64,000 nt of DNA from Candidatus Avelusimicrobium intestinale. Its GTDB lineage: Bacteria > Elusimicrobiota > Elusimicrobia > Elusimicrobiales > Elusimicrobiaceae. The notes beneath the pieces are model-generated. The model was not told the origin of the DNA. It worked only from the letters and a program-made list of their open reading frames with translations, and ran no database searches. A program made the position numbers and the translations under genes. Positions 1 through 64,000 of this stretch are shown here, piece after piece. Position 1 is the first letter of the stretch. The number at the start of each line of letters is the position of its first letter. The DNA lies in contig CACWYV010000006.1 of the NCBI GenBank assembly GCA_902765225.1, positions 1-64,000 of the forward strand, read 5' to 3'.

Positions 1-117
1 GGCCTTGTGCACCGCCATTTTGTACTGCGGCACGGCAATGGATGCCAATATGCCGATAATCAACACCACAACCAATAGTTCTATTAGCGTGAACCCGCGC
101 ATAAATGTGTGTTTCAT
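1..117 (-). CDS. Type IV pilin / pseudopilin, N-terminal part (runs off the window)
   Basis: Only the first 39 codons are inside the window. They read [15 protein letters not shown], then [21 protein letters not shown]. This is a class III signal: a short basic leader, Gly at -1, Phe at +1, Glu at +5, then one long hydrophobic helix. Prepilin peptidase is expected to cut after the Gly, and the mature protein to be an inner-membrane-anchored pilin or minor pseudopilin. The head domain, and so the exact role, cannot be seen. The ATG at 117 has GGAGAG about 4 nt upstream and a good promoter further up. Confidence 0.85.
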
Positions 118-161
118 AAACTCTCCAACCGGATGAAAAATGACCGATTTTTTTCTTACTC

Positions 162-189
162 ATAGTATAACATAAAAAAGGAGCGTCAA
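162..189 (-). promoter_or_regulatory. Sigma-70-type promoter of the pilin gene
   Basis: Read on the minus strand, TTGACG (184-189) and TACTAT (162-167) are separated by 16 bases. They lie about 45 bases upstream of the pilin ATG. No other element is apparent between 118 and 308. Confidence 0.5.
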
Positions 190-308
190 AGTTGTAAAAA
201 ATGAAACAGATGCCGGGAAAATCTTGTGTCAAAAGCCGAAATATAGCCGAAAATTTCTTACTAATTAACAAGAGGGCCGGCCTCTAACAGCCCATGCCCC
301 CTTTAGGT

Positions 309-1379
309 TTATTTAAAAGACATCCGGCTTTTCAGAAACGGAAACATCCTGCCTAAAACATTTTGCTTCCATACATTGGGATAGAATTCCTCCGAAAGCC
401 GGTACAGGTCCAGATGGGTAAAGTTGAAATTCCTTTCCAAACTGTCCCGACTTTCCTTGAGAGCCATTTGATCATATAAATCTTTGAGGGCGGCTTGTTT
501 GAAGTGGATTTTGGGACAAGCCTTAATTGTCAAAATAGCCAAGTAAAACGGAATGTATTGACTTTCCAAACAAGAAAAATACTCCCGGGTTTGAGGCATA
601 AATTCCAAAAATTGCTTAATATCTTTCATTTTTTTAAATTGTTCATACAGAACAAAACTTTCGTTTAGGATAGCGAAAGAAGTTTTTAGTGAACCGGCAC
701 TAAGATTGGTATGATTGGAAAAATATCTCATTTTGGTAAGTTTTTCATCTAAAATATATACTTCGTGCTTAGTAAGTATATCGGCCCATAAAGTCATATC
801 TTGGATATATTTGAGGCGCACATCGTAATAATTGGATTCCTTGAGCACTTCCCGTCTGATTAACGCGGAAGAGCAACAAAACGAATGATCCGCCCGTTGC
901 CAAATATCCCGCAACCACAAAGGGGCCGTTCGGTTAGACAGTGTATTAAATTGCCGATGGTAGTGATTTTTGGGATTATGTATCAATTGCCCCCTATCTC
1001 CCATGGGCTGAACCCGGGTAAAAACGGCTCCGGCTTGCGGATGGGAATTGAGGTATTCTACTTGTTTTTGCAGTTTATCCTTTTCCCAAACATCATCCGA
1101 GCAAAGCAAGGCCACATACTCCCCGGTAGATTTTTCCATTAGGTACCTGCCGGCCCAAGTAGATTGTTTGTTGGGGAATACGGATTCCACATGGATTCGG
1201 CTGTCTTTATAGCTTTCTATCACCCGCAAAGAATTGTCTGTAGAACCATTATTTAAAACAAAAATTTCCACGTCTTGAAAAGTTTGATCCAGGACGGATT
1301 GCAGCGCTTGTCCGATGTATTTTTCGTGATTATAACAAGCAATGTTTACACTGACTTTGGGCGGCATTGTTTTCTCCAT
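309..1379 (-). CDS. Family 2 glycosyltransferase
   Basis: A 356-residue GT-A glycosyltransferase predicted to move a sugar from a nucleotide donor to a surface-glycan acceptor on the cytoplasmic face. Seen: the N-terminal nucleotide-binding start (VSVNIACYNHEKYIGQALQS), NNGSTDNS, and a DxD-like CSDD near residue 95. The rest is all-purpose C-terminal sequence without a known extra domain. I chose ATG 1379 (MEKTMPPK); ATG 1367 is equally possible. The frame can be extended to 1400, but this only deepens the overlap with the flippase gene upstream, which ends at 1346. The substrate cannot be inferred. Confidence 0.82.
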   Translation of the reverse strand: MEKTMPPKVSVNIACYNHEKYIGQALQSVLDQTFQDVEIFVLNNGSTDNSLRVIESYKDSRIHVESVFPNKQSTWAGRYLMEKSTGEYVALLCSDDVWEKDKLQKQVEYLNSHPQAGAVFTRVQPMGDRGQLIHNPKNHYHRQFNTLSNRTAPLWLRDIWQRADHSFCCSSALIRREVLKESNYYDVRLKYIQDMTLWADILTKHEVYILDEKLTKMRYFSNHTNLSAGSLKTSFAILNESFVLYEQFKKMKDIKQFLEFMPQTREYFSCLESQYIPFYLAILTIKACPKIHFKQAALKDLYDQMALKESRDSLERNFNFTHLDLYRLSEEFYPNVWKQNVLGRMFPFLKSRMSFK

Positions 1380-2632
1380 CTTACATAGAAAAACAGACAA
1401 ATTAGGAAATACGCTCCTTGCGCCAAGAAAAGCGCCCAGGCAATATAATAAATATTTTTATAGCAAAAATATAACGTACCCCACAAGGTAAGTACAAAAA
1501 ACAGATTAGCGGCAATAATAGAGCGGCTGTTCTTGGCGGAAAGGTTTACCGCATAGTAGGGATGGGATACCAAGGAAAGCACAAACCAGGGGATTAAATA
1601 CAAAAATAAGGTTTTGAACAGGGACACATCAACAGCCAGATTCATATGCATAAAAACAATTTTCAGTCCCAGCGGAATCGCCGCGTACAAGCACAAGGAA
1701 ATAATTGCAAAACATACCGGTACATATAGAAGGTATTTCTTGATAAGAGGAGTTATACGGGACAAATTATTTTGGGCGATATGAGCCGAAACCTCGGCAA
1801 GAAACAACCGGATTGAATAGTCGGTGGTAACCGTATGGGTGGCTTCAAGGGCATTTCGGGAATAATAAAAACAAGAAATGATACCGTTAGGAAAATGGAC
1901 CAAAAAGTTATTTAAAATAATCGGCATAAAACAGTTGGTCATAGCAATGCCCGAATGGGTGGAAAAGCTGTTTTTTATAAAGGGTATAAGAGAAGACGAG
2001 GGCCAAGAAAACCGAAACGGAATGGTTCGCACCGCTACGGTGCCCAATCCCAACACTACAGCAAACACAACCGATACCGTATAAGATTCTGCCAATAAAA
2101 TAATATTTGCTTGGTGCGTAAGTAGCATATAGCCCAACGAAAGCACCGGTAGTAAGACCATAATAATTTGGCATACATAGAGCATAAAGAATTGTTTCTC
2201 CGCCATAAAAATACGTTCCAACAACGCCAACAACGGAAGAAACAAAATACAAAAAACCATAATGCGCATTAACCGGGTAAGCAACACGAACCGTTCCACA
2301 TCTATGCTTAGGGTATGCAAATGCAGCAACGATTGAAGAAAAATGTAAGACAGCCCAAAAAGCCCTATGCCTAACAGAGCCGTAAAGACAATGGATTGAT
2401 TATAAAAATCATGAGCGGAAGCCGTTGACTTGGCTTTCAAATCGTTATAAAATTGCATGAATTGCCCAATGAAAAGAAGCGGTATAAAATTAAATGTATA
2501 AATGATGGAATAGGCCAATAAGTATAAGTCCGACTCTTGCGAGAAATTAAATACCCGCAACATGAGCACCATGTTTAGGACAGACAACAAAACTTTTACC
2601 AGATTAACAATGTTGTATTTGATATTAAACAT
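1346..2632 (-). CDS. Polytopic flippase of the MurJ/Wzx (MOP) superfamily
   Basis: A 428-residue integral membrane protein with about 12 hydrophobic segments. The N-terminal pattern (FNFSQESDLYLLAYSI) resembles the start of MurJ/MviN-like exporters. Family knowledge: such proteins flip undecaprenyl-linked precursors across the inner membrane. Between a glycosyltransferase and a radical SAM gene, an O-unit or surface-glycan flippase is more likely than the essential lipid II flippase, but this is inference. It starts 5 bases after the stop of the radical SAM frame and has no clear ribosome-binding site, so translation is probably coupled. Confidence 0.68.
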   Translation of the reverse strand: MFNIKYNIVNLVKVLLSVLNMVLMLRVFNFSQESDLYLLAYSIIYTFNFIPLLFIGQFMQFYNDLKAKSTASAHDFYNQSIVFTALLGIGLFGLSYIFLQSLLHLHTLSIDVERFVLLTRLMRIMVFCILFLPLLALLERIFMAEKQFFMLYVCQIIMVLLPVLSLGYMLLTHQANIILLAESYTVSVVFAVVLGLGTVAVRTIPFRFSWPSSSLIPFIKNSFSTHSGIAMTNCFMPIILNNFLVHFPNGIISCFYYSRNALEATHTVTTDYSIRLFLAEVSAHIAQNNLSRITPLIKKYLLYVPVCFAIISLCLYAAIPLGLKIVFMHMNLAVDVSLFKTLFLYLIPWFVLSLVSHPYYAVNLSAKNSRSIIAANLFFVLTLWGTLYFCYKNIYYIAWALFLAQGAYFLICLFFYVRWRKQCRPKSV

Positions 2633-2636
2633 TTTT

Positions 2637-3841
2637 CTAGTAAATACCCCGGGCTATCAGGAAATTGCGCGCCCAAACCCTTAACTTATTAAGAAGAGGA
2701 GTATCGGGAAGTTTGGAATTTATTTTTCTCAAGAAATTAGCTAAAACGGGCGTAGTCGGTTTGAAAGATTTTAACCGCATTTCTTCTTTTAAGGGACCAG
2801 CCGCTTTGAGTTTATCAATTTCTTGTTGTAAATCTCTATGGTATTTAGCGAATTTTAAATCCCCCATAACTACGGTATAATCCAACACAATATCGCCCAT
2901 ATATTTTTCCAGTAGGTACCATAACTGGGCAATAAAGGCAACCGTCTCCGGCGGAATTTGCTTATCCCCGTACGGAAAATCCGGTGAAATCAGAACCTTG
3001 TTAGGGCGCAAGGCCAGCATGGCAAGCACAAAACTCCACATATCGTCATCCGTTCGGTTGTGCTCGGTTACCACATATTTTAGCCAAAGGCCTTTGGTAC
3101 CGGAATTACGGTACCGAATCAGATTATCAATAACTTGGTCAAATAAATCGGCACCTCTTAATTTAGCATAGGTGGATTTTAAACCCGTATCCAAAGAAGT
3201 AGTCAAAATAAATTTATTTTTTTGAGCCCTTCGTAAATGAGCGGAGAAAAAATAGAAGCGTTAGAGTATATAACGACGGTACCCAAATCATGTTTCAATA
3301 TGTAGGAAAGAATTTCGTCTAAATTTTTCAAAATAGCCGGTTCCCCGCCGGAAAAATCAATCCAATTGTGTTTTTTAAGTTTACCTTTTTTACGAAACAT
3401 TTCCCATATTTGCAAAATATCATACTGCGGAGGTCGGAAATCATTTTGTTGGGCGTAACAACAGTATAAACACCGTTCGTTGCAGGCCGTATAGTTTTGG
3501 ATATTAAATCCCCCGGGCAAATATTCCCCGCCCAGGGTGTCAAAGGAAACATCTTTAAATTTTTTAGTGATGACGTTGCAACAACCTTTACACGCGCCTA
3601 AATCTACTTCTTTTTTACCATTAAGCCCTAAAAAAAGTTCTTTGCGACGCCGGACAATAAGTTCATGGGTACATTGTCCATTCTTAATTTCTTCGGTAGA
3701 AACAATTACGGGAGAGGCTAGGGAGCCATGCACACAACACAACAGACCTTGCGTCTGGAAACATAACCCTTTTTCCAAGTACTTACACGTTTTTACAATG
3801 TCATTGGGTTGAAAGTTGTAAGATTTTATATCGGAGGACAT
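2637..3841 (-). pseudogene. Radical SAM protein split by a -1 frameshift in an A7 run
   Basis: Two adjoining frames form one protein of about 401 residues. The first (ATG 3841, MSSDIKSYNF, stop near 3203) has a Cys-rich head, then the radical SAM cluster motif CNERCLYCC (CxxxCxxC) and DFSGGEPAI. The second runs on from FILTTSLDTG to 2637. The break is at 3217-3223, seven As on the coding strand; one extra A restores LKKNKFILTTSLDTG. The protein would bind a 4Fe-4S cluster and SAM. Its substrate is unknown; the neighbours suggest glycan or lipid modification. It may be a true pseudogene, slippage-dependent expression, or a sequencing indel. Confidence 0.75.
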
Positions 3842-3873
3842 AATTTTCCCCCAAATCTTGCTATCGCAAAATA

Positions 3874-3951
3874 TGGGGTGGATGACGAGATTTGAACCCG
3901 CGACCTCCGGTTCCACAGACCGGCGCTCTAACCAGCTGAGCTACATCCACC
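3874..3951 (-). tRNA. tRNA-His (GTG)
   Basis: The cloverleaf closes with acceptor GTGGATG/CATCCAC. The anticodon stem is CCGGT/ACCGG around loop CTGTGGA, giving anticodon GTG. The extra G-1 (3951) facing discriminator C73 is the histidine identity pair. CCA is encoded (3874-3876). It lies 32 bases upstream of the radical SAM gene, on the same strand. Confidence 0.95.
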
Positions 3952-4021
3952 ATCAATCAGCACTATATTCTATCAAAAATTGATACCGCGCGCAAATGCA
4001 AAAACGCTACTTCCCCCCCGC

Positions 4022-5041
4022 TCAGTGCGGTAAACGACCGGCTAAAATTTCCGCAACGGGCCGGGTATGTTTGATTTTGCTTAACACAATTTTAAGAGAA
4101 GCCGTAATCGGTACCGATAGAAACGCTCCCGGCACTCCCCAAACCAACGTCCAAAAGATTAGGGAACCTACCACCGCCGCAGGGTGCAAATCCATGCCCT
4201 CTCCCAAAAAGCGCGGTTCCACCAAATTGCCGATGATAAATTCCGTAGCTCCCAGTAACCCCAATACCACAAAAAACTGCGGTCCGAAACCGTACTGTAA
4301 AAACAATACAGGCGCAGGCAACAGGACGGAAACGATAGAACCCACACTGGGGATAAAATTCAACAAAAACGCAAACAGCGCAAACAAAACAGCCAGTTTA
4401 ACTTGGAAACCCAGTAAAATACCGGCTACAATTAATCCCGTAATTAACGAGGCCATCAACTTAACCGACAAATAAACAGATACATTGGCTAACATTTCTT
4501 TGATGGCCGGATTGGTAATGGGCCGCTGCTGTTTACTGCCAATCAAAAAGAACGTCATAAACAGCACAATCAGGGTGATATTAGACACAATAGAAAATAG
4601 CTTGCCGCCAAAATTTCGCAACCAATTAAAAACGGGCAATTCGCGGATGTAACTTTCAATAGCGGCTTGGTCCAAACTCACCCCGTGTTGCTGGAGTTTA
4701 GCAATCAAATCACCCGCCGTAGCCAATAAATTTTGGCGGTATACTTCGGCCCCTTTTAAAAACTCACCGACGGAAGTGATGGTAAATAAAATCACCGCTG
4801 TAAAAAAAGCTCCCCCAAGCAAAATGGCTACCGCTAACGCCAACCATTTGGGAAAATGAAACCGTTGTTGCAAATGCAACGTTGTTTGGGCCAAAATAGT
4901 ATATAAAAAAATGGAAATAATCAACGGGATGAGCAGAGCTTGGGTATAAACCAAAAAAGCAGTTACCACGCCCGCAGCAACAATCGTCAAACAAATGGCC
5001 GTTGTTTTTAGATAGTAATAGGTTGATTTATCCGTTAACAT
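4022..5041 (-). CDS. AI-2E family (PF01594-type) membrane permease
   Basis: A 339-residue polytopic protein with the family layout: an N-terminal pair of helices, a soluble amphipathic stretch (EVYRQNLLATAGDLIAKLQQ), then the helix cluster containing FIPSVGSIVSVLLPAPVLFL and a C-terminal NLVEPRFLGEGMDLHPAAVV segment. Family members include TqsA-like exporters and Na+/H+ antiporters, so the substrate is open. The ATG at 5041 overlaps the preceding gene by 14 bases; a start at 5074 would only lengthen the overlap. It is the last gene of a four-gene operon. Confidence 0.85.
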   Translation of the reverse strand: MLTDKSTYYYLKTTAICLTIVAAGVVTAFLVYTQALLIPLIISIFLYTILAQTTLHLQQRFHFPKWLALAVAILLGGAFFTAVILFTITSVGEFLKGAEVYRQNLLATAGDLIAKLQQHGVSLDQAAIESYIRELPVFNWLRNFGGKLFSIVSNITLIVLFMTFFLIGSKQQRPITNPAIKEMLANVSVYLSVKLMASLITGLIVAGILLGFQVKLAVLFALFAFLLNFIPSVGSIVSVLLPAPVLFLQYGFGPQFFVVLGLLGATEFIIGNLVEPRFLGEGMDLHPAAVVGSLIFWTLVWGVPGAFLSVPITASLKIVLSKIKHTRPVAEILAGRLPH

Positions 5042-5552
5042 GCGTGCCTCTCTTATTTTCAGTATGTTTTGCAATTTCTCTGGCTACAAATAAAATTTTA
5101 CCCGTTAAAGTAACCAAATCACCCTGACAAGCAGTCAGCAACCATACGTTCAATTTTTCCGTTGTAAACCGTTTGTAGGTGCGGATAAAAACATCATACG
5201 TCGTGGTAAACTCATCACACGCGCGCGACAAAGTTTTCGCCCGACTGTTAATTCCTTTGGCGGGCAGCACCAACTCGGCAGTCCAATCCGCCGCCGTACA
5301 AGAACGCACTTGCGCCCGGATTTCCTGCCAAATAGTTTCGTGGTGATCCAACTCTTTGCGCAGGGCCACGCAGGAACTGTTAAAATCCTCGGAAAATGAA
5401 CCGTCCCGCACGGGAATGTTTTTATGCATTTGTTGCAAGATCTGCTCCAAGCGGCGGTTATATTCCCGCAATTCTTGCGTAGCCTGGCTTGTGACCTCAC
5501 GCAAGGCATCACACTGACCGGATATCATTTGTAATAAGTGTTCTGTATTCAT
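5028..5552 (-). CDS. Coiled-coil protein of unknown function
   Basis: 174 residues, no signal peptide or membrane segment. It is mostly predicted helix with heptad-like Leu/Ile spacing in the first 60 residues (LREVTSQATQELREYNRRLE). I recognise no family. It starts 5 bases after the histidine kinase stop and overlaps the permease start, so it is translated with both. A kinase-associated adaptor or phosphotransfer helper is conceivable from position, but nothing in the sequence proves it. Confidence 0.6.
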   Translation of the reverse strand: MNTEHLLQMISGQCDALREVTSQATQELREYNRRLEQILQQMHKNIPVRDGSFSEDFNSSCVALRKELDHHETIWQEIRAQVRSCTAADWTAELVLPAKGINSRAKTLSRACDEFTTTYDVFIRTYKRFTTEKLNVWLLTACQGDLVTLTGKILFVAREIAKHTENKRGTHVNG

Positions 5553-5557
5553 AGGAT

Positions 5558-6307
5558 TTAGCAGTTGGGCAAATTAATCGTGAAGATAGACCCAAGCCCT
5601 CTATCGGATACCACGCTGATAGACCCCCCGTGCAATTTAAGAATTTGTTGCACCATGGCCAACCCAAGTCCCCAGCCGGCTACCTGACCCGTCAAATCGT
5701 CATCTACTTGGTAAAACGGCTCAAAAATCCGGCTCACATCCTGCGGGCGGATGCCCACGCCATAATCCCGCACGGACAACGAAATACAATCGCCGTGATT
5801 GAGCCCCTGCACCTTAATGACTTTCTCGGTTTTATTATTAAATTTCATGGCATTGGCAAGCAATTCGTCCACACACAAACGCATCATTTCCACGTCAGCT
5901 GTCAGCACCAACTGTTCCGGACAATCGGTTTCCACAAACGTACCGCGGCGAATAGTTGTTTCTTCGCCGACGGGTTTATCTCCCCGGAGCGTTTCTTCTT
6001 GTGCCAACATCCGCGCGGCACAGTCCTTGATAAACGGTTTGAGGGTGATGAGTTTCTTCTCCAAACTTTCCGTCTTGGCTGCCATTACCTTATTAAATGC
6101 GGCTAATTTATCTACCAGTTGCGACAACTGTGTTCCCTGCAGGTTAATCTCATCCAACGCTTTAGCGGCAAAAGGCGATAAGGCAGTTTTGTTTTGGGTG
6201 AGGATAGCTTCACAATATCCGTTGATGATAGACAAAGGCGTACGCAATTTATGCGCAATCATTGTCAAAGCAGGCATATTTAGACCTAACTCAGTTGGTT
6301 GTTCCAT
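5558..6307 (-). CDS. Cytoplasmic sensor histidine kinase without a sensor domain
   Basis: A 249-residue HisKA plus HATPase_c protein. Seen: H-box AHKLRTPLSIINGY with the phospho-accepting His near residue 19, N-box DELLANAMKFNN, G1 DYGVGI, F-box FEPFYQVDDD and G2 GWGLGLAM. The His is followed by Lys where Glu is usual. There is no membrane segment and no PAS, GAF or HAMP region, so input must come from a partner. No response regulator is encoded in the window. GGGAG precedes the ATG. It lies 12 bases behind the outer-membrane barrel gene. Confidence 0.9.
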   Translation of the reverse strand: MEQPTELGLNMPALTMIAHKLRTPLSIINGYCEAILTQNKTALSPFAAKALDEINLQGTQLSQLVDKLAAFNKVMAAKTESLEKKLITLKPFIKDCAARMLAQEETLRGDKPVGEETTIRRGTFVETDCPEQLVLTADVEMMRLCVDELLANAMKFNNKTEKVIKVQGLNHGDCISLSVRDYGVGIRPQDVSRIFEPFYQVDDDLTGQVAGWGLGLAMVQQILKLHGGSISVVSDRGLGSIFTINLPNC

Positions 6308-6319
6308 AGCATTCTCCCT

Positions 6320-7195
6320 TTAAAATGAAGCCGTTAATTGGACATATACAATGTCACGTTTGTTACGGTTATGCACCGTACGCACGTGGTTATACGCTAT
6401 ATCCATTGCCATTCCCTTTCCCAACGGGAATGAATTACCGGCCATGACCGAATATTCATCTTCCACATTATAAAATTCCCCGTACCGATAGCCGACATAT
6501 AACGACGAACCGTTTTCCAACCACATCCGCGTTAACCGTGCCCCCACCGCATAGCGGGGTAATTGGTGGACGATATCCAACGTCTGCAAATTGGCTAAAG
6601 ATTGTTGGTCCAAAATACTGCGCACGCCCTTCACTCCGGAAATACCGTCAGGATATTGAAATACCGTACCGGCCAATTCCAACTGAAACGCATTGTACAT
6701 CGCGTGCGACATCCCCACCATGTACGCCGCCTGGGAATAATAGCGGTTTTCATCCGGACGCGCATCAAAGAAAACGGTTCCTTTTTGGCGGGCGGCTGCC
6801 GCGGTGATAAAAGCGTAAGTATAAACATCATTTACCGTATCGTCCAACAACGTCATGCGCAACTGGCCATGCACTCCGAAAGCAGAGGCATCTTGATAAG
6901 CAGCCTCGTGACTTTTGTTTTTAAAATAATAAAAAGGGCGCACGTTAATACGAACAATATCCAAATCCAACGTGACGGGTACTGCTACCGAATAGACCGG
7001 GTCTTTAAACACATGTTCGTGCGAAGTCTGGGCCTGAAAACCCACCAAGGTGTTCAGGGTTAAGGCCATTGTAGCCCCAATCCGGGCTTGGTCAAAATGG
7101 GAGGCTCCGACATAAGAAGCCGCCACATCCACCGTACGGGCGCTTGCGTGGCACGCCAGTACCATAAACAAGAAAAGAGAGGTTATTTTTTTCAT
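6320..7195 (-). CDS. Outer-membrane beta-barrel protein
   Basis: 291 residues with a clear signal peptide (MKKITSLFLFMVLACHASA) and a mature part of alternating polar and hydrophobic strands. It ends in VQLTASF, the C-terminal aromatic strand recognised by the BAM machinery. Barrel identity is inferred from this pattern; I do not recognise the family. It is the first gene of the operon that continues with the histidine kinase, an odd pairing that could link envelope state to signalling. A -10-like TTAAAT lies 8 bases before the ATG, so the mRNA may have little or no leader. Confidence 0.65.
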   Translation of the reverse strand: MKKITSLFLFMVLACHASARTVDVAASYVGASHFDQARIGATMALTLNTLVGFQAQTSHEHVFKDPVYSVAVPVTLDLDIVRINVRPFYYFKNKSHEAAYQDASAFGVHGQLRMTLLDDTVNDVYTYAFITAAAARQKGTVFFDARPDENRYYSQAAYMVGMSHAMYNAFQLELAGTVFQYPDGISGVKGVRSILDQQSLANLQTLDIVHQLPRYAVGARLTRMWLENGSSLYVGYRYGEFYNVEDEYSVMAGNSFPLGKGMAMDIAYNHVRTVHNRNKRDIVYVQLTASF

Positions 7196-7258
7196 ATACT
7201 GTTATTTAACAAAATTTTATTGACCTTTGACTAATAACTTTTGCACAAAAGCGATATT

Positions 7259-7267
7259 TGCTAAAAT
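7259..7267 (+). promoter_or_regulatory. Extended -10 of a leaderless promoter
   Basis: TGCTAAAAT, with 7 bases between its end and the ATG at 7275, so transcription should start at or one base before the start codon. TTTTGC lies 17 bases upstream of the hexamer. The only purine run (AAGG) touches the ATG and cannot serve as a ribosome-binding site. Confidence 0.5.
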
Positions 7268-7274
7268 AATAAGG

Positions 7275-8486
7275 ATGAAAAAATTCTATTTCTTATGTAC
7301 CCTCATGACTTTTGCGCTACCGGTAATGGCAGCGCACTTGGTACGTGGACCGTATGTGGAAGACCCCACACAGTCTACGTCAATTTTACGCTGGCAGACC
7401 GATGAACCGACGGTTTCTTGGTTAGAGTACGGCCCGATTCCGCGCTGTAATCAAATCATGACGCTCTCTCCTCAAGGCACCCAGCACAAAGTGGCTTTGT
7501 ACGGGTTGGTACCCAATCAAGATTTTTGTTACCACGTTTATGTACACAATGCTGCGCAAGACGGCGTGCAGGAACCGGTGAAAGGGATTTTCCGCACGTT
7601 ATTTTCGGCCGAACGTAAAATCGTCAACTTTGTGGCCGTGGGAGACACAGGCGCCCCCGCACAAAATAGCGAAGAAGGCCTTCCCCTGGCTGACGACTCC
7701 GCCCAGGCACGCAGTGCCATTGCCCATCTATTGGCGGCCGAACGGGGGGACTTTCTCATCCACACCGGCAATTTGACCCACAGCGGGTTAGATCAAGATG
7801 CCGACGCGGAATTTTTTACCCCGTTTGCTCCGGTCTTACGCAAGATGCCGCTGTTTGTTGCCTTGGGACCCAACGAGTACGGCAAGGACCGCAACAGCCG
7901 CGCCAGCAAGCAGTTTTTAAAGGATAACTTCCGCGCGTTTCACGATATGTCTTGGAGTAACGCCACTCCGAAGTACTACTCGTTTGACACGGCCAATGCA
8001 CGGTTTATTTTCTTGGATACCAACGCGGCGGATGATGCCGTGTGGGCTCCGAATTTGGGAGAAAAATCTTCGCAAATTACGTGGCTCAAAAGCATGCTGT
8101 CCAGCGCCGGAGAAAAATGGAAAATTGTCGTTATGCATGCCCCGGCTTATTCTTCGGGAGCCAACGGGTCCAATGCGGTAGTGGCAGACAGTTTGATTAA
8201 AATTTTTGAAGACAATCAAGTCAACTTAGTGCTGCAAGGCGGCGATGCCGATTACGAACGGACCTTCCCCCTATACCAAGGGGAAACAAAAACCAAAGGT
8301 GTTACCTACGTGACGTTAGGTACGGCCGCCGTTCCTCCCACCAAGCGCGACAATCCGCACCCTTCTACTGCCCGGTTTGTATCGGCCAGGCACTACGCGG
8401 TTGTCAAAATAGTGGACCGCAAACTTTCGGCCAAAGTGTATAACGACCAAGGTAAACAATTGGATAGTTTTGACTTATATCTATAG
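7275..8486 (+). CDS. Exported purple-acid-phosphatase-like protein with degenerate metal site
   Basis: 403 residues. There is a signal peptide (MKKFYFLCTLMTFALPVMAA), then the PAP fibronectin-like domain (ILRWQTDEPTVSWLEYG), then a calcineurin-like phosphoesterase fold. Of the five metal-binding blocks, GDTG and VVMHAP are kept. Block II reads HTGNLTHSG (GDxxY expected), block III LGPNEYG (GNHE expected) and block V GGDADYERTFP (GHxHxYER expected). Several ligands are therefore lost, and a non-catalytic or altered periplasmic role is likely. The start at 7275 is fixed by the signal peptide and by the -10 box just upstream. Confidence 0.8.
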   Translation: MKKFYFLCTLMTFALPVMAAHLVRGPYVEDPTQSTSILRWQTDEPTVSWLEYGPIPRCNQIMTLSPQGTQHKVALYGLVPNQDFCYHVYVHNAAQDGVQEPVKGIFRTLFSAERKIVNFVAVGDTGAPAQNSEEGLPLADDSAQARSAIAHLLAAERGDFLIHTGNLTHSGLDQDADAEFFTPFAPVLRKMPLFVALGPNEYGKDRNSRASKQFLKDNFRAFHDMSWSNATPKYYSFDTANARFIFLDTNAADDAVWAPNLGEKSSQITWLKSMLSSAGEKWKIVVMHAPAYSSGANGSNAVVADSLIKIFEDNQVNLVLQGGDADYERTFPLYQGETKTKGVTYVTLGTAAVPPTKRDNPHPSTARFVSARHYAVVKIVDRKLSAKVYNDQGKQLDSFDLYL

Positions 8487-8506
8487 GATAATACTATTCA
8501 CATAAA

Positions 8507-8540
8507 AAATACGGGTGAAACAATGTTTCACCCGTATTTA
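8507..8540. terminator. Bidirectional terminator
   Basis: A 13-bp perfect stem (AATACGGGTGAAA, loop CAATG) between the phosphoesterase-like gene and the convergent tRNA-Leu transcript. A-rich and T-rich flanks suit termination on both strands. Confidence 0.8.
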
Positions 8541-8545
8541 ATTTC

Positions 8546-8627
8546 TGCGCAGAGAGGGACTCGAACCCTCAAGCCTTTCGGCATGCGCCCCTCAAACGCA
8601 CGCGTATACCAATTCCGCCACCTGCGC
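8546..8627 (-). tRNA. tRNA-Leu (GAG)
   Basis: A long-variable-arm tRNA. Acceptor is GCGCAGG against CTGCGC with a G-T pair. The anticodon stem TGCGT/GCGCA encloses loop TTGAGGG, giving anticodon GAG. The variable arm is CATGCCGAAAGGC-like and the T-arm carries GGTTCGAGTCC. CCA is not encoded. It follows secG on the same strand. Confidence 0.93.
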
Positions 8628-8713
8628 GCAAAATATAAACATTCAGCCGGCAACACCTACGCACTTATTCTACCAAAAAAACATACCGCCGGCAAACGAC
8701 TCCGCTACAAGGG

Positions 8714-9004
8714 TTATTTTCCGGCCGGAGCCGTAGGAGCCGGGAGGTTCACTTTGTCCATCACCGAAGAGGATGCCCGATGGTGATAGGTCATCGTCAT
8801 GATGATAGAAGTGGCCATTAAGACAGCGGCTAAAATGGCGGTAAATTTATTGACCGCATTAAATGCCGTCGGGCTGGCGAACAAATTATCCGCACCGGAC
8901 GCACCAAAAATTCCCGCCGCTGATCCTTTCCCGCTTTGCAACAAAACAAGCAAAATGAGTAGGAGGCAAACAATCAAATGGATAATCAGCGTTAATGTGT
9001 ACAT
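8714..9004 (-). CDS. secG: Preprotein translocase subunit SecG
   Basis: 96 residues with two membrane helices joined by the Gly/Ala-rich loop typical of SecG (LLQSGKGSAAGIFGASG). The second helix is followed by a short Pro/Ala tail. SecG stabilises and speeds SecYEG during SecA-driven export; yajC-secD-secF is 20 kb away. ATG 9004 and an in-frame TTG at 9010 are both possible, with AGGAG 5 bases before the TTG and 11 before the ATG. tRNA-Leu follows on the same strand. Confidence 0.93.
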   Translation of the reverse strand: MYTLTLIIHLIVCLLLILLVLLQSGKGSAAGIFGASGADNLFASPTAFNAVNKFTAILAAVLMATSIIMTMTYHHRASSSVMDKVNLPAPTAPAGK

Positions 9005-9161
9005 AGTCAAGGCTTCTCCTGTCAGATATATAGTATATTATACAAATTTTTTTACGGAAAGTTATTTTTTGGGTTTGTACTCTGTACAAGACACCCCCCG
9101 CTAATTACCAACATTTCACCCGAAATGTGCTACAATAGAGAAAGTTCCAGGGGAATATGCT

Positions 9162-10220
9162 ATGAAAGAAAAAATAATTTGTATTGCTACACCGACAGAC
9201 CGAACTTATTACCACGCCACTTTGGTGGCCAAGGAGTTTATTGACCGCGAACAGAATGTCGTCCACACTACGGGTACTTTGCCCGACGGGGATGTGGTGG
9301 AATTTACGGTTTCTTCTGCTACGCATAAACATTTCCAAAACGGTAAATTACACGGTAAATTGGAAGTTATCAATTTGGTAGACGGATCTGTGTCGTTAAG
9401 CGAAGAATACAAAAACGGGGTGTTGCAACAAATTCACGAAACGGAAAGCAACCCCAAACCGGCTACCCCGGTTGCTCCGCCGCGCCACTCGGGCACCACG
9501 CTAAAAACCTCCAAAGGAACACATTCTTTCTACAGCAATGGCAAAGAAGTAGCCGAGGAAACTATCTCCTCCAACGGAGCCACCTTGGAATTGCTGGGTA
9601 ATATTCCCGATGGAGAAGTAAAAGAATTTAATGAAAATGACCAACTCATTACCGTCGCCCAATACAAAAACAACAAATTAAACGGGGCGTTGACCCGCTA
9701 CAACGAACAGGGAGATATGCTCCTGCAGGAAATGTATGTGGATGGCTTATTGCAAGGGGAAGCCACCTACTACACGTTTACGAAAAATGAAGTCTTTGTA
9801 GCCAAATGTTTTTACAAAAATTCGCGCCTCAACGGAGAGCGTACCCTCACCCAAGAAAACGGCACGCTGCGTTGCCGGGAATTTTATAAAAACGGTCATT
9901 TAAGCGGCCCCCGCCTCTGCTATTATGCCAACGGCCACAAAGAGATGGAAGAAAATTATACCGACGGGAAATTAAACGGTAAGCGGGAATTATTCTTTCC
10001 GGAAGGACCGCTGTGGTACCGCGAAAATTATATCAATGGCCGGTTAGACGGGGAGCGAAGAGGGTTTTTCCCGGACGGAAAAGTTTACCTGGAAGAATTT
10101 TATACGGATGGTTTATTAGAGGGACACCGCAACCTGTACGCGGCTAACGGCGATTTACTATCCAGCGAAGAATACCACTGGGGTTCCCTCGTTCACAACA
10201 CCGAGCGGAGAGAGGTATGA
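9162..10220 (+). CDS. MORN-like (MORN_2) repeat protein
   Basis: 352 residues without a signal peptide. From about residue 60 it is built of roughly 22-residue repeats of the form F/YYKNGxLxGxxxxYxxNGxLxxEExY (for example YKNNKLNGAL, FYKNSRLNGER, YINGRLDGER, YTDGLLEGHR). This is the bacterial MORN variant also labelled YwqK-like. About eight repeats are visible, broken by a Pro-rich linker near residues 95-110. Such proteins form elongated beta-sheet solenoids; the function is unknown. It overlaps ispE by 4 bases (ATGA). Confidence 0.8.
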   Translation: MKEKIICIATPTDRTYYHATLVAKEFIDREQNVVHTTGTLPDGDVVEFTVSSATHKHFQNGKLHGKLEVINLVDGSVSLSEEYKNGVLQQIHETESNPKPATPVAPPRHSGTTLKTSKGTHSFYSNGKEVAEETISSNGATLELLGNIPDGEVKEFNENDQLITVAQYKNNKLNGALTRYNEQGDMLLQEMYVDGLLQGEATYYTFTKNEVFVAKCFYKNSRLNGERTLTQENGTLRCREFYKNGHLSGPRLCYYANGHKEMEENYTDGKLNGKRELFFPEGPLWYRENYINGRLDGERRGFFPDGKVYLEEFYTDGLLEGHRNLYAANGDLLSSEEYHWGSLVHNTERREV

Positions 10221-11110
10221 AACAAGTCCGTTTCTGTCCGGCTAAAATCAATTTGTTTTTAGAGGTTACCGGCAAACGCCCCAACGGCTACCACGAATTG
10301 GCCACCTTGTTTGCCAAAATTAATGTAGGAGACCGGGTAACGGTAGAGGTCCAACCGGCCGATACCACTTCCCTTTACCTGACGTTAACGGGACCCGTTG
10401 GCAAATATCTCCGCGCGGACGAAACTAATTTGGTCTGCCGGGCCGCACGGGGATTTTTGGAACATTTTGGGTTACAGGCAGACATCAAAATTACGTTGGA
10501 AAAACGTGTTCCTGTCGGCGCGGGCTTAGGAGGTGGCTCGTCTGACGCGGCCCATACGCTGCTTGCCCTGTGCGATTTATTTCAGCAAGACAAAAAGGAA
10601 CTTTTGCCCTTGGCTGCTTCTTTGGGGGCGGACGTACCGCTCTTCATGTACAACGAACCGTTTTTAAAAGGAGAAGGTATCGGAGAACAACTTACACCCA
10701 TTGACGCACAAGGGCCGCTTCCCTGGTTAGTATTGGTATATCCCAACACATTTATTTCTACTAAGATGGTCTTTGCCGATTTTCATCTTCCTCCCACGGA
10801 CGAAATAGCCGCCAATACCGCGCGGCTTAATCAACTGATTGCTTGTATACAACAAGGTCTTCCGGCTACTGCGTGGAAACCCTATATGTTCAACCGGTTG
10901 GAAGCGGGCGTTACGCGCATTTCCCGCCCCGTACAAGCCGCGTTGGAAGATTTAGCTCGGGCCAACCCGACGGCTGTGCTGATGTCCGGTTCGGGTTCCA
11001 CGGTATTTGCTTTGACCGACACCCGTGCGACTGCCGAACAATTGGCCGCGCAAGTCAGCGGTCCGGGGAGAACGGTATTTTGCACTTCCTTTTATTCCAA
11101 TCCTCACTAA
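10217..11110 (+). CDS. ispE: 4-diphosphocytidyl-2-C-methyl-D-erythritol kinase
   Basis: 297 residues, normal for the family. This GHMP kinase phosphorylates the 2-hydroxyl of CDP-methylerythritol with ATP in the MEP isoprenoid pathway. Seen: the substrate-binding start CPAKINLFLEVTGKRPNGYHEL, the ATP loop VPVGAGLGGGSSDAAHTL and the C-terminal LMSGSGSTVFAL. The start codon overlaps the stop of the MORN gene, so the two are co-translated. A promoter and tRNA-Gln follow. Confidence 0.96.
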   Translation: MKQVRFCPAKINLFLEVTGKRPNGYHELATLFAKINVGDRVTVEVQPADTTSLYLTLTGPVGKYLRADETNLVCRAARGFLEHFGLQADIKITLEKRVPVGAGLGGGSSDAAHTLLALCDLFQQDKKELLPLAASLGADVPLFMYNEPFLKGEGIGEQLTPIDAQGPLPWLVLVYPNTFISTKMVFADFHLPPTDEIAANTARLNQLIACIQQGLPATAWKPYMFNRLEAGVTRISRPVQAALEDLARANPTAVLMSGSGSTVFALTDTRATAEQLAAQVSGPGRTVFCTSFYSNPH

Positions 11111-11135
11111 ACGGAAGCGTACGTGCAAAATCGGC

Positions 11136-11165
11136 TTTACACCCGGGCCCCAATTGATGTAAAAT
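11136..11165 (+). promoter_or_regulatory. Promoter of tRNA-Gln
   Basis: TTTACA (11136-11141) and TAAAAT (11160-11165) with an 18-base spacer, ending 16 bases before the mature tRNA. Confidence 0.55.
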
Positions 11166-11181
11166 ATAAGTATAGATTTAC

Positions 11182-11255
11182 TTCCGGATGGTGAAATGGT
11201 ATCACTACTGGTTTTGGTCCAGTCATTCTAGGTTCGAGTCCTAGTCCGGAAACCA
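11182..11255 (+). tRNA. tRNA-Gln (TTG)
   Basis: Acceptor TTCCGGA/TCCGGAA. Anticodon stem ACTGG/CCAGT encloses loop TTTTGGT, giving anticodon TTG. T-arm is CTAGG TTCGAGT CCTAG. Discriminator A is followed by an encoded CCA. A structured repeat carrying copies of this T-arm follows directly (11304-11450). Confidence 0.95.
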
Positions 11256-11258
11256 TAT

Positions 11259-11287
11259 AAAAAACCCTGCTGATGGCAGGGTTTTTT
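11259..11287 (+). terminator. Intrinsic terminator after tRNA-Gln
   Basis: AACCCTGC and GCAGGGTT flank a 5-base loop; six As lead in and six Ts follow. It lies 3 bases after the CCA end. Confidence 0.88.
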
Positions 11288-11303
11288 ATATGGGTGGCGG
11301 AAA

Positions 11304-11450
11304 GCGGGCAAACTGCTTTGCCCGCGTTAGGACTCGAAGCCCGGAGCGTTGTTTTTGTTTGAGCGTGCAAAGCCGCGAAAGGCAAAAACCGCGAGGGCAG
11401 GCCCGAAGGAAAAATCCGTCAGGATTTTTACCGAAGGGCGAGTCTACGCT
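11304..11450 (+). repeat. tRNA-trailing structured repeat, copy A (Gln type)
   Basis: Order seen: (1) hairpin 11304-11325, stem GCGGGCAAA, loop CTGC; (2) TTAGGACTCGAA (11327-11338), the reverse complement of the neighbouring tRNA-Gln T-arm; (3) a core with GTTTTTG pairing to CAAAAAC, an inner GCC/GGC stem, and GGGCAGGCCC; (4) hairpin 11410-11429, stem AAAAATCC, loop GTCA; (5) GGGCGAGTCTA (11436-11446), an imperfect direct T-arm copy able to pair with part 2. The same plan recurs after tRNA-Ser and tRNA-Thr. From 11451 to the PTS gene I see only a short decayed stretch and a TACAAT box near 11602. Confidence 0.85.
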
Positions 11451-11634
11451 TTCAATATGCTATTCCCACGAAAACGCTCCAGGAGTTAAGCCTTGTAAAA
11501 ATTTCGGCCGTTCCAACGCGGTTACCGTTGATATCGTCTGCTGTAACCATCCCCCGCATAATCCAAATACAATCCTCCAACGGCTCCCCCGATAAAAATG
11601 CTACAATACAACTAGTCTATATAAGGAGAAAATT

Positions 11635-13038
11635 ATGTCCGCTGATTTAGATTATATGTACCGCCGCATTTTATCTGCGGTGGGCGGGGCTGGAAATATT
11701 GCGGCCTTAGGTTGTTGTATCACCCGACTGCGCATCATTGTTAAAAATGAAAAATTATTAGACGTCAATGCCTTACGTCTTATCCGGGGAATCAAAGGGT
11801 ACGTCCGCTCCGGTGTGCAACACCATTTGATCGTAGGGCCTTCCGTATCCAGCAAACTGTTTACCTATTTTAACGAACGGCAGAATTTTCCCTCCTTGGA
11901 AGAAATCGGAGCCCAAGACGATAAAGCCTTTGGCGGGCAACCTTCTTCCCAGGCAACTGCTTTTTTGTCCCGTCCGTTGATGTACCGCATTACGGCGGTC
12001 TGCGGACGGATCGGAAGTATTTTCTTGCCGCTCATCCCGGCCTACATCGGATGTGGGTTAATCACCGGTATCGGTAATGTTTTATCTAAAACCATTCTGG
12101 TTTCTTCGCCCAATATCACCACGTTAATTCAAGTATTGGGCCAGAGTGTATTTTTCTACCTGATGGCAATTGTGGGTTATAACGCCAACAAAGAATTTGG
12201 CGGCTCTCCCGCACTTGGTTTAGCCTTTGCGGGGGTGCTCAATGCGCCGGCACTTTCCAAAATTACGCTCTTCGGTCTCAATTTTACCCCCGGAGAAGGC
12301 GGTGTGTTGGCCGTGTTACTGGTATGTTGGGTAGGCAGTTGGGTAGAAAGAAAATTGCGTTCCCACCTGCGTGAAAATTTGGAAATGTTCCTTACCCCGT
12401 TAATCACGATTTTTGTGGTAGGCACGCTAGCGTTGTTGTTTATTCAACCTGTAGCCGGATTTGCAGCAGACATCCTAGCCAAAGGAACCCGGTATTTGCT
12501 GCAGCATGGCGGTCTGTGGATAGGGGCCTTTTTAGGAGGGACTTTCCTGCCACTCGTCATGTTGGGATTACACCAAAGTTTAATTCCGATTCACCAACAA
12601 CTCCTGGATTCTTTGGGTACCAATCCGCTGTTACCCATTTTGTGCATGGCAGGGGCCGGACAAGTAGGCGCAGGATTAGCCGTTCTGTTCAAAACCCACA
12701 ATGCCCCTTTCAAAACGCTCATCAAAAACGCGATCCCCGTGGGTTTACTTGGCATTGGGGAACCGTTAATTTACGGCGTTACGTTGCCGCTTTTTAAACC
12801 GTTCGTGGCGGCCTGCATCGGAGGAGCGTTTGGCGGAGCCGTAGTTGCCTTTTTTCAAACCGGTGCCAGCATTCCTTTTGGCGTATCGGGCGTAGTTATG
12901 CTGATGGCATTATCTAATCTGCATAGCACTTTATTTTATGCACTGGGATACGTAACGGCAGTAGTAGTCGGTTTTGTAGCCACTTGCTGGCTTGGGTTTG
13001 ATGACCCCGAACCGAAAACAACGCATTTTTATCCGTAG
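11635..13038 (+). CDS. PTS permease, EIIBC of the glucose/sucrose/MurNAc superfamily
   Basis: 467 residues. The N-terminal EIIB domain (1-90) has the phospho-Cys block GCCITRLRI. The EIIC domain (about 115-455) has around 10 membrane helices, the VMLGLHQSLIPIHQ region and the sugar-site motif GIGEPLIYGVTLPLFKPF. It imports and phosphorylates a sugar using EIIA, HPr and EI, none of which is in the window. The domain order resembles MurP/ScrA-type enzymes, but the sugar cannot be named. AAGGAG precedes the ATG, with a TACAAT box upstream. Confidence 0.9.
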   Translation: MSADLDYMYRRILSAVGGAGNIAALGCCITRLRIIVKNEKLLDVNALRLIRGIKGYVRSGVQHHLIVGPSVSSKLFTYFNERQNFPSLEEIGAQDDKAFGGQPSSQATAFLSRPLMYRITAVCGRIGSIFLPLIPAYIGCGLITGIGNVLSKTILVSSPNITTLIQVLGQSVFFYLMAIVGYNANKEFGGSPALGLAFAGVLNAPALSKITLFGLNFTPGEGGVLAVLLVCWVGSWVERKLRSHLRENLEMFLTPLITIFVVGTLALLFIQPVAGFAADILAKGTRYLLQHGGLWIGAFLGGTFLPLVMLGLHQSLIPIHQQLLDSLGTNPLLPILCMAGAGQVGAGLAVLFKTHNAPFKTLIKNAIPVGLLGIGEPLIYGVTLPLFKPFVAACIGGAFGGAVVAFFQTGASIPFGVSGVVMLMALSNLHSTLFYALGYVTAVVVGFVATCWLGFDDPEPKTTHFYP

Positions 13039-13056
13039 AAACATTCCGTTTTTCAT

Positions 13057-13090
13057 CCCCCGGGGTTCGTTTGGACCCGGGGGCTTTTTT
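13057..13090 (+). terminator. Intrinsic terminator of the PTS gene
   Basis: Eight-pair G/C stem CCCCCGGG/CCCGGGGG followed by C and six Ts. It lies inside the longest reading frame of the sigma factor, which shows that gene must start further down. Confidence 0.92.
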
Positions 13091-13131
13091 ATTCCGCCGA
13101 TGAATTATCCCGTGGAACGGAAGCGAAAATT

Positions 13132-13140
13132 TGATATGAT
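13132..13140 (+). promoter_or_regulatory. Extended -10 of a leaderless promoter (sigma factor)
   Basis: TGATATGAT with 7 bases between it and the ATG at 13148. No ribosome-binding site precedes either candidate ATG (13136 or 13148). The -10 overlaps the 13136 ATG, so 13148 is the likely start. Confidence 0.5.
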
Positions 13141-13147
13141 ATTAGAT

Positions 13148-14251
13148 ATGGAACAGGAAGAATCGCTAGACAGTACCAATGAGTATTTTAAACACCTGGG
13201 CAAAATCACGCGCGATGTGGACCGGGATGAAACTGCCCGACTCTGGACGTTAGCCCGCAAGGGTAACGAGCGCGCCAAAAATCAAATTATAGAAAACAAT
13301 TTAAGATTAGTAGTTCCCACCGCCAAACGCTTCCTGCGCCCGGGTATAGAATTGATGGATTTGATTGAAGAAGGCAATTTAGGGTTGCTGCAAGCGATTG
13401 AAAAATTTGAACCCTCCAAAGGATACCGCTTTTCTACTTACGCCGTGTACTGGATTGAACAATATATCCGCAAATATATTGAAGAACAATCCAGTTCCAT
13501 TAAAATACCTTCACACGCATGGGGACATTTAAAACGTTGGTTCCGCGCGTGGAACGCCTTGAAAGAAGCGAACGGGCGCGATCCGTCCCTCAAAGAAATG
13601 GCCCAAAAACTAAAATTAACGGCCCGGCAAGTCAAATCTATCGTGGACACGTTGAATGCAGCCCGGGGCATTGACTCGCTGGCTTCGGTCATTCACGAAG
13701 ACGAAGACCTGACATTGGAAGAAGTCATCAGCGATAACGGCAAAAGCAACCCCCACGAAATGTTCTTGCACAAAGAAGACCAACAAAAAATTCAACAAAG
13801 CATGGCTGATTTAAACGACCGGGACCGGCAAGTGGTAATCATGCGCTACGGCTTGGATGATAACGACCCCAAAACCTTGGGCGAGGTAGCCGACACATTA
13901 GGACTTTCGCGTGAACGGGTACGCCAAATTGAAGAACGTGCCATACGTTACCTGCGTAAAGAAGCCCTGAAAGCAGGTATTTTGGAACCCACGGCCGAGA
14001 ATTTCCGTACGCGCAAATTACACCATACGTGGTCTTCCCAAGTTAAAACCAATATCATCGGGGAAGAAAAGCCCAAAGCCGTTTTGGCCCGGTTACTACG
14101 TAACGCTAAACGGGCAGAACAAGCCCGTTTGAACAAGAAAAAAAAGGCGACCCAAACAACAGCCAACTCCCACCGCAACAAGGCAAAGACCGGCCGCACC
14201 CAACGCACTCCAACCGCTAAACCGGTTAAACGTGCCCGAAAAAAGAAATAA
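13148..14251 (+). CDS. RNA polymerase sigma-70 family factor with a basic C-terminal tail
   Basis: 367 residues from ATG 13148. Region 2 (NNLRLVVPTAKRF, LMDLIEEGNLGLLQAIEKFEP, KGYRFSTYAVYWIEQYIRKY) departs from the primary-factor consensus, which has WWIRQAI. Region 3 and region 4 (LGEVADTLGLSRERVRQIEERAIRYLR) are complete. Region 1.1 is absent. The last 90 or so residues are a Lys/Arg/Thr-rich tail ending RARKKK, unusual for the family. An alternative (group 2) factor is most likely, but I cannot exclude that it is the housekeeping factor. Its promoter appears leaderless. Confidence 0.87.
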   Translation: MEQEESLDSTNEYFKHLGKITRDVDRDETARLWTLARKGNERAKNQIIENNLRLVVPTAKRFLRPGIELMDLIEEGNLGLLQAIEKFEPSKGYRFSTYAVYWIEQYIRKYIEEQSSSIKIPSHAWGHLKRWFRAWNALKEANGRDPSLKEMAQKLKLTARQVKSIVDTLNAARGIDSLASVIHEDEDLTLEEVISDNGKSNPHEMFLHKEDQQKIQQSMADLNDRDRQVVIMRYGLDDNDPKTLGEVADTLGLSRERVRQIEERAIRYLRKEALKAGILEPTAENFRTRKLHHTWSSQVKTNIIGEEKPKAVLARLLRNAKRAEQARLNKKKKATQTTANSHRNKAKTGRTQRTPTAKPVKRARKKK

Positions 14252-14257
14252 TTTTAC

Positions 14258-14331
14258 GCCCCCGTAGCTCAATTGGATAGAGCGATTCCGTCCTAAGGAA
14301 GAGGTTGCGAGTTCAACTCCCGCCGGGGGTA
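14258..14331 (+). tRNA. tRNA-Arg (CCT)
   Basis: Acceptor GCCCCCG/CGGGGGT with a closing G-T pair, D-stem GCTC/GAGC, anticodon loop GTCCTAA giving CCT, T-arm with GTTCAACTC. CCA is not encoded. It starts 6 bases after the sigma factor stop and is not followed by the structured repeat found after three other tRNAs. Confidence 0.92.
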
Positions 14332-14360
14332 GTTTTCTCTTCTGCGCACATTTTTGCAAA

Positions 14361-14393
14361 CACGCACCCCCCAGTATATCTGAGGGGTGCGTG
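14361..14393. terminator. Hairpin between convergent tRNA-Arg and SWIB gene
   Basis: Ten-pair stem CACGCACCCC/GGGGTGCGTG without a long T-run on either side. It probably ends both transcripts. Confidence 0.6.
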
Positions 14394-14423
14394 TCGTCAC
14401 AAATTGTTCGTCAAACAATCCTG

Positions 14424-14681
14424 TTATTTGGTTAAATGTTTGGACAAATATTTGCTCATATCAAACATGCTGATTTGTGTTTTGCCTTCAAAAATAGGTG
14501 CCAAGGTCGCATCCGCATTGATCATGCGTTTGTTGGTTTTATCTTGAAGACCGTTCTTCTTGATGTAATCCCACATCTTTTTGACGACTTCCGTGCGCGG
14601 AAGGGCAGCCGAACCTACTACCGCGGCCAACTGCGCGCTGGGCGTCAACGGGGCCATAAATTTTGCATTTGCTTTTGCCAT
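14424..14681 (-). CDS. SWIB/MDM2 domain protein
   Basis: 85 residues, nearly all of it one SWIB domain: FMAPLTPSAQLAAVVGSAAL, then VVKKMWDYIKKNGLQDKTNKRMI and a C-terminal MFDMSKYLSKHL. SWIB domains are known from eukaryotic chromatin remodellers and from chlamydial and some other bacterial proteins, including fusions to topoisomerase I. Stand-alone bacterial forms are thought to act with DNA or chromosome proteins, but the role here is unknown. AAGGAG precedes the ATG. Confidence 0.9.
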   Translation of the reverse strand: MAKANAKFMAPLTPSAQLAAVVGSAALPRTEVVKKMWDYIKKNGLQDKTNKRMINADATLAPIFEGKTQISMFDMSKYLSKHLTK

Positions 14682-14764
14682 AATAAATTTCTCCTTAATT
14701 AAAATACTTTTTTATTGTAGTATATTGTGGGCCCGTTGTACATACCCGGGCCCTGTAAATTACT

Positions 14765-16390
14765 TTACGCGGCAATCTTCACTTTCGGAGCCGCGGCCAA
14801 TACTTCCGGCGAACATCCGGCTTCGTATTTTTTGAAGTTCTCAATAAACGACTGGGCCAACGCTTCGTATTTGGCCATATAGTCTTTTTTATCGGCCCAT
14901 AAGTTAATGGGATTCAAAATTTCCGAAGGGACCCCTTCGCAGGACGTAGGAATCTGGAAACCGAAAACCGGGTCCGTAATAAAATCTACTTTCGCCAGTT
15001 TTCCATCCAACGCCGCGTTTAACAACGCGCGCGTATATTTAATACTGATGCGTTTACCCACTCCGTACGGACCGCCAATCCAGCCCGTATTCACAAGCCA
15101 GCAATCCACGTTGTGTTCTTTGATCTTCTTTTTAAGAAGTTCCGCATAAACAGAGGGGTGAAGAGCCATGAACGGCCCGCCGAAACACGTTGAGAACGTG
15201 CTGGTGGGTTCTTTAACACCCTTTTCCGTGCCGGCCACTTTGGCGGTGTAACCACTGATGAAGTGGTAGAGGGCTTGGTCGGGGCTTAATTTGGAAATAG
15301 GCGGCATCACACCAAACGCATCACACGTCAAAAAGATGATATTTTTGGGGTGGGTGGCCCGTTTGCTTTCCACCGCATTGTCAATAAAGTTCAGCGGATA
15401 GCAAGCGCGGGTATTTTCGGTCAAGGTGTCGTCATCCAAATCAAGCTTGCCCGTTTGCGGATCAAAAACCACATTTTCCAACACCGTGCCGAAACGGTGG
15501 GTGGTGGAATAGATTTGCGGTTCGGCTTCTTGGCTTAAATGAATCACTTTGGCGTAGCAGCCACCTTCAAAGTTAAATACACCTTCGTTATCCCAACCGT
15601 GTTCATCATCCCCAATAAGCCCGCGGGTAATATCGGCCGACAGGGTGGTTTTCCCCGTACCGGAAAGTCCAAAGAAAATGGCACTGTCGTTTTTGCTGCC
15701 GACGTTGGCCGAGCAGTGCATCGTCATAATGCCTTTTTGCGGCAAGAGGAAATTCATAATCGTAAACAGGGCTTTCTTATTTTCTCCGCCGTATTCGCTG
15801 CCGATTACAAGCACTAATTTTTTGGCAAAGTTGATTAAAATAGCCGTTTCGGACACGGTACCATCGGTGGCCGGATCTACTTTCATTTTGGGCAAGCAGA
15901 TGAGTGTAAATTCGGGCACAAACGATTTGAGTTCTTCTTTCGCCGGTTCAATGAACATATTTTTAACAAATAAGTTAGACCAAGCACACTCGGTAATCGC
16001 ACGTACTTTCAGACGAGAGGCCTCACTGGACCCCACATACGCATCCCGCACAAAAAGGTCTTTATCGGCTACGTATTTTTGTACTTTAGCAAAAATTTTG
16101 TCAAAGTATTCGGCCTTAATGCCCTTATTGCTTTTGCAGTAGAATAATTTACCGTCAATTTCCGGCGTTTCTACAAAATAACGATCATTGGGACTACGAC
16201 CCGTATGTTTACCGGTGCTAACGCACAACGGCCCGCCGTACACGACGTTTCCTTCTTCACGTTTGAGGGCTTGTTCGTACAAAGCCGGAGTGGAATAGTT
16301 CCAATAGACCTGCTTGTTGGTTTGAATACCGGCATTTTCCAAACCGTAATCCGGTTTAAAAAAATCCGGGGTTGCATTTACTGTTTTCAT
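14765..16390 (-). CDS. pckA: Phosphoenolpyruvate carboxykinase (ATP)
   Basis: 541 residues. It interconverts oxaloacetate plus ATP and PEP plus CO2. In anaerobes it often runs in the carboxylating direction to make C4 acids. Seen: GPLCVSTGKHTGRSPNDRYF, the PEPCK-specific P-loop FFGLSGTGKTTLSAD, and the kinase-2 and Mg site (LIGDDEHGWDNEGVFNFEGG). Start at ATG 16390 (MKTVNATPDF) with GAGGAAA upstream; the frame extends to 16420 but into the preceding gene. It lies 1 base from the aminotransferase gene, so oxaloacetate made here could go straight to aspartate. Confidence 0.97.
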   Translation of the reverse strand: MKTVNATPDFFKPDYGLENAGIQTNKQVYWNYSTPALYEQALKREEGNVVYGGPLCVSTGKHTGRSPNDRYFVETPEIDGKLFYCKSNKGIKAEYFDKIFAKVQKYVADKDLFVRDAYVGSSEASRLKVRAITECAWSNLFVKNMFIEPAKEELKSFVPEFTLICLPKMKVDPATDGTVSETAILINFAKKLVLVIGSEYGGENKKALFTIMNFLLPQKGIMTMHCSANVGSKNDSAIFFGLSGTGKTTLSADITRGLIGDDEHGWDNEGVFNFEGGCYAKVIHLSQEAEPQIYSTTHRFGTVLENVVFDPQTGKLDLDDDTLTENTRACYPLNFIDNAVESKRATHPKNIIFLTCDAFGVMPPISKLSPDQALYHFISGYTAKVAGTEKGVKEPTSTFSTCFGGPFMALHPSVYAELLKKKIKEHNVDCWLVNTGWIGGPYGVGKRISIKYTRALLNAALDGKLAKVDFITDPVFGFQIPTSCEGVPSEILNPINLWADKKDYMAKYEALAQSFIENFKKYEAGCSPEVLAAAPKVKIAA

Positions 16391-16391
16391 G

Positions 16392-17600
16392 TTATTTCCT
16401 CTTGAGAATTTTATCCCCAATTTTTAATTCGTTCGGTTGGGTTTCGTCCAACGCCCACCGAATGCGGCGTACGCCCTCCACAATGGAGGCCTTATCCGCA
16501 CAAAAACTGATACGTAAATACCCGTCGGCCCCAAAGGCCACACCGGGTACAACGGCTACCAACGCTTTTTCCAATAAAAACTGCGCCAGTTCCGCCGAAG
16601 ATTTATTGTAGTAACTGAAATCCACAAAGGAATAAAATGTTCCCATCGGTTTTTGTACCTTAATGTGTGGGATTTTTTGCACTTCTTCCAACAGTGTATT
16701 GCGGTTATCTTCCAACACACGGCACATATCCGTAATACAACTTTGGTCTCCGTTGAGTGCGGCACAGGCAGCCGTTTCCGACAAGTCACTATTGCACGAC
16801 GTGCTTTGCGCTTGCATACGGCCCATCGCGGCAATCAAATCCTTCCGCGCAGATACCGCCCAACCGATACGCAATCCCGTCAGCCCGTACAATTTGGATA
16901 CGCCGTTGATGATAACCATATTGTTCCCTTCTTTGGCATATTGGCACGGGTTGGGGGTTTTATTTCCGTCAAAAACCAGTTGGTGGTAAATATCGTCCAT
17001 CACCAGGAAAATATCATTTTTCTCGGCAAATTCCACAATTGTTTTGATGAATGTATCGCTGTAGATTTGGCCGGAAGGATTACACGGACTATTGAGTAAA
17101 ATTGCCTTCGTTTTAGGCGTTACGGCGGCAATAATCTGGTCAGCCGTAACCTGTAACCCCATTTGCGGGCGCACACATACAGGCGTACCGCCGGCCATTT
17201 TAATCATTTCGGGATAACTGACCCAATACGGCGCGGCAAAAATGACTTCGTCTCCTTCTGTTACAGCCGCCAGTAAGAAGTTGAATAAGGCCTGTTTGGC
17301 CCCGGCGGAAATCAGCACATTAGCCGGTTCAAAACGGCGGCCGTATAATCGTTCGGTGTATCCGATGACCGCCTGCTTCATGGCGGGGGTACCGGATGAA
17401 GGTGAATATTTGATCTTGCGGGTCTTCGCTTGCGCAATAATTGCATCTACCGCCGCCTGCGGGGCCGGATAAGTCGGTTCGCCGCCGCCCAAATGGACGA
17501 CGGGTTCTCCGGCGGCCTTTAAAGCCCGCGCGGCCGCGTTAATTTTTAAAGTGGGGGAATCCCCAATCACTGTAGCAAGTTTGCTTAATGTTGTAGCCAT
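16392..17600 (-). CDS. Class I aminotransferase, aspartate aminotransferase type
   Basis: 402 residues, PLP fold type I. Seen: GGGEPTYPAP, NSPCNPSGQIY (substrate and PLP contacts), DDIYHQLVF, and the Schiff-base region GVSKLYGLTGLRIGW with the PLP lysine. The C-terminal YLRISFC carries the substrate-carboxylate Arg. Aspartate/2-oxoglutarate activity is the best family guess and fits the partnership with pckA. Related Ala or aromatic specificity is possible. Confidence 0.88.
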   Translation of the reverse strand: MATTLSKLATVIGDSPTLKINAAARALKAAGEPVVHLGGGEPTYPAPQAAVDAIIAQAKTRKIKYSPSSGTPAMKQAVIGYTERLYGRRFEPANVLISAGAKQALFNFLLAAVTEGDEVIFAAPYWVSYPEMIKMAGGTPVCVRPQMGLQVTADQIIAAVTPKTKAILLNSPCNPSGQIYSDTFIKTIVEFAEKNDIFLVMDDIYHQLVFDGNKTPNPCQYAKEGNNMVIINGVSKLYGLTGLRIGWAVSARKDLIAAMGRMQAQSTSCNSDLSETAACAALNGDQSCITDMCRVLEDNRNTLLEEVQKIPHIKVQKPMGTFYSFVDFSYYNKSSAELAQFLLEKALVAVVPGVAFGADGYLRISFCADKASIVEGVRRIRWALDETQPNELKIGDKILKRK

Positions 17601-17644
17601 AATTTTCCTCTACCCGATATTTTACCATTTAATGACCCAAAAGT

Positions 17645-18472
17645 TCAGTTTAATTGGGACAACGCATCCGCCAACGGCCCCAAGGAACCCTCCCGCACGG
17701 TTTCTATTTGCCCTTCATCCGCAGCTTGTGCGACCGGCGGATTTAACGGCAACCGTACGACCGTAGCAATACCCGCTTGCCGGGCTGTTTGCGCTACACG
17801 GGACGGCCCAAACAGGTCTATTTGTTTGCCGCAATCGGGACAGGTCAAATAACTCATATTTTCCACCAACCCCAATATCGGCACGTTCATCTGTTGAGCC
17901 ATTTTGACTGCCTTTCCCACAATCAGTTGCACAAGATCTTGCGGTGTAGACACCATTACAATACCGTCCAACGGCAGAGATTGGAACACCGTCAGTGTCA
18001 CATCTCCCGTACCGGGTGGCATATCAATAAAAAGGTAATCCACCTCTTTCCAAATAACATCCGTCCAAAATTGCTGCACTGTTCCCGTAATAAGGGCGCC
18101 ACGCCAAATGACGGGGTCGGTTTCGTTTTCCAGTAGTAAATTGAGTGACATAACTTGTATGCCACTGGCTGTGGTAACGGGATAAATACCGTCCTGATCA
18201 CCTTGGGCATGTTCGTGCAATCCAAACATTTTGGGAATAGACGGTCCGGTAATATCGGCATCCAAAATCCCGCACGAAAAACCGCGGCGGGTCATTTCGC
18301 TAGCCAGTAGTCCCGTCACAAACGATTTTCCCACGCCCCCTTTTCCGCTGACCACGCCAATTACGTGTTTGATGCGGCTTAACAAGTGCGGTTTGATTTT
18401 GGTATTTTCTGCGGTGCGGCTGGCGCAGTTGGCCCCGCAACTACTGCAATCGTGTGAACATTCTTCTGCCAT
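17645..18472 (-). CDS. Mrp/NBP35 family P-loop ATPase (Fe-S carrier)
   Basis: 275 residues. A Cys-rich N-terminal tail (CSHDCSSCGANC) precedes the deviant Walker A VVSGKGGVGKS. Also seen: DADITGPSIPKMFG, DMPPGTGD, and CPDCG inside ENMSYLTCPDCGKQ, the CxxC that holds a shared 4Fe-4S cluster in ApbC/NBP35 dimers. Probable role: cluster assembly or delivery to apo-enzymes, which PFOR and hydrogenase in this window would need. It is 45 bases upstream of the aminotransferase on the same strand. Confidence 0.93.
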   Translation of the reverse strand: MAEECSHDCSSCGANCASRTAENTKIKPHLLSRIKHVIGVVSGKGGVGKSFVTGLLASEMTRRGFSCGILDADITGPSIPKMFGLHEHAQGDQDGIYPVTTASGIQVMSLNLLLENETDPVIWRGALITGTVQQFWTDVIWKEVDYLFIDMPPGTGDVTLTVFQSLPLDGIVMVSTPQDLVQLIVGKAVKMAQQMNVPILGLVENMSYLTCPDCGKQIDLFGPSRVAQTARQAGIATVVRLPLNPPVAQAADEGQIETVREGSLGPLADALSQLN

Positions 18473-18578
18473 AATTTTCCCCCTTGTGTATATAGGTATT
18501 ATACCAAATAGGGATATCCCCCTAAATCCGGCCGATAATTATGATATACTAGTGTAAACATTATTAAAGGAGCAAAAT

Positions 18579-19607
18579 ATGACCGAACAAACAACCCCTA
18601 TTGTTACAAACGTAACGTCCCCCGTAACTTACGCCAGTTTTTGGAAACGGACCGCTGCATATTTGGTGGATTATACCTTATTTCTAATTACAATTATTTT
18701 AATACTCATAATCGTCCCTCCCCTGTGTGCCTTGTTAAAACTGGATAAGGGATATGGGGCATTATTGGCTTTTGCGGGTATATTGGGATGCTATTTATGC
18801 TATTTCGTATGGGCTGAATGCTCCTCCTGGCAAGCAACGATTGGGAAAAAAATATTCGGTTTAAAGGTAACTAATACGAACGGTCAACGTATTTCGTTTT
18901 GGCGTTCGTTCCTGCGAAATATCGGCATGCAGCTTTCATTTATCTTATTTTCATTTATCTTTTACATTGGGTGCTTAATGTGTTTATGGACCGAAAAAAG
19001 ACAATGCTTACACGATATGATAGCCAGCTGTGTGGTATTGGACACAAAACCCAACGAAAAGCAAGGATGTCTAATCGGAGTTGTTCTTCTTCTCTTACTG
19101 GCCCCATTTTTCCTGGGAATGTGCGCGGCCGTCTCCCTGCCACAATATATGAGAGCCGTGGAACGCTCCCGTGCCCAAGAAGCCATTGTTCTACTGTCCA
19201 ATTTGACCCAAACGCAACAACGTTTCTTTGCGAGGCAAGGACATTATGCAACGGAATTCCAACAATTGGACCTCTCCCCCAAAGGAGCAACCGGACGCGT
19301 ATTTTATACAAAAGGGGATCCTAAAACCGGCATCAACGGAAACGGTTTTGAAGTTACTCTTTCCGAAAATGTAACTTTTGCTAGAGGATTTGCCACTGCT
19401 CTACGAAAACCCAAACAAAATACCGACGAATCTGTCAGCTATACGCTACACCGTTATTATGCGGATAGTAAGACTTCCTGTATTCCCCACAATGATGCGG
19501 GAGCTAGCATGTGTGCGGATGTTTGCGGGACGGATGAACTAGGCGAAGACGGATCCTGCTGCACGGACGGAACCCCCGGTCGGTGTCCTTTGCCCACGCA
19601 AGAATAA
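18579..19607 (+). CDS. RDD membrane domain fused to a pilin-like domain
   Basis: 342 residues. Part 1 (about 18-155) is an RDD domain: FWKRTAAYLVDYTLFL, ATIGKKIFGLKVTN, FWRSFLRN. Part 2 (about 163-340) copies a type IV pilin core: a hydrophobic helix, then AAVSLPQYMRAVERSRAQEA and QRFFARQGHYATEFQQLDLS, matching [10 protein letters not shown] and [19 protein letters not shown] of the pilin at 57.4 kb. The prepilin-peptidase motif FTLIE is missing, so it should stay in the membrane with its Cys-rich head outside. AAAGGAG precedes the ATG. The function is unknown. Confidence 0.8.
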   Translation: MTEQTTPIVTNVTSPVTYASFWKRTAAYLVDYTLFLITIILILIIVPPLCALLKLDKGYGALLAFAGILGCYLCYFVWAECSSWQATIGKKIFGLKVTNTNGQRISFWRSFLRNIGMQLSFILFSFIFYIGCLMCLWTEKRQCLHDMIASCVVLDTKPNEKQGCLIGVVLLLLLAPFFLGMCAAVSLPQYMRAVERSRAQEAIVLLSNLTQTQQRFFARQGHYATEFQQLDLSPKGATGRVFYTKGDPKTGINGNGFEVTLSENVTFARGFATALRKPKQNTDESVSYTLHRYYADSKTSCIPHNDAGASMCADVCGTDELGEDGSCCTDGTPGRCPLPTQE

Positions 19608-19692
19608 ACCAAACGGGACCAATTTATCTCTATTCCTAAATTTGATATAATAAAGGGAATGGATGCACGGCCACCCGGCACGCAAACGATTT

Positions 19693-19777
19693 GGAGAGGT
19701 GTGTGAGTGGTTGAAACAGCAGGTCTCGAAAACCTGTAAACCGCAAGGTTTCGAGGGTTCAAATCCCTCCCTCTCCG
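19693..19777 (+). tRNA. tRNA-Ser (CGA)
   Basis: A long-variable-arm tRNA. Acceptor GGAGAGG/CCTCTCC, anticodon stem CAGGT/ACCTG around CTCGAAA (anticodon CGA), T-arm GAGGG TTCAAAT CCCTC, discriminator G. CCA is not encoded. TATAAT lies at 19646-19651. Confidence 0.95.
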
Positions 19778-19780
19778 TTG

Positions 19781-19818
19781 AATTTTTAAGGGCTCCCGCA
19801 AGGGGGCCCTTAAAATTT
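19781..19818 (+). terminator. Terminator after tRNA-Ser
   Basis: AATTTTTAAGGGC and GCCCTTAAAATTT arms around a short G/C-rich loop, 3 bases after the tRNA. Confidence 0.8.
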
Positions 19819-19829
19819 AACGGATGGAG

Positions 19830-20328
19830 CCACGCAAACTGCTTTGCGTGGCGTCGGGATTTGAAAGCCGGAGCCTTATGCGAGTTTGAGTGCCTTTGGC
19901 ACGAAAGGCGAGTAGAGCGAGGCGGGGTCGCGAGCGCCGCACGTCACTAAGGCGACTTGTGACCAAATCCCCAGAGAGTGGAACCACTCAAACGGCTTCC
20001 TGCCTCGTCAGGATTTGAAAGCCGGAGCCTTATGCGAGTTTGAGTGCCTTTGGCACGAAAGGCGAGTAGGGCGAGGCGGGGTCGCGAGCGCCGCACGTCA
20101 GTAATGCGACTTGTGACCAAATCCTCGGAGAGTGGAACCACTCAAACGGCTTCCTGCCTCGTCGGGATTTGAAAGCTGCAGCGATGTTTTTGTTTGAGTC
20201 CGCAAGGGCGAAAGGCAAAAACCGCGAGGGCAGGCCCGAACGCAATTTCCGTCAGGAAATTGACGTAGGGCAAATCCCTAAAACACGGAGCAGTATCCAA
20301 GGCCCTACTGTCGCGTCGGGATTTTGGG
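19830..20328 (+). repeat. tRNA-trailing structured repeat array, copy B (Ser type)
   Basis: Hairpin 19830-19851 (stem CCACGCAAA, loop CTGC) opens the array. Two tandem units of exactly 154 bases follow (19854-20007, 20008-20161). Each begins GTCGGGATTTGAA or GTCAGGATTTGAA, the inverse of the tRNA-Ser T-arm, and contains ACCAAATCC, its direct form. A third unit (20162-20280) switches to the core seen in copies A and C, with hairpin 20243-20262 (stem CAATTTCC, loop GTCA) and the end GGGCAAATCCCTA. A truncated fourth start, CGTCGGGATTTTGGG, lies at 20314-20328 and adjoins the nifJ promoter. This fills the 640-base gap before nifJ. Confidence 0.87.
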
Positions 20329-20357
20329 TTGGCAAGTTTCTACCAAAATTCTATAAT
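20329..20357 (+). promoter_or_regulatory. Promoter of the pyruvate:ferredoxin oxidoreductase gene
   Basis: TTGGCA (20329-20334) and TATAAT (20352-20357) with an ideal 17-base spacer. The -35 box touches the end of the tRNA-Ser repeat array, so the array may influence this promoter. Confidence 0.8.
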
Positions 20358-20421
20358 AAATATAAGCCGGTTTTTCGTACGGCCCAATAACCGTTTTATT
20401 TTAAAAAGGAGACTTTTCAGT

Positions 20422-23400
20422 ATGGCTAAATTAGTCGCCATGGACGGCAACGGAGCAGTATCTCACGTCGCCCATGCTACCAACGAAGTAATTGCTATTT
20501 ATCCGATTACGCCCTCTTCTACGATGGGCGAAATCTGTGATGCCAAAAGCGCCAAAGGCGAAACGAACATCTGGGGCAACGTACCCTCGGTCAGCGAATT
20601 GCAATCCGAAGGCGGTGCGTCCGGTGCGGTACACGGCTCTTTGGTAGCCGGTGCCTTGACCACCACTTTTACCGCTTCCCAGGGCCTCTTGCTTATGATT
20701 CCCAATATGTACAAAATCGCGGGTGAATTAACCCCCACGGTTTTCCACGTATCGGCCCGGGCGATTGCTACCACCGCTTTGTCCATTTTCGGCGACCATT
20801 CCGACGTTATGGCCGTACGCCAAACCGGGTGGGCCATGCTCTGCTCCGACAATCCGCAAGAAGCCATGGACCTCGCCCTCGTAGCGCAGGCGTCCACCTT
20901 GCGTGCCCGCGTCCCGTTTGTACACTTCTTTGATGGATTCCGCACCAGCCACGAACTGAACATGGTGGAACCACTGACCAAAGAACAAATGAAAGAAATG
21001 ATTAACGACGAACTCGTGGCTCAACACAAATCCCGCGGTTTAAACCCGGAACATCCGACCGTGCGCGGTACGGCTGCCAACCCGGATGTATACTTCCAAG
21101 AACGCGAAGCCGTCAATAAATTTTATAACGCTGTTCCCGGTATCGTCAAAGAAGAAATGGCGAAACTAGCCAAAATGACGGGCCGCACCTACGACCTTTT
21201 CCAATATTTCGGTGATAAAGATGCCGAACGCTTGGTAGTGGTGATGGGCTCCGGGGCCGATGTAGCCCAAAACGCCGTGGAAGTCCTAAAAGGTGAAAAA
21301 GTGGGCGTCCTCAAAGTAAAATTGTTCCGCCCGTTCTCCATTGCCGATTTCATCCGCGTTATCCCCAACACCGTCAAGAAAGTAGCCGTGTTGGACCGCA
21401 CCAAAGAACCCGGTTCGTTGGGCGAGCCGTTGTTCCAAGATGTCTGCGCGGCCTTCTTAACCGACGAAGCCAAAGCCAAATTCCCTGCTACTCCGCTGAT
21501 CATCGGCGGGCGCTACGGTATCGGCTCTAAAGACTTTACGCCTTCAGACGTGAAAGCCGTGTTTGACAATCTGGCCGCCAAAACTCCGATCAAAGATTTT
21601 GTGGTAGGTATCAACGACGATTTGACCCACAAATCGTTACCCGCCGCTAAATTGGAGAGCAAATCCGGTAACGACATTTTTGCCGCGTTATTCTACGGTT
21701 TGGGTTCGGACGGTACCGTCGGTGCCAATAAAAACACGATGAAAATTATTTCTGCCAACGGGTTCTTCGCGCAAGGGTACTTCGTCTATGACTCAAAAAA
21801 ATCAGGGTCTATGACCACGTCCCACATCCGCTTCGGCAAAAATTACATCCGTGCGCCGTACCTCATCCAATCGGCTGATTTTATCGGCGTACATATGTTT
21901 GATTTCTTGGATAAATACGACGTACTCGGCAAAGCCAAAAAAGGGGCTACCGTGCTCATCAACTCGCCGTACAACGCCGAGGAAGTGTGGAACCACTTAA
22001 CTGCGGAAGTACAACAAATCATCATTGACCGCCAGTTAAAGGTATATGTGATTGACGCTTCCGAAATTGCCCTCAAAACGGGTATGGGTAGCCGCACCAA
22101 TACCATTATGCAAACGGCATTCTTTGGCATTGCGGGTGTCATCCCGTCCGAAAAAGCCATCGCGGACATCAAACACGCCATTGAAAAAACGTATTCCAAA
22201 AAAGGCGAAGAAGTCGTGCAGAAGAACTACAAAGCCGTAGATGCGGCCTTGGCGGGCTTACACGAAGTGAAATATCCGTCCAAAGTTTCTTCCAAACTGC
22301 ACACCAAGGCCCCCGTTCCGGCAGATGCTCCGGCGTTTGTAAAAGACGTCCTGGGCGAAATGATTGCCGGCCGCGGCGATAACTTGCCGACTTCGGCCAT
22401 GCCCGAAGGCGGCGTATATCCCACCGGTACCACCCAGTACGAAAAACGCAACATTGCGCTAATGGTTCCGGCGTGGGACCCGGATACCTGCATCCAATGC
22501 GGTTTCTGCTCTATGGTTTGCCCGCATGCGGCTATTCGCATAAAGGCCTACGACGCGGACGCTTTGAAAAACGCCCCCAAAACCTTTAAATCTGCCGACG
22601 GAAAAGCCGATCTGGCCGGCAAAAAATTCACCGTACAGGTAGCGGTGGAAGACTGCACCGGCTGCGGCGCGTGCGTATTTAACTGCCCGGCCAAAAACAA
22701 AGAAAATCCGGAAAAGAAAGCCATCAATATGGTGCACCAACTTTCCGTACGCGAAAACGAAGTGGACAACTACGCTTTCTTCTTGGGTCTCAAACAAGCC
22801 GATGTAAAAACCAAGAAGGAATCTGTCAAAGGCTCTCAAATGAGAAAGCCCTTGTTTGAGTTCTCCGGCGCGTGCGCGGGCTGCGGGGAAACGCCGTACG
22901 TTAAACTCTTAACGCAATTGTTCGGTGACCGCTTGGCAGTAGCCAACGCAACGGGCTGTTCGTCCATTTACGGCGGTAACTTACCCACCACCCCCTATTG
23001 CCAACGCGAAGACGGCAAAGGGCCGGCCTGGGCGAACTCGCTCTTTGAAGACAATGCGGAGTTCGGTTTGGGAATGCGCTTGGCATTTGACCAACTCAAC
23101 CACGATGCCAAGGCCCTGTTGGAGCAAGCCAAACAAGATGAAAACTTCAAAGCCCACACGGCCTTGATTGACAACATCTTGAACGCCGACCAAACAACCG
23201 ATGCCGGCGTAGAAGAACAACGCAAACGCGTAGCCGAACTCAAAGGCATCTTGGAAGGCGGAGCCAAAAAAGGATGCGAAACCTGCAAACGGCTTTTAAG
23301 TTTGGCCGATTACCTCATCCGCAAATCCGTGTGGATTTTGGGCGGTGACGGTTGGGCCTATGATATCGGCTACGGTGGTTTAGACCACGTACTCGCCAGC

Positions 23401-23994
23401 GGCAAGAATATCAAAATCTTAGTGTTGGATACGGAAGTCTATTCCAACACCGGCGGCCAGATGTCCAAAGCCACCCCGTTAGGAGCCAAGGCCTTATTCG
23501 CCGCGGGCGGCAAGACCATGCCGAAAAAAGACCTCGGTATGATTGCCATGACCTATGGCAACATCTACGTGGCGCAAGTAGCCATGGGAGCCAACATGAA
23601 TCAGGCCATCCAAGCCCTCGCGGAAGCGGATGCTTACGACGGACCGGCCCTCGTGATTGCCTACTCGCACTGTATCGCCCACGGAATTGATATGTCCAAA
23701 GGTATGGGTGAAGCCAAACGTGCCGTACAAGCCGGGCGCTGGATTCTGTATCGTTTCAATCCGCAGGCCCGTTACGAAGGCAAGAACCCCTTGCATGTGG
23801 ATAGCCCGCTCGGCGCGCCGACGTTGCCGTTGGCAGACTATATGAGTGGCGAAAACCGCTTCAAAGGATTGATGCGCGATAATCCGGAACTGGCGCAGAA
23901 ACTCATTAAGCAAGCGGAAAGCGAGTATGCGTGGCGGCGCGATTTGTACAAACAACTCGCAGCTATTACGCCTGCTGAAAAATTAGAAAAATAA
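20422..23994 (+). CDS. nifJ: Pyruvate:ferredoxin (flavodoxin) oxidoreductase
   Basis: 1190 residues, full length for the single-chain enzyme. It converts pyruvate and CoA to acetyl-CoA and CO2, reducing ferredoxin. Seen in order: pyrimidine-binding domain (YPITPSSTMGE), transketolase-C-like domain, the 4Fe-4S ferredoxin domain (CIQCGFCSMVC and CTGCGACVFNC), a proximal-cluster Cys pair (CAGCGE), and the TPP-binding domain GDGWAYDIGYGGLDH with LDTEVYSNTGGQ. ATG 20422 has AAAGGAG upstream. Reduced ferredoxin can feed the HydABC hydrogenase at 51-55 kb. The last 17 codons are duplicated downstream. Confidence 0.97.
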   Translation: MAKLVAMDGNGAVSHVAHATNEVIAIYPITPSSTMGEICDAKSAKGETNIWGNVPSVSELQSEGGASGAVHGSLVAGALTTTFTASQGLLLMIPNMYKIAGELTPTVFHVSARAIATTALSIFGDHSDVMAVRQTGWAMLCSDNPQEAMDLALVAQASTLRARVPFVHFFDGFRTSHELNMVEPLTKEQMKEMINDELVAQHKSRGLNPEHPTVRGTAANPDVYFQEREAVNKFYNAVPGIVKEEMAKLAKMTGRTYDLFQYFGDKDAERLVVVMGSGADVAQNAVEVLKGEKVGVLKVKLFRPFSIADFIRVIPNTVKKVAVLDRTKEPGSLGEPLFQDVCAAFLTDEAKAKFPATPLIIGGRYGIGSKDFTPSDVKAVFDNLAAKTPIKDFVVGINDDLTHKSLPAAKLESKSGNDIFAALFYGLGSDGTVGANKNTMKIISANGFFAQGYFVYDSKKSGSMTTSHIRFGKNYIRAPYLIQSADFIGVHMFDFLDKYDVLGKAKKGATVLINSPYNAEEVWNHLTAEVQQIIIDRQLKVYVIDASEIALKTGMGSRTNTIMQTAFFGIAGVIPSEKAIADIKHAIEKTYSKKGEEVVQKNYKAVDAALAGLHEVKYPSKVSSKLHTKAPVPADAPAFVKDVLGEMIAGRGDNLPTSAMPEGGVYPTGTTQYEKRNIALMVPAWDPDTCIQCGFCSMVCPHAAIRIKAYDADALKNAPKTFKSADGKADLAGKKFTVQVAVEDCTGCGACVFNCPAKNKENPEKKAINMVHQLSVRENEVDNYAFFLGLKQADVKTKKESVKGSQMRKPLFEFSGACAGCGETPYVKLLTQLFGDRLAVANATGCSSIYGGNLPTTPYCQREDGKGPAWANSLFEDNAEFGLGMRLAFDQLNHDAKALLEQAKQDENFKAHTALIDNILNADQTTDAGVEEQRKRVAELKGILEGGAKKGCETCKRLLSLADYLIRKSVWILGGDGWAYDIGYGGLDHVLASGKNIKILVLDTEVYSNTGGQMSKATPLGAKALFAAGGKTMPKKDLGMIAMTYGNIYVAQVAMGANMNQAIQALAEADAYDGPALVIAYSHCIAHGIDMSKGMGEAKRAVQAGRWILYRFNPQARYEGKNPLHVDSPLGAPTLPLADYMSGENRFKGLMRDNPELAQKLIKQAESEYAWRRDLYKQLAAITPAEKLEK

Positions 23995-24243
23995 GTTTAG
24001 TTGCTAAACTAAGCATTAATGAAAAAGTGCCGGGGTTTTCAATATGTTCGCTAATCCGCGATTTGTACAAACAACTCGCGGCTATTACGCCTGCTGAAAA
24101 ATTAGAAAAATAAGTTTAGTTGCTAAACTAAGCATTAAGCCCCGGCGCTGAAAAAGTGCCGGGGTTTTCAATATGTTCGCTAATCCGCGATTTGTACAAA
24201 CAACTCGCGGCTATTACGCCTGCCGAAAAATTAGAAAAATAAG
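23941..24243 (+). repeat. Three tandem copies of the nifJ 3' end
   Basis: A unit starting GATTTGTACAAACAACTCGC occurs at 23941, 24060 and 24189 (spacings 119 and 129). Each copy encodes the PFOR tail DLYKQLAAITPAEKLEK with its stop. The first two also carry the trailing terminator region. Copy 2 has a complete terminator (24139-24168, CCCCGGC/GCCGGGG then TTTT). Copy 1 lacks about 10 bases of its left arm. Copy 3 ends soon after the stop and runs into another terminator. Copies 2 and 3 are untranslated remnants. No gene lies between 23995 and 24308. Confidence 0.93.
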
Positions 24244-24267
24244 TGTACTTACAACAAGCAGTAAAAA

Positions 24268-24295
24268 AGGCCCCGGGTTAAACCCGGGGCTTTAG
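24268..24295. terminator. Bidirectional terminator after nifJ
   Basis: Ten-pair stem GCCCCGGGTT/AACCCGGGGC with six As on the left and TTTA on the right. It serves nifJ and the convergent gene ending at 24309. Confidence 0.88.
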
Positions 24296-24308
24296 ATAAA
24301 CAAAATCG

Positions 24309-25016
24309 TTAAATCCAGCCGGAAGAAAGAGAATTTTTCAGGTACTCTTCGTTATGCTTCCAATAGTAATACAAACTAAACACAGCTATCACTACGCAAA
24401 CAGCACCTATAAAGATAAATATTTGGCCAATAATCACATCATAATCCAATAATCCGATCGGCCCCAAAATATTGTACCAATCTCCTTTAACTGCCCCCGG
24501 TTTAAAATTGGTGAGCATATCGGCAGAGGTAAGTGGCAATTGGCTGGCCCGCGCATCCGCCGCATAAACTCCGGCCTCATAAAAAGTAGAACCTAACCAA
24601 TACCACCATACCGGCAGCAGATACCGCCCACCGCGGCTGCGCAACGTGAACAACAAAACGACCAAAGGCACCAAAGTTTCCACTCCATTTCCCATGGCGA
24701 CACACCACCACATTGCAAACGGTATACAGTGAGGATAACACACACTCATTCCCAAAAACAAACCGAATTTCCCAACCAAATTATGTCCCAGCATTTCGTG
24801 ATTGAGGTAATTAGGGAAATATACCCACATATTATCAAAGAGGGTGTGAGTAAAGGTAGAAGGAGTTTCTCCCAACAAAATTGGTGCAATTTTGTAATCC
24901 GTATGCATAAACAGCCACACGCTTACCCCGATGACAAACAACACGCTCCAAAAACTCCACTTGAAAAACAGCGGGCTTTGGTGGTACGGATCCAACCAGT
25001 CTATAAAATCTCTCAT
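24309..25016 (-). CDS. Polytopic membrane protein with HEMLGH motif, unknown family
   Basis: 235 residues with about five hydrophobic segments. The second third carries YLNHEMLGHNLVGKFG, an HExLGH block like the HEVLGH zinc motif of the TldD-like protein encoded just upstream. It is not a canonical HExxH, so protease activity is only a possibility. Many Trp/Tyr residues line the later helices. It ends in a short cytoplasmic tail (HNEEYLKNSL). I recognise no family. The ATG has no ribosome-binding site and sits 6 bases after a TATAAT. Confidence 0.7.
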   Translation of the reverse strand: MRDFIDWLDPYHQSPLFFKWSFWSVLFVIGVSVWLFMHTDYKIAPILLGETPSTFTHTLFDNMWVYFPNYLNHEMLGHNLVGKFGLFLGMSVCYPHCIPFAMWWCVAMGNGVETLVPLVVLLFTLRSRGGRYLLPVWWYWLGSTFYEAGVYAADARASQLPLTSADMLTNFKPGAVKGDWYNILGPIGLLDYDVIIGQIFIFIGAVCVVIAVFSLYYYWKHNEEYLKNSLSSGWI

Positions 25017-25022
25017 GGGAAA

Positions 25023-25028
25023 ATTATA
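25023..25028 (-). promoter_or_regulatory. -10 box of a leaderless promoter
   Basis: TATAAT on the minus strand, exactly 6 bases before the ATG at 25016, so the A of ATG would be the +1 base. Only TTTCCC lies between. Confidence 0.55.
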
Positions 25029-25125
25029 CCTCTTTTATTTCCAGGGAAAAACATTTTTTTGTTTTATCACGTCGCTCTCTTGCACAAAATGCAAAGACCC
25101 TATGTAGCAAACGGGTAATTATGCT

Positions 25126-26778
25126 TTACTTGGGCCGTGCTAAGAACGGTTTGCGGTGCGGTTTGTGTTCTTGCGGCACCAGTTCTGCTTCTTGCAATAG
25201 AATAGAGGGCGTGATGATGACCTTGTCGGAAAAGTTACTGACCAACTCACTTTTTCCCCCCACCGCCAGTACATTGCGTAAATCGCGCGGAGAAGCAAAA
25301 TTGCCATCCCATTTCAAATTCAGCACCGTTTCTTTGCGCCCGTCTGCCGTATAAATACGCTCAATGCCTAAATCGCCGGATGGACTGTCATCATGCAGAA
25401 TATACCCATACGGCAAATTCAGCTCCCGGCAGCGGGACAACAACTTTTCTTCCATTTGTTGATCCGTCCAAATAAGTTTGGGTTCCACAAATACATTGGT
25501 TAAGCCCTCGCGTGGGCCATACTGACTGGCAATATATGCATGTCCGTTACTGCGGTGTGAAGCCAATAAAGGACGCTGCGTGAGCGGTAAATCTTGAATG
25601 TATCCGTCTTTTACCAACGTTAAATTTTCCGCGGCTACCCCCTCATCGTCCAATGGAAAAAACCTCGCCAAGGAAACCCCTTCAAACGTACGCTGCAAAG
25701 GCCGGTCATACAGCGTCAGTAGCGAAGTACTGGCCCGTACATGGCGTTTCTTGTACCATTTTCCGGCACCTTTATCTTCGTCGGCATAGGCCAGCAACAA
25801 AGGTTTACTTTTGCCTAGGTCACGCAAAATAGATTCTTCCAAAAAGGCGGCCGCCGCCCGCGGTTTGAGTAACACCGGGCCGACATATGCTTCGCCGTCC
25901 GGTGCGGCGTAGGCCTGACGCACACGCGCCAATAAGTTTTGCGCTTCTTGCCGGGCGCGGGCCATTTCCGCCGGGGAATCGTCCTTGAGCCAAAATGTAT
26001 AATTCATGGAAGACGTTTTTCCGTCCGATTGACGGAATGTAACCCTAAGTTTCATCCGCTGCCAAGGGACAATGTACTGGCCAAACGATCCACGGCTATT
26101 TAAAAAATACCGATCTTCTCGTTTAAAAAGCAGATTAGCTGTAAAATTTTCTACAAACGGAAGTTCTTTGCCTAATGCAGAAATTTGCCGCACGGTTTCT
26201 TGTATTCCTTTTATATCCGGCTGGGTCCAGGGGGTTATTTTCTCTACAAATTGGGCCGACGGGGAAGGAACAACATCCGGCAACGAAGACAAAATATTTT
26301 TTTTCTGTTTATAGTTCTGCTTCTGTTGGTATAAATTGGCCGCCTGCAAATAGGCCCGGTCGGTCAACCACCACAATCTTTGCCGCAACGTACCGTATCC
26401 CAAAAAGGTCTGTCCGTTGAATAATCCAAGTCCCCACTCCGCTCGGCGATACCCCCACTCCGTATCTACAAATCCCAAACTGTCTTGTTGGTCCGATCCG
26501 ACGGACACAAATACCGTTGCCTCCATGTATCCGTCGTCTTGCGCATTATACAAACTGGGCACCAACGCACCTAGCGAGGCCTCTATCTCCACATCATACG
26601 TATGAGTGAGCCAATAAGATATGTAATAGGGAGCAGGGTGATCCTCCAAACGCAATTGCTCCAGAGAGCGCTGCATTTCATCCTTCATGGCGCGGAAATA
26701 AACATTGTCCGGCAAATCAGCGGCAAACGCCACGCCGAAACTCAGTAAAGTAAAAAGTAAAATTCCTATCCGTTTCAT
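25126..26778 (-). CDS. Exported TldE/PmbA-like subunit (no zinc motif)
   Basis: 550 residues with a signal peptide (MKRIGILLFTLLSFGVAFAA). The C-terminal half follows the TldD/PmbA fold: GVSLARFFPLDDEGVAAENLTLVKDGYI, then SNGHAYIASQYG and NVFVEPK. Where the TldD-like partner has AVFVHEVLGHRLEGH, this protein reads AAFLEESILRDLGK, so the metal ligands are absent, as in cytoplasmic TldE. It overlaps the partner gene by 4 bases (ATGA), pointing to a heterodimer. Unlike E. coli TldD/E it should act outside the cytoplasm. Confidence 0.82.
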   Translation of the reverse strand: MKRIGILLFTLLSFGVAFAADLPDNVYFRAMKDEMQRSLEQLRLEDHPAPYYISYWLTHTYDVEIEASLGALVPSLYNAQDDGYMEATVFVSVGSDQQDSLGFVDTEWGYRRAEWGLGLFNGQTFLGYGTLRQRLWWLTDRAYLQAANLYQQKQNYKQKKNILSSLPDVVPSPSAQFVEKITPWTQPDIKGIQETVRQISALGKELPFVENFTANLLFKREDRYFLNSRGSFGQYIVPWQRMKLRVTFRQSDGKTSSMNYTFWLKDDSPAEMARARQEAQNLLARVRQAYAAPDGEAYVGPVLLKPRAAAAFLEESILRDLGKSKPLLLAYADEDKGAGKWYKKRHVRASTSLLTLYDRPLQRTFEGVSLARFFPLDDEGVAAENLTLVKDGYIQDLPLTQRPLLASHRSNGHAYIASQYGPREGLTNVFVEPKLIWTDQQMEEKLLSRCRELNLPYGYILHDDSPSGDLGIERIYTADGRKETVLNLKWDGNFASPRDLRNVLAVGGKSELVSNFSDKVIITPSILLQEAELVPQEHKPHRKPFLARPK

Positions 26779-28484
26779 TTGGTTTCTCCTTTCGTCAGAG
26801 AATCGGGAGCCGGTAACAAGGGCGGTTTATCCTCGCTCTTGGCCGTCTTTTCTATTTCTAACGAGTGCATCAGCACACTGGGGGAAATAGCCGATACGGG
26901 AATCCAGCCGGATTCTGCTCCGCAATAACCGTTAAAAACGGCTTCGTCATTAGCGGCTGCCATAATTTCCCCAAAACTCACCAGCGGCGTACCCGCGATG
27001 TCGGCCCCGCGCACGACTTCTTTGCGCCCGTCCGGATAAATCCGATAGACAAGCCACGGTTCTAATTTAAATGTCTGTGCATCACCCGTGGCAGTCTGCG
27101 TAAATCCGCCGGATAAATCTTCAATGATGTATCCGTACGGTTTTTGTTGGGAGCGGATTTCCGCCAACAGTTTCTTCTCCAGTTCATCATACGAAACGCT
27201 TTCGCTGGCGATGAGCCGCGTGTTGCCCATTCGGGCTACGGGCTGTTTGTCTATATTTCCCCGGCCGTGTCCGTTGGAAACGGGGAAACCCTTAATGGGG
27301 CTGGCCGACATCAAAAACCCACGTAATACGCCGTTTTCCACCAGCGTAACCGGACGGGATTTGACGCCTTCGTCGTCGTATTCATAAAATCCGAGCAGCG
27401 GCACACCTTTAAAATTCCGCAAAGGAGCATCATCCACCACCGTTACAAACGGGGCCGTAACCGGTTGGCCGATTTTATCGGTAAACGTCTTACCGAAAGA
27501 ATCTTGTTTTTGGCGGTGTCCCTCCAAACGATGACCTAACACTTCATGCACAAAAACAGCCATGGCCCGGTTCTTTAGAATGGTAGGAACGGTTATCGGT
27601 TCGGCCTCCGGCGCGTGAGTCAAGGCTTCCAGTTCGTCCAGCGAACGGCGCACATCCGCCAACAGTTTTTCTTCTGGGGGCAGTTGCCCCTCTTCCGTCA
27701 CCTCATAAGATTTGTTACGTTTTAATTTGGAACCATCGGCCAACTGATTAAACAAATCGTAGTTCAAACGGGCATACAGAAATGGCGTCTTTACTTGGGT
27801 ACCGGATGAATCCACAAAATAACGATGCCCCTGCTCTACCGAAAATTCAAAATAGCTACCTTGCACAAACGGTTTTCCGCGCGTTAAAGCCGAAGCTTTA
27901 CGTAGCAAAGCCCCGATTTTTTCCAAGTCAAAAGAAACAGCTTCTTGTGTATGGCAATAGCGCGAAACAGGCGGAACAACAAAATCATCGGAATCATCTT
28001 GCCGCTGGGAAGAAATCCGGCTATCTGTTTCTACGCGGCCGAGTTCTTCCTGGGCGGCTTCGGCCATTTTCTGGGTGCCCCGCCACAGTGCCATACGAAA
28101 AGCCGTATTATCCTGCGCAAACGGATCTACTCCTTCCACTGTTTCTACAAAGACTCGGTCCCGGTTATTGTCCCCTTTGAGTAGCCGTGTATTGTCCATC
28201 TTGGGGCTGCCCGCACGGGCACGCACCGCCAACGTAGTGGCTCGGTTCTGATACCGGTTCAATCCGTCCTGTGACACTTCTATGCCTTGTGCGGTTTTAT
28301 CTTCGTAAGTGTAAGAAAGGTAATAAATGGGCGGATTTAATTTTTTCCAAACTTTCTGTCCGCGTTTAAGTTCGGCAGACATGAGTTTAAGCGGTGCTTC
28401 CCGCTGCACGCGGCAGTTTTCCTGCGCAAAAAGGAAGGATACACTTCCTCCCAAAACAAAAATCATCATCGCTATTTTTTTCAT
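26775..28484 (-). CDS. Exported TldD-like metallopeptidase
   Basis: 569 residues from ATG 28484 (AGGAG upstream), with a signal peptide (MKKIAMMIFVLGGSVSFLFA). The zinc motif HEVLGHRLEGH (HExxxH type) lies near residue 355, followed by YDDEGVKSRPVTLVENGVLRGFL and the C-terminal SPSVLMHSLEI. Cytoplasmic TldD/TldE cleaves small unfolded peptides and processes peptides such as microcin B17. The exported version would handle periplasmic peptides, which is inference. The reading frame reaches 28595, but the signal peptide and ribosome site fix the start at 28484. Confidence 0.88.
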   Translation of the reverse strand: MKKIAMMIFVLGGSVSFLFAQENCRVQREAPLKLMSAELKRGQKVWKKLNPPIYYLSYTYEDKTAQGIEVSQDGLNRYQNRATTLAVRARAGSPKMDNTRLLKGDNNRDRVFVETVEGVDPFAQDNTAFRMALWRGTQKMAEAAQEELGRVETDSRISSQRQDDSDDFVVPPVSRYCHTQEAVSFDLEKIGALLRKASALTRGKPFVQGSYFEFSVEQGHRYFVDSSGTQVKTPFLYARLNYDLFNQLADGSKLKRNKSYEVTEEGQLPPEEKLLADVRRSLDELEALTHAPEAEPITVPTILKNRAMAVFVHEVLGHRLEGHRQKQDSFGKTFTDKIGQPVTAPFVTVVDDAPLRNFKGVPLLGFYEYDDEGVKSRPVTLVENGVLRGFLMSASPIKGFPVSNGHGRGNIDKQPVARMGNTRLIASESVSYDELEKKLLAEIRSQQKPYGYIIEDLSGGFTQTATGDAQTFKLEPWLVYRIYPDGRKEVVRGADIAGTPLVSFGEIMAAANDEAVFNGYCGAESGWIPVSAISPSVLMHSLEIEKTAKSEDKPPLLPAPDSLTKGETK

Positions 28485-28514
28485 AAGCACTCCTGCGATT
28501 ATTGTATCAAATCC

Positions 28515-28543
28515 TTGGAAGTCTGTGGAAAAAATGGTATGAT
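28515..28543 (+). promoter_or_regulatory. Promoter of tRNA-Thr
   Basis: TTGGAA (28515-28520) and TATGAT (28538-28543), spacer 17, ending 25 bases before the tRNA. Confidence 0.65.
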
Positions 28544-28568
28544 ATAAGAAAGTAAACGCAAGAATATC

Positions 28569-28641
28569 GCCGAGGTAGCTCAATTGGCAGAGCAACGGTT
28601 TTGTAAACCGTAGGTTGTGGGTTCGATTCCCATCCTCGGCT
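28569..28641 (+). tRNA. tRNA-Thr (TGT)
   Basis: Acceptor GCCGAGG/CCTCGGC, D-stem GCTC/GAGC, anticodon stem ACGGT/ACCGT around TTTGTAA (anticodon TGT), T-arm GTGGG TTCGATT CCCAT, discriminator T. CCA is not encoded. Its last 16 bases recur exactly at 28824-28839. Confidence 0.95.
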
Positions 28642-28647
28642 AAATCT

Positions 28648-28676
28648 AAAAATCCACCGTAAGGTGGTTTTTTGAT
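28648..28676 (+). terminator. Intrinsic terminator after tRNA-Thr
   Basis: Stem CCACC/GGTGG with loop GTAA, extended by A/T pairs and six Ts; 7 bases after the tRNA. Confidence 0.88.
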
Positions 28677-28687
28677 TTAAGCAAGAA

Positions 28688-28839
28688 GCGCACAAACTGC
28701 TTTGTGCGCGTTGGGAAGCGAAGCCCGGAGCGTTGTTTTTGTTTGAGCGTGCTAAGCCGCGAAAGGCAAAAACCGCGAGGGCAGGCCCAAAGGCGTTTTG
28801 CGTCAGCAAAACGACCGGAAGGAATTCCCATCCTCGGCT
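28688..28839 (+). repeat. tRNA-trailing structured repeat, copy C (Thr type)
   Basis: Same plan as copy A: hairpin 28688-28709 (stem GCGCACAAA, loop CTGC); inverted T-arm-like TTGGGAAGCGAA; the GTTTTTG...CAAAAAC core nearly identical to copy A; hairpin 28794-28813 (stem CGTTTTGC, loop GTCA). It ends with ATTCCCATCCTCGGCT (28824-28839), an exact 16-base direct copy of the tRNA-Thr 3' end (28626-28641), followed by six Ts. The remaining bases to yajC hold a probable promoter and a ribosome site (AGGAGG) only. Confidence 0.87.
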
Positions 28840-28984
28840 TTTTTACTGTCCAAGACTTAGTATTAAAAAGTTTTTCAGATATTCTTTTGAATTAATCCGG
28901 CCGATTTACCTTTCCCCCTACCCTTGCGACGGGAAATATGCTAGAATAATGGGGTATACTTACATTCTTTAGGAGGACGTACTC

Positions 28985-29296
28985 ATGGAAAATACTGCCC
29001 AAGGCAACGGCATGCTGTTTTGGCTGTTGTTTATGGCTATCATTTTTGTGATGTTTTTTATGCCCGGTCGCGCCCAGAAAAAGCGCGAGCAGGAATTAGC
29101 CGCTAAAATCAACGCACTGCAAAAAGGCGACGGGGTGATTTTATCCGGCGGGTTCGTCGGCACGGTAGCCGGTTTCAAAGACAATTTGTTGGAAATTAAA
29201 CTAGCGGAAAACGTCAAAATTCAAGTACTTAAAACCGCTGTAATAGGACTTGTAAACGATTTGCAAACCGCAAAAAGTGAAGGAGGAGTGAAGTAA
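28985..29296 (+). CDS. yajC: Preprotein translocase subunit YajC
   Basis: 103 residues: one N-terminal membrane helix (MLFWLLFMAIIFVMFFMPGR), a basic QKKREQE stretch, then the small beta domain LQKGDGVILSGGFVGTVAGF. It joins SecDF to the SecYEG channel. AGGAGG precedes the ATG, and secD starts on the next base after the stop. Confidence 0.96.
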   Translation: MENTAQGNGMLFWLLFMAIIFVMFFMPGRAQKKREQELAAKINALQKGDGVILSGGFVGTVAGFKDNLLEIKLAENVKIQVLKTAVIGLVNDLQTAKSEGGVK

Positions 29297-30712
29297 ATGT
29301 CAAACAAACTAGCCGTAAAATGGGGGTTCATACTCGTCATTTTACTCGGGTCGTTATTCCTGATTTACCCCAACTATCGGTGGTACTCCAAACCACTCTC
29401 CGAGCGTAACGCTTTGGACAGTCTGGGCGAACGCCCCAAACGCATGCTGAATCTGGGCCTGGATTTACGGGGCGGTTCCAGCTTGCTGTTGGAGTTGGAA
29501 GTTGCCAAATTGAGCGATAAAGAGCCGTTGCACGAGGCCATGGCCCGTTCCATTGAAATTATCCGCAACCGCATTGACCAATACGGTGTAGCGGAAACTT
29601 CCATCACCCGGCAAGGTGATAAATGGATTATGGTGCAACTGCCCGGCGTGTCCGACCCGCAACGTGCGGAAGAACTCATTGGCAAAACGGCCATGTTGGA
29701 GTTCCATATCGTTAAAAACGACACAGCCGAAGCCCAAAAGGCCTTTGAAAAAATTGACGACACCGAAAAACCGTTTGACGAAGACGGCAACCTCATCCCG
29801 GAAATTGCCAAACTCGTACCGGAAGGGTACCGCATTTTGCGCAACAAAGACGGCGGCTACAGCCTCCTCAACGACAAAGCCGAAGTAACCGGTGCCGATT
29901 TGGAAAATGCCCGTGTCGTAATGATGAGTGACAACGGCTATCCCGCCGTTTCCTTCACTTTCAACGCCGAAGGCGCCAAAAAGTTCGGCAAATTGACCGG
30001 GGCCAACATCAGCAAGCAACTGGCGATCGTCTTAGATAACGTCGTCCAATCGGCTCCGACCATTCAATCCCGCATTACCCGGGAAGGCCAAATCACCGGT
30101 TCTTTCTCGCCGGAAGAAGCCCGCGCGCTGGCCATTGTACTCAAAGCCGGTGCGCTGCCCGCCCCGGTGCACGTGATTGAAAAGAAAATCATCGGTCCGA
30201 CGTTGGGTGAAGACTCTATCCGATCGGGTTTATCCGCCTCGGGTATTGCGTTGGTACTCATCTTGTTGTTCATGATGGTTTACTACAAAGCCGCCGGTTT
30301 CATCGCCGATACAGCACTGCTGCTTAACTTTGTGTTTACGGTAGCAATTATGAGTTACTTCTCCGCCACGCTAACGTTGCCCGGCATTGCAGGTATGATT
30401 CTCTCGCTAGCCATGGCCATTGACGCCAACGTCTTAATCATTGAGCGTATGCGCGAAGAAAAACGCCTGGGCAAGCCCGTGTACGAAATTATTAACTTGG
30501 GCTATGATAAAGCCTGGTCTGCTATCTTTGACTCCAACATCACCACCATTATCGTGGGGGCGTGTTTGTTGCAATTCGGCACCGGCCCCGTCAAAGGGTT
30601 TGCCGTTACGCTGATTATCGGCTTAGTGGTCAGTTTGTTTACCGCCGTGTTTGTCACACGCGCTATCTACGAACTGCTCTTAACTTCTAACACCAAGGAG
30701 ATCAGCTTATGA
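29297..30712 (+). CDS. secD: Protein translocase subunit SecD
   Basis: 471 residues. Membrane helix 1 is followed by the periplasmic P1 domain (LGLDLRGGSSLLLEL, RIDQYGVAETSI) and the RND-type helix bundle with GMILSLAMAIDANVLIIERMREE, which contains the proton-path Asp. SecDF uses proton or Na+ flow to pull proteins out of the Sec channel. It overlaps secF by 4 bases. Confidence 0.97.
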   Translation: MSNKLAVKWGFILVILLGSLFLIYPNYRWYSKPLSERNALDSLGERPKRMLNLGLDLRGGSSLLLELEVAKLSDKEPLHEAMARSIEIIRNRIDQYGVAETSITRQGDKWIMVQLPGVSDPQRAEELIGKTAMLEFHIVKNDTAEAQKAFEKIDDTEKPFDEDGNLIPEIAKLVPEGYRILRNKDGGYSLLNDKAEVTGADLENARVVMMSDNGYPAVSFTFNAEGAKKFGKLTGANISKQLAIVLDNVVQSAPTIQSRITREGQITGSFSPEEARALAIVLKAGALPAPVHVIEKKIIGPTLGEDSIRSGLSASGIALVLILLFMMVYYKAAGFIADTALLLNFVFTVAIMSYFSATLTLPGIAGMILSLAMAIDANVLIIERMREEKRLGKPVYEIINLGYDKAWSAIFDSNITTIIVGACLLQFGTGPVKGFAVTLIIGLVVSLFTAVFVTRAIYELLLTSNTKEISL

Positions 30713-31686
30713 TGAACTTATTTCCTAAAACACATATTGATTTCCTCAAATACCGCAAAGTATATTTTTCGCTCTTCGCCATTGTATTGGTCTTGGGCGT
30801 CATTTCGTTTGCGACTAAAGGGATGAACTGGGGCATTGACTTCACCGGCGGAACCATGGTACAAGTGCAATTTAATGCGCCGGTAGATATGGGCCAAATT
30901 CGTGCGGCCTTGTCCTCCACCGGGGCTAACTCCGAGCTGCAATCCTACGGAGACAATACGTTCTCCATCAGTGAAAAAAGCACGGAACAGGAAGTTGGCG
31001 TGGTACAAAAACGCATTCAACACGCCTTGGACACTTTAAAAGTGCCTTACACCGTGCAACAAACCAACTCTGTCGGTCCGGCGGTAGGTACTAACATGGC
31101 CGAACGCGCCGGATGGGCGATTGTGCTATCGTTAGTCTTCATCATCATCTATGTAGGATTTCGCTTCAGCAACATCTCGTGGGGCTTCTCGGGTGTGGTG
31201 GCCTTGTTCCACGATTTGTGGGTCATGGCGTTGGCATTTTCGCTAACCGGACGGGAAATTGACCTGGTTGTGGTGGCGGCTTTCCTGACGGTGGCCGGTT
31301 TCTCCATCAACGACACGATCGTCATTTTTGACCGCATGCGCGAAAACATCCACCTACACCCTAAGATGACGTTTAGAGAGTTAATTAATACGTCCATCAA
31401 CGAGACACTCTCGCGCACCGTCATTACAACGCTGACGGTATTGTTTGCTTTGTTCATCCTGTATTTCTTGGGTGGAGAAGTCATCAATTCGTTTGCGTTT
31501 GCCATGTTGATTGGTTGTATATCGGGTGTATATAGTACGATCGCGCTCACAACGCCGCTTGTATACACTTGGAGCCACGGCGAGTTAGCCCCCACGGACC
31601 GCCCGGCCAACCAGCAAAACGTGGAAGCGTTTGTAAAAGAACAGAGAACTAAAAACAAACGCCGCAACAAAAAGACACAAAGATAA
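30709..31686 (+). CDS. secF: Protein translocase subunit SecF
   Basis: 325 residues. Seen: the SecF signature GMNWGIDFTGGTMVQVQF after helix 1, a short periplasmic domain, then FLTVAGFSINDTIVIFDRMREN in the helix bundle. The C-terminus is basic. ATG 30709 overlaps secD; an ATG directly behind it (30712) is an alternative. Last gene of yajC-secDF, followed by a strong terminator. Confidence 0.97.
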   Translation: MMNLFPKTHIDFLKYRKVYFSLFAIVLVLGVISFATKGMNWGIDFTGGTMVQVQFNAPVDMGQIRAALSSTGANSELQSYGDNTFSISEKSTEQEVGVVQKRIQHALDTLKVPYTVQQTNSVGPAVGTNMAERAGWAIVLSLVFIIIYVGFRFSNISWGFSGVVALFHDLWVMALAFSLTGREIDLVVVAAFLTVAGFSINDTIVIFDRMRENIHLHPKMTFRELINTSINETLSRTVITTLTVLFALFILYFLGGEVINSFAFAMLIGCISGVYSTIALTTPLVYTWSHGELAPTDRPANQQNVEAFVKEQRTKNKRRNKKTQR

Positions 31687-31694
31687 TTTATCCC

Positions 31695-31734
31695 GGAGGC
31701 CTTCCCCCAAGGGGAGGCCTCCGCTGACTTTTTA
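31695..31734 (+). terminator. Intrinsic terminator of yajC-secDF
   Basis: Twelve-pair stem GGAGGCCT(T)CCCC/GGGGAGGCCTCC, then GCTGAC and five Ts. Confidence 0.8.
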
Positions 31735-31776
31735 CGTGAATGCCCGCACCGGCGTTGACGCAAACGGTTAGCCACT

Positions 31777-32415
31777 ATGCGAAAAATCAAACGTTTTAAA
31801 ATTACTTCCCGGCAAAAAGAAATCCTGCGCCGTTTGTTGCGGGGCGGCGGACTCTTACGCCAAGCCGGATTTACCACGGAGTTGGAAGTCACCCAATATA
31901 TTATGGAAGGTTTTGGACTTCTCAATCCGGGGGTAGTGTACGAATTTAATCAAGATGCGCATTGGGAACTGGACGATAACCAATCCGTTCATAAGGAGAT
32001 GTTCAGTGCCTGTGCCGTGACCCTGGGCCCTGCCCTGGAGGATTGGTTAGAAAATGCCCGCACGCGCGGCGCCGCCCGGGAGATTGTGGCCGGAACGATT
32101 GCCTTGGAATTTTTAAGAAGTGCGGTGTCATTCGTGACGGACTTAGTCCGCGAACAAGCCGAAAAAGAAGAATACGAAACCTTAGATCCGCAATTTATTT
32201 ATCTGCCTCCGTTTGGCACGGCCGCTGCCCCTAAATTACTGCGTGAAGCCGTCCGGCTGGAGAAAACCTTGGCCGATAAAACCTTGCCGATTTTACTGGA
32301 AAAACTTCAAGCCCAAAAAGTGGAAATCACTTTGGCGGAAGATCGCCTGACTCCATTTTATACGACGGTATTTTTGGTGCCGTGGCAAAAAAGACATAAG
32401 AAAGGTAAAAAATAA
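31777..32415 (+). CDS. Protein resembling the B12-dependent methionine synthase activation domain
   Basis: 212 residues, no signal or membrane segment. The stretch from about residue 75 (FSACAVTLGPALEDWLENARTRG, then AREIVAGTIALEFLRSAVSF) resembles the helical core of MetH activation-domain proteins, whose members read VTLGPxxE...RALLLDAIGSxAVE. The N-terminus and Lys-rich C-terminus are not recognised. If correct it could help reactivate a cobalamin enzyme, but no such enzyme is in the window. It lies 1 base before the acyltransferase gene. Confidence 0.5.
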   Translation: MRKIKRFKITSRQKEILRRLLRGGGLLRQAGFTTELEVTQYIMEGFGLLNPGVVYEFNQDAHWELDDNQSVHKEMFSACAVTLGPALEDWLENARTRGAAREIVAGTIALEFLRSAVSFVTDLVREQAEKEEYETLDPQFIYLPPFGTAAAPKLLREAVRLEKTLADKTLPILLEKLQAQKVEITLAEDRLTPFYTTVFLVPWQKRHKKGKK

Positions 32416-32416
32416 C

Positions 32417-33106
32417 ATGACCCGTCAAAATCCCTCTTCTTACAACGATTGGAAACATGCGCTGGTTTCCGCTTTTGCCTATTACTATACCGTGTTTTTA
32501 GGGTGGACAACCCGCGTCTATTGGTTCAAAACGCCCGAAGCCGATGCCCTGGAAAAAGAAGGAAAAGGGGTTATTTATGCTATATGGCACAACCAACAAC
32601 TCTTTCTTTTGTATCCGTACCGCGGGCGCAAAGTGGCCGCGCTTATCAGCCAGTCCAGCGACGGAGAATATATCGCGCGCTGTTTACCGAAATTTGGCAT
32701 GATGGCCGTGCGCGGTTCCAGTACACGCGGCGGTACACGCGCACTGATCAAATTACTGCAAGCCACGCGCGAGGGCTACTGCCCCATGCTCACCCCCGAC
32801 GGTCCGCGTGGCCCGGTATACAAAGTACAGCCCGGTATTTTATTTTTAGCTCAAAAAACAGGTTGGCCAATTGTTCCGGTGGGAACGGCCTTAAGCCATA
32901 AATTTACCGTCCATTCGTGGGACCGGATGCGCGTACCGCTTCCGTTTGGAAAAACGGCTTTGTGCTACGGCCAAATTATTTACGTCAAAGATACCGCGGA
33001 TATGCCGCGCGCCACACAATTATTGGAAACTCAACTCAACGCTATGACCGATAAGGCCGAGATGTTTATCAACAAAAAACATTTTGATCCGTCACAGCAT
33101 TCGTAA
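32417..33106 (+). CDS. Lysophospholipid acyltransferase-like protein (DUF374)
   Basis: 229 residues of the LPLAT superfamily. Seen: IYAIWHNQQLFLLYPYRG with the catalytic-type His block, LISQSSDGEYIARCLPKFG, VRGSSTRGGTRALIKLLQ, and TPDGPRGPVYKVQPGILFLA. These are the DUF374 hallmarks. DUF374 proteins occur in diderms that make lipid A or related glycolipids and probably transfer an acyl chain at the inner membrane. The donor and acceptor are unknown. Confidence 0.88.
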   Translation: MTRQNPSSYNDWKHALVSAFAYYYTVFLGWTTRVYWFKTPEADALEKEGKGVIYAIWHNQQLFLLYPYRGRKVAALISQSSDGEYIARCLPKFGMMAVRGSSTRGGTRALIKLLQATREGYCPMLTPDGPRGPVYKVQPGILFLAQKTGWPIVPVGTALSHKFTVHSWDRMRVPLPFGKTALCYGQIIYVKDTADMPRATQLLETQLNAMTDKAEMFINKKHFDPSQHS

Positions 33107-33129
33107 GCTTTTCTTAACGCACCATTCCC

Positions 33130-33167
33130 ATTCCCCCGCCGGAAATTGCCGACGGGGGAATAATTTT
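33130..33167 (+). terminator. Intrinsic terminator after the acyltransferase gene
   Basis: TTCCCCCG/CGGGGGAA stem followed by TAATTTTAT. Confidence 0.72.
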
Positions 33168-33235
33168 ATAAAAAGGGGTTATCTAATCCTTTTTAGCGGT
33201 TGTGGGGCGGCGGTTAATCTTTTAAGATAATAGAT

Positions 33236-33370
33236 GTAATCACTTTGTTCTGGGGGATAATAAAGGTATATCCTTTATTACGGAACAACAACACAGGGGA
33301 TAAGCAAAGGAACCGTACAAACGGAACCTGCGCAAGAAGCCCCGGCACACACCGGGGCTTCTATCAGTTT
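33236..33370 (+). ncRNA. Candidate structured small RNA with its own terminator
   Basis: The 360-base gap 33107-33469 has no convincing gene. Within it, TTGTTC pairs with GAACAA around a perfect inner hairpin (AATAAAGG TATA TCCTTTATT); next come CCGT/ACGG and a terminator stem AAGCCCCGG/CCGGGGCTT at 33337-33360. A GATAAT box sits at 33226-33231 with a weak -35. It matches none of tmRNA, RNase P RNA or SRP RNA as I know them. This is structure-based inference only. Confidence 0.33.
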
Positions 33371-33386
33371 TCATCCGATCCGGCCC

Positions 33387-33445
33387 GAGAGGGGACTCGT
33401 ACGCCGGACAATCCAAGGGCCTTGCTTTGTGGGAAAGCAAGGCCC
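33387..33445 (+). other. Possible degenerate tRNA-T-arm-containing repeat
   Basis: GAGAGGGGACTCGTACGCCGGA resembles the inverted T-arm plus GAAGCCCGGA junction of the tRNA-trailing repeats, and also the antisense T-arm of tRNA-Leu at 8.5 kb. It is followed by a perfect 12-pair hairpin (33417-33445, GGGCCTTGCTTT/AAAGCAAGGCCC). No tRNA gene is adjacent. It may be a decayed copy. Confidence 0.3.
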
Positions 33446-33469
33446 CTGGTACATATTGCTAAAACTTCG

Positions 33470-35389
33470 CTACTCTAACGCCGGGTCTTTGAGACCGGCC
33501 TCGGCAAAGCCCTTGGCGCGCAGCTTGCACGAGTCGCACTTGCCGCACGGCTTTTCGCCCCCGGCATAGCAACTCCACGTCAGTTCCAACGGCGCGTGCA
33601 ACCGTACGGCCATTTTGATAATCTCTGCCTTGCTTTTAGTCATCAGCGGAGCCAACACTTCTATTCCACCGTTGACCCCGCGCTCGGTACCGCGGTTTAA
33701 CGCATCCCCCATGGCTTGGTAAAAAGCCGGGGTACAATCGGGATAGCCTGAAAAATCTACCGCATTGGGACCGGAGATGATCGCTCCCGCGCCAATACTA
33801 TCCGCTAGCGAGCCGGCCATGGATAAAAACATCAAATTCCGACCCGGTACATACGTGGAAGGGATCCCATTACTCGGAATTTTTTCCACGGCGATATCTG
33901 GCAGCGGCTGGGATGCATCCACCAACGAACTCTTTTTTAGCCAGGGCAAATTCAACTCCACAATATGATGCGGAATCCCCATATGGTTCGTGATTTCGCG
34001 GGCCGATTCCAATTCCCGCGCGTGACGCTGGCCGTACAAAACAGTCAATGCTTCACAATGATATCCCTGGGCAATGGCCCAGTATAAACAAGTGGTAGAA
34101 TCCAATCCTCCCGAAAAAAGCACAATGGCTTTTTTGCGGCGGCCGCTCCCCCCCACGGATACCGGCTGTCCCGCCGGGGTGGATGCCGGAGCCGTCGCTT
34201 TTGATTTACCGGCAAACGCGTGGCCTTCTACGCGCGGTGTTGCGGACGACTGACCCGATTTGTTCAGCAGAACATCCATCGGGTCCTGGCTTTTCAAATT
34301 ATAGGCCCGTTTTTTACCCAACGCCGCCTGGCGCAGCGAATTTTCCAATTCTTCTTTCTCTTCTTTGACAGAACGAACAATATCCGAGAAAAAACCCTTC
34401 AAACGGAAAGTCGTTTTCCCGGCCTTGTTGTTTTCTGCTTCCGGCACCGCTTTCTTACCCGACGACTTGGCGGCCCGTTTAGGCGGTTTAGCCGGAGCAG
34501 ACGGCTGTGCGGGTGCTTTCCGCGCGGGCGGCTCGGCCGGTGCAGGTTCGGCGGGAGCCTGTGGCGGAGTTTGGGTATCTTGATGGACGGATAACGGAGG
34601 TAAAGTTTCGGGCTCAGCGGGTTCTCCGAAAGCAGGTTTCGTGGCAGCAGGCTGGGGAGCCTCGGCTTGCGGCGCTTGTTTTGCCGGGGCAGCCAACCAC
34701 TTCTCGTCCGTTGCTTTTCCGTACGGCACACATTGGGCCCACTCTCCATCCTCGGACCGTACCAACTCCGGCACAATGGGCAGCCCGTCAATTTTCAAAA
34801 TGAATCTCAAATCTTTTCCGGCGGTTTTCGGGCCTTTTTTTGTAAATTCAGCCAAACGCACCGTATTGCCAAACTCCCCCAAGGCCCGCTCGGGAGAACC
34901 GTTCCCCTGCATAAAATCTTTAATGGCACCGGCGCATAACAGATCTTCTTCCGCCCGCATATGGCTGAAAATGGAAGCCGGGACTAACAACACATCTTGT
35001 TTTTCTTTGAACAATACGTCCGTCAACGCTTCAAAGTTACAAAAACTGCCCATGAGTATCCGGCTGGCCTGCGTAGCCCCTTGGAAAGCGCGTCCGCTAT
35101 CTTTAGAAACTACCAGTACCGATTTTCCCGATGATAATTTGCTAGCCAAGTACGGGGAATCGTCCTGATGTTCAAACGGCATTTCCCGTTCCGAAAGGAC
35201 CACCAACCCCGGTTTGGATTTTTTAAGCAGTTCTGCCGTTTGGGCGGAAGCACAAAGCAACGCCGCACGCGAAGATTCGCGCTTTAGTAGTACGCACACC
35301 GTAGACACCGTACGCAATACATCTACGATGACGACAATCCCTTTCCACCGAGCGCATTCCTCGGGTGTGTTAGCGAGCAGAATGTTCAT
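33470..35389 (-). CDS. queC: ComB-like phosphatase domain fused to 7-cyano-7-deazaguanine synthase (QueC)
   Basis: 639 residues, where QueC alone is about 230. N-terminal (1-180) ComB-like domain: IVDVLRTVSTVCVLL, LSEREMPF, DDSPYLAS, VSKDSGRAFQGA and LMGSFCNFEALTDVL match 2-phosphosulfolactate phosphatases. The middle (about 235-415) is a Pro/Ala/Lys-rich linker. The C-terminal QueC has the PP-loop VLFSGGLDSTTCLYWA, SNGIPSTYVPGRNLMFLS and zinc ligands SCYAGGEKPCGKCDSC. QueC converts carboxydeazaguanine to preQ0 with ATP and ammonia for queuosine. The frame is unbroken, so this is a real fusion; the N-terminal domain's job is unknown. Confidence 0.9.
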   Translation of the reverse strand: MNILLANTPEECARWKGIVVIVDVLRTVSTVCVLLKRESSRAALLCASAQTAELLKKSKPGLVVLSEREMPFEHQDDSPYLASKLSSGKSVLVVSKDSGRAFQGATQASRILMGSFCNFEALTDVLFKEKQDVLLVPASIFSHMRAEEDLLCAGAIKDFMQGNGSPERALGEFGNTVRLAEFTKKGPKTAGKDLRFILKIDGLPIVPELVRSEDGEWAQCVPYGKATDEKWLAAPAKQAPQAEAPQPAATKPAFGEPAEPETLPPLSVHQDTQTPPQAPAEPAPAEPPARKAPAQPSAPAKPPKRAAKSSGKKAVPEAENNKAGKTTFRLKGFFSDIVRSVKEEKEELENSLRQAALGKKRAYNLKSQDPMDVLLNKSGQSSATPRVEGHAFAGKSKATAPASTPAGQPVSVGGSGRRKKAIVLFSGGLDSTTCLYWAIAQGYHCEALTVLYGQRHARELESAREITNHMGIPHHIVELNLPWLKKSSLVDASQPLPDIAVEKIPSNGIPSTYVPGRNLMFLSMAGSLADSIGAGAIISGPNAVDFSGYPDCTPAFYQAMGDALNRGTERGVNGGIEVLAPLMTKSKAEIIKMAVRLHAPLELTWSCYAGGEKPCGKCDSCKLRAKGFAEAGLKDPALE

Positions 35390-35810
35390 TTAAAATCCCC
35401 AATACTTCAAATTCTTCCATAGCTTTTTGATCCGCTTCCGTTAAATTGTCCACGTACTTGATGGCATAAATAACCAACGTGACCCGCGGGTCGGTTGCGC
35501 CGTCTTCAGCGCTGTTGTACTGCCCGATGAATATAGCATCGGCCCCTTTGGATGCTGCAAATTTCTTTCCCTTTTCAATCCCCATCAAAATAGAATCGCG
35601 CTGGGGTTTAACGTTTTTAATACGTAGCAACCCCAAATTACCGTACGGCCGGGTGATGTCCGCACGACGGCCGCTTACAATTTCCAAATCTTTCACTTTG
35701 GTAGGCGGAAACTCCGGCCCGATCGGAATCCAATCCAAGTTATTCTGCCCCAACGTAGCACAACCTGCCAACAACCCGCTGACTAACACCAGTAACCGTA
35801 TCCCTTTCAT
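35370..35810 (-). CDS. Lipoprotein of unknown function
   Basis: 146 residues from ATG 35810 (AGGAGA upstream). MKGIRLLVLVSGLLAGC is a lipoprotein signal with lipobox LAGC. The mature part has a compact alpha/beta pattern with VKDLEIVSGRRADITRP and KFAASKGADAIFIGQY, reminiscent of small envelope stress proteins that bind membranes, but no family is assigned. A longer reading frame to 35849 would place the signal internally and overlap rlmN. It overlaps the start of the queC fusion by 20 bases. Confidence 0.72.
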   Translation of the reverse strand: MKGIRLLVLVSGLLAGCATLGQNNLDWIPIGPEFPPTKVKDLEIVSGRRADITRPYGNLGLLRIKNVKPQRDSILMGIEKGKKFAASKGADAIFIGQYNSAEDGATDPRVTLVIYAIKYVDNLTEADQKAMEEFEVLGILNEHSAR

Positions 35811-35818
35811 ACTGTCTC

Positions 35819-36841
35819 CTATTTGTAGTGAGCCGCCAACTGGCCGCACGCGGCCAAAATGTCATTACCCATACTTTTGCGTATCGTAACTCCGATCCCC
35901 ATTCCTTTCAGTCCGGCCGCAAACGCTTTCACTACGCGTTCATCTGTTTTTTCCCCACGGCCTAAATTACACGCAATCAAATTAACATGCAACAAATAGT
36001 TATCCTTAATGGAATAAATCCAATCGGCCAGTTTACGGATATGTTCCGGCCGGCTGTTTATGTTTTCCAACACGGAATATTCCAAAAACACTTGCCTTCC
36101 CGTCATGGCAATATATTCTTCCAGGGCTTTTTTCAATTCGTCCAAATTATACCGGCGGTTGACCGGCATGAGTTTGCTGCGCTCGGCATTATCGGCATTA
36201 TGCAGTGATACCGCCAAGTTGGCCTGCGGCAAATCCAGGGCCAGTTTATGCAGTTTATCGGCAATGCCCGACGTGGAAATGGAAATATGCCGCGCCCCGA
36301 TGTTGAGGTAATCGGGGTTAGATAAATCGTGCGCCGCCTTCACTACATTTAGGTAATTTAGCAGCGGTTCCCCCATTCCCATAAACACCACGCTGGCAAT
36401 ACGGTCGCCCAATTTTTCCCGGTGCAAGTATTGGTACCACATTAGCACCTGGTCGGTAATTTCTTCTTGGGTTAAATCGCGCTTAAAGCCCATTTTCCCC
36501 GTACTGCAAAACGAACAATGCAACGCACAACCGACTTGGCTGGAAACGCATACGCTCCACGTATCTTGCGGTTTCAATAAAACAGTTTCTATTTGCAAGC
36601 CGTCGTGCAACGTAAGCAGGGCTTTAGCCGTGCGGTCCCGTTGCGAACAAACCACCTTACTCACTTTAAACGACAAAATCGGCTGGTCTTTTTCCAACTG
36701 CGTCCGTAAGTCCGCCGGCAAGTTAGACGCCTCTTCCCACGATGATACCCCGCGCTTAAACACGGCTTCACGCACCTGGGCTATGCGAAAGTTAGGCAAG
36801 CCGGCCTCTTTGATATATTGTTTGACTTTCTCAAAATCCAT
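35819..36841 (-). CDS. rlmN: 23S rRNA (adenine2503-C2)/tRNA A37 methyltransferase RlmN
   Basis: 340 residues. This radical SAM methylase uses two SAM molecules. Seen: CALHCSFCSTGKMGFKRDL (cluster Cys CxxxCxxC), VVFMGMGEPLLNY, HISISTSGI and the C-terminal RKSMGNDILAACGQLA with the methylated Cys. The ATG at 36841 has no ribosome-binding site; an extended -10 lies 6 bases upstream, so the mRNA is probably leaderless. The lipoprotein gene follows 8 bases after the stop. Confidence 0.96.
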   Translation of the reverse strand: MDFEKVKQYIKEAGLPNFRIAQVREAVFKRGVSSWEEASNLPADLRTQLEKDQPILSFKVSKVVCSQRDRTAKALLTLHDGLQIETVLLKPQDTWSVCVSSQVGCALHCSFCSTGKMGFKRDLTQEEITDQVLMWYQYLHREKLGDRIASVVFMGMGEPLLNYLNVVKAAHDLSNPDYLNIGARHISISTSGIADKLHKLALDLPQANLAVSLHNADNAERSKLMPVNRRYNLDELKKALEEYIAMTGRQVFLEYSVLENINSRPEHIRKLADWIYSIKDNYLLHVNLIACNLGRGEKTDERVVKAFAAGLKGMGIGVTIRKSMGNDILAACGQLAAHYK

Positions 36842-36847
36842 ATACTT

Positions 36848-36856
36848 ATTTTAGCA
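36848..36856 (-). promoter_or_regulatory. Extended -10 of a leaderless promoter (rlmN)
   Basis: On the minus strand TGCTAAAAT, then AAGTAT, then ATG at 36841. The 238-base gap to the divergent gene at 37080 holds no gene I can support. Confidence 0.55.
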
Positions 36857-37061
36857 TATCTATCGGAGATTTTTTGTTACAATGCGTTAAGTAGATAGGC
36901 GTATCCGCCGCACCCAAACAAGTCATTGTGCAAAAGAAGAACCCCACCTAAACAAAAAACGGGTTTTATCAAAAAAGTCTATCCACTCCTTCCTCGTCCG
37001 GGTCTTGGAATCATTTCCGCATGCTGTAATTTGGACTAAATAGGAATTTTTCACGCAATTT

Positions 37062-37070
37062 TGCTATAAT
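37062..37070 (+). promoter_or_regulatory. Extended -10 of a leaderless promoter (phosphomutase)
   Basis: TGCTATAAT, a perfect extended -10, with 9 bases to the ATG at 37080 and no purine-rich ribosome site between. No good -35, as is usual for TGn promoters. Confidence 0.65.
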
Positions 37071-37079
37071 GTCTGCACT

Positions 37080-38564
37080 ATGCAAGATATCAAATTTAGT
37101 ACGGCCGGCTTCCGGGCCACAACAGCAGACGGGTTAACCGCCCAGTCCATACAGCGGTTGGTTTACGGGATTTCCGAACATATTTTGGAACATCCCTTCT
37201 ACGGTTTTAAAGGTACAGGTTACCAAAATTTCTGCAAAACACAAGGCAAGAAATTAAAAAACCCACTTGTATTTGTCGGGTTTGATACACGTTTTTTATC
37301 TAAACAACTGGCCTATGTAGCCGCCAATGCTTTAGTACAAAGCGGCATTACCGTGCGCATGGCGGAAGAACCGCTGCCAACCCCGGTAGCCGAGTGGGCT
37401 GTGCGCAACGAGTGTGCCGTCGGAGCTGTTGTCATTACCGGTAGCGAATCCCCCTATTACGTCAACGGACTCAAATGGATTTCCTACTACGGCGGCATTG
37501 CCAACAACGAGATTAACGCGGATATTGAAAAGCGTATCCCAGCCGAAAACGCCCAAATTCTTAAAGCATCTTCCACGGAATTTGGTTCCCTCAATGCGGC
37601 AGTTACCGTTACCAAAGAACTGCGCAAAAGTTACCTGACTCATTTGGAAAAAATAATTAACACGCGGGCTCTCAAAAAAGCCAAACTCAAGATTGCCGTG
37701 GACCCACTCTTTGGCTCAGCCAAAAATTATTTCCGTCCGTTTTTAGAAAAATACAACATTACGGTAGAAGGCATCCACGAACAAGATGACGGCCTTTTTG
37801 GGGCTACCGTACCTAATGCGGGCCCCGTCAGTTTAGGGGAACTCAAAAAATTGGTCATCACCCAAAAAATGCACTTGGGCATTGCCTGCAACCCCGATTG
37901 CGACAAATTCGGTTTGATTGATTCCGACGGGGAATGGATTTCCCCCAACGAAATTGCGCCTATGTTGCTACATCACTTGGTATGCAACAAGAAACTGAAA
38001 GGCCGCGTTTGCCGCAGTGTAATTACCTCCAACTTAATTGATCAAGTAGCCAAAGCCAATGGGCTCATGCTACGGGAAACGCCCGTCGGTTTTAAATACA
38101 TCACCGACCTGATGATCACCGGTCAATACGTGATGGGGCTGGAAGAATCGGGCGGGCTAGCAGTGTCCAACCATATTCCCGACAAGGACGGCCTCTTGGC
38201 TTGTTTATTGGTGGTGGATATGTTAGCCACCGAAGGTAAAACCTTAAAGCAATTGCGTAAAGACTTTTATAAAAAGTACAATCCGCTTTTTGATCAAAAA
38301 GTAAGTATCCCCAAAACAGAAACGGAAATCAACCGTATCATGGAATGGCTGGATATCCGCCCGCCGTTATCTATCAACAAAACTTCCGTTTGGCGTATTG
38401 ATTCCACGGACGGATTTAAGTTTATCCTCAAAGGAGGCAGTTGGCTAGCCATACGGCCCTCCGGCACGGAAAAACTGATCCGTTTGTACGCCGAATCCCC
38501 GGATGAAAACCTCCCCGCACGGCTTATAAAAGAAGGCAAAAAAATTATTGACAGTATCGTATAA
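37080..38564 (+). CDS. Alpha-D-phosphohexomutase family (phosphoglucomutase/phosphomannomutase-like)
   Basis: 494 residues with the four-domain phosphohexomutase layout. Phosphoserine loop VVITGSESPYYVNGLKW (TASHNP expected; the Ser is kept, His becomes Glu). Metal loop CNPDCDKFGLID (DPDGDR expected; the first Asp is Asn, Arg is Lys). Sugar loop EESGGLAVS. Phosphate loop RPSGTEKLIRLYAE is intact. It would interconvert hexose 1- and 6-phosphates. The changed metal loop raises doubt about rate or metal use. It lies 32 bases upstream of enolase. Confidence 0.82.
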   Translation: MQDIKFSTAGFRATTADGLTAQSIQRLVYGISEHILEHPFYGFKGTGYQNFCKTQGKKLKNPLVFVGFDTRFLSKQLAYVAANALVQSGITVRMAEEPLPTPVAEWAVRNECAVGAVVITGSESPYYVNGLKWISYYGGIANNEINADIEKRIPAENAQILKASSTEFGSLNAAVTVTKELRKSYLTHLEKIINTRALKKAKLKIAVDPLFGSAKNYFRPFLEKYNITVEGIHEQDDGLFGATVPNAGPVSLGELKKLVITQKMHLGIACNPDCDKFGLIDSDGEWISPNEIAPMLLHHLVCNKKLKGRVCRSVITSNLIDQVAKANGLMLRETPVGFKYITDLMITGQYVMGLEESGGLAVSNHIPDKDGLLACLLVVDMLATEGKTLKQLRKDFYKKYNPLFDQKVSIPKTETEINRIMEWLDIRPPLSINKTSVWRIDSTDGFKFILKGGSWLAIRPSGTEKLIRLYAESPDENLPARLIKEGKKIIDSIV

Positions 38565-38596
38565 GGCCGCACTTGCGTGCGAGCCGGGGGGTATAA

Positions 38597-39880
38597 ATGG
38601 TTCGCATTGAAAAAATTACAGCACGGGAAATTTTAGATTCCCGCGGCTATCCGACCGTCTGCGCTACGGTGCACCTCAGTGATGGTTCCGTGGCTCAGGC
38701 CGCCGTGCCCAGCGGGGCTTCAACCGGGTCGCACGAAGCGGTAGAATTACGCGACGGCAACACCCGCTTTGGTGGGAAAGGCGTATTAAAAGCTGTTGCC
38801 AACGTCTCCCTAATTGCGGACCGATTGGTCGGGCAAGACCCGTTAAACATTCGCCGCTTAGACGAACAGATGACCCTATTGGACGGCACTCCCAACAAAT
38901 CCCGTTTAGGGGCCAACGCCACACTAGCTGTTTCCATGGCCCTCGTACGAGCAGGAGCCCTGCATACCAGACGACCGCTGTATGAACACATCCGCCGCCT
39001 CTATGAACTACCGGAAACCGGCTACCTGTTGCCCGCCCCTATGCTCAACATCATTAACGGCGGAAAGCACGCCGATTCCGGCCTGGATATCCAGGAATTT
39101 ATGATTTTGCCCGTACACGCCCCGCGTTTCTCCGTGGCGTTACAAAGCGCGGTAGAAACATACCACACCCTGCGCGCGTTACTCCAAGAACAGAGCCAGG
39201 TAATCGCTGTAGGGGATGAAGGAGGATTCGCTCCTAAAATTGCCTCGCATGAAAAAGTCTTACAACTCATTTTAGTAGCGGCACAAAAAGCCGGGTATCC
39301 ACACATGGCCTTGGCGTTAGATGCAGCCGCCAATGAATTTTATAAGAACGGGAAATATCATCTGGAAGGAAACGCGCTGACGGCAGAAGAATTAGATACA
39401 ATTTATAAACACTGGTGTGATACTTATCCGCTACTTTCGCTGGAGGATCCCTTACAGGAAGACGATTGGACTGGCTGGCAAACGCTTACCGCTACATTGG
39501 GCCGTCAAGTAAAATTGGTAGGCGACGACTTATTCGTAACCAACTACCACCGGTTACAACAAGGAATTGAACAAAAAGCCGCCAATGCGGTATTGATTAA
39601 ACTCAACCAAATTGGTACAGTATCAGAGACGGTAGATGTAATCCGCTTGGCCAAACGGCACGGTTATACGTGCATTGTTTCGCACCGCTCCGGAGAAACG
39701 GAAGATACGTTTATTGCCGACCTGGCTGTGGCCACCCATGCAGGGGCCATTAAAACCGGGGCACCGGCCCGCGCGGAACGTACCGCTAAGTACAACCGGT
39801 TGTTACAAATTGAGGAAGAACTCGGCCCGCAGGCCGTCTATGCCCAGGACCGGGCGTTTCAAACTGTATGCAGGAGTTAA
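38597..39880 (+). CDS. eno: Enolase
   Basis: 427 residues, normal length. It dehydrates 2-phosphoglycerate to PEP, supplying the PTS permease and PckA. Seen: SRGYPTVCATVHL, VPSGASTGSHEAVELRD, GDEGGFAPK (catalytic Glu), SLEDPLQEDDW, LIKLNQIGT (catalytic Lys) and SHRSGETEDTFIADL. The last 13 bases overlap the divIC-like gene. Confidence 0.98.
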   Translation: MVRIEKITAREILDSRGYPTVCATVHLSDGSVAQAAVPSGASTGSHEAVELRDGNTRFGGKGVLKAVANVSLIADRLVGQDPLNIRRLDEQMTLLDGTPNKSRLGANATLAVSMALVRAGALHTRRPLYEHIRRLYELPETGYLLPAPMLNIINGGKHADSGLDIQEFMILPVHAPRFSVALQSAVETYHTLRALLQEQSQVIAVGDEGGFAPKIASHEKVLQLILVAAQKAGYPHMALALDAAANEFYKNGKYHLEGNALTAEELDTIYKHWCDTYPLLSLEDPLQEDDWTGWQTLTATLGRQVKLVGDDLFVTNYHRLQQGIEQKAANAVLIKLNQIGTVSETVDVIRLAKRHGYTCIVSHRSGETEDTFIADLAVATHAGAIKTGAPARAERTAKYNRLLQIEEELGPQAVYAQDRAFQTVCRS

Positions 39881-40170
39881 TTGATACATTAGTTAAAAAC
39901 CGTAAACCGTTACTAATCGGATTGAGTCTGTTGGCCGTAGGGTTGTTGCTATTAGGGAATAATCTGCTGAATCTGTGGCACAACAAGACGGAAAAACACC
40001 GTCTGGCCCGCCAAAGCGTGCAACTGGACGAAGAATACCAAGAACTCCGGCATACCAAAGAATTACTGGACAAGCAGGATCCCGCCCTGTTGGAAAAAAT
40101 CGCCCGTACACAATACCATCTGGCAAAACCCGGCGAAATAGAATTTAGATTTGAGAGAAAAACCCTATGA
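39868..40170 (+). CDS. Septum formation initiator (FtsB/DivIC family)
   Basis: 100 residues: a short cytoplasmic N-terminus, one membrane helix (LLIGLSLLAVGLLLLGNNLL), then a coiled coil (HRLARQSVQLDEEYQELRH) and the terminal EKIARTQYHLAKPGEIEFRF, close to the FtsB/DivIC ending. It should bridge FtsL and FtsQ in the divisome. It follows enolase, as ftsB does in many proteobacteria, and shares ATGA with the next gene. Confidence 0.85.
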   Translation: MQELIDTLVKNRKPLLIGLSLLAVGLLLLGNNLLNLWHNKTEKHRLARQSVQLDEEYQELRHTKELLDKQDPALLEKIARTQYHLAKPGEIEFRFERKTL

Positions 40171-40775
40171 ATGTGGATGTTTTGTATCTGGGTCCTATGG
40201 ACAATTGCACCTACCTCGTCACTGAAGGGACGGAGGCGTTACTCGTTGATCCGGCTTGGGATATGACCGCTGTTGAACAGGCCCTTCACCGGGGAAACCT
40301 CTCTTTGCTCGGCGTTTTCTTTACACACGGTCATTTTGACCACGTCAAATTTTCCCAACAATTGTTGGAGCGCACCGCAGTGAAAGGATATTTGGAAGAA
40401 AAAGATGTGGCACTTGCCGGGTTAGATGTTTCCCTACTACATACTTACCACGGAGAGCAAACTTTTCATCTCGGTCCGTTTGATATTCACGTTATTCCTA
40501 CGCCGGGTCATACGGCCGGAAGCGTATGTCTTCAAATCGGCACAGCGCTTTTCACAGGGGATACTCTTTTCCCCGGTGCCTGCGGGCGGGTAGATTTGCC
40601 TTCTTCCAATCCGCGCGATATGCGCCAAAGTCTGGTGAAGTTGGCCGGTTTACCGGAGGATACACAAATTTTTGCCGGACACCGCTACGGCGGGAAATGC
40701 AGTTCTACGATTGGGTACGAACGCCTCAAGAATCCGTTTATGCGCAATGCCCTTCGGGATAAGGAGAATTTATAA
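40167..40775 (+). CDS. Metallo-beta-lactamase-fold hydrolase, glyoxalase II-like
   Basis: 202 residues. Seen: LVDPAWD, the metal motif THGHFDHVK, PTPGHTAGSVCL, FTGDTLFPGACGRVD and AGHRYGG. All His and Asp ligands for a binuclear site are present. Small proteins of this kind hydrolyse thioesters such as S-lactoylglutathione or related thiols, but substrates vary; the C-terminal glyoxalase II domain is lacking. Translationally coupled both to the gene before it (ATGA) and to lgt (next base). Confidence 0.85.
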   Translation: MNVDVLYLGPMDNCTYLVTEGTEALLVDPAWDMTAVEQALHRGNLSLLGVFFTHGHFDHVKFSQQLLERTAVKGYLEEKDVALAGLDVSLLHTYHGEQTFHLGPFDIHVIPTPGHTAGSVCLQIGTALFTGDTLFPGACGRVDLPSSNPRDMRQSLVKLAGLPEDTQIFAGHRYGGKCSSTIGYERLKNPFMRNALRDKENL

Positions 40776-41573
40776 ATGCACCCTGTATTTTTAAAAATCG
40801 GTTCATTTGAACTGGCCAGTTACGGACTGATGACTGCGTTGGGTTATGCGGTGGCCTCGTGGTATTTACTACGTTATTTGCGTAAAACCGGGATGGATAG
40901 GGACACTTTTTGGAATTTGATTTTTATTACTTTTGTCAGCGCGGTTATCGGTTCCAAACTGCTATACATATTGGTTTCTTGGGAACAATTAGACCCGGCT
41001 TCCGTAGCTGATAAGATTGTTTATTTTATCCGCAATTTTCGCTACGGATTTGTATTTTATGGCGGGCTGATAACCGCTGTCATCACGTTGGCCGTTTATC
41101 TTAAAATAAAACACCTTCCGCTCGTCCGTACGGCCGACTTTATGATTGTGGGGTTACCTTTGGGGCATGCTTTCGGACGTGTGGGATGTTTTTTGGCGGG
41201 TTGCTGCCATGGCAAACCGACTGACCTGCCCTGGGGCGTTGTATTTACCGATCCGCATGCCATGGTATCGCCGGAATTATTGGGCGTTCCGGTTCACCCC
41301 ACCCAACTCTATGAAGCAGCCGGAAACTTATTGATTTTTCTCTTTTTACATTTCCTTTCCCGCAAACCGCACCGCGGAGGGCTCGTTGTACTGGCTTATG
41401 TAACGTGTTATAGTTTCATGCGTTTTGTCATTGAATTTTTCCGCGGGGATTACCGCGGTGAATATATTTTAGGGCTTTCCCCCTCCCAGTTAATTGCCTT
41501 GGCGATAGCCGTCATGGCGGCCATGGGCTGGAATGTACTGGCCCGCTTGGAGCGCGATACATATGCCCGCTAA
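40776..41573 (+). CDS. lgt: Prolipoprotein diacylglyceryl transferase
   Basis: 265 residues with seven membrane segments. Seen: SYGLMTALGYAVA, FVFYGGLITAV, and the Lgt signature GHAFGRVGCFLAGCCHGKPTD, then HPTQLYEA and the C-terminal FFRGDYR. It moves diacylglycerol from phosphatidylglycerol to the lipobox Cys; several lipoproteins in this window are likely substrates. GGAG precedes the ATG. Confidence 0.97.
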   Translation: MHPVFLKIGSFELASYGLMTALGYAVASWYLLRYLRKTGMDRDTFWNLIFITFVSAVIGSKLLYILVSWEQLDPASVADKIVYFIRNFRYGFVFYGGLITAVITLAVYLKIKHLPLVRTADFMIVGLPLGHAFGRVGCFLAGCCHGKPTDLPWGVVFTDPHAMVSPELLGVPVHPTQLYEAAGNLLIFLFLHFLSRKPHRGGLVVLAYVTCYSFMRFVIEFFRGDYRGEYILGLSPSQLIALAIAVMAAMGWNVLARLERDTYAR

Positions 41574-42468
41574 AAAGACAATCGTTTTTGACGGATATTC
41601 CAAACGCTTGGACGTATTTGTAGCAGATGAATTGGAAAATCTGTCTCGTTCGCTTGTGCAAAAACTGATTAAAGAAGGACACGTAACCGTTAACGGCAAA
41701 TGCGTAAAACCTTCCTGGCCGTTAACAACGGGCGACAAAGTGGAAATTTCTCTGCCGCAAGCCCATAGCCAAACCAAACTGGCTGACTTACTCCTACATG
41801 ACGATAAAGACTTTCTGGTAGTCATCAAGCCGGCCGGGTTACTGGTACATCCGCAAAGCCCCGTGTGGGAAGAGCACCCGGAAGCGGTATTTTCTGCGGA
41901 TGAAACCCTTGTATCCGTCTTACTCGCCGCGCCGCCGAAAGGTTTTGTGAAAGACATGCCGCGGGCCGGACTTGTTCATCGGCTGGACCGTGAAACGAGC
42001 GGTGTTATGATTATAGCTAAAACGCCGCAATTCCAGGCCGAAATGGTGGCTCTGTTTGCCAACCGGCAAGTCCACAAAACATACCATGCTATTGCCTGTG
42101 GCGAAATACCCGATGACACCGGAACTATCGACGTACCCATCGGCCGGGTAGCGGGCGGCAAAATAAAAGCGTCCGACGTCGGACGGGAAGCCATCACCGA
42201 TTACAAAGTTTTAGAACGCAAAAACGGATTTACCTATGTAGAACTTTATCCCCGCACGGGCCGCACCAATCAGTTGCGGGTACATTTAAATTGGCTGGGA
42301 TATCCCGTCCTGGGGGATTGGTTATACCGCGGGGCAACGGCGCAGCGACTGATGTTGCACGCCCGGCGCATTGAATTTATCCACCCGCTAACAGGGAAAA
42401 AGTGCGATTTTGAAGCCCCGGTTCCGACAGATTTTTTGGAAGCGTGGGAACGGGTAACCCGTCCCTAA
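41563..42468 (+). CDS. RluA/RluD-family pseudouridine synthase
   Basis: 301 residues from ATG 41563 (MPAKKTIVF). N-terminal S4 RNA-binding domain (RLDVFVADELENLSRSLVQK), then the RluA catalytic motif GLVHRLDRETSGVMIIAK with the catalytic Asp, and RTGRTNQLRVHLNWLGYPVLGD. It isomerises uridines in 23S rRNA, most like RluD, though tRNA targets are possible. It overlaps lgt by 11 bases. Confidence 0.93.
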   Translation: MPAKKTIVFDGYSKRLDVFVADELENLSRSLVQKLIKEGHVTVNGKCVKPSWPLTTGDKVEISLPQAHSQTKLADLLLHDDKDFLVVIKPAGLLVHPQSPVWEEHPEAVFSADETLVSVLLAAPPKGFVKDMPRAGLVHRLDRETSGVMIIAKTPQFQAEMVALFANRQVHKTYHAIACGEIPDDTGTIDVPIGRVAGGKIKASDVGREAITDYKVLERKNGFTYVELYPRTGRTNQLRVHLNWLGYPVLGDWLYRGATAQRLMLHARRIEFIHPLTGKKCDFEAPVPTDFLEAWERVTRP

Positions 42469-42566
42469 ACTTCCCGTAACCGCTTGTGTGAAAACCCCCA
42501 CACAAGAGATACAGAAAAAGGTAGAATATAGGGGTCTTTTAAATTAAATACAAGGAGCATGATGGT

Positions 42567-43202
42567 ATGAAAAAATTAGTTTTACTGACTGCGGCCGTTT
42601 CTTTGTTAGCGGGCGCATGCACCACCCCCGGTAAACGGACCGCTTGGGGTGCCGCCGGCGGTGCGGCCGTAGGAGCCGTGGCCGGAGCCGTAATCGCCCA
42701 CAATACGGGCGGACGGAGCGAAAAAGGGGCCTTGATCGGTGCGTTGGCCGGAGCTGGCACAGGCGGGCTCTTGGGCAACTACTACGATAAACAAGCCAAA
42801 GAATTGGCCGCCATTGCCGACGTTATCAAATCCGAAAACGGCATTCAAGTCATCTTGAAAAATGACATCTTGTTTGCCACCAACAGTTCTGAATTGTCGG
42901 AACAATCCGCCCAAACGCTCAATGACTTAACCCGCGTTTTGAAAAAATATCCCAAAAACCGCATCGTGGTAGAAGGATATACGGATTCCACCGGTTCGGA
43001 CGCTATCAACAACCCGTTGTCTACCGCGCGGGCCAAAGCCGTGTACGATTATCTTTTGGGTAAAGGGTTGAAAACCTTAAGCTTGACGTACATCGGTTAC
43101 GGTTCTTCCAACCCGGTAGCCAGCAATAAAACCGCGGAAGGACGCGCCCAAAACCGCCGCGTTGTGTTGCAAATCACCGCGAACGAAAAAGACTTACAAT
43201 AA
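42567..43202 (+). CDS. OmpA-family lipoprotein with glycine-zipper region
   Basis: 211 residues. Lipoprotein signal MKKLVLLTAAVSLLAGAC; Gly/Ala-rich zipper segment (GAAGGAAVGAVAGAVIAHN and GALIGALAGAGTGGLLG); OmpA peptidoglycan-binding domain (ILFATNSSELSEQSAQTLND, VEGYTDSTGSDAINNPLSTARA, GYGSSNPVASNKTAEGRAQNRRV). It should tether the outer membrane to peptidoglycan, as Pal/YiaD-like proteins do. Own terminator. Confidence 0.92.
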   Translation: MKKLVLLTAAVSLLAGACTTPGKRTAWGAAGGAAVGAVAGAVIAHNTGGRSEKGALIGALAGAGTGGLLGNYYDKQAKELAAIADVIKSENGIQVILKNDILFATNSSELSEQSAQTLNDLTRVLKKYPKNRIVVEGYTDSTGSDAINNPLSTARAKAVYDYLLGKGLKTLSLTYIGYGSSNPVASNKTAEGRAQNRRVVLQITANEKDLQ

Positions 43203-43217
43203 GTTTTGGAATATGCA

Positions 43218-43249
43218 AAAAGCCGGGGTCAACAACCCCGGCTTTTTTG
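43218..43249 (+). terminator. Intrinsic terminator of the OmpA-family gene
   Basis: AAAAGCCGGGG/CCCCGGCTTTTTT with loop TCAACAA. Confidence 0.92.
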
Positions 43250-43293
43250 TGGAAAACGAAACTTTAAAACCAGTAGAAAAAACCCCTCAAATT

Positions 43294-43302
43294 TGTTATA
43301 GT
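43294..43302 (+). promoter_or_regulatory. Extended -10 of a leaderless promoter
   Basis: TGTTATAGT, then six bases, then the ATG at 43309. This decides the start: the longer frame from 43162 runs through the terminator and the OmpA gene end. Confidence 0.6.
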
Positions 43303-43308
43303 ACAGGT

Positions 43309-44145
43309 ATGGAAAACAGCCGCTTGGAAGCCCTGTTTAAATTACTTACAACCGAAGACGTTGCCCACCGTCCGCTACTGCGCGGAGAGGTAGCGGCAGC
43401 ATTGCGCGAAAATCCTTCGGGTGTGCGGACGGCTTTGGCCGAACAATTCCCCGGCAAAACCCCTAAACCTGTTTTACACATCCTGGAAGAAATCTTTTGG
43501 GAAAATATCACCAACGGCTTGGCCCGTTTTTCCGCGAAAATTAACCCGGATTTAGAAGAAGGCTTAGCTCTGCTTTCCCAATTTACCGACCCTTCCGTTA
43601 CCTTGCCCGAATTATCTGCCCAACTGGACGATTTGGCACGAGCCGTGCGTCCGGCCCTTGTCAATGCCGTGGGCTACACGGCTGTAGCGCAGGTACTGGG
43701 GAAATACCTATTTGGTACACTACAATTTGTTACCCGTCCGGCCCGGTTGGACTTGGCAGAAGTATCCTTTTCACAAGTACTGCAACGGCGGCGAGGTTCC
43801 TGCTTATGCATGGCGTGCTTGTATGTAGTTATTGCGACACGCTACGGGTTGGATATCAACGTGGTAGACGTGGCAGGACGCATTTTGGTGCATTTGCAAG
43901 AACCGGAAACGGCCCAATCTTTGCTGATAGACCCACTGGATAACGGAAAAATTCTGTCTGAAGCGGATTGCCGCCAATACGTAGCGGCACGGCAGCTCGC
44001 GTGGGATCCTGCTTTTCTCACGCCGATGACCTCCCGCCAAATTGTGCGGCGGTTGCTGGCCAATATGATTTTTGTATTAAACCAAACACACGACGAACGA
44101 CGCTTGACACAAGTTCGCCGGTATTTGGAAATTGTAAAAAATTAA
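43309..44145 (+). CDS. SirB1-like (transglutaminase-like) protein
   Basis: 278 residues from ATG 43309. The middle part (FSQVLQRRRGSCLCMACLYVVI, ATRYGLDINVVDVAGRILVHL) matches the SirB1/transglutaminase-like core, in which a conserved Arg-Gly block precedes a helix and a PGHFL-like strand. The C-terminal TPMTSRQIVRRLLANM is also typical of this group. The biochemical role of the family is unclear. NfeD follows 14 bases later. Confidence 0.75.
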   Translation: MENSRLEALFKLLTTEDVAHRPLLRGEVAAALRENPSGVRTALAEQFPGKTPKPVLHILEEIFWENITNGLARFSAKINPDLEEGLALLSQFTDPSVTLPELSAQLDDLARAVRPALVNAVGYTAVAQVLGKYLFGTLQFVTRPARLDLAEVSFSQVLQRRRGSCLCMACLYVVIATRYGLDINVVDVAGRILVHLQEPETAQSLLIDPLDNGKILSEADCRQYVAARQLAWDPAFLTPMTSRQIVRRLLANMIFVLNQTHDERRLTQVRRYLEIVKN

Positions 44146-44159
44146 AATAAGGAGATTAT

Positions 44160-44600
44160 ATGTCTGCATACGTGTATTTGATTATTGCTACCGGATGTTT
44201 TATCGGGGAATTATTTACGATGGAATTTTCGCTCTCGTGTTTGGGAGTGGGTTTGTTGGTAGCAGCCTTGTGTTCCGCACTGGGATTTGGCTTATGGGTA
44301 CAAGTCATTTGCTTTTGTGTGGCTTCCACCTTATGCTGGCTGAATATCCGTCCGTTGTTATTACGCTATTTGGATAGATTTACTAAACACGTCAATACGC
44401 CGGCCGAAGACGTCATCGGCAAAGAGGCCGTTGTGGAGACAGCCATTGACCCCGTCAAACAAACGGGCCGCGTAAAAGTGTTGGGCGAAAGTTGGAAAGC
44501 CACCGCCGCCACCCCCCTCAAAGTGGGCGAAAAATGTGTGGTAGAAAAACTGGACGGCGTAACGCTTACCGTCCGTCCCAACAAAGAGGAAGCCAAATAA
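44160..44600 (+). CDS. NfeD-like membrane protein
   Basis: 146 residues. Three hydrophobic segments (residues 3-70) are followed by the soluble beta-barrel (OB-fold) domain DVIGKEAVVETAIDPVKQTG, LGESWKATA and VEKLDGVTLTVRP. NfeD proteins associate with SPFH proteins in membrane microdomains, and the SPFH gene is 132 bases downstream. AAGGAG precedes the ATG. Confidence 0.9.
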   Translation: MSAYVYLIIATGCFIGELFTMEFSLSCLGVGLLVAALCSALGFGLWVQVICFCVASTLCWLNIRPLLLRYLDRFTKHVNTPAEDVIGKEAVVETAIDPVKQTGRVKVLGESWKATAATPLKVGEKCVVEKLDGVTLTVRPNKEEAK

Positions 44601-44720
44601 ATGGTGGGTGTGGCTGTATTATTTTGGTGGGTAATTATATCCATATTTATAGCCAACCGGAAGACAACCCTCGCTAATAATTGTAAAAACAATTTTGTTA
44701 GTTCGTACCAAATAAATTAA
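44601..44720 (+). CDS. Possible 39-residue single-span membrane protein
   Basis: The frame opens with ATG on the base after the NfeD stop and closes at 44720, just before the SPFH ribosome site. It encodes MVGVAVLFWWVIISIFIANR, one membrane span, and a polar Asn/Lys-rich tail. AGAGGA lies about 10 bases upstream. The fit between the two neighbours is tidy, but the codons give no strong coding signal. It could instead be a spacer. Confidence 0.38.
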   Translation: MVGVAVLFWWVIISIFIANRKTTLANNCKNNFVSSYQIN

Positions 44721-44732
44721 AAGGAGAAATAT

Positions 44733-45743
44733 ATGGGACTTGGAATTGGAGCAATTGTTGTTTTTGCCTTCTTCGTCATTGTGCTGGTAGCTAAGGGATT
44801 GATTGTAGTCAAACAAGCACAAGTGGTAATTGTTGAAAACTTCGGGAAATATTCGCGCACGCTCACACCGGGCTTGCACGTAATTATCCCCATTATGGAA
44901 AAAGCGCACGAAATGGAATGGCGTAACAGCCGGGAATATATGGACGGTGCCGGACGTACCCGCGTTGTTCCGTTTATTGAAATGCGCGACACCATTGATA
45001 TGCGTGAAACGGTATACGATTTCCCGCGCCAGAACGTAATCACGAAAGATAACGTAGGCATTGAAATCAACGCCTTGTTGTATTTCCAAATTACCGACCC
45101 GCTCAAAGCCGCGTACAAAGTAGAATCGTTGCCGACGGCTATTGAAAAACTGACGCAAACCACGTTGCGTAACATCATCGGTGAAATGGACCTGGACCAA
45201 ACCTTAACCTCGCGCGAAATCATCAACAGCAAACTGCAGGTGATTTTGGATGACGCTTCCAATAAATGGGGTGTGAAAGTAAACCGGGTAGAATTACAGG
45301 ATATTATTCCGCCGGCCGCCATCCGCGAAGCCATGGAAAAACAGATGAAAGCCGAACGTGACCGCCGCGCCATGGTAACGGAAGCCGAAGGTACCAAAAC
45401 GGCCCAAATCTTAAAGGCCGAAGCCATCCGGGAATCGGAAATTAAAAAAGCCGAAGGTATGAAACAAGCCGCTATTTTGGATGCGGAAGGACAAGCCGAA
45501 GCCAAAATTAAAGTGGCCCAAGCGGAAGCCGAATCTGTTAAGATCGTAGCCAACACCGTGGCGCAATCTTCTAATCCGGCCAGTTACATGATTTCGCTTA
45601 AATACATTGAAGCGTTGCAGGCCATGACGGAAGGGAAAGATAATAAAATTATCTATATGCCTTACGAAGCCAGCAATGTGCTCGGTGCCGTAGCCGCCAT
45701 TAAAGACTTAACCGGCGGAGCCGCAGCCGTACAACATAAATAG
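44733..45743 (+). CDS. SPFH-domain (stomatin/prohibitin/QmcA-like) protein
   Basis: 336 residues. An N-terminal membrane helix is followed by the SPFH domain (VVIVENFGKYSRTLTPGLHVIIPIMEKA, MRDTIDMRETVYDFPRQNVITKDN, GEMDLDQTLTSREIIN) and a long Ala/Glu/Lys coiled coil (EAEGTKTAQILKAEAIRES). These proteins form large rings on membranes that gather or protect other membrane proteins. Paired with NfeD. AAAGGAG precedes the ATG. Confidence 0.95.
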   Translation: MGLGIGAIVVFAFFVIVLVAKGLIVVKQAQVVIVENFGKYSRTLTPGLHVIIPIMEKAHEMEWRNSREYMDGAGRTRVVPFIEMRDTIDMRETVYDFPRQNVITKDNVGIEINALLYFQITDPLKAAYKVESLPTAIEKLTQTTLRNIIGEMDLDQTLTSREIINSKLQVILDDASNKWGVKVNRVELQDIIPPAAIREAMEKQMKAERDRRAMVTEAEGTKTAQILKAEAIRESEIKKAEGMKQAAILDAEGQAEAKIKVAQAEAESVKIVANTVAQSSNPASYMISLKYIEALQAMTEGKDNKIIYMPYEASNVLGAVAAIKDLTGGAAAVQHK

Positions 45744-45757
45744 CAGTCAGTTTTTTA

Positions 45758-45795
45758 CAAAACACCCCCGCCTAACCAGGCGGGGGTGTTTTAGT
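45758..45795. terminator. Bidirectional terminator
   Basis: AAAACACCCCCGCCT/AGGCGGGGGTGTTTT, nearly perfect, after the SPFH gene and before the convergent EAL gene. Confidence 0.9.
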
Positions 45796-45856
45796 TTCTT
45801 ACGAAAACCCTGATTCCCGTAAATCAAAGCAAGCAAAAACCCTCAATTTAGGTGGT

Positions 45857-48067
45857 TTATTTTTCCGTAGAACGTGGGAGCAGCAATTGTTCAAATTCCT
45901 TCACGGGTAACGGACGCGAGAAGTAATACCCCTGCGCCACATCACACCCAATACGCCGTAAAAACTCCGCCTGGTCGGCCGTTTCAACCCCTTCGGCCAC
46001 GACCGTAGCTCCAATGGATTTTATCATCTCCACCGCGCCTTGCACTACTTTACGGGCCGTTTCATTTTGTTCACTGCCGCTTAAAAATTCTTTATCCAAT
46101 TTGATACTGTCAAACTGCAAACTCTTCAGCACATTGAGCGAAGAATACCCCGATCCGAAATCATCCATCGCCACCGAAAACCCTTTATTGTGTAACCCGC
46201 GCACCACACTTTGTGCCAGTTCACGGTTATTCAAAATAACGGTTTCTGTTAGTTCCACTTCAATCAGCCGGTGCGGTACCTGGTGCTCATCCACCAGTTT
46301 AGACATTTGCGGGATATAGCGCGAATCATTCAAATGTAGCCGTGAAAAATTGACGGACAGCGGCACTTGCTCTTTGCCTTCGTGATACCACTTAGCCAGC
46401 AACTTGGCCGACTGGCTTAAAATGAACATATCCAGTTTTAAAATAAATCCGTTTTTCTCAAAGAGCGGGATAAAATCATCCGGTCGCACGAGCCCGCGGT
46501 CCGGCTGGTACCACCGCACCAACACTTCCGCTCCCTCCATACGCCCCGATTGAAAACCGATTTTCGGTTGTAACATCAGTGCAAAAGAACCGTCCGCCAG
46601 TGCCTGTTCCATCATACCTTCCAGTTGGCGTTCGCGTAAAATACGGTGGCGGTCTTTTTCGTCGTAAAACTGCACTTCTTTAGCGGAAGAACGTTTGGCA
46701 TTTTCCAACGCCAGGCGCGCACGGTCTAAGGCAATATAAAACGGAACGGGTTCCGCCAGTTCATACACGCCGAACACGCTATTAACCATCATAAAAGTTT
46801 CCGCCGCCGTGCAATCGCGCCGGACCAAAGTAATCAAGTGGTTCAGCCGCGCGCGCAAATCCTTGCGGTCGTTAAATGACAATAACAACACAAAATTATC
46901 CGCCGCACTGCGGCATACGTGCTCGCCGGAAGTGAGATTGGCCTGCAACACCAACGCTACGCGCTGCAAAATTTGGTTCCCGCGCTCGTAGCCGAGCATA
47001 TCGTTAATCGCCTTGAATTTAAGAATATCAAAAATGGCCAGTGCCGCCGATTCTTTGACGCCGCGTACCCGGTCGGGGAATAATTGTATCATCCGGTTTA
47101 AATTGTCCACGCCGGTCAAATTATCCACAAAGGCCGTCTTGAACAACTGATAATTACTATAAGCACGCAACCGGAACATATACAACACCAATAGCCCAAA
47201 CAATAAAACGATAAATGCAAACAGCATCAACGACACACCCGTCAAATGTTGGGCCTGCGCCTGAATAAAATCCGTTGACAAAATGGAAAGCAAATACCAC
47301 CCGTTTACTTGCAAGGATACGCCATACAACAACTGACTGCGCCCCCCCAAGCGGTAGCGCATAAAAATCGGTTCGCCGTTTTTCACTTGTTCACGTAAGG
47401 CGGAAAAGGGGTATTCTTTGGAGAAATCCGCCCAGGAAAGCAACTCTAACATATTGGTGGAGGTCATTGTACGCCCGGCCGCCTGCAACTCCCCTGACGG
47501 AGAAATTACGTAAGAAATTCCACTCTCTCCCGCGGAAGGAAGCGTTAATAACGACTTATACCGCTCCGTCGGTACCAGCGCAAATAACACACCCACCGGT
47601 TTGAGACCGTCGTGTAAAGAAGCCGCTACCACTAGCACACTACGCCCGTTAGCGGGGTTGGTATAACGGGAAGAAAGATAGGTTTCTTCCTTCAGCGTTT
47701 CGGTTAAAATATGTTGCAGCCAGGTATTATCCAATTCTACCGAACGGGCCAACAAGACGTCTCCCGATAGGGGGATGATGCCTAAATTATCAAATTCGTT
47801 GTATTTAACTTGTAAATTTAAAAACCGTTCCAACTGGTTGGTTTTGCGCCACGGATAATTATTCTGTACCGTAATGGCAATAGTATCTACGATGCGCTGA
47901 TCTGCCTCCAACGCCCGGCGGAAACTCTCGGCCGTTTCGTTCCCGGCCGACACAATTTGTTCCACTGCATCCCGTTCCAACAAATTACCCACATAATGCC
48001 AATACACCGCCACGCCGACGGTTAGTAACCCCCCCGCGGCCAGGAACAGTAAACATAATGTTAGCAA
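45857..48067 (-). CDS. Membrane-bound c-di-GMP phosphodiesterase with degenerate GGDEF and dCache-like sensor
   Basis: 736 residues: membrane helix, periplasmic Cache-like sensor (about 40-270), membrane helix (SLMLFAFIVLLFGLLVLYMF), GGDEF domain whose active loop reads RSAADNF, then an EAL domain with EVLVRW, NFSRLHLND, ELTET, DDFGSGYSSLNVLKSL and EGVETADQ. The EAL ligands look intact, so it should hydrolyse c-di-GMP; the GGDEF part may bind GTP as a regulator. No ATG or GTG is available. The start is TTG 48067 or, better placed behind AAGGGAG, ATT 48082 giving (M)KRISLLTL. Confidence 0.9.
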   Translation of the reverse strand: MLTLCLLFLAAGGLLTVGVAVYWHYVGNLLERDAVEQIVSAGNETAESFRRALEADQRIVDTIAITVQNNYPWRKTNQLERFLNLQVKYNEFDNLGIIPLSGDVLLARSVELDNTWLQHILTETLKEETYLSSRYTNPANGRSVLVVAASLHDGLKPVGVLFALVPTERYKSLLTLPSAGESGISYVISPSGELQAAGRTMTSTNMLELLSWADFSKEYPFSALREQVKNGEPIFMRYRLGGRSQLLYGVSLQVNGWYLLSILSTDFIQAQAQHLTGVSLMLFAFIVLLFGLLVLYMFRLRAYSNYQLFKTAFVDNLTGVDNLNRMIQLFPDRVRGVKESAALAIFDILKFKAINDMLGYERGNQILQRVALVLQANLTSGEHVCRSAADNFVLLLSFNDRKDLRARLNHLITLVRRDCTAAETFMMVNSVFGVYELAEPVPFYIALDRARLALENAKRSSAKEVQFYDEKDRHRILRERQLEGMMEQALADGSFALMLQPKIGFQSGRMEGAEVLVRWYQPDRGLVRPDDFIPLFEKNGFILKLDMFILSQSAKLLAKWYHEGKEQVPLSVNFSRLHLNDSRYIPQMSKLVDEHQVPHRLIEVELTETVILNNRELAQSVVRGLHNKGFSVAMDDFGSGYSSLNVLKSLQFDSIKLDKEFLSGSEQNETARKVVQGAVEMIKSIGATVVAEGVETADQAEFLRRIGCDVAQGYYFSRPLPVKEFEQLLLPRSTEK

Positions 48068-48100
48068 CGAAATGCGTTTAATAAGTCGCTCCCTTTTTGG

Positions 48101-48622
48101 TTAGGCCTTCGCTTCGGGCCGTGAACCAGTCTGCGTACGGAAAAACCCCAACGTCTGCTGGGAGTACGCAAAAAACGGATAAAAAGGATGATCCGTTTGG
48201 CGGACTTCCACTTCTTGAAATTCCGCATGAAACAACGCCTCTTTGGAAACGGCAAAAAGTCGCACCCACCCCGGTGCAGACGGCGGCGGCAACGGAGAAC
48301 CCGCCGGAATTTTTTGCATGTGCGCCGTTAATTTACCGGCATATGCCAACATGTGAGCGGCTGCATTTTGCAATGCCCCGTTTCCATGCCCACCAATCAT
48401 TCCACCCAGCCCGCTGGGACTATTGTTTTCCACATACAAACTGCTGTCTCCCAGTGAATTAGTGGCCAAAAACAAATGCTTAGTCTCTTTTCCGTCACTC
48501 AAGGCTATTTCCACCCCGGCAACGGAAATTTTATCCGCCCCCACTTCCACAACACCGCGGCGGTTTTCCAAATTACGTACATCCAACCAGAAATCCCGCA
48601 TATTTTTATAGGCCTGTTTCAT
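48101..48622 (-). CDS. Protein of unknown function
   Basis: 173 residues from ATG 48622 (GGGGGAG upstream; a longer frame reaches 48658 but lacks a ribosome site). No signal or membrane segment. The middle has a Gly-rich stretch (SPSGLGGMIGGHGNGALQNAAA) and the C-terminus holds HAEFQEVEVRQTDHPFYPFFAYSQQ. I recognise no family. The phosphodiesterase gene starts about 20-35 bases after its stop, so the two are probably co-transcribed. Confidence 0.6.
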   Translation of the reverse strand: MKQAYKNMRDFWLDVRNLENRRGVVEVGADKISVAGVEIALSDGKETKHLFLATNSLGDSSLYVENNSPSGLGGMIGGHGNGALQNAAAHMLAYAGKLTAHMQKIPAGSPLPPPSAPGWVRLFAVSKEALFHAEFQEVEVRQTDHPFYPFFAYSQQTLGFFRTQTGSRPEAKA

Positions 48623-48723
48623 AAAACGCTCCCCCGCATACAATGATACCATTTTCACCTTTTTTTTTCAGCCCCGGATTCACTTTTTGCGGTATAATAA
48701 AAGAAAGGGAAAAGGAGCGTTTT

Positions 48724-49932
48724 ATGGAACACAAGGGACGGGCTATAATTTTAATGATGGATTCTTTTGGTATCGGCGGAGCGGAAGACGCCGCCAAATT
48801 TAACGATGCAGGGGCCGATACGTTGGGCCACATTGTGGCCGCCCGGAAAAATTTGCAAATTCCCAATTTAGCCGCCCTGGGGTTATTAAAAGCCGCCGAG
48901 GCCTCTACCGGCAAGGCCGTATCCACCGGACCGATGCCCGCCCCGTCATTGAATCTCCCGTCTAAATACGGTTTTATGCGCGAAATCAGCCGCGGCAAGG
49001 ATACGTCTTCGGGTCATTGGGAAATGGCTGGTTGTCCCGTAGATTTTGATTGGGGCTATTTTCCGCCCGAATATCCATCTTTTCCTCCGCAACTTATTCA
49101 ACAATTTTGCGAACGGGCAGAACTACCCGGTATTCTGGGTAATAAAGCGGCTTCCGGAACAGCCATTATTGAAGAACTGGGAAAAGAACACATCCAAACC
49201 GGGAAACCGATTTGTTACACATCGGCGGATAGCGTTTTTCAAATCGCCGCGCACGAAATTCACTTTGGTCTGGACCGGCTTTATCACGTATGTGAAATTG
49301 CGTTTGAATTGGTAAAACCGTATAATATTGCGCGGGTGATTGCGCGGCCGTTCATCGGCGAAAAACCGGGCGAATTCCAACGCACGAAAAACCGCCACGA
49401 CTATTCCGTTACGCCTCCGCACCCTACGATATTGGACGCCGTCAAAAATGCGGGCGGCCACGTGATTTCTATCGGCAAAATTAATGACATTTTTGCTAAG
49501 CAGGGTATTACAAAGGCTGTCAAGGCTTCCGGGTTGCAAGAACTGTGGGACACCACCTTGCAGGAAACAAAAAATGCCCCCGACTTTAGTATCGTTTTTA
49601 CGAACTTTGTAGATTTTGATATGACTTGGGGGCATCGCCGGGATGTAGAAGGATATGCGCAAGGGCTGGAATATTTTGATACACGCCTGACGGAACTGAC
49701 CGCCTGTTTGCGGGAAGACGATATTGTTTTTATCACGGCAGACCACGGCTGTGACCCGACGTATAAAGGAACCGACCACACCCGCGAACACGTACCGGTC
49801 CTCATGTTCGGCAAGCAAGTCAAACCGGCGTTTATCGGCGGGCGGGATACCTATGCCGATATCGGGCAAACAATAGCAGACTACTTTGGTTTAACTCCTT
49901 TACGGGTCGGAAAAAGTTTTCTGGCAGAGTGA
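48724..49932 (+). CDS. deoB: Phosphopentomutase
   Basis: 402 residues of the alkaline-phosphatase superfamily. Seen: [21 protein letters not shown] (metal-binding Asp), [21 protein letters not shown] (the phosphorylated Thr), [12 protein letters not shown], and the terminal [25 protein letters not shown] with the second-metal ligands. It interconverts ribose or deoxyribose 1- and 5-phosphates in nucleoside salvage. AAAGGAG precedes ATG 48724; a longer frame upstream lacks one. Confidence 0.97.
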
Positions 49933-49945
49933 CATGGTGATTTTC

Positions 49946-49984
49946 AAAAACCCGCCTTGTCTAAACGGACAGGGCGGGTTTTTA
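49946..49984. terminator. Bidirectional terminator
   Basis: AAACCCGCC and GGGCGGGTTT arms with an extended GTC/GAC pairing inside. A- and T-runs on both sides serve deoB and the convergent gene ending at 50008. Confidence 0.87.
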
Positions 49985-50007
49985 TGCATTCACAACAAAC
50001 CGGAAAA

Positions 50008-50769
50008 CTATTTGTGTATTTGATCTATAGACAAGCGGAGCAGCCCGTCTACTTCTTTTTGTTGCTCGGCTTCTAATTGGACGGCTTTTTGCTTGAAAGA
50101 TTCAAACGACGGACTTTTTGAAGCCCATCTTTTCATTTTTTGTTCGTACGTGTGCGCGATAGACATCACTTTACGGCTCACTTCACTATTAAACAGTTGG
50201 GTAGTAGAAGTGAGCAAGGCTTCATTCTTTTCCTCCACCTTCCGTAAATACGCCTGCATTTGTTTCAAATCATTAGCCGGGGCCACTCCTTTCAACTCCT
50301 CATCTTCCATGGTAATACTGATAAACCCCGCTGGTTCGTCTTTCTTGGCAGATGCACTCTTTTTGTATCTGCCGCTTTTTCGTTCTTTTTGTACGGCCTG
50401 GCCTGCCAGCGTAAGCATATCGGCTGAATAGCCGGATATCGTCGTTTTACCAATTACCAACAACGGAACGCCTGATGGCAATTCCATGGTCCGGGATAAT
50501 TCCCGATATTTTTTTTGTCCTTCCGCCGTGCTGACTTCATATTCTTTGAGTGTTACGTCTTCCGCGTATTTGCTTCTAAATTGAGCGGCAAATCCTTCTT
50601 GTTTTAATTTGCGGCACCACGGACACGTATCCGATAAGAACAAATATGCCGGAATAGGCCCTCCGTCCGCTTCCGATACCACGACGAAAGGAGCAGCCAC
50701 CGCTTCCGACATGCCCCCGACCAATAACAAAACCAGTACCCACATCCATTTGATTAGTTTTTTGTTCAT
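50008..50769 (-). CDS. Periplasmic thioredoxin-fold protein (CPWC) with helical C-terminal extension
   Basis: 253 residues. Signal peptide (about 1-25); thioredoxin-like domain with FLSDTCPWCRKLKQEG (CxxC) and the cis-Pro SGVPLLVIG; then a charged helical region (about 135-250, with LKQMQAYLRKVEEKNEALL) not found in simple Dsb proteins. It is probably a thiol oxidant, reductant or isomerase in the periplasm; no DsbD or DsbB partner is visible. GAGG precedes the ATG. Confidence 0.82.
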   Translation of the reverse strand: MNKKLIKWMWVLVLLLVGGMSEAVAAPFVVVSEADGGPIPAYLFLSDTCPWCRKLKQEGFAAQFRSKYAEDVTLKEYEVSTAEGQKKYRELSRTMELPSGVPLLVIGKTTISGYSADMLTLAGQAVQKERKSGRYKKSASAKKDEPAGFISITMEDEELKGVAPANDLKQMQAYLRKVEEKNEALLTSTTQLFNSEVSRKVMSIAHTYEQKMKRWASKSPSFESFKQKAVQLEAEQQKEVDGLLRLSIDQIHK

Positions 50770-51020
50770 AAAATACCTCTTTTTCTACGATAACAAATTC
50801 TATCCGCCGATACAAGTGAAATTCAAAAATGATGAACAAAAAGGCTCTCTTTGCCAGATATCAAACCTGGGTATTTATGCAGATTCCCAACACGCACAAA
50901 CGCTGTTGCATTACAAATTACCCTTGTAGATGATTAGATGATTTTTCAAATTCTCTTTTAGTTTGCGGGGCCAGTTGGGAATAGCAGACTAATCCCGTAG
51001 GAGATTGGCTGATTTGTCAG

Positions 51021-51106
51021 ATTTGAGATAGATTTGCGCCGCTAGTTGCCCGCATAGGCGTAATGATAGTTACGTCAAGGGCAAGGCGGCGTAAAGATGC
51101 TCAAAT
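51021..51106. repeat. Long imperfect palindrome in a 426-base gene-free gap
   Basis: The gap 50770-51196 has no supported gene. Its centre is an 86-base interrupted palindrome: ATTTGAG, TTTGCGCCGC, TTGCCC and CGTAA on the left face TTACG, GGGCAA, GCGGCGTAAA and CTCAAAT on the right, with one mismatch in the second arm. There is no T-run, so it is not an ordinary terminator. It may be a small-repeat (MITE-like) remnant or RNA structure. The left part of the gap shows nothing I can name. Confidence 0.55.
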
Positions 51107-51132
51107 GTGGCAAATTGTTGCCCGGAATAGCA

Positions 51133-51166
51133 AACGCCCGCAAAAGCGTTTGCCTTTGCGGGCGTT
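51133..51166 (-). terminator. Hairpin after the hydrogenase operon
   Basis: Twelve-pair perfect stem AACGCCCGCAAA/TTTGCGGGCGTT with a 10-base loop, 30 bases beyond the hydA stop. A T-run is lacking, so strength is uncertain. Confidence 0.55.
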
Positions 51167-51196
51167 GCGTACTGCGAAACTTGCCAACACTCAACC

Positions 51197-52936
51197 TTAT
51201 TTATTCTGGCCGGTGCGGTCCTTGCGGTCAAAATAGTGCGTATGCAAGAGTTCATGCGCCTTATGTCCGCCGATTTTATCAAAAATGCGGCCGTAAAGAG
51301 CCATCACATCTTTGTTGTCTTGGGATTTGTAATCCAGCTTTGCGTCGTCGTCATACAATCCTTTCGCACGGTTTTTGCGGGCTTGCCACCCCTCAAACTG
51401 CGGCTGTCCGGCCCCTGCCACACAACCGCCTTGGCAAGACATGACTTCAATAAAGTCATATTTATTTTTACCGGCCTTAATATCATCAAGCAATTTGCGC
51501 GCATTGCGAAGCCCGCTGACTACCGCTACGCGGACCGTCTTGCCCGCCACAGTCAGTTCAGCTTCTTTCACAGTGCGGTTGGCCCGCAAGGCACTCAAAT
51601 CCAACTTGCCCGTACCTTTAGGGTCTAGCTCGGCCACGGCAAAACGAAGGGCTGCTTCCATCACGCCACCGGACGCACCAAAAATGACACCAGCGCCCGT
51701 TTTTGTACCGAACGGGTGGTCAAATTCTTCGTCTTTGAGACTGGCAAAATCAATACCGGCTTCTTTAATCATCCGGGCCAAACCAACAGTGGTTACAACA
51801 TGGTCCGTATCCGGATTGCCATCCACATAAAACTCATCGCGTTTACATTCTGCTTTTTTAGCCGAGCACGGCATAATTGCCACCACAACGAGATCTTCGC
51901 GTTTTCCGCCGCGTTCCACAAAGTCGGCCTTAATGACCGGCCCCATCATCTGCATCGGGGAGCGCGCTGTAGAAAGGTTAGGGATAAATTCCGGAGTAAA
52001 CTTTTCCACATAATTGACCCACGCCGGGCAGCAGCTGGTCAGTTGCGGCAAATTCTTGCCTTGCGTGAAGCGTTGTAAGAACTCGGTAGCTTCTTCCACA
52101 ATCGTTAAATCCGCCGCAAATGCCGTATCGTACACGAAGTCAAAACCCAACATCCGTAAAGCCGCAGCGATTTTCCCATCAATACTTTTGCCTTGCGGCA
52201 AACCGAAAATTTCACCCAACCCTACACGTACGGCCGGAGCAATGTGTACGGCTACCTTTTTAGCCGGGTTATTGATTTCTTTAAATACTTGTTCAATTTC
52301 GCTGTTGTTCGGCGTTAAAGCACCCGTCGGACAAACGCGCGCGCACTGACCGCAAGATACACATTCGTGGCTTTCGCCCATTCCTTTATCAAAAGCCGGG
52401 GTAATTTTAGCGCGGTAACCGCGGAAGGCAAAATCAATCGCACCGATACCTTGGACTTCGTTGCAAATACGCACACAGTTGCCGCACAAGATACATTTGC
52501 TGTTATCTCGCACGAGCGCGGCGGAAGTCGTATCGCGGTTGATTTCTTTTTGTTTGGCTTTAAAGCGGATTTCCGTAATACCCATCTCTTCGGCTAATTT
52601 CTGCAGTTTGCAATTGCCGGATTTGGTGCAAAGCGTACAATTGTGGTTGCCGGACGCCAACAATAATTCCAAATTTACGCGGCGCAAGCGACGCACTTCA
52701 TCCGTATTGATATGAACATTCATACCCGCTTTCGGGGCGACGCAACACGAAGCCACAATGCCCATACCGTCCACCTCTACCAAGCACAAACGGCAAGCTC
52801 CGTAAATTTCCAATTCCGGCTGGTAACAGAACGTCGTAATGTTGAAATTGGCCTTGCGGATTAACTCCAACAAATTCCGTTCGCCTTCAATGGCTACTTT
52901 TTTCCCTTCAATAATTACAAAGTTTTCGTTTTCCAT
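51197..52936 (-). CDS. hydA: [FeFe] hydrogenase catalytic subunit, HydA/HndD type
   Basis: 579 residues. N-terminal 2Fe-2S domain (CYQPELEIYGACRLC), His-ligated 4Fe-4S (HNCTLCTKSGNC), two 4Fe-4S (CILCGNCVRIC, CVSCGQCARVC), then the H-cluster blocks LTSCCPAW, MPCSAKKAE and EVMSCQGGCVAGAGQP, and a small-subunit-like tail. It makes or uses H2. As the last gene of a trimeric operon it probably couples ferredoxin and NADH (electron-confurcating type). Confidence 0.97.
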   Translation of the reverse strand: MENENFVIIEGKKVAIEGERNLLELIRKANFNITTFCYQPELEIYGACRLCLVEVDGMGIVASCCVAPKAGMNVHINTDEVRRLRRVNLELLLASGNHNCTLCTKSGNCKLQKLAEEMGITEIRFKAKQKEINRDTTSAALVRDNSKCILCGNCVRICNEVQGIGAIDFAFRGYRAKITPAFDKGMGESHECVSCGQCARVCPTGALTPNNSEIEQVFKEINNPAKKVAVHIAPAVRVGLGEIFGLPQGKSIDGKIAAALRMLGFDFVYDTAFAADLTIVEEATEFLQRFTQGKNLPQLTSCCPAWVNYVEKFTPEFIPNLSTARSPMQMMGPVIKADFVERGGKREDLVVVAIMPCSAKKAECKRDEFYVDGNPDTDHVVTTVGLARMIKEAGIDFASLKDEEFDHPFGTKTGAGVIFGASGGVMEAALRFAVAELDPKGTGKLDLSALRANRTVKEAELTVAGKTVRVAVVSGLRNARKLLDDIKAGKNKYDFIEVMSCQGGCVAGAGQPQFEGWQARKNRAKGLYDDDAKLDYKSQDNKDVMALYGRIFDKIGGHKAHELLHTHYFDRKDRTGQNK

Positions 52937-52945
52937 AACCTTTCC

Positions 52946-54829
52946 TTACGCGCCGATCTTTACCGCGCCGAATTTACAAGTAGATTTGCAACTGCCGCAT
53001 TTGATACATTTTTTGGGGTCAATCACATGCGGTTTACCCACGGCCCCCGTAATGGCTTGCACCGGGCAGGCCCGTTTACACATTCCGCAGCCTTTGCATT
53101 TGGCGGCGTCAATTTCATACTTGGCAAGTGCTTTACACACACCGGCCGGGCAGCGTTTTTCAACGACGTGGGCCAAATATTCATCCTTAAAATACTTCAA
53201 GGTAGAAAGCACCGGATTGGGCGCCGTCTTCCCTAACGCGCAAAGTGAAGATTTCTGTACGGCCTTGGCCAAATCTTCCAGCGTCTCCAACGTTTTCATC
53301 GTTCCGCGGCCTTCGCAAATATCCGTTAAGAGCGAGAGCATCTGGTCCGTTCCTTCGCGGCACGGAACACATTTCCCGCACGATTCGCGTTTCGTAAATT
53401 CCAAGAAGAAGCGGGCAACATTAACCATACAGGTTTTTTGGTTCATCACGACAAGTCCGCCCGAACCGATCATCGCACCGGCCGATTTGAGCGAATCAAA
53501 ATCAAGCGGCACATCGTAATGTTCTTTGGTCAAACATCCGCCCGAAGGCCCCCCGATTTGAGCCGCCTTAAAAGCGTCCGGATTAACGGTACCGTCGCTA
53601 TCGGTGGTTCCGCCGGCTACGTCGTTAATAACCTGGCGCAACGTTGTGCCCATCGGCACTTCCACAAGACCGGTGTTGGCAATGTGACCGGTTACAGCGA
53701 ATGTTTTAGTACCCGGGCTGGTGGGTGTGCCGATTTTAGCAAAGTTTTCACCGCCCATTTCCAACACTTTGGCTACCGTGGCCAATGTTTCCACGTTATT
53801 AATGACGGTCGGTTTACCGAAAAGTCCGCTGTGTGCCGGGAACGGCGGTTTGACTTTGGGCATACCGCGTTTCCCTTCCACGGAAGCAATTAAAGCAGTT
53901 TCTTCACCGCACACAAACGCGCCGGCTCCTTCCATCACATTAATTTTGAAATTTTTACCGGAACCGAAAATATTTTCGCCTAAAATACCCAACGCTTCGG
54001 CTTGTTCAATGGCTTTGCGCACGCGTTTAATGGCGAGTGGGTATTCCATACGCACATAAATATACCCTTCGTCTGCACCAATGGCACGCGCGGCAATCAT
54101 CATCCCTTCCAACACCGCATTGGGGTTTCCTTCCATAACGGAGCGGTCCATAAACGCACCCGGATCCCCTTCGTCGGCATTGCAGATGACGTACTTTTTC
54201 CCTTCGGGTTCAATGCGGGCAAATTCCCATTTTTTACCGGTCGGGAAACCACCACCGCCACGTCCGCGCAGGCCCGATTTAATCATTTCTTCGCAAACTT
54301 GTTTATCGGTCATTTCCAGATAAACCCGTTTGGCCTGAGCATACCCGCCGTGGGCAATATATTCGTTAATATCTTCCGGATTGATGCGTCCGCAATCAGC
54401 TAGCAAAATACGCTGCTGTCTGGCATAGAACGGAATATCCGCCACCGTTTTAGATTTCTGGTTATTGGCCGGGTTGTGGTATAACAAACGGTCAATTACT
54501 TCGCCTTTGAGCAACGTCTTTTCAATAATTTCAGGAACGTCGGCTACTTTGACTTTGGTGTAGAAAATATCACCCACGCTCACGAGCGGCCCTTGGGCAC
54601 AAAACCCGCGGCAACCGCTTAAACTTAAATAGTTCTCGCGGCAACCCTTGGATACTTCCACGCTGCAAGCCACGCCACGTTTTTCCATTTCTTGTTGGAA
54701 TGCTTTATAGACGTCCAACGAACCGCCCGCAATACACCCTGTTCCGCCGCAAATAACAATGCGGTGTTTGATATTTTTGTATGCTTCGTTAAAATCTTTA
54801 GCAATTTGAGCAATATCTTTTGTTGCCAT
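52946..54829 (-). CDS. hydB: Hydrogenase NADH/flavin subunit, HydB/NuoF type
   Basis: 627 residues from ATG 54829 (MATKDIAQIAKDF). N-terminal thioredoxin-like 2Fe-2S domain (CGGTGCIAGG, CRGFCAQGP), NuoF core with FMN/NADH loops (GRGGGGFPTGKKWEF, CNADEGDPGAFMDR), the 4Fe-4S motif ESCGKCVPCREGTDQM, and a C-terminal 2x4Fe-4S ferredoxin domain (CKGCGMCKRACPV, CIKCGSCKSTC). It binds NAD(H) and is the bifurcation site in homologues. It lies 9 bases upstream of hydA. Confidence 0.96.
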   Translation of the reverse strand: MATKDIAQIAKDFNEAYKNIKHRIVICGGTGCIAGGSLDVYKAFQQEMEKRGVACSVEVSKGCRENYLSLSGCRGFCAQGPLVSVGDIFYTKVKVADVPEIIEKTLLKGEVIDRLLYHNPANNQKSKTVADIPFYARQQRILLADCGRINPEDINEYIAHGGYAQAKRVYLEMTDKQVCEEMIKSGLRGRGGGGFPTGKKWEFARIEPEGKKYVICNADEGDPGAFMDRSVMEGNPNAVLEGMMIAARAIGADEGYIYVRMEYPLAIKRVRKAIEQAEALGILGENIFGSGKNFKINVMEGAGAFVCGEETALIASVEGKRGMPKVKPPFPAHSGLFGKPTVINNVETLATVAKVLEMGGENFAKIGTPTSPGTKTFAVTGHIANTGLVEVPMGTTLRQVINDVAGGTTDSDGTVNPDAFKAAQIGGPSGGCLTKEHYDVPLDFDSLKSAGAMIGSGGLVVMNQKTCMVNVARFFLEFTKRESCGKCVPCREGTDQMLSLLTDICEGRGTMKTLETLEDLAKAVQKSSLCALGKTAPNPVLSTLKYFKDEYLAHVVEKRCPAGVCKALAKYEIDAAKCKGCGMCKRACPVQAITGAVGKPHVIDPKKCIKCGSCKSTCKFGAVKIGA

Positions 54830-54830
54830 A

Positions 54831-55307
54831 TTATTTGGCCTCCGCTTTGAGGACTTCGTCAATCAATTCTTCGGCCTTGGCCGGGGTGACTTGACCGTGG
54901 ACGACTTCATCCACCACCATCACCGGCGCGAGCCCGCATGCACCCAAGCAGGAAACACATTCCAGCGTAAATAACAAATCTTCGGTTGTTTCCTGCCCTT
55001 CTTTGAGTTTCAGTTTTTTCTTGACGGCTTCAATGATACCCGCCGAACCTTTTACGTGGCACGCCGTACCGTTACAAACGCGAACGATGTGTTTGCCCTT
55101 AGGCGTAATGGCAAAGTGGGCAAAAAACGTCGCCACGCCAAATACTTTAGCGGGCGAGATACCCAACTCGTTGGCGATATAGCGCATGACATCTTCCGGC
55201 AGGAAGTGGTAAGCATCTTGCACTTTTTGCAAGATGGGAATCAACTTGGCGCTATCGTAATTATTTTCTTGTAAGATTTGCGCCGCGGGTTTGAATCTAT
55301 CTGACAT
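54831..55307 (-). CDS. hydC: Hydrogenase 2Fe-2S subunit, HydC/NuoE type
   Basis: 158 residues: an N-terminal helical bundle (KLIPILQKVQDAYHFLPEDVMRYIANELGI) and a thioredoxin-like fold whose four Cys ligands appear in VCNGTACHVKG and CVSCLGACGLAPVMVV. It relays electrons in the HydABC complex. First gene of the operon; GAGGAG precedes the ATG, and hydB starts 1 base after the stop. Confidence 0.95.
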   Translation of the reverse strand: MSDRFKPAAQILQENNYDSAKLIPILQKVQDAYHFLPEDVMRYIANELGISPAKVFGVATFFAHFAITPKGKHIVRVCNGTACHVKGSAGIIEAVKKKLKLKEGQETTEDLLFTLECVSCLGACGLAPVMVVDEVVHGQVTPAKAEELIDEVLKAEAK

Positions 55308-55392
55308 AATTTCTCCTCTAGAAGTTTACTGCCAAAACGTCTTACTGCACAAAAAAATCCCCGGGGGGATAAGACGCAGGTCCGTTCTTCTT

Positions 55393-55422
55393 ATTATATC
55401 TTTTCCTGTAAAAACACGTCAA
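55393..55422 (-). promoter_or_regulatory. Promoter of hydCBA
   Basis: Minus strand: TTGACG (55417-55422), 18-base spacer, TATAAT (55393-55398), about 85 bases upstream of hydC. A G/C-rich hairpin (ATCCCCCCGGGGAT) lies in the leader near 55355-55371. Confidence 0.82.
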
Positions 55423-55434
55423 GGTGACACCGTC

Positions 55435-56502
55435 CTACAGTATAATACACAAAGCCACAAAATATCCGATAATCAGCATTAGACCAGTCGGTATCGCCAC
55501 GGAGGCCCATTCCCGGCTTTTAATACCCAGTTTTTCGGCAGCCACAATATTGGGCAAATTGCCCTGCACTAACATACTGCCGAAGGCTACCAATCCCAGC
55601 ACCATGTACGTCAAATCATGAGACGAAATGGTGGGAAAAATTTCAATAGCGGCCAGGGTAGCGTTGTCAATAATGACAGACACGGAATTGGCAAAAAATA
55701 AAACTTTTCCGTTTAAGTACGGAAGCGTGCTTTGGGCCAAAGGCCGTAAACCCGTGCTGATAAGTTGCAAAGCCGCCACAAATATGTAAATACGGCCGGT
55801 ACGGTGCAAGACAGAACTGTACGTTTCTTTGTCTTCGCGGATGAACATCTGCAGCCCGGCTCCGGCGTGACGGGCCGAATAACCGGCTGCCGCCGCCAGG
55901 ACTAACACGCCCGGGAAAATCCACCCGAAAAAATGCCTTAACAGAAAGAAAAAATCGGCATGGTACGGAGAACCACTCAACACATGATAGATAACTAACC
56001 CCATCGGCTCTACCATCGGCGTTAGAACCGCCCCCAACCCGATAGCATAACAAGCAAATACGGTAATGCAAACAGCGGTGCGGTGCTCTAAATTTACCAC
56101 TTTGAGCACTTCGGCCAGTACCAACGCAGAAACCGTTACACTAATGACGGACGACGTCATCCCCAACACCAGCACCAACAGGGCAAAACTGTAGCGCGGG
56201 TCCAAGCGTTTAAAAAACATAAATAAAACGCGGAAAATATAGCGCGAGTAATTGTTGAAGATAACACTGACCACCAAGACCACAAAGGCCACTACAACCG
56301 GGTCTTTGAGCGTACGGTAGAGAAAATCCACATTCCACCCACCGCTGACGGTAACAGCCGCGGCACCCACTCCTAACAAAAATAACTCCAAGTGGCTTTC
56401 TACCCAGCGGGATCTAAACGGCCAAACAAGCAGATTAATGGCAATTATTCCCAGGATGATGTTTTTCCATAACGCAGCGGACGCGACCAGACTTGTTTCC
56501 AT
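55435..56502 (-). CDS. DUF1646-like cation transporter
   Basis: 355 residues with about 10 membrane helices. The halves carry related blocks (VVSVIFNNYSRYIFR, FANSVSVIIDNATLAAIEI and FGSMLVQGNLPNIVAAEKLG), as in ion-transporter superfamily members of the NhaD/ArsB kind. The sequence fits DUF1646 proteins, annotated as putative Na+/H+ antiporters mostly in anaerobes and methanogens. The ion is unproven. The ATG follows a TAAAAT by six bases and has no ribosome site. Confidence 0.72.
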   Translation of the reverse strand: METSLVASAALWKNIILGIIAINLLVWPFRSRWVESHLELFLLGVGAAAVTVSGGWNVDFLYRTLKDPVVVAFVVLVVSVIFNNYSRYIFRVLFMFFKRLDPRYSFALLVLVLGMTSSVISVTVSALVLAEVLKVVNLEHRTAVCITVFACYAIGLGAVLTPMVEPMGLVIYHVLSGSPYHADFFFLLRHFFGWIFPGVLVLAAAAGYSARHAGAGLQMFIREDKETYSSVLHRTGRIYIFVAALQLISTGLRPLAQSTLPYLNGKVLFFANSVSVIIDNATLAAIEIFPTISSHDLTYMVLGLVAFGSMLVQGNLPNIVAAEKLGIKSREWASVAIPTGLMLIIGYFVALCIIL

Positions 56503-56508
56503 AGATAT

Positions 56509-56514
56509 ATTTTA
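56509..56514 (-). promoter_or_regulatory. -10 box of a leaderless promoter
   Basis: Minus strand TAAAAT, then ATATCT, then the ATG at 56502, so +1 should be at the start codon. Confidence 0.5.
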
Positions 56515-56608
56515 CCAAAAAAGTGGTCCCGGCGAAATGCTATACACGCTTCCAAAATGTAGTATAATATACGGGTAAATTTATTTACACACAAGGAGAA
56601 TGTAAACC

Positions 56609-57220
56609 ATGAAAAAAGTCATTGTTTTCAGTTTCACGCTGGGTCTGTTGGCCGTAATCAGCACAGCCGCTTATGCCGCCGAAGATTGCGGTTGCAAAAA
56701 AATGGATGTGGTGTGCGTCAATAACTGCACGATGTCCAAACTCAGTGCGTTGCGCCAAAACATTCAAGCCCAGAAAGAGGCCGCCAACAGCCAAAATTCC
56801 GCCAAAGCGAAAGCCGAAGCTAAAGCTAAAATAAAGGCCGAAAAAGAAGCTGCAAAAGCGGAAGCCAAACAGGCTAAAGCCGAAGCGAAAGCTAAAGCCA
56901 AAGCTGAAAAAGAAGCCGCTAAAGCCCAAGCTGCCGAAGCCAAAGCCCAAGCTAAACAAGCCAAAGCTGAGGCAAAAGCCCAAGTTCAAGAAGCCAAAAC
57001 AACCGTAAAAGAAACGGCGAAGGAACAAAAAGCAACTGCTAAGGCCCAAGCCAAACAAGTCAAAGCCAACGCCGAAGCCCAAAAAGCCGAAGTAAAGGCC
57101 ACGGCTAAAAACGCCAAGAAAGAAGCCAAAGCCCAAAAGGAAGACGTTAAAAAAGCAGCCAAAGACGCCAAAAAAGCTTGGAAAGACGAAAAGAAAGCGT
57201 GGAAAGAAATCACCAAATAA
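56609..57220 (+). CDS. Exported Lys/Ala/Glu-rich helical protein with Cys-rich head
   Basis: 203 residues. Signal peptide (MKKVIVFSFTLGLLAVISTAAYA); a short head with four Cys (CGCKKMDVVCVNNC); then about 150 residues made almost only of Ala, Lys, Glu and Gln in KAEAKAKxKAEKEAAKAxA repeats, an extended single helix or coiled coil reminiscent of TolA domain II or histone-like tails. The end is basic and Trp-containing (KKAWKDEKKAWKEITK). The function is unknown; periplasmic spacer or anionic-polymer binding are guesses. AAGGAG precedes the ATG. Confidence 0.8.
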   Translation: MKKVIVFSFTLGLLAVISTAAYAAEDCGCKKMDVVCVNNCTMSKLSALRQNIQAQKEAANSQNSAKAKAEAKAKIKAEKEAAKAEAKQAKAEAKAKAKAEKEAAKAQAAEAKAQAKQAKAEAKAQVQEAKTTVKETAKEQKATAKAQAKQVKANAEAQKAEVKATAKNAKKEAKAQKEDVKKAAKDAKKAWKDEKKAWKEITK

Positions 57221-57239
57221 GTTGATTTTCACTACACTT

Positions 57240-57270
57240 AAAACAACCCCCGCCCACCGGGGGTTGTTTC
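57240..57270 (+). terminator. Intrinsic terminator
   Basis: AAACAACCCCC/GGGGGTTGTTT with loop GCCCACC. Confidence 0.85.
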
Positions 57271-57372
57271 GTTTAAAAAACTGGCATAAATATGCTATAC
57301 TAAAGCCGATACAGTTTAAATAGTTCCCAGGAGATACTATGACAACCCCCAAAAAGGAAAACTTTATTCATA

Positions 57373-57382
57373 CCCCCCCCCC
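57373..57382 (+). repeat. C10 homopolymer between a good start site and the pilin frame
   Basis: A ribosome site (AGGAGA) and ATG 57339 open a frame that reads [15 protein letters not shown] and then enters ten Cs. With ten Cs it stops at TAA soon after; with nine it would run in frame into the pilin. It could be a slipped-strand switch or an assembly artefact. Confidence 0.6.
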
Positions 57383-57426
57383 GTCGGTGGGGAGGCCTTC
57401 GTGTTGTAAATAAAATCAATGTCATT

Positions 57427-57927
57427 TTGTGCTTGACACGGAACCCATCCGCTTTTACCCTCATTGAATTGTTAGTAGTCGTACTCATTATTGGCATACT
57501 CGCTTCTATTGCTCTACCGCAATACCGCAAGGCCGTAGATAAAGCCCGTTTGATTAAATATGTACAAGTAGCCCAAGGAATCAAAAAAGCCCAAGAGGCC
57601 TATTATATGGCAACCGGACAATATGCCTTTGATTTAAAACTGCTGTCCATTGACTACGCAGCCGATTGTTCCTACGCCGACACCTTAAACAAATTGACGT
57701 GTCCCAACGGATTTCTAATAGATAACGGCGCCCCTGACGGGAATCTATCCGGATGTTTATTAATTTCGTTATGTCCCGGGAACAATACGGCATACGCCTC
57801 CTGCTCCGCCACCGCCGAAATGAGGTATTGGATTTGGTATGACTACGCCAATAACGAGGAAAGACGCGGGACAACACGCTGTGAAGGGCGTACAGACCGT
57901 TGGGAATCTGTTTGCAAATCCATGTAA
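57427..57927 (+). CDS. Type IV pilin; intact frame lacks its own good start
   Basis: Core [32 protein letters not shown] and [20 protein letters not shown] is a class III pilin. The residue before the cut is Ala rather than Gly. The head has Cys pairs expected to form a disulfide loop. The listed span uses TTG 57427, since no ATG or GTG with a ribosome site lies in this frame. The likely real start is ATG 57339 with AGGAGA, giving a leader of about 40 residues, but the C10 tract puts it one base out of frame. Pilus subunit or minor pilin. Confidence 0.75.
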
Positions 57928-57932
57928 AAAAC

Positions 57933-57957
57933 ACTCCCCGGGTAGTTCCCGGGGAGT
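57933..57957. terminator. Bidirectional terminator
   Basis: Ten-pair stem ACTCCCCGGG/CCCGGGGAGT between the pilin gene and the convergent operon ending at 57982. A TTTTTT run follows on the minus strand. Confidence 0.85.
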
Positions 57958-57981
57958 ATCGTTTATAAGTACAATACTTGA

Positions 57982-58497
57982 TTATTTCTTGGCGGCTACT
58001 TCGGTGCGGATTTTATTGAACAGATTGTCTGCCGTGGCCCGTTCCAAGAACGCTTCCCACTCTTGCGGGGTCAGTTCAAAATCATCCATCACAATATACG
58101 AAATTTCCTTCGCCACGTCTTTGCCTGTTTTGTGTTGGTCGGCATATTGGTTTTCCAACTCCACATACCGGCGGGCAATGGCTTCGTCAATTTCCGCTTG
58201 CGTATATTCTGTTTCCCCTTCCTGTGCGGTCAATGTATTGGTATCGGTGATACCCTGCACACGCGACTGGGTAGCAGTATCGGTGCTGTTTAGGGGCGGG
58301 TCACCCGCCGGGACAAACAGTTCGTTGTGTTGGCTGGCCGGCAACTCTTTTTCCGGTGTGCCGATAATCGTTACACGCCCTTGGAGCAAGTTGGAACATG
58401 CCCACGGCTGTACTAAGAAGTAAACGAGTAAAATGGTAGCCACTAAGGCAACGGTTTTTAATAAAATTTTCAACACACTCTTTTCCTCCTGTTTCAT
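57982..58497 (-). CDS. Membrane-anchored protein of unknown function
   Basis: 171 residues from ATG 58497. One N-terminal membrane helix (LKILLKTVALVATILLVYFLV) is followed by a polar, acidic region with helices (EYTQAEIDEAIARRYVELEN) and FELTPQEWEAFLERA. GTG 58476, which starts the protein right at the helix, has AGGAGG at ideal spacing and may be the true start. Last gene of the four-gene envelope operon 60744-57982. No family recognised. Confidence 0.62.
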   Translation of the reverse strand: MKQEEKSVLKILLKTVALVATILLVYFLVQPWACSNLLQGRVTIIGTPEKELPASQHNELFVPAGDPPLNSTDTATQSRVQGITDTNTLTAQEGETEYTQAEIDEAIARRYVELENQYADQHKTGKDVAKEISYIVMDDFELTPQEWEAFLERATADNLFNKIRTEVAAKK

Positions 58498-58522
58498 ATA
58501 GGATACCAAATTTTAGACTATT

Positions 58523-59095
58523 TCAGGGTGTTTTTTTCGCAGCGGGAGCGGATTTTGTTTGCCGTTCCAATATACGTACACTCCGCTGGTATTGCGGATT
58601 AGAAAAAATTTGCTCTATAATTTTGGCAAAATCCGGGTTGCGCATATGTTTATCCACCACCGAACGGATTTGCGGATTGGTTTGAATGAGTTCGGTCAAA
58701 TCGCCGCTGCTGAGGGCTGTTAAATCGGCAGCTTTTTCGCCGCTAGCTTGGGATAAATCCCGGTTAAACGATTGGACGGACGGTTCTTGTTGGTAATCTT
58801 CCACAATGGAGACGATAGTATCTTGGGCTTGGCGCACTTGCGCTTGCGACGAGAGTGGCTTTCCAATCAAAATATCCGAAGGCATTTTGTATTCCTTAAA
58901 CCCATAACTTTGGGGGGCTGCCTTCGGTGCAAGCGAAATCGGCACATGTTGAAACGAAAACGCCCCTTCCCGCTCCAACCGTTCCTGTTCGGCACGGTCT
59001 TGGCGTTCTTCGTACCATTGGCGGCCGCGGACCGCGCCCATAAACAGGAGCGCGGCCGCCATAACCGCTATCAACACGTAACTGGTTTTAGACAT
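58523..59095 (-). CDS. Membrane-anchored protein of unknown function
   Basis: 190 residues: N-terminal signal anchor (SYVLIAVMAAALLFMGAVRG), a charged helix (QWYEERQDRAEQERLEREG), then a soluble part rich in Gln/Ser with a helical end (IRSVVDKHMRNPDFAKIIEQIFSNP). The stop and start share one base with the FKBP gene (TAATG), so translation is coupled. No family recognised. Confidence 0.65.
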   Translation of the reverse strand: MSKTSYVLIAVMAAALLFMGAVRGRQWYEERQDRAEQERLEREGAFSFQHVPISLAPKAAPQSYGFKEYKMPSDILIGKPLSSQAQVRQAQDTIVSIVEDYQQEPSVQSFNRDLSQASGEKAADLTALSSGDLTELIQTNPQIRSVVDKHMRNPDFAKIIEQIFSNPQYQRSVRILERQTKSAPAAKKTP

Positions 59096-59802
59096 TACTG
59101 TACAATTTCCAATAATTCAATATCAAATACGAGTACGGAATTGGGGGCAATCGGCCCGGCCGGACGGCTACCGTACGCAGTATCCGCCGGACAAACGACC
59201 GTAGCGCGGGCACCGGGTTTCAATTGTTGTACGGCCTTGGTCCAGCACGGAATCACGCTGGTGAGTTGCGTTTGGAAAGCCTCACCGCGGTCGCGCGAAC
59301 TGTCAAATTTCGTACCGTCAATCAGCGTACCCGTATAATGTACTTTTACGGTGCTGTCAGCCTTGGGGTTTTTTCCTTTGCCGGAACGCAACAGTTTAAT
59401 CATGGCACCGTTTTCCAATACTTTGACGCCTTTCTCCTTCTTGAAACCGGCCAAATATTCCTCTTGGGCCGCTTGGCGTTTGGCCGCAATGGTTTGGGCG
59501 TCATCACGATATTTTTGGATAATCTGCGGTTTATATTTTTCCAAATCGGTTTGCGACTTTTTACCCAGTAGCGTATCGCGCATCCCTTGGGAGAGGGCTT
59601 TGTAATCGTCCTCATTATCCAAGATTAGCTGCGTTTTGAGGTTGTCACCCAATAAAAAGCCAAGCGAATACAACATTTTATTCCGTTCGGCCGGGTCTTG
59701 CTGGCTGACTGCCGTTTCGGCCGGCTTAGCAGCCGGGGCCGTTTCCTGGGCAAATGCCGCCAACGGACAAGCGAGTAATACTGCTAAAACAACTTTCTTC
59801 AT
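59095..59802 (-). CDS. Periplasmic FKBP-type peptidyl-prolyl isomerase (FkpA/Mip-like)
   Basis: 235 residues. Signal peptide (MKKVVLAVLLACPLAAFA); N-terminal dimerisation helices (NKMLYSLGFLLGDNLKTQL); C-terminal FKBP domain with VKVHYTGTLIDGTKFDSSRDRGE, FQTQLTSVIPCWTKAVQQLKPG and TAYGSRPAGPIAPNSVLVFDIELLEI. It isomerises X-Pro bonds and acts as a chaperone for envelope proteins. Second gene of its operon; AAGGAG precedes the ATG. Confidence 0.95.
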   Translation of the reverse strand: MKKVVLAVLLACPLAAFAQETAPAAKPAETAVSQQDPAERNKMLYSLGFLLGDNLKTQLILDNEDDYKALSQGMRDTLLGKKSQTDLEKYKPQIIQKYRDDAQTIAAKRQAAQEEYLAGFKKEKGVKVLENGAMIKLLRSGKGKNPKADSTVKVHYTGTLIDGTKFDSSRDRGEAFQTQLTSVIPCWTKAVQQLKPGARATVVCPADTAYGSRPAGPIAPNSVLVFDIELLEIVQ

Positions 59803-59814
59803 ATATCATTCTCC

Positions 59815-60744
59815 TTATTCTGCTTGTAAATAACTTTCCAAACGGGTCGCAAACTGCGAAGCGGCCTGCTCTCCGACGGCTTGCATCGTTTGTTCCATAG
59901 CCTGCGCCGCATCAGATGCATTGGCACGTTCGTACACACTGAAACGGGCAAACGTAGTGCCGCGCGTCACATCTACCGCGTGGATAGACGCATTACCTAC
60001 GCACTCCACCGCAGCAGCTACTTCCGGCTGGCAACTGCCTTCCAGCACGATATCCACCGTAATGCTGTTATCCGGGTCGGCCCTGTCTGCCGGGGTAACT
60101 CCTACTTTCTGCAAAGCCTGTTCCACTTGTCGGGTGACGGCTGTATTTTCCGGTCCCTGCACATCTACCCCCACAAGTACCTCTTTCATTTTGGCCGTTA
60201 CCAACTGGGCATACGGAGCAAACCGTTCCGCTTGGTACGGTTGATGAGCGGCTGACAAAAACTGGTACGTACCGTCCATCATTTCGCGCCGGACCGCTAA
60301 CGGAGCTGCTTGGCGGGCTACCTTCAGCGCATCCAAGGCATTGGTTTGCGCTGCAAAGGGCGCGGTGATACCGGCTAATTGTTCGTCCAACCAATCCATC
60401 TGCGGTATCAGCACCTGCTCCACTTTCCGCCGCGGTATAACCGCCAACGCGTGGAAACCCGACGAAGGATCATAGGCATCCGGCCACGTCTTTTTGACGC
60501 GGGCGAGTGCCATTAATTCTTCCAACAACGGGTCCGTCTCCAACGCGGGTGCATTTTGGATAAGTTCCCGACGCATCGCATCCAAGGCATCTTGCGCGGC
60601 TGCCTGCGGCGTATCGCCCCGTCCGGCTACCAGGTAATTCTTCTCCATATCATAACCGGCCGCTTGCTGCGAAACGGTATTTTTCCACCCGCCGCACGCC
60701 GCTAAACAGATACTCATAACGGCAAAACAAATAATCTTCTTCAT
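59815..60744 (-). CDS. Lipoprotein of unknown function
   Basis: 309 residues. Signal MKKIICFAVMSICLAACGG with lipobox LAAC. The mature part starts with a segment like LPP20-type lipoproteins (VAGRGDTPQAAAQDALDAMRRELI). The second half has a beta-rich region (VEQALQKVGVTPADRADPD and ITVDIVLEGSCQPEVAAAVECVG) resembling domains of envelope-assembly lipoproteins. AAAGGGG precedes the ATG. First gene of the operon with the FKBP isomerase. Confidence 0.72.
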   Translation of the reverse strand: MKKIICFAVMSICLAACGGWKNTVSQQAAGYDMEKNYLVAGRGDTPQAAAQDALDAMRRELIQNAPALETDPLLEELMALARVKKTWPDAYDPSSGFHALAVIPRRKVEQVLIPQMDWLDEQLAGITAPFAAQTNALDALKVARQAAPLAVRREMMDGTYQFLSAAHQPYQAERFAPYAQLVTAKMKEVLVGVDVQGPENTAVTRQVEQALQKVGVTPADRADPDNSITVDIVLEGSCQPEVAAAVECVGNASIHAVDVTRGTTFARFSVYERANASDAAQAMEQTMQAVGEQAASQFATRLESYLQAE

Positions 60745-60822
60745 ATATAAACCCCTTTTTCCTTTATTATATTACAAAATAAGCCAGTCTGCGGCCGGAA
60801 ATTTTGGAGGCATATAAATCCG

Positions 60823-60851
60823 TTGAAAAACATACACGGATTTTTTATAAT
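60823..60851 (+). promoter_or_regulatory. Near-consensus leaderless promoter
   Basis: TTGAAA (60823-60828), 17-base spacer, TATAAT (60846-60851), then 7 bases to the ATG at 60859. This is the clearest leaderless promoter in the window, and it shows that the longer reading frame beginning at 60823 is not translated. Confidence 0.75.
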
Positions 60852-60858
60852 TATTCTT

Positions 60859-61470
60859 ATGAAAAAATGGATTAAATGGATGGTAGGATATATTGTCATT
60901 TGTTTAGCCGGGCTGGGCACCGGTTACGCTTGTGATAAAGTGAATGTGCCTATGTGGGGGCTGGGGTGCGCGACATTGGCTATCGGGTGGTTTTTATTTG
61001 CGCGCAAGTGGGAATTTTTCCGCCGCGCGGATGTGGTAGTGGGGAAGGTAAGGGAAACCACCTATGTAAGAATGATAAGAAACGTCGCCGGTAATTACCA
61101 CCGCGAAACCATTTCATTTATGTACGAAGGAAAAACTCATTCGGTTACCAGTAAAAGTCATTGGGCGGAACCCGTTGTCGGCCAAAAACGCCTTATAGGA
61201 ATTGAGCCACAAAATCCAGAACGGGTAAAAGTGTGCGAATTAAATACGCCAATCACATCGACACTATTTATCGGGTTGGTAATGCAATTTGGTGCACTAA
61301 GTTGTTGTTGGAAAGGGGCATCGTATATTTTTGTATTCGGCGTCCCCATAGGGTGGGTAGTGTTATGTTACATAGACGAAAAATGGGGCAGCATCAGCCG
61401 CCGCATTTATATAGAAAAATCAAAATGGCCCAAAATCCGCAAATCCCCCCGCCGAAAAAAACAACCCTAA
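60859..61470 (+). CDS. Small membrane protein, DUF3592-like
   Basis: 203 residues from ATG 60859 (MKKWIKWMVGYIVICLAGLG). Two N-terminal membrane helices, a soluble beta stretch (GKVRETTYVRMIRNVAGNY, FMYEGKTHSVTSKSHWAEPVVGQ, IGIEPQNPERVKV), two more helices and a very basic C-terminus (KIRKSPRRKKQP). The beta stretch between helices resembles DUF3592 proteins, whose function is unknown. Confidence 0.62.
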   Translation: MKKWIKWMVGYIVICLAGLGTGYACDKVNVPMWGLGCATLAIGWFLFARKWEFFRRADVVVGKVRETTYVRMIRNVAGNYHRETISFMYEGKTHSVTSKSHWAEPVVGQKRLIGIEPQNPERVKVCELNTPITSTLFIGLVMQFGALSCCWKGASYIFVFGVPIGWVVLCYIDEKWGSISRRIYIEKSKWPKIRKSPRRKKQP

Positions 61471-61534
61471 AATTTTTGAGGCCGTAAACAAAATTTAGTA
61501 CAATAAAGTATCTTATGCAGTAAGGAGCAAACCC

Positions 61535-62293
61535 ATGGGTGGACATTCGCACTGGGCCGGTATCAAACACAAAAAGGCCCTCGTAGACGCCAAAAAAGGC
61601 AAAGTATTTACTAAAATTTTACGGGAAATCACCATCGCCGCCAAAATGAGCGGTGGCAACCCCGACCAAAACCCGCGCTTGCGCAAAGCCGTTGACGACG
61701 CCCGCGCCGCCAATATGCCCTCCGACAACGTCAAACGCGCTATCATGAAAGGTACCGGCCAGTTGCCCGGCGTTTCGTACGAAGAAATCACGTACGAAGG
61801 GTACGGCCCCGGCTCGGTAGCCATTATCGTGGAGTGTACCACCGATAACAAGAACCGCACATTTGCGGAAATCCGCAAAATTTTTACCAGCCACGGCGGG
61901 TCTATCGGTACGGCGGGCTGTGTGTCGTATATGTTCAAGAGCAAGGGAATGATTGTGGTGAACAAAGACGACATCAGCGAAGACGATTTGATGAATCTGG
62001 CGTTGGAAGCCGGTGCGGAAGACGTACGCACGGCAGGGGATGTGTACGAAGTTATTACCAACCCGGATATGAACGAATTGGAAACCGTGAAAAAAGCCAT
62101 TGAAGCTAAAGGCATTACCCCGCAATCGGCCGATTTGACCATGTTGCCGGACACGGACGTCAGCATTACGGACGAACACACCGCGGAAACGCTGATGAAA
62201 ATGTTGGAAGCGTTGGACGACCACGACGATACGAAAAACGTGTACGATAACTCCAACATTGACGAAGCCGTGGCGGCCAAACTCAATGCTTAA
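61535..62293 (+). CDS. yebC: YebC/PmpR (TACO1) family protein
   Basis: 252 residues, full length. Seen: GHSHWAGIKHKKALVDAKKGKVFTK, NPDQNPRLRKAVDDARAANMPSDNVKRAI, YEGYGPGSVAIIVECTTDNKNRT and GCVSYMFKSKG. The family is annotated as a transcriptional regulator; related TACO1/YebC proteins aid translation of difficult sequences. ruvC follows, overlapping by 8 bases, the usual yebC-ruvC order. AAGGAG precedes the ATG. Confidence 0.96.
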   Translation: MGGHSHWAGIKHKKALVDAKKGKVFTKILREITIAAKMSGGNPDQNPRLRKAVDDARAANMPSDNVKRAIMKGTGQLPGVSYEEITYEGYGPGSVAIIVECTTDNKNRTFAEIRKIFTSHGGSIGTAGCVSYMFKSKGMIVVNKDDISEDDLMNLALEAGAEDVRTAGDVYEVITNPDMNELETVKKAIEAKGITPQSADLTMLPDTDVSITDEHTAETLMKMLEALDDHDDTKNVYDNSNIDEAVAAKLNA

Positions 62294-62873
62294 CGGAGCG
62301 GAACAGACCGTTACCGTATTATCCATTGACCCCGGTTTAGACAGAACGGGATGGGCGATATTAACCAGAAACGCCCGTTCCGTTCTTTCTTTAGTGGCGT
62401 GCGGGTTAATCCATACCGATTCTACCCAAGCCCTCCCCCAACGGTTGGAATATATCTTTCACGAGATGCAATACCTGTTGCACACGTATCAACCGCACCA
62501 AATAGCCATGGAACAAAATTTCTTTTTGAAACGGGCCACCACCATGGCCAATACCGTGATGACCCGCGGTGTGATTATCTTGGCATGCGAATTAGAGAAA
62601 AAACCGATTACGTTTTATCCTCCCAAACGTGTCAAAATGATGATTTGCGGCACGGGAACGGCAGACAAAAAACAAGTCCAACGCATGGTGCAACTGACGC
62701 TGAACTTGAATAAAGCCCCCTCGCCTGATGACACAGCGGATGCCGTAGCCATTGGCATATGCCATTTAAAAACAGCTCCGCTCACACGGCAAATCAACGT
62801 AAAAGCGGCTTTCTTGGAAAAACTAAAAGCCGCCAAAGAAACCCAACTCAAAAAAATAACGGCACGCAAGTAA
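62286..62873 (+). CDS. ruvC: Holliday junction resolvase RuvC
   Basis: 195 residues from ATG 62286. Catalytic acids are visible in LSIDPGLDRTGWAI, IAMEQNFFLKRATTMANTV and KAPSPDDTADAVAIGICH. The protein is somewhat longer than usual (about 160-180) because of a Lys-rich tail. A start at 62259 would overlap yebC further. ruvA and ruvB are not in the window. Confidence 0.94.
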   Translation: MLNGAEQTVTVLSIDPGLDRTGWAILTRNARSVLSLVACGLIHTDSTQALPQRLEYIFHEMQYLLHTYQPHQIAMEQNFFLKRATTMANTVMTRGVIILACELEKKPITFYPPKRVKMMICGTGTADKKQVQRMVQLTLNLNKAPSPDDTADAVAIGICHLKTAPLTRQINVKAAFLEKLKAAKETQLKKITARK

Positions 62874-62912
62874 CGTATTTACCTGCGCACCGTTTGAAAA
62901 AATTACTACTTA

Positions 62913-63842
62913 TTATCTATGTTTATTGATAAAAGCGGCGGCCTCTATACCCGCTTTTGCACCGCTTCCCGCCGCAATGATGGCTTGGCGGTAGTGCCGA
63001 TCGGCACAATCGCCGGCGGCAAAAATTCCTTCCACCGTGGTATGGGTCCGTTCATCTGCCACTACTAATCCATCGTCAGTTAGGGCCACCAAAGAATTTT
63101 TCAAAAAATCCGTCTGCGGTACGGCTCCTATCGCCACAAACACGCCCGAAACAGCCAACGTCTTTGTTTCTGCCGTGTGCACATTTTTTACAACCAGCCC
63201 TTCCACCGTATCCGTTCCCAAAATCTTTTCCGGCACCGCATTTAGCACAAACTCTATTTTCGGGTTTTTACGGGCTTGTTCTACCGTTACTTGGTCGGCA
63301 CGGAATCCTTCCCGCCGGTGGACCAAATACACTTTGGGACAAAATTGCGATAAAAACAAGGCATCTTCAAAAGCGGTATTACCGCCCCCTACCACACACA
63401 CCGTTTTGCCACGCATAAAAAACCCGTCGCACGTAGCACAGGCCGAAACCCCTTTTCCGCGCAAACTTCCTTCTTCGGGCAACCCCAACCAACGCGCTTT
63501 AGCCCCGGTAGCAACGATAACACTTTGTGCCGTATACACTTTCCCACCCGCACACGTAACGGTAAACGGCGGGTGCTCGCCTTCTATTTTTTCCACTTCG
63601 TCTGTCGCAAACTCTACTCCCAACCGTTTGCATTGTTTGTGCATAGCGTCCATGAGTTCAAACCCGCCCACTGGATTTACAAAACCGGCGTAATTTTCAA
63701 TTTCATTAGTTTGCAAAAGCTGTCCGCCCGGAGCACTGCCGCCGGCAATTACTGTTTTCACTCCGGCCCGCACCGCATAGATAGCGGCACTGCACCCCGC
63801 TGGCCCTGCCCCGATAACCAGTAGTTCTGTTTGTGTCGTCAT
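62913..63842 (-). CDS. trxB: Thioredoxin reductase (NADPH)
   Basis: 309 residues. FAD-binding start VIGAGPAGCSAAIYAVRAG, redox disulfide ACATCDGFF, NAD(P) loop VVGGGNTAFEDALFLS, and the C-terminal FAD motif GIFAAGDCADRHYRQAIIAAGSG. It reduces thioredoxin with NADPH, or possibly ferredoxin or NADH in anaerobes. Its ATG overlaps the maf stop (ATGA). Confidence 0.96.
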   Translation of the reverse strand: MTTQTELLVIGAGPAGCSAAIYAVRAGVKTVIAGGSAPGGQLLQTNEIENYAGFVNPVGGFELMDAMHKQCKRLGVEFATDEVEKIEGEHPPFTVTCAGGKVYTAQSVIVATGAKARWLGLPEEGSLRGKGVSACATCDGFFMRGKTVCVVGGGNTAFEDALFLSQFCPKVYLVHRREGFRADQVTVEQARKNPKIEFVLNAVPEKILGTDTVEGLVVKNVHTAETKTLAVSGVFVAIGAVPQTDFLKNSLVALTDDGLVVADERTHTTVEGIFAAGDCADRHYRQAIIAAGSGAKAGIEAAAFINKHR

Positions 63843-64000
63843 GCTAAAAACTCCTCATATAATTTTTGAAAAAACTCCACCGGGAACCCCACCACATTGG
63901 TTTTACTTCCCACAATCCGCTCAATAAACGGGTCCTGCTCATCCTGCACGGCATAAGCCCCAGCTTTATCCATATGCTTGCCGGCCAGATGTTCCAGCTG
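63839..64000 (-). CDS. maf: Maf-like nucleotide pyrophosphatase, C-terminal part (runs off the window)
   Basis: Fifty-three codons and a stop: HLAGKHMDKAGAYAVQDEQD, then PFIERIVGSKTNVVGFPVEF. This is the C-terminal Maf signature (DKAGAY, QD and a GSxxNVVG-like end). Maf/YhdE proteins hydrolyse non-canonical or modified NTPs. The start and catalytic N-terminus are outside the window. Coupled to trxB. Confidence 0.9.
   Translation of the reverse strand, partial: QLEHLAGKHMDKAGAYAVQDEQDPFIERIVGSKTNVVGFPVEFFQKLYEEFLA

Follow-up and report, generated by a model that had tools for sequence, protein, structure and literature searches.

The window, a stretch of 64,000 nucleotides from Candidatus Avelusimicrobium intestinale, contains repeats behind the genes for tRNA-Gln, tRNA-Ser and tRNA-Thr that belong to a family of ~150-nt non-coding elements. 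Each locus has the layout tRNA..[a b t] b′ H1 a′ core [a b t]. Here, a starts at T-loop position 57 and ends with the 3′ strand of the T-stem, b is the acceptor 3′ strand and t is the trailer with its terminator. The arm a′ repeats tRNA positions 57-64 (T-loop and 3′ strand of the T-stem) in inverted form and corresponds to the inverted copy described in an earlier note on this DNA. The segment b′ copies the acceptor end, also inverted but less closely, and a hairpin, H1, separates it (upstream) from a′. All parts of the three loci in the window are on the forward (+) strand. When the window was compared with Rfam, the only matches were six tRNAs, with no known RNA family at the element and no intron.

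The first copy has tRNA-Gln(TTG) as its host (11182..11255; called by ARAGORN and Rfam), whose T-loop position 57 is at 11236. Segments a and b of this gene (11236..11251), from T-loop position 57 to the acceptor 3′ end, occur inverted in the element. The terminator hairpin t (11262..11284) lies between the tRNA and the element. The weak inverted copy of the acceptor end, b′, is at 11293..11301. There follow H1 (AAGCGGGCAAACTGCTTTGCCCGC; 11302..11325), the 5′ arm a′ (GTTAGGACTCGAA; 11326..11338, with TTAGGACTCGAA at 11327-11338) and the conserved core (11339..11439), as assigned from the alignment and consensus fold. The core includes a GTTTGA...GAAAGGC internal loop and a hairpin with a GTCA loop (11410-11429). 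The 3′ arm (GGGCGAGTCTACGC; 11436..11449, with GGGCGAGTCTAC from 11436) is a decayed direct copy of the T-arm.

Three tandem copies follow tRNA-Ser(CGA) (19692..19778). The first (19825..19978) has a variant core, with H1 at ~19830, a′ at 19855-19865 and a direct T-arm copy at 19964. The second (19979..20132; a′ at 20008-20019, direct copy at 20118) is 90% identical to the first, and the third (20133..20285; a′ at 20163-20173, direct copy at 20271) has the main core type. The inverted segments are CGGGATTTGAA at 19855 and 20163, and TCAGGATTTGAA at 20008; each direct copy contains CAAATCC. At the third host, tRNA-Thr(TGT) (28569..28641), the copy (28686..28824) consists of H1 (28686-28709), a′ (TTGGGAAGCGAA; 28711-28722) and a core that extends up to 28824. 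The 3′ end of this tRNA (TTCCCATCCTCGGCT; 28627-28641) recurs immediately afterwards as an exact 15-nt direct copy (TTCCCATCCTCGGCT; 28825..28839), which is the right edge of a target duplication. The Gln and Thr inverted copies have 1-2 mismatches each. The segments that the earlier note had named for Gln, Ser and Thr are all present in the sequence. Another repeat in the window (23901-24250) consists of three direct copies of the 3′ end and terminator of a gene of 1221 aa (20329-23994).

In the organism's own genome (1.41 Mb), a query with the Gln copy revealed at least 11 clear places. The copies there lie directly behind the tRNAs Gln(TTG), Gln(CTG), Pro (two), Thr and Val (two), and also behind Ser(CGA) (the tandem copies), Ser(TGA), Leu and Met. 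The element is present in 40 of the 41 genomes of the genus. A covariance model built from 50 copies found it in 98 of 248 Elusimicrobiota genomes, representing 23 of 76 genera. A 22-nt core pattern matched 44 stretches in named genomes, nearly all of them Elusimicrobium or Elusimicrobiaceae, as well as four contigs of Parcubacteria/Paceibacterota. We found no match to the element in phages and plasmids, and none to the exact 22-nt core pattern in viral contigs. We found no account of the element in the open-access literature that we searched, which took in few subscription journals or preprints, and it may have been described before.

We collected 180 distinct copies from Elusimicrobiota loci and the four Parcubacteria contigs. 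In every copy with an upstream tRNA in the fetched DNA (153 of 153), this tRNA is on the same strand. The remaining 27 of the 180 have no upstream tRNA in the fetched stretch, and none of the 180 has a tRNA on the opposite strand. Most copies (117 of 180) lie within 110 nt after the same-strand tRNA, 32 lie within 700 nt (tandem copies), and 4 are farther away. In total, 25 anticodons are used as hosts. The pattern is the same at 30 loci of other genera, several of them from other Elusimicrobiota families, wherever the fetched DNA includes the tRNA. At one Kaiserbacteria locus (L068), the element stands behind a tRNA-like 3′ half at which ARAGORN calls no tRNA; the upstream sequence resembles an intron-split tRNA-Met.

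The arms follow the neighbouring tRNA. When the arm is set against positions 57-64 of the adjacent tRNA, 550 of 616 positions are Watson-Crick pairs and 6 are wobble pairs. Most of the remainder are G.A at 57/58, together with changes at 64. All four Watson-Crick pair types are present at positions 59 and 64. Over 76 pairs of element and tRNA, mismatches in the 12-nt inverted arm number 1.67 against its own tRNA and 4.18 against the others; they sum to 127, whereas 1000 permutations gave 303 on average and 271 at the least. The b′ segments, which the earlier note had not named, also follow the tRNA (166 versus a permutation mean of 245 and a minimum of 221 in 2000; 59 loci). The match is far beyond chance, and we confirm that the observation is real and general. 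The proposal that tRNA-specific arms sit on a constant core is borne out by near-identical cores with wholly different arms, each of which fits its own tRNA. It also withstood a search for copies that do not match the adjacent tRNA, which covered ~76-97 copies with an identified tRNA.

The fit has exceptions. At positions 57/58 of the tRNAs for Asn, Leu(GAG), Gln, His, Arg and Thr, the arm often retains G.A mismatches. Their type depends on the T-loop sequence, with tandem G.A at GAG loops and a single A.G at GAY loops. Neither copying nor pairing alone accounts for these mismatches. Separately, a variant element behind a Paceibacterota tRNA-Lys (L071:4695-5200) occurs as two tandem copies, and has neither H1 nor a copy of the T-arm. 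Its arms consist of the acceptor end GGACACG, inverted and direct, which suggests that the target-matching arm can move along the tRNA.

The cores are not tied to particular tRNAs. In a tree of 54 cores from which the arms had been removed, the tRNA label changes 35 times, with many forks unresolved. We found 13 pairs of copies whose cores are at least 93% identical and whose T-arms differ at two or more of 8 bases; the pairs have members in common, so they do not represent 13 independent events. In these pairs, the core diverges by 5% per site and a′ by 54%, and a′ mismatches the tRNA beside it at 0.5 positions and that of its partner at 4.0. For example, a copy at tRNA-Thr(CGT) (L087) and one at tRNA-Leu(CAA) (L066) have 97% identical cores, and their arms fit Thr with 1 mismatch and Leu with 0, respectively. 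Given that cores with 93-97% identity occur at different tRNAs with arms that match each, the arms are replaced when a core changes its tRNA. We reject the idea of tRNA-specific lineages, because the core tree and the 13 pairs indicate that cores often switch tRNA.

The match also arises early. Young copies have 0.31 mismatches at positions 59-64 and older copies 0.33, versus 2.2 for random pairing. Given that young and old copies are so similar, the arm matched its tRNA from a very early stage. If compensatory selection had acted slowly on the arm, young copies should match worse; this reading is rejected because they do not differ from old ones (Spearman 0.10, p = 0.31). Acquisition of host sequence, one of the earlier note's two options, is supported by these results, since the youngest insertions fit their tRNA as well as old ones and near-identical cores carry different, matching arms. 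Some young copies retain 1-3 mismatches, mostly G.A at 57/58. L110, L112 and L327 keep donor-like bases and show that the updating of the arm is imperfect.

Young copies lie within a direct repeat of target sequence. [a b t] flanks 13 copies left and right, and the two versions are at least 95% identical over 41-69 nt. Some of the 13 stand first in a tandem array, in which unit duplication could give the same repeat. A single-copy example is L059 at tRNA-Leu, where AAAATATAAACCGCCAAACGGCGGTTTTTTATTT stands behind the tRNA on both sides and is followed by divergence. Further single-copy examples, L368, L381 and L390, come from other families and are independent. One of its edges is at T-loop position 56/57. 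The other is variable, and is often at the T-run behind the terminator or 7-15 nt past the tRNA. The direct T-arm copy is part of this 41-69 nt duplication in young copies; that of the Gln copy has decayed.

The earlier note envisaged a comparison of orthologous tRNA loci, and syntenic tRNA-Asp(GTC) loci indeed differ in the presence of the element. Several genomes lack it despite conserved upstream synteny (~68-77% over ~800 nt), and it occurs at L154, L155 and L192, as well as at L089, where the upstream match is short. Because the trailers to the left and right are not alike, this locus shows no clean duplication. Since the fetched relatives contain no orthologous tRNA for the Gln and Thr loci of the window, the evidence from presence and absence rests on tRNA-Asp. 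A separate ~300-nt palindromic insert, with ends GGGTTGGCAAGG...CCTTGCCAACCCC, occurs in L057, L061 and L133, and a remnant is in the window at 20318-20336. This insert is located exactly in the inverted arm of Thr and Asp copies of the element, as if it recognised that arm.

The stems of the element change by whole pairs. We observed 63 distinct 9-bp stems for H1, with G-T in 5 of 547 pairs, and 34 stems for the GTCA hairpin, with 8 G-T among 267. Of the 35 consensus pairs in the alignment, 25 have both partners substituted in at least one sequence, and one-sided changes are rare. One pair in H1 is GC in 25 cases and AT in 25, with zero intermediates. RNA helices usually show many G-U intermediates. 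Given that both sides of the stems change and that G-T is almost absent, pairing is kept at the level of DNA.

These data bear on the possibility that the element is a cis-acting RNA, either tRNA-like or antisense, that is selected to pair with the neighbouring tRNA and whose arms coevolve with it. The element does have conserved internal loops and a strong fold, and is always downstream of the tRNA and co-oriented with it. However, G-T is nearly absent throughout the 34-63 distinct stems, the arm has few wobbles (6 of 616), the arms are replaced en bloc while cores are still ~95% identical, and copies are often decayed or missing at the same tRNA. We regard such an RNA as very improbable. Nor do the G-T counts in H1 and in the arm support the idea, also raised in the earlier note, that pairing in an RNA accounts for the match.

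The predicted DNA fold of window positions 11229-11445 has a free energy of -69.4 kcal/mol (z -10.3) and the minimum-energy shape a-b-t-b′-H1-a′. Gln segments a and b (11236..11251) are paired with the region 11293-11338: the T-arm strand of tRNA-Gln pairs with a′ and the acceptor end partly with b′, and the terminator and H1 form side hairpins. The inverted arm thus has two possible partners, the neighbouring tRNA gene and the direct copy behind the core. This refines the earlier note's idea that the two segments of a copy can close the whole element into one large hairpin: the best predicted fold pairs the arm with the T-arm of the adjacent tRNA, behind which the acceptor end and terminator are stacked, instead of within the element alone. 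Overall, the interpretation in the earlier note is partly supported. The element probably acts as folded single-stranded DNA, for which the scarcity of G-T pairs and the z-score of the fold are indirect indications.

The pairing pattern fits either single-stranded DNA or block-wise upkeep by template switching, of which compensated multi-base block changes without intermediates are a described signature (PMC8794818). If template switching explains the arms, the core would insert with its donor's arm, and quasipalindrome mutation would then perfect the imperfect inverted repeat, so that the arm tracks the tRNA as a by-product. The H1 and H3 stems do carry this signature, and the donor-like bases in young copies such as L110 and L112 would be leftovers of the donor arm. 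However, the equal match of young and old copies at 59-64 means that conversion must be very fast, and the 57/58 mismatches, nearly all of them G.A, remain inside the tract. We consider this explanation unlikely, with perhaps one chance in a few.

The element holds no gene and has no room for one. We rejected a reverse transcriptase (PF00078), present in 5 of 41 genomes of the genus and absent in 36, and a Y1 transposase (PF01797), found in 13 of 66 genomes and absent from 53, including the organism's own. A dedicated tyrosine integrase was also rejected, as it is not universal among element-bearing genomes. The organism's own genome encodes three tyrosine recombinases, two of them XerC/XerD-like. 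Their scores (118.6, 141.7 and 69.9) do not reach the integrase_gron cut-off of 265 for an integron integrase. Several element-bearing genomes have just two PF00589 genes, of XerC/XerD size. Given that the element lacks its own gene and that neither reverse transcriptase nor Y1 transposase is universal, its mobilisation would fall to host functions or to factors in trans.

A tyrosine recombinase, either Xer or an integrase in trans, could act at the T-loop on a unit, [a b t b′ H1 a′ core], that like phages brings the tRNA 3′ end with it. Crossover in the T-loop with a restored tRNA 3′ end is a classic feature of integrative elements, XerC and XerD are apparently the sole tyrosine recombinases in several element-bearing genomes, and extra GAA bases opposite the arm recall the asymmetry of integron attC hairpins. 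Against this, a recombinase alone leaves unexplained how a, b, t, a′ and b′ of a new tRNA are gained together, no hybrid tRNAs were seen, and we found neither a dedicated integrase nor, among the three recombinases of the organism's own genome, one at the integron-integrase cut-off. We judge this reading, in which the unit would move from strain to strain chiefly at one and the same tRNA gene, to be improbable.

The best explanation, to which we give about an even chance, is a mobile DNA element that is non-autonomous and specialised on tRNA genes, inserts in the T-loop, takes its arms from the target and uses an external enzyme. The mobile form would be a folded single DNA strand, b′-H1-a′-GAA-core. 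Its a′ would pair with T-loop and T-stem bases 57-64 of a tRNA gene and thereby place the 3′ end of the core beside position 57, where joining may occur. Gap filling would then duplicate the downstream segment. The a′/a and b′/b heteroduplexes would presumably be repaired on the target strand, and the arms would thereby come to copy the new tRNA in inverted form. That tRNA would remain intact because its full 3′ end stays on its left side. The joining enzyme would lie outside the element and could be supplied by the host or by another element. Several points count against this best explanation. The searches described above revealed no enzyme, and we saw neither a circular nor a single-stranded form. 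Some young copies retain mismatches, and simple copying does not account for the location of H1 between b′ and a′. The duplication is not clean at tRNA-Asp, and some of the cleanest ones belong to tandem arrays, where duplication of units would look alike. A stronger form is that the element retargets itself: as a folded DNA strand whose 8-nt arm and split acceptor arm serve as a guide to the T-loop, it would insert without an enzyme of its own and overwrite the guide at each target. We put this forward tentatively, and believe it is somewhat more likely to be wrong than right.

A second, separate type of element also emerged. Islands of gene cassettes lie downstream of tRNA-Asp (and Ser) in Elusimicrobia (L186/L187, at ~263-279.8 kb of C1 in the organism's own genome; L188; L189-L190; L191-L192; L115; L089), with cassettes of ~0.7 to >10 kb. 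Their borders read ...AAACTACA..YCCG on one side and TATTTTAGTTTT on the other, and every cassette begins with a terminator and a promoter-like stretch. The cargo includes ankyrin, Fic and Sel1/TPR-like genes. The organism's own genome encodes a large serine recombinase in such an island, separate from the element, where it adjoins tRNA-Asp (L187:7318-8940). The cassettes join at the 3′ terminus of the tRNA, where CTCCG is followed by TATTTTAG.

We compared the element with known systems, and none of the tested families shares all its defining features with the element. Like integron attC sites and gene cassettes, it has structured, poorly coding palindromic sites, a stem asymmetry with extra bases, tandem arrays and a junction half that is common to the next unit. 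By contrast, it lacks the RYYYAAC/GTTRRRY boxes of attC. Its junction is GG(C/G) followed by RANYCC and varies with the tRNA, it targets the T-loop of many tRNAs, its outer arms copy the target, and its own genome has no integron integrase. We therefore reject a reading as integron cassettes, for which neither attC boxes nor integrase were found; the cassettes between copies in L115 and L089 are the second element type.

Elements with tyrosine integrases that use the T-loop share the junction, the direct repeat of the tRNA 3′ end (41-69 nt from position 57 in young copies) and the functional tRNA. Unlike them, the element is only ~150 nt, has no integrase or other gene, occupies at least 25 tRNAs as a single family and carries inverted copies of its target. 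MITEs and other non-autonomous transposons are similarly short, non-coding and multicopy, with target duplication at their flanks. However, the duplication here spans 41-69 nt and has a fixed edge and a variable one, unlike the short, fixed duplication of MITEs of DDE transposons, and there are no constant terminal inverted repeats, as the arms are target-derived. The primer-binding sites of LTR retroelements are also short complements of the 3′ part of a tRNA that track the tRNA used, but the complement in our element is split by a hairpin (57-64, then the acceptor end), and 36 of 41 genomes have no reverse transcriptase, which also speaks against group II introns and other retroelements.

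The hairpins of IS200/IS605 and REP/RAYT elements resemble those of our element in that they are probably active as single-stranded DNA. Those elements insert without target duplication, whereas the element has one, and the Y1 transposase is absent in 53 of 66 genomes. By description, casposon or Cas1-type integration produces a short, fixed duplication at the tRNA 3′ end, whereas that of the element is variable in length. The bridge-RNA guides of IS110/IS1111, elements with a DEDD recombinase and guide loops, differ by description from the element, whose two arms are drawn from one and the same target half. The element thus represents a widespread class, present in Elusimicrobiota and also in Parcubacteria. 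If its arms are written at insertion, then it would exemplify nucleic-acid-guided insertion in which the target rewrites the guide, and we know of no DNA element that behaves in this way. Its hundreds of matched sites form a natural collection for separating single-strand guided insertion from template-switch repair.
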